From the IMG/VR virus record IMGVR_UViG_3300046009_006651, positions 1-20,633 of that record: 20,633 bases of DNA, one strand, 5' to 3'. The notes beneath the pieces were generated by a model. The model saw only the letters and a program-made list of their open reading frames with translations, was not told the origin of the DNA and made no database searches. Position numbers and translations under genes: made by a program. Positions 1 to 20,633 of this stretch are shown here, in pieces (within the stretch, counting starts at the first letter, position 1; the number at the start of each line of letters is the position of its first letter). The DNA comes from a virus.

Positions 1-80
1 AAAGACCCGCTGCCCCAAAAGACGCGGCGTGTACGGGTTTACAATTTAAATATCTGCATCAATCACATTTTAGGAGAAAC
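1..80 (+). other. Leader upstream of terminase genes
   Basis: No gene can be supported here. One frame ends at a TAA (47-49) and could be the last codons of an upstream gene lying outside the window. The frame of the small terminase is open through this stretch, so a longer start outside the window cannot be excluded. A clear ribosome binding site AGGAGA (72-77) sits just before the ATG at 81, which favours that start. No convincing -35/-10 pair was found. Confidence 0.4.
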
Positions 81-530
81 ATGGCAGGCAAAGGTCCAGC
101 GCCTAAAGACGCAGAACAGCGCAGACGCAGAAACGCTGATTCTGTGCCTACACAAGTCGTTACACAAGACGGCGTTTTGCGTGGCCCTGATTTGCCAGCT
201 GGTTACCCTTGGCACTCACAGACTTTTCGCTGGTGGGACACTTGGCGCAAGTCAGCGCAAGCTGTCACCTTCACTGACACTGACTGGGATTTTTTAATCG
301 ATACAGCGTTGTTGCACTCGTCCTATTGGAACGGTGACAACGTAGGAGCAGAATTGCGACTCCGAGTCGCTAAGTTTGGCGCTACACCTGAAGACAGAAT
401 GCGGCTTCGGTTGCAAGTTGACGGTGAAGCAGAGGGGGCCAAATCGAACAAGACCCTGTCTGACCAGCGACGAACTCGTCTGTTGAGAGTGGTGGGGGAG
501 CTTGACAAAGAAGAAACGACAACAGAGTAG
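81..530 (+). CDS. terS: Terminase small subunit (DNA recognition)
   Basis: This 149-residue protein is the likely DNA-recognition subunit of the packaging motor, which binds phage DNA and hands it to the large terminase. The start is the ATG at 81, with AGGAGA a few bases upstream. The N-terminus MAGKGPAPKD followed by an arginine-rich stretch (about residues 13-18) is typical of small terminase subunits from actinobacterial phages. The middle (about 45-120) is rich in Trp, Leu and Arg, with the mostly helical character of the family. The C-terminal 30 residues are charged. The end overlaps the start of the large terminase by 29 bases, so the two are probably translationally coupled. The family call rests on the N-terminal pattern, the size and the position before the large subunit. 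Confidence 0.86.
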   Translation: MAGKGPAPKDAEQRRRRNADSVPTQVVTQDGVLRGPDLPAGYPWHSQTFRWWDTWRKSAQAVTFTDTDWDFLIDTALLHSSYWNGDNVGAELRLRVAKFGATPEDRMRLRLQVDGEAEGAKSNKTLSDQRRTRLLRVVGELDKEETTTE

Positions 531-2061
531 CTTCATCTCTCTCGGTTGGGACGCGATTGACTGGATTGAGACTTATCTAGTTCATGGCCCAGGCGACGTG
601 CAAGGCGAAGCCATCACTCTAGACGATGAACAAGCGGCTTTCATACTGAAAGCATATGAACTGGACAAACATGGGCGACGGGTTACACGACGAGCTTTCT
701 TTTCTCGACCAAAGGGTCGCGCAAAGTCGGAGCTTGCTGGAATGCTCGTTTGCTTTGAGGCTCTCGGCCCTGCTCGCTTTGACCATTGGGACGCCTTCGG
801 TAATCCAGTCGGACGACCAGTCCAATACCCGTTCATCAGATGTCTAGCCACTGAAGAATCGCAATCTGGCAACACGTATGACAACGTGCGTTACATGCTG
901 GAGCACATCAAGACAAACTTTGGCACTGAGTATCCAGGCATAGACGTCGGACTCACACGAACTTTTCTCAAAGGTGGCGGCGAAATCGTCCCATCAACAG
1001 CAGCGTCAGCCTCGAAAGACGGCGGCAAAGAGTCCTTTGCGGTTGCTGACGAAACACACCTTTATTCGAGCCCCGAGCTCAAGCGAATGCACGAAACCGT
1101 TCGGCGTAATTTAGCCAAGCGCAAGGCTGCAGACCCTTGGATGCTAGAGACATCGACCATGTATTCGGTAGGCGAGGAATCAATCGCCGAACAAACGCAC
1201 CGCTTATGGATTTCGATACAAGAAGGCCGCACAAAAAATCCAGGCCTGTTATTCGACCACAAGCAAGCGCCCGAAGTGCCCGACCTGCAGGACAGTGAGA
1301 AGCTCAAAAAAGCACTTGCTGTCGTGTATGGGCCAGCATTCAAGTGGCTTGACATCAACCGCTTAATGGCCGAAATACAAGACCCGATGACTAAAGCATC
1401 GGACGCAAGGCGTTATTTTTTGAACCAACCATCAACAGACACCGACCGCTACATGAACATCACAGCATGGAATGCAGCAGCCGAGCCTGAAGAACTTGCC
1501 GAAGGCACCGAAGTGGTGCTGGGGTATGACGGCTCTCGCAAAGACGACGCCACAGTGCTCGTTGCTTGCAGAGTTGAAGACGGCAAGATTTTCCAGCTCG
1601 AGTGTTGGGAGCGACCACCTGGCCCAGCAGGCTACGGTTGGGAAGTTCCAAGAGTCGAAGTTGATGAAGCTGTTCGAATGGCGTTTGCCAAGTACAAAGT
1701 CCACAAAATATGGGCAGACCCTTCGGGTTGGCAGTCCTACTTGGACGCTTGGAACTCTACTTTTGCAGACAAGGTCGTTGCGGTTTACCCTTCAAGCCAG
1801 CGCAAGCTGATGGCGCAAGGTCTTGACCGTTTTCTTGAGGATATTCTTGAAGGCAGACTCAAGCACAACGGCGCAGCCGAACTTACAAGGCACGTGACAA
1901 ACGCGGTACCAACTCGGTATGGTCAAGTCATGAAACCGTCGCAAAGTCATAAGATTGACGGTTTGATTGCCGCAGTTTTGGCTTACCTAGGCCGCACCGA
2001 AGCGCTGGTCAACCCCGAGCCCGTTGCACCCAAAGTCACTTATCACTCAATTCAAGTCTAG
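502..2061 (+). CDS. terL: Terminase large subunit (packaging ATPase/nuclease)
   Basis: This 519-residue protein is the packaging motor that drives DNA into the prohead and cuts it. The ATPase half carries a Walker A-like segment RPKGRAKS (residues 69-76) and a Walker B with the catalytic acid, FAVADETH (179-186). The C-terminal RNase H-like nuclease supplies acidic residues in GYDGSRKDD (D343), WADPSGW (D406) and KIDG (D486). Its length is normal for the family. The start is a TTG at 502: a stop lies in frame at 484-486 and no ATG or GTG occurs before the conserved N-terminal region LGWDAIDWIE. The purine-rich GGGGGAG (494-500) lies directly against this TTG, closer than usual. The gene overlaps the small terminase by 29 bases. 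Confidence 0.96.
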   Translation: MTKKKRQQSSFISLGWDAIDWIETYLVHGPGDVQGEAITLDDEQAAFILKAYELDKHGRRVTRRAFFSRPKGRAKSELAGMLVCFEALGPARFDHWDAFGNPVGRPVQYPFIRCLATEESQSGNTYDNVRYMLEHIKTNFGTEYPGIDVGLTRTFLKGGGEIVPSTAASASKDGGKESFAVADETHLYSSPELKRMHETVRRNLAKRKAADPWMLETSTMYSVGEESIAEQTHRLWISIQEGRTKNPGLLFDHKQAPEVPDLQDSEKLKKALAVVYGPAFKWLDINRLMAEIQDPMTKASDARRYFLNQPSTDTDRYMNITAWNAAAEPEELAEGTEVVLGYDGSRKDDATVLVACRVEDGKIFQLECWERPPGPAGYGWEVPRVEVDEAVRMAFAKYKVHKIWADPSGWQSYLDAWNSTFADKVVAVYPSSQRKLMAQGLDRFLEDILEGRLKHNGAAELTRHVTNAVPTRYGQVMKPSQSHKIDGLIAAVLAYLGRTEALVNPEPVAPKVTYHSIQV

Positions 2062-2068
2062 GAGAACC

Positions 2069-2209
2069 ATGAAGCGTTTTGATTTCGGTCTTGTTGTTGA
2101 GATTGTTGGCGTTGCGCTTGTAACGACTGGACTCGCTTTGTTCTCACCGCCGATTGCCCTCATCGCTCTCGGTTCTTTCCTCGTTTGGGCTACAGAAAAG
2201 GCTAATTGA
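2069..2209 (+). CDS. Small membrane protein
   Basis: This 46-residue protein starts at the ATG at 2069, eight bases after the terminase stop, with GGAGAA (2061-2066) as ribosome binding site. Residues about 8-25 and 28-42 are hydrophobic and separated by a Ser-Pro-Pro turn, so the protein looks like a membrane hairpin or one long membrane helix. It has a basic start (MKRF) and a polar end (TEKAN). No family is recognised. Small membrane proteins in this place are common in late phage operons, but the position says little about the role. It could be an accessory lysis or virion protein. The last base is shared with the next start. An in-frame upstream TTG at 2024 lies inside the terminase gene and is unlikely to be used. 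Confidence 0.6.
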   Translation: MKRFDFGLVVEIVGVALVTTGLALFSPPIALIALGSFLVWATEKAN

Positions 2210-2556
2210 TGACCGCTGGCATTTACAACACAACCATTGACCAAGGCTCAGTGTGGTCGGTTGTGCTTGTGTACACCGACTCCAATGACGCGCCTGTCAA
2301 CTTGACTGGCTACACAGCTGCGATGCAGTTGCGACAGAATTACAACTCCGAGGTTGCCGATTTAACGCTGACTACAGCGAACGGCGGCATTTCGATTGTT
2401 GGTGCCACAGGCACAATCACAATCACAGCCACTGCAGTGCAGACTGGCTTGCTTGACCCAGGCTTTTACGTTTATGACCTCGAGCTCACATCAGGCTCAA
2501 ATATCTCTCGCCTAATCCAAGGCCAGTTGACCGTAGCAGAGCAGGTGACACGATAA
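2209..2556 (+). CDS. BppU-like fibre-base domain protein
   Basis: This 115-residue beta-rich protein reads like the small domain found at the N-terminus of phage baseplate upper proteins (BppU type) and in proteins that precede fibre genes. The recognisable pattern is an N-terminal strand with [13 protein letters not shown], then [13 protein letters not shown] (about residues 31-43), an Ile/Thr-rich strand pair (about 61-80), the FYVYDLEL strand (about 88-95) and a terminal [11 protein letters not shown]. It probably anchors or connects the fibre proteins encoded just downstream; that role is inference. The start is the ATG at 2209, one base into the preceding stop, with AAAAGG about 8 bases upstream. 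A TTG at 2206 is a less likely alternative. Its stop overlaps the collagen-like gene start (TAATG). Confidence 0.65.
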
Positions 2557-4079
2557 TGGCAGCCAATAAAGTCACCATCAACGAAACCAACAACACAGTT
2601 GAGATTTCAGCCCCAGGCCCACAAGGTGCACAAGGACCAACTGGTCCAACAGGTGCCACAGGCCCTGCAGGTGCAACTGGAGCCACAGGCCCAGTCGGTG
2701 CTACAGGTGCAACAGGCCCAACAGGCCCAACAGGTCCAGCTGGAGCAACAGGCCCAACAGGCCCACAGGGTGAGGCTTCAACCGTGCCTGGCCCAACAGG
2801 CGCCACAGGCCCTGCGGGTGCTACAGGCCCAACTGGTGCAACAGGCCCACAAGGAATCCAAGGCCCAACGGGTGCAACTGGTCCACAAGGTGCGGCTGGT
2901 GCGAATGGTGGCTCTACCAGCTTATTCGATTACAGTGCAGATACCACATCGACATCAGGTGACCCTGGCGCTGGCGACATACGCTGGAACAACAGCACGC
3001 AAATCAACGCGACAGCGTTGCTCATCGACCATTTAGACACCAATGGTAACGATATTGACGTGTTTGTCGCGCTGCTCAAAGCAGACGATTTCATTATCAT
3101 TCAAGACCGAGATGTTCACACCAACTTTCAGAAGTTCAAAGTCACAGCGGCTGCAACTGTTCTCGGTGGTTACAGCACCGTTCCAGTAGTCCTAGACTCA
3201 TCAGGCGGCACTGGCACCACCAACTTCACCAACTTTCAAGCCCTTGCTTTGTTGCTTATCAATGTCGGTCTTACAGGCGCAACTGGCCCAATCGGTCCAA
3301 CAGGTCCAACTGGCGCGACTGGCCCAACAGGCCCTGCAGGCGCAACTGGAGCCACAGGCCCTCAGGGTGATGCGGGTCCAACTGGAGCCACAGGCCCAGC
3401 TGGTGCGAATGGAGCAACAGGTGCAACTGGCCCACAGGGTGAGACTGGCGCTACTGGCCCAACAGGCCCAGTCGGTGCCACAGGCCCACAAGGTGCGACA
3501 GGTGCAACTGGCCCACAAGGCATTCAAGGAATCCAAGGCGTCCAAGGCATTCAGGGTGAAGTCGGTCCAACAGGTCCAACAGGCTCAGTCGGTGCAACAG
3601 GCCCAGCAGGAGCCACAGGTCCTGAAGGTGCCACAGGCGCAACTGGTCCACAAGGAATCCAAGGCGACGTTGGGGCTACTGGTCCGACGGGCCCAGCTGG
3701 AGCGACAGGCCCGCAAGGTGCAACAGGCGCAACTGGTCCGCAAGGAATCCAAGGCGACACAGGGGCTACAGGCCCAAGCGGCGCAACAGGTCCAAGCGGC
3801 CCAAGCGGCGCAACAGGTCCGCAGGGAATCCAAGGTGACACTGGCGCGACTGGCCCAACTGGGGCAACAGGTCCAGCAGGCGCTACAGGAGCAACTGGCC
3901 CAAGCGGTTCTACTGGTCCAACAGGTCCAACGGGTCCGCAGGGTGGGGACAACCCAGTCGTCGATTACATCGACGGTGGCAACGTTGTAAATCCTGACGT
4001 CATTTACAACGCAGAGACCTCAGGCACCACATCTTGGACCTACACGATTGACGCTGGCGGGGCGACAGTAACCTTCTAA
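2556..4079 (+). CDS. Collagen-like phage fibre protein
   Basis: This 507-residue protein is mostly Gly-X-Y triplets, so it should form a collagen-type triple helix and therefore a trimeric fibre. A short beta-like head (1-20) is followed by a first collagen tract (residues 21-118), a non-repetitive globular domain (about 119-238), a second longer collagen tract (241-463) and a 43-residue C-terminal cap. The triplets are dominated by GPTG, GATG and GPAG, with GIQG runs at about 322-334. The globular insert, beginning SLFDYSADT, resembles domains seen between collagen tracts in other phage tail proteins. The likely role is host attachment or virion decoration. The start ATG shares a base with the preceding stop. 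Prokaryotic collagens lack hydroxyproline, so stability would come from Thr, Pro and charge; no enzyme for it is seen here. Confidence 0.85.
2616..2909 (+). repeat. Collagen-coding triplet repeat tract 1
   Basis: About 98 codons of uninterrupted Gly-X-Y, with GGN in every third codon. Near-identical units such as GGCCCAACAGG recur many times. The repetition makes the tract prone to length changes by recombination or slippage. Confidence 0.9.
3276..3944 (+). repeat. Collagen-coding triplet repeat tract 2
   Basis: About 223 codons of Gly-X-Y. The segment coding GPQGIQGD recurs at about 3648-3665, 3735-3758 and 3819-3842, and is accompanied by similar flanking units, which suggests past duplication of blocks of roughly 85 bases inside the tract. 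Confidence 0.88.
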
Positions 4080-4098
4080 ACAAGCGAAAGCAGGAGAC

Positions 4099-4887
4099 AT
4101 GACAGCAAGAATGCAGCAACGCCGAGACACGGCAGCAAACTGGACAAGCACAAATCCAACACTTGCATCTGGTGAAATCGGGATTGAAACAGACACCTAC
4201 AAAATGAAGGTTGGTACTGGCTCGACTGCATGGACATCGCTGCCATATTCAGTTGACATTCCAACTCAAACTGGCCAATCTGGCAAGTACCTAACAACAG
4301 ATGGCACGTCAACTAGCTGGGGCACTGTTGCTGGCGACATCGAGGGTGTTACAGCTGGCACTGGCCTAACAGGCGGCGGCACTAGCGGCACAGTCACACT
4401 TTCAATTGATTCAACTGTCACAACGCTGACTGGCTCACAAACCCTTACCAATAAAACATTAACGTCGCCAGTTGTCACGGGTGGCACACTTGCTGATATA
4501 GTAATCAAAGGGCTCGAGGAAGATGTTAATGTCGTAGCGTCTGCTGCTACTGGCACAATCAATTTTGATGTCTCTACAGCTTCAGTGTGGTATTACACTT
4601 CAAATGCAACAGCAAACCACACACTCAATTTCCGCTATAGCAGCGGAGCGTCACTGAACTCAGTAATGGCAACGGGCGACGCGATTACACTCGTTTGGCT
4701 AAACACCAACGGTGCAACCGCTTATTATCCAAACGTCATTCAAATCGATGGCAGCACAGTCACCCCAAAGGTGCCTAGCGCAATTTCATCAGGCAACGCA
4801 TCGGCAATCGATGCATACACTTTTACAATCATCAAAACAGCATCTGCCACTTACACAGTGCTAGAGACACAAACCAAATTCGCCTAA
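4099..4887 (+). CDS. Tail fibre protein, Mtd-like N-terminus
   Basis: This 262-residue protein is a probable fibre or receptor-binding protein. Residues 5-50 (MQQRRDTAANW, then GEIGIETDTYKMKVGTG and AWTSLPY) match the N-terminal domain pattern of major tropism determinant type and hyaluronidase-like phage fibre proteins. Residues 83-105 are a Gly/Thr-rich segment of the GVTAGTGLTGGG type, followed by LTNKTLTSPVVTGG (117-129), a pattern frequent in phage tail fibres. The C-terminal 120 residues look like beta strands rich in Thr, Ser and Val. The start is the ATG at 4099 with AGGAGA (4092-4097) directly upstream; an ATG at 4111 is possible. No reverse transcriptase or template repeat is seen nearby, so there is no sign that tropism is diversified as in Mtd phages. 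Confidence 0.75.
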   Translation: MTARMQQRRDTAANWTSTNPTLASGEIGIETDTYKMKVGTGSTAWTSLPYSVDIPTQTGQSGKYLTTDGTSTSWGTVAGDIEGVTAGTGLTGGGTSGTVTLSIDSTVTTLTGSQTLTNKTLTSPVVTGGTLADIVIKGLEEDVNVVASAATGTINFDVSTASVWYYTSNATANHTLNFRYSSGASLNSVMATGDAITLVWLNTNGATAYYPNVIQIDGSTVTPKVPSAISSGNASAIDAYTFTIIKTASATYTVLETQTKFA

Positions 4888-4897
4888 GGGGACACAC

Positions 4898-6661
4898 ATG
4901 CCGATTTTAGAATCGTTTGCTGGAGCTTCTGCCCGTGGGTTTGGTTTTGCTGGCGGCGCAGCACCTTTATTGGTTGACTACCTTGTTGTAGCTGGCGGTG
5001 GCGGCGGTGGTTCGAACAACGGCGGCGGCGGTGGTGCTGGTGGGCTTCGGTCAACAGTCACTGCAACTGGTGGCGGGGGCGCTTTAGAAACTGCTCTACA
5101 ATTACTTCCAAACACTTCGTATACAATTACAGTTGGCGCTGGTGGAGTTTCAAATCCTCCACAATCAGATGGAACACAAGGGTCCAATTCTTCTATTTCA
5201 GGAACAGGAATAGCCACAATTACCTCAACAGGTGGTGGTTACGGAGCAGGTTACATTGTTGCCCGTGGAGATGCTAATGCTCAACCTGGTGGTAATGGTG
5301 GTTCTAGCGGTGGTGGTGCTGGTGCAAACTCTGCTGGTGCTGGTGGTGGCGCTGGTGGCGCTGGTGGTTCAGCATCGGGTGGGAGCGTTAATAGCGGCGC
5401 TGGAACAAGAACAGCAAGTCCAGTTCAAGGCAACAATGGTGGCTCAGGAAATACTGGCACCACTGGTGGTAATGGCGGTGCTGGTTTAGCGGTTTCGATT
5501 AGTGGTTCTTCTGTGACTTATGCAGGTGGCGGTGGCGGCTCAGCGACAACCACGCCTGGCTCGGGCGGTTCGGGTGGTGGTGGCGCTGGTGTGATTAGCG
5601 GTTCTGCTGGCTCAGGGACTGCAAATACTGGCAGTGGTGCTGGTGGAAGCATGAATAACAATGGTGGTAATGGCGGTTCAGGGATTGTAATAACTCGCTA
5701 TGCTGGAACAACTCAAAGAGCAAGCGGTGGCATAGTTACCACATCAGGTGGAAACACGATACATACATTCAACTCATCAGGAACTTTATACACTAATTGG
5801 GGAACTGCAAAGGCCACTGGTGGCGATATCTATACAGATGGCACAAATTGGTACCATGCATTTCGTTCTTCAGGAACGTTTACTCCATCTCAATCATTAA
5901 CTTGTGGTTATTTAGTAATTGCAGGTGGCGGAGCTGGGGGCCCAGAGCGCGGTGGTGCTGGCGGTGCTGGCGGTTTAAGAAGCACTGTAACTGCAACAGG
6001 CGGTACAGGGTCTATTGAATCTCCTGTAGCATTCACATCGGGTGCTGCGTACACCATTACTGTTGGAGCTGGCGGGCCAGGTGTAGCTAACTCTTCTAGT
6101 AGCCCAGGAACTAACGGAGAAAACTCATCAATTTCTGGTTCAGGTATCACAACAATTACATCAACTGGCGGTGGTGGTGGCGGACCAAATACTAACAACA
6201 CAACTGGCGTTGGAAACAGCGGTGGTTCGGGTGGCGGTAATGGTGAGGGAACTCTTACTACCAATACTGGCCTTAGCAATCAAGGTTTCAGAGGCGGAAT
6301 TGCACAAAATGCCAGTGGGTATGGTTCGGGCGGTGGTGGTGGTGCTGGGCAAGCTGGTGCAGACGGAACAACAACTGCTGGCGGTAATGGTGGAAATGGC
6401 GTTGCTATTCCATCTATCGCAAATGCAACTGCGACTGGAGTAGGAACTTACTACGCAGGCGGTGGCGGCGGTACCATTGATGTTGGTCTTACAAGAGGCA
6501 GTGGAGGACTTGGTGGTGGTGGTCGAGGCGGCATATTTCCAGTAAATGATGGAATATCAGGAGCAATTAACACGGGTAGTGGTGGTGGCGGTGGTTGTGC
6601 TACAACTGGAACATCACCTGCTGGCGGTTCAGGGCTTGTTGTCATAGTATACGCAGTCTAA
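4898..6661 (+). CDS. Glycine-rich adhesin with two repeated domains
   Basis: This 587-residue protein is extremely rich in Gly, with Ser, Ala, Asn and Thr next. It has a short N-terminal anchor (1-26) and two copies of the glycine-rich tail-fibre domain: DYLVVAGGGGGG to GIVITRYAG (about 27-269) and GYLVIAGGGAGG to GLVVIVYAV (about 337-587). Both copies contain GGLRSTVTATGG and a YTITVGAGG strand. The linker between them has an IHTFNSSGTL motif and then YHAFRSSGTF, typical of this family. Poly-Gly sandwich adhesins are known at the tips of T-even type fibres and in other phages, so a receptor-binding role is probable. The start ATG at 4898 has AAGGGGA (4886-4892). It follows the Mtd-like fibre gene by ten bases. 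Confidence 0.8.
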   Translation: MPILESFAGASARGFGFAGGAAPLLVDYLVVAGGGGGGSNNGGGGGAGGLRSTVTATGGGGALETALQLLPNTSYTITVGAGGVSNPPQSDGTQGSNSSISGTGIATITSTGGGYGAGYIVARGDANAQPGGNGGSSGGGAGANSAGAGGGAGGAGGSASGGSVNSGAGTRTASPVQGNNGGSGNTGTTGGNGGAGLAVSISGSSVTYAGGGGGSATTTPGSGGSGGGGAGVISGSAGSGTANTGSGAGGSMNNNGGNGGSGIVITRYAGTTQRASGGIVTTSGGNTIHTFNSSGTLYTNWGTAKATGGDIYTDGTNWYHAFRSSGTFTPSQSLTCGYLVIAGGGAGGPERGGAGGAGGLRSTVTATGGTGSIESPVAFTSGAAYTITVGAGGPGVANSSSSPGTNGENSSISGSGITTITSTGGGGGGPNTNNTTGVGNSGGSGGGNGEGTLTTNTGLSNQGFRGGIAQNASGYGSGGGGGAGQAGADGTTTAGGNGGNGVAIPSIANATATGVGTYYAGGGGGTIDVGLTRGSGGLGGGGRGGIFPVNDGISGAINTGSGGGGGCATTGTSPAGGSGLVVIVYAV

Positions 6662-6673
6662 CAAGGGGGTAAA

Positions 6674-6874
6674 ATGAAAGACAATGTTACAAAGATCCAA
6701 GAAACAAAACCAACACAATGCTTTAGTTATGAAGTTGTGATGTTGGTTCACGTTATAGCAGACGACGAAAAAGACGCAAGAGTACAACTTGACGAAAAGG
6801 GTGGCATCATGACAAAACGAGATGTCAAACTAGTAAACAGCGCCACTTTGTATGGCGAAAAGGAGACAAACTGA
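6674..6874 (+). CDS. Small protein of unknown function
   Basis: This 66-residue protein starts at the ATG at 6674 behind a strong AAGGGGGT (6663-6670). I do not recognise a family. It has a basic and polar N-terminus, a beta-like stretch FSYEVVMLVHVIADD (residues 17-31), a charged middle (DEKDARVQLDEKGG) and a second beta-like stretch (VKLVNSATLYG). There are no membrane segments. The alternating pattern looks like a small alpha/beta fold of the kind that binds a partner protein. Its stop shares a base with the next start and it sits between the adhesin and a fibre-associated protein, so it is likely co-translated with them. A chaperone or accessory role is possible but not shown. Confidence 0.6.
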   Translation: MKDNVTKIQETKPTQCFSYEVVMLVHVIADDEKDARVQLDEKGGIMTKRDVKLVNSATLYGEKETN

Positions 6875-7215
6875 TGGGTCATTATGCAAAGGTTGAAAAC
6901 GGAATAGTCACGCAAGTCATCGTTGCTGACGGACCTGATTGGTGCGAGCAGAACCTCGGTGGTGAGTGGGTGCAAACCTCTTACAATACTGTGGGTGGTG
7001 TGCACTCAAACGGCAAGCTCCCAATTCATAAAAACTATGCTGGAGTCGGTTACACGTTTGACGGCGTTGGCTTTGCTGCTCCTCAACCGTTTGCTTCTTG
7101 GGTACTAAACAAGGAAACGTACCTTTGGGAATCTCCAACTCCAAGGCCATCTGACGACAAGTTTTACACTTGGAACGAAGAGACTCTTGCTTGGGTTGAA
7201 GTACCAACAGAATGA
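6874..7215 (+). CDS. Conserved fibre-associated phage protein
   Basis: This 113-residue protein belongs to a pattern I know from many marine and freshwater phages: MGHYAKVENGIVTQVIVAD at the start, WVQTSYNTVGG in the middle (about 29-39), then KNYAGVGYTFDGVGFAAPQP (about 50-69) and a Trp-rich end with WVLNKETYLWESP and FYTWNEETLAWVEV. The function is not established. Such genes usually sit beside tail fibre or structural genes, as here. The many aromatic residues in a beta-like layout would suit protein or sugar contacts, which is inference. The start ATG at 6874 shares a base with the preceding TGA and has AAGGAGA (6859-6865) at good spacing. Confidence 0.7.
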   Translation: MGHYAKVENGIVTQVIVADGPDWCEQNLGGEWVQTSYNTVGGVHSNGKLPIHKNYAGVGYTFDGVGFAAPQPFASWVLNKETYLWESPTPRPSDDKFYTWNEETLAWVEVPTE

Positions 7216-7232
7216 AAAAGGTCGGGGGACCA

Positions 7233-8312
7233 ATGAGATTTCACGTTGTAGCACTGCCTCACACACAAGTCACCAAAGACTTTACAAGTTGCGCATTCAC
7301 TGAGAAAGTGCGGCGTTTTTGCATCATGATGACAAACCTCGGGCATGAGGTTGTTCTTTATGCTGGCGAGGAAAACGAAGCACCAGTGGCAGAACTTGTC
7401 ACTTGCATCAACGAGAAACAACGCGCCGCAGCGACAGCTGGCGGTCACTACACCACGGCTTCATTTGACACCACACTACCGCATTGGCAGATATTCAATG
7501 CGAACGTGATTCGTGAAATGGGCAAACGGCTAAAGCCTAAAGACTTCATTTGTCTAATCGGCGGCTACGCACACAAACCGATTGCAGATGCTTTCCCTGA
7601 CCACATGTCAGTCGAGTTTGGCATTGGCTACGGCGGCACTTTTGCAAGATACCGCGTTTTCGAGTCTTATGCGTGGATGCACTCAATTTATGCGGGCTAC
7701 ACCAACCCGACCACTGTGGACGGCAACTTCTTTGATGTTGTTATACCAGGGTACCTAGAGCCTGAGATGTTTCCCGAGGGGAACGGCGACGGCGATTACT
7801 ACTTTTTCATTGGCAGGCTTATTGAGCGAAAAGGTTACAACATCGCGCAAGAGGTTTGCGAGCGTCTCGGCAAAAGACTCATAATCGCAGGCCCTGGCCA
7901 GCCAAATGGCGGCTATGGCGAGTTTATCGGCAACATCGGCCCTGAAAAGCGAGCCAAGTTGATGGGCGGCGCTATTGCGTTGTTTGCACCGACTCTCTAC
8001 ATTGAGCCATTCGGCAATATCGTAGTCGAAGCTCAAACCTGCGGCACCCCAACGATAACAACTGACTGGGGCGCATTTACAGAAACCAACACTCATGGAG
8101 TGACTGGCTTCAGATGCCACACACTGGCAGATTTCGTGCGTGCAGCCGAGGACGTCAAGTCGCTCGACCGTGCGGCGATTAGGAAGCAGGCTATCGGGAA
8201 GTATTCGCTCGAGGCTATCGCGCCAAAGTACCAAGACTATTTTGAGCGGCTGTTGACCCTTTGGGACGACGGCTGGTACCAACTAGATGAAAAAGAAAAG
8301 GCTGCCAAATGA
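7233..8312 (+). CDS. Glycosyltransferase, GT-B fold (GT4-like)
   Basis: This roughly 359-residue protein should transfer a sugar from a nucleotide-sugar donor. The C-terminal Rossmann domain shows FFIGRLIERKGYN (about 190-202), LIIAGPGQP, and the retaining-enzyme motif E-x7-E in EPFGNIVVEA (E258 and E266), followed by CGTPTITTDWGAFTE. The N-terminal domain starts MRFHVVALPHTQ and includes LGHEVVLYAGE. I prefer the ATG at 7233, since homologues I recall begin MRFH or MKFH and GGGGGA lies just before it. An in-frame ATG at 7212, overlapping the preceding stop, would add seven residues. The gene sits between fibre genes and the portal, so it may glycosylate virion fibres or modify host surface glycans. 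Acceptor and sugar cannot be read from the sequence. Confidence 0.85.
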   Translation: MRFHVVALPHTQVTKDFTSCAFTEKVRRFCIMMTNLGHEVVLYAGEENEAPVAELVTCINEKQRAAATAGGHYTTASFDTTLPHWQIFNANVIREMGKRLKPKDFICLIGGYAHKPIADAFPDHMSVEFGIGYGGTFARYRVFESYAWMHSIYAGYTNPTTVDGNFFDVVIPGYLEPEMFPEGNGDGDYYFFIGRLIERKGYNIAQEVCERLGKRLIIAGPGQPNGGYGEFIGNIGPEKRAKLMGGAIALFAPTLYIEPFGNIVVEAQTCGTPTITTDWGAFTETNTHGVTGFRCHTLADFVRAAEDVKSLDRAAIRKQAIGKYSLEAIAPKYQDYFERLLTLWDDGWYQLDEKEKAAK

Positions 8313-9742
8313 GCTTATCCAACAGATTGCGCAAGGCAAGCGAGCAACGAGCACAGAACATGTTTATGGAGCCGCTTATCCCATCACGACCAGCTTACGC
8401 GACCCCAGCTGGTGTTGATGTTAGCGCTGAGACTGCGATTCGCATGTCCACTGTTTATGCTTGTGTGCGTCTTTTGGGTGACACCATTTCGTCTTTGCCA
8501 CTCGGCGCCTATGTCCGCCGCGGTCGCAATCGCATTCCATATGCCGTTGTTTATGGCGAACAACCAGCTTGGGTAAACAAGCCCAACCCAGATTGCACTC
8601 GCCTAGACTTTTACGAGCAAGTAATCTCCTCTCTCAACTTGCACGGCAACGCTTTTATCATCACAGTGCGCGATGACCTCGGAGACGTTGTTGAGCTCTA
8701 TGCCGTCAACCCGTTGAATGTCCGCATTCGACGCCCCGACCCAAACGCAGAGGTCCTTTATGAAGTGACTATCGGCATCCAGCCAGGTGGCGTGGTGTAC
8801 GAGGACATGCAGTCTGTGACACAAGAAGTCAAAACCATGGTCTTGACCAAGCGCGAGATGCTCCATATTCCGATGTTTAAACTCCCTGGCCAGCTTCTTG
8901 GCCTTGGCCCAATCGGCGCTGCCCGTGTCACACTTGGTTCTGCGATGGCAGCTGAAGTCTATGCGGCCAGTTACTTTGGCAACGCCGCCAACCCAGGCGG
9001 TGTTATTGAAGCCCCAACCGAGTTGACCGAGGAACAAATCACAGACATCGCCCGCAACTGGAACCTTTCACATTCGGGTCCTTATCGCGCTGGCAAGCTC
9101 GGTGTTTTGACTGGTGGCGCTTCGTTTAAGCCACTCACACTTAACGCCGCCGACGCGCAACTTCTTGAAGTTAGGCGTTTCGGAGTTGAAGAAATCGCCC
9201 GCCTTTTCCGTGTGCCGATTTCACTGCTTGGCCACCCAGTAGCTGGAGCCATGAGCTTTGCATCAGTTGAAGCTCAGAACCTGTCTTTTGTTCAACATTC
9301 GCTGCGCCCACTTTTGGAGCGTTTAGAGCAAGCACTTTCACCTCTTTTGCCTGAGCCTGACGGCTTTATTAAGTTCAACCTTGATGCACTGCTTCGCGGC
9401 ACCACACTCGAGCGCTATGAGGCCTACACCAAGGGCTTAAATGAAGGCTTCTTATCACTCAATGACGTCCGCGCCGTTGAAGACCTCAGCCCGCTTGGCG
9501 AAGCTGGCGACCAGTATAGAGTTCCACTGCAGAACATCGATGCATCAGATGCTAAAGACGTCGGCTTGAAACTACGAACCGAAATCGCAACCAACCTGAT
9601 TCAAGTCGGGTTCGAACCGAAGTCAGTCCTTGAAGCTGTCGGCTTGCCTGCGATGAACCACACTGGAGTTCCAACAGGTCAGTTGCAACAGGTCTCAACG
9701 ATTGACCCTGCAAACCCACTATCAGTCTATGAGGTCGAATAA
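8309..9742 (+). CDS. Portal protein, HK97 family
   Basis: This 477-residue protein forms the dodecameric ring at one capsid vertex through which DNA is packed and released. Diagnostic parts are the N-terminal STVYACVRLLGDTISSLPLG (about residues 47-66), the NPDCTRLDFYEQVISSLNLHGNAF region (about 92-115), the NPLNVRIRR segment, the stem and clip region GLGPIGAARVTLG and the C-terminal RRFGVEEIARLFRVPISLLG (about 289-308). Length is normal for the family. The start ATG at 8309 overlaps the glycosyltransferase stop (ATGA), and the stop overlaps the protease start (TAATG), so expression is tied to its neighbours. Confidence 0.96.
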   Translation: MSLSNRLRKASEQRAQNMFMEPLIPSRPAYATPAGVDVSAETAIRMSTVYACVRLLGDTISSLPLGAYVRRGRNRIPYAVVYGEQPAWVNKPNPDCTRLDFYEQVISSLNLHGNAFIITVRDDLGDVVELYAVNPLNVRIRRPDPNAEVLYEVTIGIQPGGVVYEDMQSVTQEVKTMVLTKREMLHIPMFKLPGQLLGLGPIGAARVTLGSAMAAEVYAASYFGNAANPGGVIEAPTELTEEQITDIARNWNLSHSGPYRAGKLGVLTGGASFKPLTLNAADAQLLEVRRFGVEEIARLFRVPISLLGHPVAGAMSFASVEAQNLSFVQHSLRPLLERLEQALSPLLPEPDGFIKFNLDALLRGTTLERYEAYTKGLNEGFLSLNDVRAVEDLSPLGEAGDQYRVPLQNIDASDAKDVGLKLRTEIATNLIQVGFEPKSVLEAVGLPAMNHTGVPTGQLQQVSTIDPANPLSVYEVE

Positions 9743-10701
9743 TGCCATATTACATTTCAGACCAGCAGAGCGACTGCTCAGGCTGGGCGACAGTAAAGCA
9801 AGAAGCTGACGGCAGCTACACCACGCTTGGCTGTCATGATACAAAGCAAGACGCGATTGACCAAATGCTTGCGGTTTCCATCTCTGAGGACATGGAGCCA
9901 GGCGGTGAGGTCCCACGCGATTCAGTCGGGGAAGACAGGAGCAAGATGAAAAAAATCGAGCGCCGCACCTATACAGTGCGCAACGTCGAGACACGACAAG
10001 AGGACGACGGCAAAATGCGCCTGTCGGGTTATGCAGCCGTTTTCAACGACGCCAGCGTGCCACTCCCATTCAGAGAGCGCATCGCCCCTGGTGCTTTTCG
10101 CAAGACTTTAAGCGAAACCCCCGATGTTCGTTTGTTAATCAATCATGAGGGCCTACCACTGGCTCGCACCAAAAACAACACTCTAGCATTGACCGAGGAC
10201 GAAGTCGGCTTGCGTTTTGATGCAGAATTGCCTGATACTTCAGAGGCTCGCGACCTTTACACTTTAATCGAGCGCGGCGACGTTGACCAAATGAGCTTCG
10301 CTTTTCGTGTGATTCGCCAAAAATGGAATGATGACCGCACAGAGCGCACACTTACCGAGGTTTCGCTATCTGACGGCGACGTTTCAGTCGTCACCTACCC
10401 AGCTTACCCAACTACCTCAGTCGAAGCACGCGAACACCTTGCAAACGCAATTCGAGCTGTAAAAGAAGGACGCGAAATCTCAGGCGAGTCGCTTTTGGTC
10501 TTACAAGAGGTCTTTAACGATTTGACTGAAGGCCACGACTACATCATGAGAGCTGTTGAAGTCATGGCGACTTTAATGGACGCACAAGAAACACAATCTG
10601 AGGACGAACTCGATGAAGAAATGCCAGCAGAGGACCAAGCCACACAACCTCGCGCCATTTCACTTCGTCTTGCCAAAGCAATCGTCAACAGCACAAAATA
10701 G
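9742..10701 (+). CDS. Capsid maturation protease with extra N-terminal domain
   Basis: This 319-residue protein contains an HK97-type prohead serine protease (about residues 72-235). The family pattern is clear: LSGYAAVFND, FRERIAPGAF, a catalytic His in LINHEG (H135), Ser in QMSFAFRV (S185) and an acidic third residue likely in SLSDGDVSVVTYPAYP (D211 or D213). It should cut the N-terminal delta domain from the capsid protein during maturation. Residues 1-60 form a separate small domain (PYYISDQQSDCSGWATVK, then GCHDTKQDAIDQM) seen in other actinobacterial phages near this gene, of unknown role. An ATG at 9946 (M69) with AGGAG (9937-9941) could start a protease-only form. The acidic C-terminal tail (about 280-305) may be an assembly or scaffold segment. 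The start overlaps the portal stop. Confidence 0.92.
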   Translation: MPYYISDQQSDCSGWATVKQEADGSYTTLGCHDTKQDAIDQMLAVSISEDMEPGGEVPRDSVGEDRSKMKKIERRTYTVRNVETRQEDDGKMRLSGYAAVFNDASVPLPFRERIAPGAFRKTLSETPDVRLLINHEGLPLARTKNNTLALTEDEVGLRFDAELPDTSEARDLYTLIERGDVDQMSFAFRVIRQKWNDDRTERTLTEVSLSDGDVSVVTYPAYPTTSVEAREHLANAIRAVKEGREISGESLLVLQEVFNDLTEGHDYIMRAVEVMATLMDAQETQSEDELDEEMPAEDQATQPRAISLRLAKAIVNSTK

Positions 10702-10817
10702 CATTCTGTTAGTAAATCGCTAGCAGATACCGAAGTCGGAGCGAGACTCACACCCCAAAAGCGCCGTGAGCACAATCGCCACCACCTCGATTCCAAACTC
10801 ATAAGGAGCAGAATACG
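10702..10817 (+). other. Leader region before the capsid gene
   Basis: This 116-base stretch is one of the two longest apparent gaps in the window. It ends in a strong ribosome binding site AAGGAG (10803-10808), nine bases before the capsid ATG. A weak 5-bp inverted repeat, CTCAC (10747-10751) and GTGAG (10766-10770), is the only fold seen. No convincing promoter is visible. A leader before the most abundant protein may carry a promoter or a translation element. Confidence 0.45.
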
Positions 10818-12164
10818 ATGTCATATCTTGACAAAGTAATCGAGCGCCGTGATGCAGTAAAGGCTGAAATGGATGCAGTTCTTGAAGCAGTAGCTGAAGA
10901 GAACCGCACCGACCTTACTGCAGAGGAGACCGAGAAGGTTGACGCTCTTGTAGAAGAGTCACGTTCACTCGATTCAAAAATCGAAAAGCTGAAGGCACAA
11001 GCAGACGCTGACGCAAAAGCCTCAGAGGCTCGCGCTTCAGTTGCAGCAGTTGCAACTCCAGCTTCAACAAGCATCAAGGTCGTGTCAGAAGCACGCACCT
11101 ACGCAGAGGGTTCTGAGAACTCATTCGTACGCGACGCATTCAATGCTCAAGTACGCAACGATTTTGCAGCATCTGAGCGTCTTGCACGCCACATGAAAGA
11201 GGAAGCAATCGAGCGCCGCGATGTCGGCACTTCAGCTTTCGCTGGTTTAGTGGTACCTCAATATCTTATCGAACTAGCCGCACCTCTAGCTAGAAGCGGA
11301 AGACCTACTGCAGATTTCGCAACCAACAAAATGACCCTGCCTACAGCTGGCATGAAGTTGGAAATCTCCCGCATGACAACTGGGTCCTCAACTGCTATTC
11401 AGGCGACTGAGAATGCAGCTGTCAGCGAGACTGACGTTGATGACACATTGTTAACTGTTGACGTGCGTACAATCGCTGGACAACAGGACCTCTCACGCCA
11501 AGCAATCGAGCGCGGTACTGGCATTGACACTTTCGTCGTTGCAGACCTAATTCGTTCATGGCACACCACTCTTGATAGCCAGATTCTAAATGGAGCTGGT
11601 ACTTCAGGAACAATCAAGGGCATTCGCAACTCAGGTGGTAATGCAGTTACTTTCACATCAACTGCACCAACTGTTGCACTCCTTTACCCAAAGCTAGCTG
11701 ATGCGTTGCAACAGGTACAAAGCAACGTCTTCACAACACCAACACACTGGATTATGCACCCACGTCGTCTAGCATTCTTGCTAGCTGGCGTTGACAGCTC
11801 AAATCGTCCACTTGTTGTGCCAGCAGCGGGCTCACCAATGAACGCTGTATCAACTGGCGCTGGAGCTGCACAATATGGCAACTCAGGCTATCAGTTGCTC
11901 GGACTTCCAATCATCACAGATGCAAGCGTAGGCACAACCTATGGCACAGGCACAAACCAAGACGAAATCTACTTGGTTGACAGCCGTGAAATGCACCTAT
12001 GGGAGCAACCAGGCACACCGTTCGCACTACGTTTCGATGCAACTGCCCCAGGCAACTTGACCATCAAGACCGTAGTTTATGGATACGCAGCGTTCACCGC
12101 AGAGCGTTATCCGTTGGCCGCTTCTATCATCTCAGGAACAGGCCTAACAGCACCGTCCTTCTAG
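10818..12164 (+). CDS. Major capsid protein, HK97 fold
   Basis: This 448-residue protein builds the icosahedral head. Residues 1-75 are strongly helical and charged (DKVIERRDAVKAEMDAV and SRSLDSKIEKLKAQ), matching the N-terminal delta domain that acts as scaffold and is removed by the protease; no separate scaffold gene is seen. The mature part begins near residue 100-140 and shows family segments such as GLVVPQYLIELAAPLARSG, the E-loop-like KLEISRMTTGSSTAI (about 179-193), and the C-terminal QLLGLPIITDA, WEQPGTPFALRFDA and YGYAAFTAERYP. A conserved Gly in LNGAGTSGTIKGI is in place. The start ATG has AAGGAG at ideal spacing. A strong hairpin follows the stop. Confidence 0.95.
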   Translation: MSYLDKVIERRDAVKAEMDAVLEAVAEENRTDLTAEETEKVDALVEESRSLDSKIEKLKAQADADAKASEARASVAAVATPASTSIKVVSEARTYAEGSENSFVRDAFNAQVRNDFAASERLARHMKEEAIERRDVGTSAFAGLVVPQYLIELAAPLARSGRPTADFATNKMTLPTAGMKLEISRMTTGSSTAIQATENAAVSETDVDDTLLTVDVRTIAGQQDLSRQAIERGTGIDTFVVADLIRSWHTTLDSQILNGAGTSGTIKGIRNSGGNAVTFTSTAPTVALLYPKLADALQQVQSNVFTTPTHWIMHPRRLAFLLAGVDSSNRPLVVPAAGSPMNAVSTGAGAAQYGNSGYQLLGLPIITDASVGTTYGTGTNQDEIYLVDSREMHLWEQPGTPFALRFDATAPGNLTIKTVVYGYAAFTAERYPLAASIISGTGLTAPSF

Positions 12165-12190
12165 TCTGAAGGTTCGGCACTAAAGTACAA

Positions 12191-12232
12191 GTGCAAGGCA
12201 AGTGGGACTCCCCCGACTCATTTGCCTTGCAC
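12191..12232 (+). terminator. Strong hairpin after the capsid gene
   Basis: GTGCAAGGCAA (12191-12201) and TTGCCTTGCAC (12222-12232) form a perfect 11-bp stem. Five further pairs, two of them G-U, extend it to 12206/12217 and leave a 10-base loop. It starts 26 bases past the capsid stop. There is no run of T after it; CTCTTAGGGGG follows, so it is not a textbook intrinsic terminator. It may attenuate read-through or protect the 3' end of capsid mRNA. Confidence 0.7.
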
Positions 12233-12248
12233 CTCTTAGGGGGAGAGC

Positions 12249-12944
12249 ATGAAAGCAAGTCATAAAGTATCTATCGGGGTCTGTGACCCTGGCATGGTGA
12301 ACGGCGATTTCGCTTTTCGCATGATTCAGTTAGCACAATCTCGCAGCTCACGGCTTGGGCCGTTTGTACGCACCAAAGGTTCGGGCTTGCTTAGCAAGTT
12401 ACGCAACCGAGTGGTTAAGTCTTTCCTTGACGACACCAACTCCGATTGGCTTTTGCTAATTGACGCCGATGAGCAACTGTCGCCACAAGCATTTGACCAG
12501 CTCATCAACGTAGCGCATGACAAAGACCGCCCAGTTGTAGCGGGTCTTTATTTTGGAGCTTGGGACGCCAATAAAAACCTTTACCCAGTGCCCGTGCCAC
12601 TCATATTCAGGGACACTCCAAAGGGCTTCACGCCCATAAACGATTACCAACGCAACTCGATTTTTGAAATCGATGCTTGCGGTACTGGTTGCATGCTTAT
12701 TCATCGCAGCGTGCTTGAAAAGATGCGCGAAGCCGCAGACCCAAACCAAGGCACTGACTGGTGCTGGTTTTGGGACGGCCCCATCAATGGCGAGTGGATA
12801 AGTGAAGACTTGCTGTTTTGTCGCAGGATTAGGCAGTTAGGTTTTCCGATTTACGCAAACACCGCGGCCATCTTGCCGCACCAAAAGACTTACTGGCTTG
12901 ACGAGAGGCACCACATTGATAGGCAGCTCAACCAAGACAGCTAG
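12249..12944 (+). CDS. Glycosyltransferase, GT-A fold (GT2-like)
   Basis: This 231-residue protein has the features of a GT-A glycosyltransferase. They are a nucleotide-binding segment with the DxD-type motif SDWLLLIDADEQL (D72 and D74), a central acceptor region GTGCMLIHRSVLEKM (about 145-159), and WISEDLLFCRRIRQLGFPIYANT (about 182-204), where the Glu-Asp pair is the usual catalytic or binding site. The protein is short, with no extra domain and no membrane segment. The start ATG at 12249 has AGGGGGAG (12238-12245). It lies between the capsid gene and the head-tail adaptor, directly after the hairpin, as an insertion in an otherwise standard head-to-neck order. It is unrelated in fold to the GT-B enzyme at 7233, so the phage may build a two-step glycan on the virion or on the host. 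The target is unknown. Confidence 0.82.
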   Translation: MKASHKVSIGVCDPGMVNGDFAFRMIQLAQSRSSRLGPFVRTKGSGLLSKLRNRVVKSFLDDTNSDWLLLIDADEQLSPQAFDQLINVAHDKDRPVVAGLYFGAWDANKNLYPVPVPLIFRDTPKGFTPINDYQRNSIFEIDACGTGCMLIHRSVLEKMREAADPNQGTDWCWFWDGPINGEWISEDLLFCRRIRQLGFPIYANTAAILPHQKTYWLDERHHIDRQLNQDS

Positions 12945-12959
12945 AGAAAAGGATACAAC

Positions 12960-13568
12960 GTGGCTCTAACCAACTGCTATTGCACGCTGTCTGACCTAAA
13001 GACCTCACTTGCTATTGAGGACATTCAGGACGACGCTGGACTTGAAGCTGCGATTTTGACTGCTAGTCGCATGATTGACGACTACACTGGCAGGTTCTTT
13101 TATCGAGACGGCACTACGGCCGCTCCTGTAACTCGCTATTATACACCCGACAGTTGGTACATCACCAACTTAGACGATTTTGTCTCTTTAAACCAAATCG
13201 CATTAGACGATGATTTCGACCAAACCTACACTACCATTCTTGCAGCCAGCGACTATTTAATCGAGCCGATTAATAACGCACGGCGTGGTTGGCCGTACAC
13301 TCGCATTGTCGCTATCGACCGCTACATTTTCCCTTATGCTTATCCGCAATCAGTTCGAGTTCAAGCTGTTTGGGGCTGGCCTTCAATACCAGCTGAAATC
13401 GCTATGGCAACCAAAATACAAGCATCTCGTTTGTTTATTCGTCGTCAATCTCCATTTGGTATCGCAGGCACACCCGAACTCGGCACCGTTCGTCTCACAT
13501 CTCGGCTTGACCCAGATGTTGAGGCCTTAATTCGTCCTTTTAAAAAGATGAATGGGCTTGTCGCGTGA
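12960..13568 (+). CDS. Head-tail adaptor (gp6-like connector)
   Basis: This 202-residue protein is the likely adaptor that docks beneath the portal ring. The start is a GTG at 12960 with AAAAGGA (12947-12953) at good spacing, giving MALTNCYCTLSDLK. The N-terminus with ITLSDLK-like and ILTASRMIDDYTGRFFY segments (about 31-48) matches the helical HK97 gp6/SPP1 gp15-like connector family in its actinobacterial form. The C-terminal half shows VRVQAVWGWPSIPAEI and a helix KIQASRLFIRR. It lies in the usual place after the capsid gene, though a glycosyltransferase intervenes. It overlaps the next gene by 4 bases (GTGA). No separate head-closure protein follows. Confidence 0.78.
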   Translation: MALTNCYCTLSDLKTSLAIEDIQDDAGLEAAILTASRMIDDYTGRFFYRDGTTAAPVTRYYTPDSWYITNLDDFVSLNQIALDDDFDQTYTTILAASDYLIEPINNARRGWPYTRIVAIDRYIFPYAYPQSVRVQAVWGWPSIPAEIAMATKIQASRLFIRRQSPFGIAGTPELGTVRLTSRLDPDVEALIRPFKKMNGLVA

Positions 13569-13972
13569 TTCCAAGCGAAATCCGAGAAGGCCTAAAAAAG
13601 AACCTCAGCGACATTGATGGGCTTCGGTGCTACGACCAAGTGCCTGATGTCATCGTTCCACCTTGCGCAATCGTCGGACAACTTGACTTTACTTTTGACT
13701 TGAACAACGCCCGCGGCCTCGACCAGTCCAATCTTGATGTGTTTGTTATCGTCCAGCGCTTTTCGGAGCGCACAGGGCAAGACAAGCTGGACAAATACCT
13801 AGCTGGCTCAGGTAACTACTCAATCAAGGCGGCCATCGAGTCAGACCGAACTTTGGGCGGTGCTTGCAACACGTTGCGAGTTACTTCAGCAGAGTCGGGC
13901 ACTTTCCAAATGGGCGATATCGACTACCTGTCTTATCGTTATCGAATCACTGTATGGGGTCAAGGAGACTAA
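13565..13972 (+). CDS. Tail terminator protein
   Basis: This 135-residue protein probably forms the ring that caps the tail tube and joins it to the head connector. The start is a GTG at 13565, which overlaps the adaptor stop (GTGA). The sequence MIPSEIREGLKKNLSDIDGLRCYDQVPDVI, then PPCAIVG, DVFVIVQRF, GQDKLDKYLAG and a terminal YRYRITVWG fits the terminator family seen in actinobacterial siphophages, with a fold of one helix packed on a beta sheet. It precedes the tail-tube genes, as expected. An alternative label would be a gpU-like or HK97 gp10-like completion protein; the size and the YRYRITVWG end favour terminator. Confidence 0.72.
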   Translation: MIPSEIREGLKKNLSDIDGLRCYDQVPDVIVPPCAIVGQLDFTFDLNNARGLDQSNLDVFVIVQRFSERTGQDKLDKYLAGSGNYSIKAAIESDRTLGGACNTLRVTSAESGTFQMGDIDYLSYRYRITVWGQGD

Positions 13973-13974
13973 CC

Positions 13975-14148
13975 ATGAACTACACAATCGCCTCGGACAC
14001 ACTCGAGGTCGGCACCAAGAAAAAAGGCGACCAAGTCGCTACCAAAGAATTGCTCGAAGCTGGATGCAACATCGCTGCGCTTGTTAGTGGTGGGCATCTT
14101 TCTAGCAATAGCCCAACTAAGCCACAAGCAGAAGGAGCCGCAGAATAA
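13975..14148 (+). CDS. Small conserved tail-region protein
   Basis: This 57-residue protein begins at the ATG at 13975 with AAGGAG (13962-13967), two bases after the tail-terminator stop. The sequence MNYTIASDTLEVGTKKKGDQVATKELLEAGCN (residues 1-32) looks like a short SH3-like or KOW-like beta unit followed by a helix; the C-terminus (SNSPTKPQAEGAAE) is low complexity and probably disordered. Similar tiny proteins occur between terminator and tail-tube genes in actinobacterial phages, with no assigned role. The stop shares a base with the tail-tube start (TAATG). Longer in-frame starts upstream lie inside the terminator gene and lack a binding site. Confidence 0.66.
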   Translation: MNYTIASDTLEVGTKKKGDQVATKELLEAGCNIAALVSGGHLSSNSPTKPQAEGAAE

Positions 14149-14555
14149 TGGCCCGATTAGTCCTAACAAACGCGTATATCACAATCAACTCAGTCAATCT
14201 GAGTGACCACATCGCTAGCGTCACACTAACCACGAATGACGACGTAGTTGAGACAACTGCTTTCGGCTCAACAGCTCGCACTCGTATTGGCGGCCTTGGC
14301 GACAACTCAGTAGCACTCGAGTTCCACCAAGACTACGCAACAAGCAACGTGGAAGCAACGATTTACCCACTACTTGGCAGCGCAACCAACGTGGTCGTCA
14401 AACCAAACGGTTCAACTACAGGAGCAGAAAACCCATCATACAGCTTCAGCGCATTGGTTTCCGAATGGACTCCTTTGAATGGCGCTGTCGGCGAACTCGC
14501 AACTGCAAGCGTGACTTGGCCAATCAGCGGTGAAGTAACAAAGGCGGTTTCATAA
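14148..14555 (+). CDS. Tail tube protein (copy 1)
   Basis: This 135-residue beta-rich protein is a likely tail-tube subunit. The pattern VNLSDHIASVTLTTNDDVVETTAFG (about residues 16-40), GDNSVALEFHQDYA and a conserved WTPLNGAVGELATASVTWPISG end (about 106-127) matches the small tail-tube family of actinobacterial siphophages. Hexamers of such proteins stack around the tape measure. It is followed, with a one-base overlap, by a clearly related second copy. Whether this copy or the next is the main tube protein is not shown by sequence; this one has a 4-residue-longer loop (NGSTTGAENP) near residue 87-96. Confidence 0.83.
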   Translation: MARLVLTNAYITINSVNLSDHIASVTLTTNDDVVETTAFGSTARTRIGGLGDNSVALEFHQDYATSNVEATIYPLLGSATNVVVKPNGSTTGAENPSYSFSALVSEWTPLNGAVGELATASVTWPISGEVTKAVS

Positions 14556-14944
14556 TGGCACGCATTGTTCTAACCAACGTTGCCGTCACTTTCGGCACAA
14601 CAGACATTTCAAGCTACGTCACTTCGGTGACACTTGGCTCGACTTTTGACGTAGTTGAGACAACTGCTTTCGGCAATACAGCCCGCACAAGAGTGGCTGG
14701 GCTTGCGGACAACAGCGTCTCGCTGGAGTTCAATCAAGACTACGCCACAAGCGCTTTAGAAGCAACAATCTACCCAACACTCGGCACGGCGGTTTCAATG
14801 ACCGTTCGCCCAGTTGCGGCTACCTCGCCTGCATACTCATTCAGCGCGTTGGTTTCCGAATGGACTCCGCTCAACGGAGCCGTCGGCGAACTCGCAACCG
14901 CCTCGGTCACCTGGCCGATCAGCGGCGTAATAACCAAGTCATAA
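14555..14944 (+). CDS. Tail tube protein (copy 2, paralogue)
   Basis: This 129-residue protein is a close relative of the preceding one. By eye the two share about two thirds of aligned residues, with identical DVVETTAFG, QDYATS, EATIYP and a 31-residue identical block near the C-terminus (YSFSALVSEW through TWPISG). It lacks four residues of the loop near residue 87. It may form part of the same tube, a specialised ring at one end, or a domain-like variant exposed on the surface. The start overlaps the previous stop (TAATG). Tandem tail-tube genes are less common than a single gene; the divergence at silent sites shows this is not a very recent copy. Confidence 0.83.
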   Translation: MARIVLTNVAVTFGTTDISSYVTSVTLGSTFDVVETTAFGNTARTRVAGLADNSVSLEFNQDYATSALEATIYPTLGTAVSMTVRPVAATSPAYSFSALVSEWTPLNGAVGELATASVTWPISGVITKS

Positions 14945-14947
14945 CCT

Positions 14948-14967
14948 AACAAGGGGGAACAAATGGA
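14948..14967 (+). repeat. Repeated start-site sequence (copy 1)
   Basis: Twenty bases ending in the start of the tail chaperone gene, with core AAGGGGGAACAAATGGA, are identical to 20414-20433. The identity spans the binding site, the spacer and the start codon. Confidence 0.85.
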
Positions 14968-15241
14968 CGGTCTATCAATCAAGGTCAAAACCACAGAAGG
15001 CGTCGAGGCGTCGTACAAACTGACTCCTCGAGTCATCGTGGCATTCGAGCAACAATACGGCAAGGGAATGCCTAAACTGCTTGGTGAGGAACAAAAGATC
15101 GAGCACGTTTTTTGGCTAGCTTGGAAATCAATGCAACTCAGCGGCGTTGTAGTAAAGCCGTGGGGACCCGAGTTCCTAGACACCATCATATCGGCCGAAC
15201 TGGACTCTGACGCGTCTTTCGAATCCACCGAGATAGCCTAA
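14963..15241 (+). CDS. Tail assembly chaperone, short form (gpG-like)
   Basis: This 92-residue protein is the zero-frame product of the tail chaperone locus just before the tape measure region. It reads MDGLSIKVKTTEGVEASYKLTPRVIVAFEQQYGKG, then HVFWLAWKSM (about 48-57), VVVKPWGPEFLDTI. The mix of a beta N-terminus and the Trp-rich helical centre is typical of the G-type chaperones that hold the tape measure while the tube assembles. The start ATG has AAGGGGG (14951-14957). The last codons lie inside the 5' arm of a stem-loop. The protein probably also occurs as a longer form made by a -1 frameshift. Confidence 0.8.
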   Translation: MDGLSIKVKTTEGVEASYKLTPRVIVAFEQQYGKGMPKLLGEEQKIEHVFWLAWKSMQLSGVVVKPWGPEFLDTIISAELDSDASFESTEIA

Positions 15242-15366
15242 CGTATACAATCGCCGCTATCTCGGTGGAGACTGGCATATCTCCGACCGCGTTGCTAGAT
15301 GCTCCCGAGGGAGTGCTTGAAGCAATAACGGCCTACATCAAAGAACGGGCGAAAAAGCATGGCTGA
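14963..15366 (+). CDS. Tail assembly chaperone, -1 frameshift form (gpGT-like)
   Basis: The -1 frame relative to the short form is open from 15211 to the TGA at 15364-15366 and has no good start of its own. It encodes, in order, LTYTIAAISVETGISP, TALLDAPEGVLEA and ITAYIKERAKKHG, which is the helical C-terminal extension pattern of gpGT-type chaperones. A -1 slip can only occur between 15211 and 15241. The best place is the codon pair TCT TTC (15215-15220), where a slip re-reads TTC as TTT. That would give 86 zero-frame residues plus about 48, or about 134 in all. The slip site is not a canonical X XXY YYZ heptamer, so the exact position is uncertain. The stop of this form overlaps the next start by 8 bases. 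Confidence 0.68.
15224..15269 (+). promoter_or_regulatory. Stem-loop at the tail chaperone frameshift
   Basis: TCCACCGAGATAGC (15224-15237) and GCTATCTCGGTGGA (15256-15269) pair perfectly over 14 bp around an 18-base loop. The loop contains the zero-frame stop TAA (15239-15241). It begins 3 bases after the candidate slip codon TTC. A stable fold just downstream of a slip site is what stimulates -1 frameshifting in other phages and viruses. Confidence 0.75.
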
Positions 15367-15913
15367 TGAGAGCGAGATTATCCTCATAGGAATCGAAGAC
15401 ACGCTAGAAGGCCTCAAAAAGTTCGACAAAGAAGCAATCAAACGCTTCAAAAAGGTCTTGAATGACGTGCTTATCGACGCAGAGCGTACGGCTCGGGGTT
15501 TTGTCAAGGCCGACCCGCCCATGAGGGGCTGGAAAACCTCAGACCCACTCAAGCCTAAAAAGACAACTCGCGGCGGTGCGGGCTGGCCTGCCTATAACCA
15601 AGGCGTGATTCAGCAAGGTATCCGCAAGACAAAAGTGCAAGGCAAGGTCCGAGCCGATTACACCACCAGCGCTGGTGCACTCATCAACGAGTCTGCTGCT
15701 GGCGCAATCATCGAGGTTGCGGGTCGCAAATCGGGTGGCACAGGCACAGGCATTCAATTCATCAACAACCTAACAGACGAGATCAAAAATCCTTCTCGCT
15801 TGATTTGGCAAGCTGTCGATGCTAAAAAGAAACCAGCAGAAATCAAGGTCTTGGCAGCGCTGAACGAAGCCAAGGCAGAGCTGCAGAAGAACTTAGACAG
15901 AGAGCGAGTATAA
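15359..15913 (+). CDS. Unassigned tail-region protein
   Basis: This 184-residue protein lies between the tail chaperone and the tape measure. The start ATG at 15359 overlaps the frameshift product end by 8 bases; only a weak GAAAAAG precedes it, so it may rely on translational coupling. The N-terminal third is a helical basic segment (EGLKKFDKEAIKRFKKVLNDVLIDAERTA split as residues 17-45), the middle (about 66-120) is basic and Gly-rich, with GAGWPAYNQGVIQQGIRK, and the end is helical. This layout is reminiscent of HK97 gp10-like tail completion proteins, which start with a helix and end near a beta sheet, but the match is weak. If so, its place after the chaperone is unusual. Otherwise it is a minor tail protein of unknown role. 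Confidence 0.6.
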   Translation: MADESEIILIGIEDTLEGLKKFDKEAIKRFKKVLNDVLIDAERTARGFVKADPPMRGWKTSDPLKPKKTTRGGAGWPAYNQGVIQQGIRKTKVQGKVRADYTTSAGALINESAAGAIIEVAGRKSGGTGTGIQFINNLTDEIKNPSRLIWQAVDAKKKPAEIKVLAALNEAKAELQKNLDRERV

Positions 15914-15914
15914 C

Positions 15915-17480
15915 ATGGCAATCGGCGCAGTAGTCGCTCGCATACTCACCCAGTATTCTGACAAAGGCACAAAAGCCGCTGTCAAAGACATCTCCAAAAT
16001 GGAGAAGAAGTTTACCAAGTTCGCAGACAAAACAGCCAAAGCATTTGGGTTGGCGGCTCTCGCGGCTGGCGCTTTTGCAATCAAGATCGGAAAAGACGCC
16101 GTTCAAGGCGCGATGGAAGACCAAAAACAGCAAGTCGCTTTGGCACAGGCTTTGCGCAACACAACAGGCGCCACAGATGAAGCAATTGCTGCCACTACCG
16201 CGTACCTAGACAAGCTCGAGTTAATGGTCGGCGTTGACAACCGCGAACTGATTCCATCTTTACAAGTATTAACGCAGGCGACAAAAGACGTCGCACAGGC
16301 TCAAACACTGCAAGGCCTAGCCCTTGACATCTCGGCTGCATCTGGCAAAGATTTGCAAGCTGTTTCAATCGCGCTTGCCAAGGCAGTCGGTGGCAACGTT
16401 ACCGCTTTGACTAGGCTCGGTGTGCCTTTAGATGCCGATGCAGTAAAAGCAAAAGACTTGAACGCCATTTTGACCTCACTGGGTGAGACTTTTAGCGGGC
16501 AGGCCAACAAGCGAGCACAAACGTTCGAGTTTCAATTAGGTAGACTCAGGCTGGCCTTCAACCAGATTCTCGACCAGATCGGCTATGCTTTAATCCCATT
16601 TTTAGAAAAACTAGCCAACACAGTGCGAGACAAGGTCTTGCCAGCGTTGTCTGTATGGATTGAGCAAAACGGAGCCAAACTGGCGGCTGCATTTCAGACT
16701 GGCATTTCGTATGGTGTAGCCTTTTTCAAGCTCATAATCGATTTATTCTCATTCGTGGCACGCAACGCAAAAGTGTTTGCCACTATTGGCGCCATAATTG
16801 TGGCCGCCTTTTTCGGCGCAAAGACTGCAGCCGCAGTTGCGGGCTTAGTCAAGGGCATTCAAGCCATTATCACAGTAATGAAAGCCCTTCGGACGGTCTC
16901 ACTTGCATCAGCCGCGGCAACTGCATTGGCAACGGGTGGAGTCTCTGCAGCAGCAGGCGCCGCTGCTTTCGGTGTCGCTTTGGTTGGCATAGGAATAGCC
17001 GCCAAAAAGTTCAATTCAGACTCCGACAAAGCAACCGACGCGCTCGGCAAGTTCGGCGTCGATCTTAAAGGACTAACCGTTAGCGCTGACGATTACACCA
17101 AAGGACTGGGCGGCATCACTTCAGCCACAAACGGTGTCACTGCAGCGACTAAAGGTGCGGCGCAAGCGTCTGCGCTTTTGCTCAAGTTACAAAACAAGTT
17201 CGGACTCAAGGGCTTAAAAGAAACCGACCCAGTCACATTAGAAGCGATTCGCAAAAACCAGCTCAAGCAACGAGCGCTGGGCCTCTCTAGTCCGACTATC
17301 TCGCTACTTGCGTCAGCTGGACACGGCAATATTGCAAAGAACACCACCATGAACGGGGGCAACATCACGGTGAACGTAGCAGGTTCTGTGGTCTCACAAG
17401 GAGATCTCATTAACGGCATCAAGAACGGTCTTGCGACTCTAATGCGCCGTCGTGCGGGCAGTCAGTTTGCGGTGCTTTAA
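15915..17480 (+). CDS. Tape measure protein
   Basis: This 521-residue protein sets tail length and is extruded before DNA ejection. The N-terminal part (about 1-60) is MAIGAVVARILTQYSDKGTKAA followed by a basic helix and AFGLAALAAGAFAIKIG. The stretch of about 90-190 carries typical family segments such as LQVLTQATKDVAQ and KAVGGNVTALTRLGVP. Hydrophobic segments at about 286-325 and 336-364 could cross the host membrane. The C-terminus (NITVNVAGSVVSQGDLINGI, then LMRRRAG) is characteristic. It is short for a tape measure. It begins at the ATG at 15915, one base after the preceding stop, with no strong binding site, so coupling to the gene before is likely. The stop overlaps the next start (TAATG). 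Confidence 0.93.
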   Translation: MAIGAVVARILTQYSDKGTKAAVKDISKMEKKFTKFADKTAKAFGLAALAAGAFAIKIGKDAVQGAMEDQKQQVALAQALRNTTGATDEAIAATTAYLDKLELMVGVDNRELIPSLQVLTQATKDVAQAQTLQGLALDISAASGKDLQAVSIALAKAVGGNVTALTRLGVPLDADAVKAKDLNAILTSLGETFSGQANKRAQTFEFQLGRLRLAFNQILDQIGYALIPFLEKLANTVRDKVLPALSVWIEQNGAKLAAAFQTGISYGVAFFKLIIDLFSFVARNAKVFATIGAIIVAAFFGAKTAAAVAGLVKGIQAIITVMKALRTVSLASAAATALATGGVSAAAGAAAFGVALVGIGIAAKKFNSDSDKATDALGKFGVDLKGLTVSADDYTKGLGGITSATNGVTAATKGAAQASALLLKLQNKFGLKGLKETDPVTLEAIRKNQLKQRALGLSSPTISLLASAGHGNIAKNTTMNGGNITVNVAGSVVSQGDLINGIKNGLATLMRRRAGSQFAVL

Positions 17481-18574
17481 TGCCAGCAAACGCACCAACA
17501 CTCACAGTCGCATTCGGCATTGGCGGCTCATTTACCAACGTCAGCGCTGATCTGCTTCTCGAGGTTGACATTCGCCGCGGCCGTCAGTTTCAAAATGACT
17601 TTTTAGAAGCTGGTACTGCAGCTGTCATCTTAAACAACCAATCTGGTGCTTTCGACCCAAGCAATACCTCAAGCCCGTGGTACGGTGTTTTGATTGCTGG
17701 CATGCAAGTGCGTATCACTGGCAACGCTACCGTCATATTCACAGGCTTTCTCGAGGACAACGCGGTCAATCAAGGCATTTACCCGACCGTTTCGCTTACT
17801 TTTGTGGACGGCTTGGCTCAGATCGCCAAAGCAATCGCTCCAGCACTTGCCACTAGCGATTTCTCAGAGACCGCGGCTCTTAGAGCAGCACGCGCACTCG
17901 ATCTCGCAGACTGGCCAGGGGGTGGTTCTCGTAGCCTAACTGGCACGACTGTCATGCAAAAGACAAAACAGAACATGAGCTGCCTTGAGATGCTCGAGCA
18001 GTGTGCGAACTGTGTCGGTGGCCGTTTCTACGTCAGCCGCACTGGAGTAGCCACTTTGGTGGGCATCGCAGACAAGTTTACCCGCCCGACTAGACTTCTA
18101 TTTTCAGACCAAGGCGACGCCAACAGCGTCGGCTACGACGGCCTGATCACAAACCCTGGCACCGACTTTGTGTACAACGAGGGCATTGTGTTTAGAGGCC
18201 CAAAGAAGGCGCAAAAAACCGCTCGGTACGCAGCCAGCGTTTCAACCTACGGCTTAAAGTCCAAGAAGCTCGACGCTCCAATCCTGAGTGAAACTAGCGC
18301 TGCCAACCTAGCGCTATACGCTGCACGCAAAGACGCAGACGCTGTGGTTTTGGCTGAGCAGATTGACTTCACTGCTATCGGTATCGGCGCACTCGCCACC
18401 GACATGCTAGAGACTGAGCTGAACGATTTGGTTCAAGTCAAGCGCTTGACCTACGATGGTCGCAATATTACTATCAACAGCGTGGTTGAGGGGCTTGCCC
18501 ACTCGATTACTTCTGACAACTGGCGCGTCAGCTACTTTACCTCGGTAGTTGACCCCTACACCATTACACTTTAA
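17480..18574 (+). CDS. Tail hub / minor tail protein
   Basis: This 364-residue protein follows the tape measure and is the likely hub at the tail tip. The N-terminal part (about residues 25-90) has the Dit- or hub-like pattern VDIRRGRQFQNDFLEAGTAAVILNNQ (split across residues 28-53), GAFDPSNTSSPWYG, and VIFTGFLEDN. A central part has MSCLEMLEQCANCVGGRFYVSR (about 162-183), and the end shows VKRLTYDGRNITINSVVEGLAHSI (about 321-344) and WRVSYFTS, a close of the kind seen in minor tail proteins of actinobacterial phages. It probably forms a ring or plug that connects the tube to the fibre encoded next. No peptidase domain is seen. The start shares a base with the tape measure stop. Confidence 0.78.
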   Translation: MPANAPTLTVAFGIGGSFTNVSADLLLEVDIRRGRQFQNDFLEAGTAAVILNNQSGAFDPSNTSSPWYGVLIAGMQVRITGNATVIFTGFLEDNAVNQGIYPTVSLTFVDGLAQIAKAIAPALATSDFSETAALRAARALDLADWPGGGSRSLTGTTVMQKTKQNMSCLEMLEQCANCVGGRFYVSRTGVATLVGIADKFTRPTRLLFSDQGDANSVGYDGLITNPGTDFVYNEGIVFRGPKKAQKTARYAASVSTYGLKSKKLDAPILSETSAANLALYAARKDADAVVLAEQIDFTAIGIGALATDMLETELNDLVQVKRLTYDGRNITINSVVEGLAHSITSDNWRVSYFTSVVDPYTITL

Positions 18575-18583
18575 GGGGGAGCG

Positions 18584-20278
18584 ATGCCACTTTGTCCGCA
18601 AATCACTATCACGCCAATCACCGTCACTTCAACTGGCATGACTCAGACCTCTATCATTCCAATCGTAGCAGCCACTACCGAAGAGGTCGATGAGCTTCAA
18701 ACCGAGATCGACACAATCGAAGTTGCGGTCAACGGCAAGAACCACATCTATCGTCAACCAACAGCTCCCGACGGCACTGCGTTCCCGCTGACCGAGGGCG
18801 ACGTTTGGTTTGACACAGACGACGAGAACATTCAATACTACTGGACAGGCACCGCGTGGGTTTCAGTTCGCGACCTTGGCATTCAGGCCGCAGAAGACGC
18901 AGCAGCAGCGGCTTCATCGGCAGCAGCAGCAGCAACGGCAGCATCAGCGGCTGCAACAGCCGCAGCGGCAGCAGCAGCGGCAGCGGCAACGGCAGCACAA
19001 ACAACAGCCGACGGCAAAAACCGCATCTACAGACAGACCACAATGCCGACCACTGGTCCATTCGCAGAGGGTGACCTTTGGTTTGATACAGATGATGACA
19101 ACAAGTTCTACAGGTACACCGCTGGTGCGTTTACTGCTTTCACTCTTGGCAACGAAGCTCTTGCTTCTCTTTCTGCAAACAAGCTAACAGCTGGCACGAT
19201 TGATGCCTCGGTTATCACGGTCTCCAATATTAACGCTGGCAATATTTCAACTGGCAACCTCAACGCAGACCGCATACAGGCAGCCAGCATCACTGGCGCA
19301 AAACTCGTTGCGGGCACAATCGAGGCGGTCTCTATCGCGGCCAACACAATCACAGGTGCGAAGCTTGCAGTCGGCACCATTGAGGCGGTCTCAATCGCCG
19401 CAGGTACAATCACTGGCGCCAAAATCGCGGCTACCACAATCACGGCCAGCAACATCGCCACTGCCACAATCACTGCAGACCAAATCGCAGGTGCCACAAT
19501 CACCGCAGCCGAAATCGCGGCAGACACTATCACCGCAGCCGAAATCGCAGCAGGCTCTATCACCGTGGACCGCTTAACCGCGGGCACTTTAACCGCTTTT
19601 ACACTTCGCACCTCATCGGGCGCTCGCCGAGTCACAGTCTCAGCCTCTACCAACTCGATTTCGTTTACAGAGTCGAGCACAACTGTCGGGCACATCGGCC
19701 CAGCTTCTATTGATGGCATTGTTATGCACTACGGCTCGACTTTCAATCCAGCCGTTACTACCTTTCCGCATGTGTATGTTACAGCAAGCACCGCCCACAT
19801 GGCTCAAAGTGCAACGAGATACTTCGAAGTCACATCACTCGGCGCAATTGCAAGCGGGAACTTCTATTCGCTAAACAGCACGTTTATTCAAGACAGTTCT
19901 ACGACAGCCAACGCGTCTAACGCTCGCATTGATGTTGGCGACGGTCGTCTAAGACGAAGCACGGCTTCAAGCGCTCGCTTTAAAGAAGCAATCGCCGACA
20001 TTGACACTGTCGCAGACCTTGCCCCAAGCAAACTGCTGAGCCTGCCCGTTAGAACATTCAAGTTCAAGGCAGACTACTTAGACGCCGCAGACAACAGGGC
20101 GGGCATGCTGGTGCCAGGGTTAATCGCAGAAGAAGTCGCTGAACACTATTCAATCGCAGCCGACAAAGGTGAGGACGGGGTAGTTGAGAACTGGAACGAG
20201 CGCTTCATCATTCCAGGCATGTTGGCATTAATCCAAGACCTGCACGGCAGAGTCGTTACACTCGAGGGAACGCCATGA
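18584..20278 (+). CDS. Tail fibre with S74 self-cleaving chaperone domain
   Basis: This 564-residue trimeric fibre has several modules. Residues 51-95 and 144-188 are two copies of GKN(H/R)IYRQ...EGD(V/L)WFDTDD, separated by an Ala-rich stretch (about 102-139) likely to be a coiled coil. Residues 196-341 are a run of pentads with Ile or Leu at every fifth position. A beta-rich region follows (about 342-460). The C-terminus is a Peptidase_S74 intramolecular chaperone: SSARFKEAI gives the Ser-Lys pair S462 and K467, then TFKFKAD and GLIAEEVAE. Such domains guide trimer folding and then cut themselves off, here probably just before S462. The start ATG at 18584 has AAGGGGGAG (18573-18581). It overlaps the next small gene (ATGA). 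Confidence 0.88.
   Translation: MPLCPQITITPITVTSTGMTQTSIIPIVAATTEEVDELQTEIDTIEVAVNGKNHIYRQPTAPDGTAFPLTEGDVWFDTDDENIQYYWTGTAWVSVRDLGIQAAEDAAAAASSAAAAATAASAAATAAAAAAAAAATAAQTTADGKNRIYRQTTMPTTGPFAEGDLWFDTDDDNKFYRYTAGAFTAFTLGNEALASLSANKLTAGTIDASVITVSNINAGNISTGNLNADRIQAASITGAKLVAGTIEAVSIAANTITGAKLAVGTIEAVSIAAGTITGAKIAATTITASNIATATITADQIAGATITAAEIAADTITAAEIAAGSITVDRLTAGTLTAFTLRTSSGARRVTVSASTNSISFTESSTTVGHIGPASIDGIVMHYGSTFNPAVTTFPHVYVTASTAHMAQSATRYFEVTSLGAIASGNFYSLNSTFIQDSSTTANASNARIDVGDGRLRRSTASSARFKEAIADIDTVADLAPSKLLSLPVRTFKFKADYLDAADNRAGMLVPGLIAEEVAEHYSIAADKGEDGVVENWNERFIIPGMLALIQDLHGRVVTLEGTP
19169..19606 (+). repeat. Pentad repeat in tail fibre
   Basis: Thirty positions, residues 196 to 341 of the fibre, have Ile or Leu every five residues without a break. 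The commonest units are ITAAE, IAAGT, ITGAK and IEAVS. Near-exact 20-residue blocks (ITGAKL..GTIEAVSIAA) occur at 236-255 and 256-275. Confidence 0.88.
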
Positions 20279-20436
20279 AAGAATACCTAGTTGGATTTAA
20301 TGACGACGGCACGTTAATCACAGAGCAAGTCTCGGCCACTGACCCTGACGAAGCGAAAGCAGAAGCACAGCCACTGCACCCAGATTTGCCAATCATATTC
20401 GTCAAATGGCTCAAACAAGGGGGAACAAATGGATAA
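20275..20436 (+). CDS. Small protein after tail fibre
   Basis: This 53-residue protein starts at the ATG at 20275, overlapping the fibre stop. It reads MKEYLVGFNDDGTLITEQVSATD, then a helical charged part and DLPIIFVKWLKQGG. The N-terminal beta hairpin, the central acidic-helical stretch and the second strand give the look of a small alpha/beta protein; there is no membrane segment. No family is recognised. It lies between the fibre and the lysis module, so it might be a fibre-associated accessory protein, but this is a guess. The stop overlaps the next start by 8 bases. Confidence 0.6.
   Translation: MKEYLVGFNDDGTLITEQVSATDPDEAKAEAQPLHPDLPIIFVKWLKQGGTNG
20414..20433 (+). repeat. Repeated start-site sequence (copy 2)
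   Basis: This is the same 20 bases as at 14948-14967, here over the start of the small coiled-coil gene. The binding site AAGGGGG with 5-base spacing also occurs in closely related forms before the adhesin-downstream gene (6663) and the tail fibre (18573). Confidence 0.85.
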
Positions 20437-20575
20437 CAAGACAGAGCTCGACATCAATATCGTAATCGCAGCACTTAGAGAGCAGATTGGTCTGCTAGCT
20501 CTAGACAAAGCGATGCTGACTGCGAGAATCGGAGATCTCGAAGCAGAACTTAAGGAGAAGAATGACCGTGAATGA
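20429..20575 (+). CDS. Small coiled-coil protein before holin
   Basis: This 48-residue protein starts at the ATG at 20429 behind AAGGGGG (20417-20423), inside the end of the preceding gene. The sequence MDNKTELDINIVIAALREQIGLL, then ARIGDLEAELKEKNDRE, has Leu and Ile at heptad-like spacing with charged residues between. It should be one long helix that dimerises or trimerises as a coiled coil. No membrane segment is seen. Small coiled-coil proteins next to holin genes are common in phages of this type, but a role in lysis is not shown. It overlaps the probable holin start by 14 bases. Confidence 0.62.
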   Translation: MDNKTELDINIVIAALREQIGLLALDKAMLTARIGDLEAELKEKNDRE

Positions 20576-20633
20576 CTGGGCTGCATTGATACTTGCAGTC
20601 ATCTCGATACTAGGCTCGTTTGTTATAGCCGTG
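20562..20633 (+). CDS. Probable holin (5' end only)
   Basis: The window ends inside this gene after 24 codons. The start ATG at 20562 has AAGGAG (20552-20557) four bases upstream. The sequence MTVNDWAALILAVISILGSFVIAV is a short polar start followed by one clear membrane helix beginning at about residue 7. This pattern, at the end of the tail genes, fits the small one-helix holins of actinobacterial phages. It could also be another small membrane protein; the missing C-terminus and neighbours would decide. Confidence 0.62.
   Translation, partial: MTVNDWAALILAVISILGSFVIAV

Follow-up and report, generated by a model that had tools for sequence, protein, structure and literature searches.

The stretch of DNA analyzed here, referred to as the window, spans 20,633 nucleotides of an uncultivated virus (IMG/VR record IMGVR_UViG_3300046009_006651) and carries a siphovirus head-tail module: portal, capsid, head-tail connector, tail terminator, two tandem major tail proteins, a small overlapped gene, a 184-aa ORF and a long ORF at the position of a tape measure (521 aa, 15915-17480). 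The two major tail proteins directly upstream of the small gene are similar and both belong to PHROG 4574 (14148-14555 and 14555-14944), where Pontimonas phage phiPsal1 has one; they are possibly two tube proteins or a decorated tube subunit. A long collagen-like Gly-X-Y repeat protein is also encoded among the structural genes (2556-4079). The small gene and its surroundings comprise the following features:

14963..15241, + strand: zero-frame ORF of 92 aa, between the tandem major tail proteins and the tape measure; stop TAA at 15239-15241.
15208..15210, + strand: TGA of the -1 frame, the upstream bound on a possible shift site.
15211..15366, + strand: -1 frame extension, 51 codons plus TGA; conserved part from 15238 (LTYT...).
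15217..15220, + strand: slip tetramer U_UUC (third base of TCT plus TTC).
15224..15237, + strand: 5' arm of the 14-bp stem, TCCACCGAGATAGC.
15227-15233 with 15260-15266, + strand: stem core of 7 bp, formed in 79 of 79 same-register relatives.
15238..15255, + strand: loop of 18 nt, holding the zero-frame TAA and read only in the -1 frame after that stop.
15256..15269, + strand: 3' arm of the stem, GCTATCTCGGTGGA; a Ser codon within it is TCG in 68 of 68 sequences.

As the original prediction had it, the chaperone frame ends at 15241 and the -1 frame is open from 15211 to 15366. The -1 frame is bounded by TGA 15208-15210 upstream and TGA 15364-15366 downstream; its translation is RVFRIHRDSLTYTIAAISVETGISPTALLDAPEGVLEAITAYIKERAKKHG. 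The two arms of the stem are fully complementary and the zero-frame stop does lie in the loop. The -1 frame lacks ATG, and no GTG occurs in it before the one at 15265.

Querying IMG/VR with the gene returned at least hundreds of relatives, all from uncultivated viruses, which form well-separated clades in a tree. Of these, 178 distinct loci were read, each holding both the zero-frame part and the tail domain; they include near-identical contigs from different samples and do not amount to 178 independent observations. Locus L260 was left out owing to an odd 19-codon frame that stems from a partial chaperone match. The zero frame has 92 codons in 168 of the 178 loci and 97 codons in six. The 97-aa form carries a 5-codon insert in the zero-frame protein (loci L206, L208, L223 and L228), and these loci are part of the group with the shifted-register stem described below. 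For neither the gene nor the portal were relatives found in cellular genome contigs, and no close relative of the gene was found in GenBank phages. Which bacteria do these phages infect? Nearly all terminase matches among cultured phages are to phages of actinobacteria, the major tail protein is 50% identical to its counterpart in phiPsal1, and 8 of 12 long related contigs encode a homologue of WhiB, an actinobacterial protein. Together, these matches point to a host that is most likely an aquatic actinobacterium.

The tail that looked conserved from the window alone is so across the family. All 178 loci have the domain in the -1 frame, and its pN/pS downstream of the stem is 0.19 (146 sequences), compared with 0.166 for the zero-frame protein in the same set. 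Sequencing error and chance were rejected as sources of this layout, which recurs in every locus read (at least 175 besides the window). The -1 frame opens just 1 nt upstream of the slip codons in 86 of the 178 loci and 4 nt upstream in 47, and in most relatives a -1 stop stands directly upstream of the slip codons.

How do ribosomes reach the -1 frame? The extension could be a separate small gene, read from a start of its own (GTG 15265, for example) or by ribosomes that re-initiate past the loop's TAA, with the stem tuning that start. GTG 15265 lies within the 3' arm, and the zero-frame stop ends 24 nt upstream of it. However, the loop codons (15238-15255) lie ahead of every ATG, GTG or TTG that the window has in the -1 frame, and they have a -1 frame pN/pS of 0.107 (146 sequences). 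Moreover, the GTG is not conserved (GTT in 40, TGC in 12 and GTA in one of 146 sequences), it lies inside the stem with no Shine-Dalgarno-like sequence seen before it, and an early -1 frame ATG occurs in just 5 of 178 loci. Selection ahead of any start, together with replacement of the GTG in other clades, rules out that the frame is generally entered through its own start or through re-initiation, and we give the separate gene hardly any credence. Since the loop codons are under selection past the zero-frame stop and before any start, ribosomes would already be in the -1 frame there, and this purifying selection indicates that entry must be by frameshift.

The window reads G_UCU_UUC at the presumed shift site, which is not a slippery heptamer of the form X_XXY_YYZ. 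The codon before TTC ends in T in 167 of 167 sequences, placing a shifty tetramer in frame. This holds for both amino acids found there: Ser is TCT in 126 of 126 cases, against 20% (109/543) elsewhere in the gene, and Asn is AAT in 41 of 41. The C of TTTC is also invariant; it is held by the -1 frame as well, which would otherwise read TGA after GAA, and is therefore not independent evidence. The base ahead of the TCT or AAT codon varies freely among G, T, A and C. Some relatives carry heptamers, either A_AAU_UUC or C_CCA_AAU; the latter is a proper heptamer one codon upstream, with a 6-nt spacer to the same stem. TTC is changed to TCC in eight sequences, all of them among the 18 with C_CCA_AAU and none among the other 69. 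The contrast is strong, though it takes no account of descent. AAATTTC and AAATTCC switch about seven times on the tree inside the AAAT group, to which TTCC is confined.

U_UUC is an established Z_ZZN tetramer that shifts well in E. coli only with a strong downstream structure (PMC4066793). In a tetramer set that spanned 0.26 to 5.6% with the IS3 pseudoknot, it was second only to A_AAG (PMC4066793). This range takes in the few per cent that lambda needs, where a small share of frameshift product, 30:1, suffices (PMC5009743). The expectation that the site would not be a standard heptamer was correct, and a slip on the single codon TTC fits the data. The suggested departure from the lambda G/GT case nonetheless stays within known rules, since U_UUC is a known shifty tetramer.

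Do one or two tRNAs slip? Tandem slippage of the P- and A-site tRNAs on N_UCU_UUC would find some room in the pairing of Ser-tRNA GGA with UUC via a middle G-U; U precedes TCT in 88 of 134 NTCTTTC loci, which allows near-cognate re-pairing, and the A_AAU_UUC relatives are true heptamers. The window itself, however, has G ahead of UCU, as G, A or C is found in 46 of the 134 loci, and Ser-tRNA on GUC, AUC or CUC fails at the first base. We consider tandem slippage unlikely, though it keeps an appreciable chance. The fusion would have the same amino acid sequence by either route. Under the single-codon slip that we favor, the varying preceding base means that the P-site codon re-pairs poorly in many members, and a low shift frequency is expected.

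The stem is the second element of the putative signal. It is perfect over its full length, and a 90-nt region containing it folds at -32.2 kcal/mol, compared with a mean of -21.7 for shuffled sequences (z = -3.1; none of 200 shuffles was as stable). Nowhere else in the 20.6-kb window is there a perfect stem of 14 bp or more with a loop of 3-30 nt, and 300 first-order Markov sequences of the window's length contained none. Another strong 14-bp hairpin, 93% complementary and with a 14-nt loop and no T run, sits at 12191-12232 in the space that separates the capsid gene from the ORF at 12249-12944; it is possibly a processing or attenuation site.

Among 88 distinct slip-stem regions, 79 share one register and form 12-14 of its 14 pairs. 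In these 79, 90.1% of cells are paired; sliding the 3' arm by 1-3 nt lowers this to 31-52%. Changes on both sides are seen in four pairs, giving 82 doubly changed cells and a covariation score reached by none of 500 shuffles. Two pairs of the core vary. One, 15231/15262, occurs as C-G, A-U or U-G, changes four times on the tree and always stays paired. The other, 15232/15261, occurs as G-C, A-U or G-U and fails only in the shifted-register group, where it is A-G; its states change 10 times on a tree built without the stem, that group counted in. Relatives often lack pairing closer to the loop (15234/15259 and 15235/15258), and the third pair from the bottom, 15226/15267, is lost in one clade (27 of 79). 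The nine sequences without the standard register form another stem, CCACCGCA/TGCGGTGG, at the same place. Furthermore, the TCG that encodes Ser in all 68 sequences lies in the 3' arm, which is coding in the -1 frame only, and the adjoining codons use several synonyms. Judged from this pattern of substitution, the stem is a selected structure.

The stem had been placed 3 bases after TCT TTC. As a coordinate this holds, the full stem beginning 3 nt after TTC 15218-15220. As a spacer it is only nominal, since the core of 7 pairs formed in 79 of 79 sequences starts 6 nt after TTC, a normal distance; a stable, conserved and covarying hairpin is thus found at the 4-10 nt or so that separate such structures from the slip motif. 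Candidate additional stimulators were rejected. Complements between the loop and downstream sequence, which might have formed a pseudoknot, are mostly 4-7 nt long and at shifting positions, and a Shine-Dalgarno-like stimulator is present in just 1 of 87 sequences.

Could the stem serve another purpose, such as transcription end, RNA cleavage or a DNA-level element, with any frameshift occurring on the tetramer alone? Covariation by itself cannot separate an RNA role from one in single-stranded DNA. A terminator was rejected, there being no T run after the stem and no terminator-like site nearby on the + strand, and the stem region has no match in Rfam. Across all groups, the nine shifted-register sequences included, the distance from slip codon to stem start stays at 3-5 nt, and tetramers alone barely shift in E. 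coli (PMC4066793). We regard another role for the stem as very improbable.

A -1 frameshift on TTC stimulated by the hairpin remains our preferred reading, the one that agrees with every line of the comparative data. The constant frame relation, the selection on the -1 frame, the covariation of the stem and the frozen synonymous bases of the slip site are shown by the comparison, and the alignment of related phages, in which a joint lack of stem and -1 frame would have counted against the proposal, retains both. The likely programmed frameshift of the original prediction is borne out in this way: in our judgment the locus very probably carries a programmed -1 ribosomal frameshift signal in a gene that is, by position, a tail assembly chaperone gene of an uncultivated actinobacterial phage.

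That a shift takes place, how frequent it is, at which codon it occurs and what the fusion does are inferred from these observations. Most ribosomes would end at TAA 15239 and yield the 92-aa chaperone. A ribosome at TCT TTC would be held by the stem with its bottom three pairs opened, the core standing 6 nt past the A-site codon and 12 nt past the first P-site base. Counted from the first P-site base, a ribosome covers about 11-12 nt (PMC7282821). When TCT occupies the P site, this coverage would open the three bottom pairs and bring the ribosome against the core, although the geometry comes from E. coli work and may not hold for the tRNAs and ribosomes of the host. The loss of pair 15226/15267 in one clade would fit a pair that is opened anyway. 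In a minority of ribosomes, Phe-tRNA would re-pair from UUC to UUU, shift by -1 and read CGA ATC CAC and onward to 15366. The predicted product is a fusion with a helical tail domain of about 40 residues, whose junction peptide would be SFR...SLTYTIAAISVETG. If the two products act as G and GT do in lambda, the tape measure protein would carry a coat of the short form, and the rare fusion would serve to bring in the tail tube protein.

What is the zero-frame protein? Profile searches at E up to 0.1 assign it to no family in Pfam or PHROGs, those of named tail chaperones included, and for this reason we do not file it as a lambda G homologue. The AlphaFold model has a mean pLDDT of 86. A fold search of the PDB with this model gave no match; viral matches in Foldseek include unnamed uncultured Caudovirales proteins and A0A2K9VGQ1, which we take, from its length of 83 and 21% identity, to be the phiPsal1 counterpart. 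By architecture, with a gene between the major tail protein and the tape measure and an overlapping -1 frame with a conserved extension, the locus is of the G/GT type. Gene order and this architecture, rather than a family match, suggest that the zero-frame product is a tail assembly chaperone.

Two remote relatives have the same gene order as the window and a homologous -1 domain. Gene 016 of phiPsal1 (MG835450), annotated as a hypothetical protein, is 28% identical to the zero frame over 61 aa, and an annotated tape measure lies at the corresponding place. After A_AAA_AAA follows an unannotated -1 extension (L316:4673-4840), WTIAMLACETHISPRELMELDPRMLWTMQRYL, 33% identical to that of the window; the deposited annotation is blank over most of 4673-4840. 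EBPR siphovirus 6 (JF412301) likewise has an unannotated -1 extension of gp13 (L319:1687-1848) with IASLAVDTGIAPSLLM..., 30% identical to that of the window, and the heptamer C_CCU_UUG in the overlap. Both heptamers are canonical, and the stem of the window's family is absent after them. The same pair of domains thus appears to be joined by ordinary -1 signals in remote relatives, whereas the window's family would use a tetramer and a strong hairpin.

Frameshifting in a tail assembly chaperone gene of the lambda G/GT type was reportedly described by Xu, Hendrix and Duda in 2004. The window shares with lambda a small gene after the tail tube and before the tape measure, in which a -1 shift near the 3' end would add a second domain; it differs in having no detectable homology to named chaperone families and a tetramer with a covarying hairpin in place of a heptamer. 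The Z_ZZN signals of IS3 and IS1 family elements are alike in the re-pairing of a single A-site tRNA on U_UUC and the need for a downstream structure (PMC4066793), and heptamers are used within those same families too (PMC4066793). Unlike the elements with a stem or pseudoknot, the window has its signal in a phage structural gene with a simple hairpin and no pseudoknot found, and its family is almost without the Shine-Dalgarno-like stimulator. We read the signal as very probably a real and well-conserved one of the G/GT type with an unusual tetramer-plus-hairpin design, a new variation on a well-known phage trick.

What makes the locus interesting is this design, together with the swapping of slip motifs about a retained stem. 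As a tentative reading, which we hold quite possible though short of probable, the hairpin may be the lasting part of the signal, with the slip site exchanged among U_UUC, A_AAU_UUC and C_CCA_AAU, each standing at a workable distance from the kept stem, and one lineage acquiring a new stem register.

Frameshift finders based on heptamers miss such genes; this family is nameless in Pfam and PHROGs, and its extension is unannotated even in the cultured phiPsal1. With their covarying stem and range of slip motifs, the hundreds of sequences form a natural mutational series for bacterial -1 frameshifting, in which the trade-off among slip motif, spacer and stem strength can be asked. The sequences point to a two-product tail chaperone in widespread aquatic, probably actinobacterial, phages. 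If true, the exchange of slip motifs around a kept hairpin would be a natural record of signal turnover with output retained.
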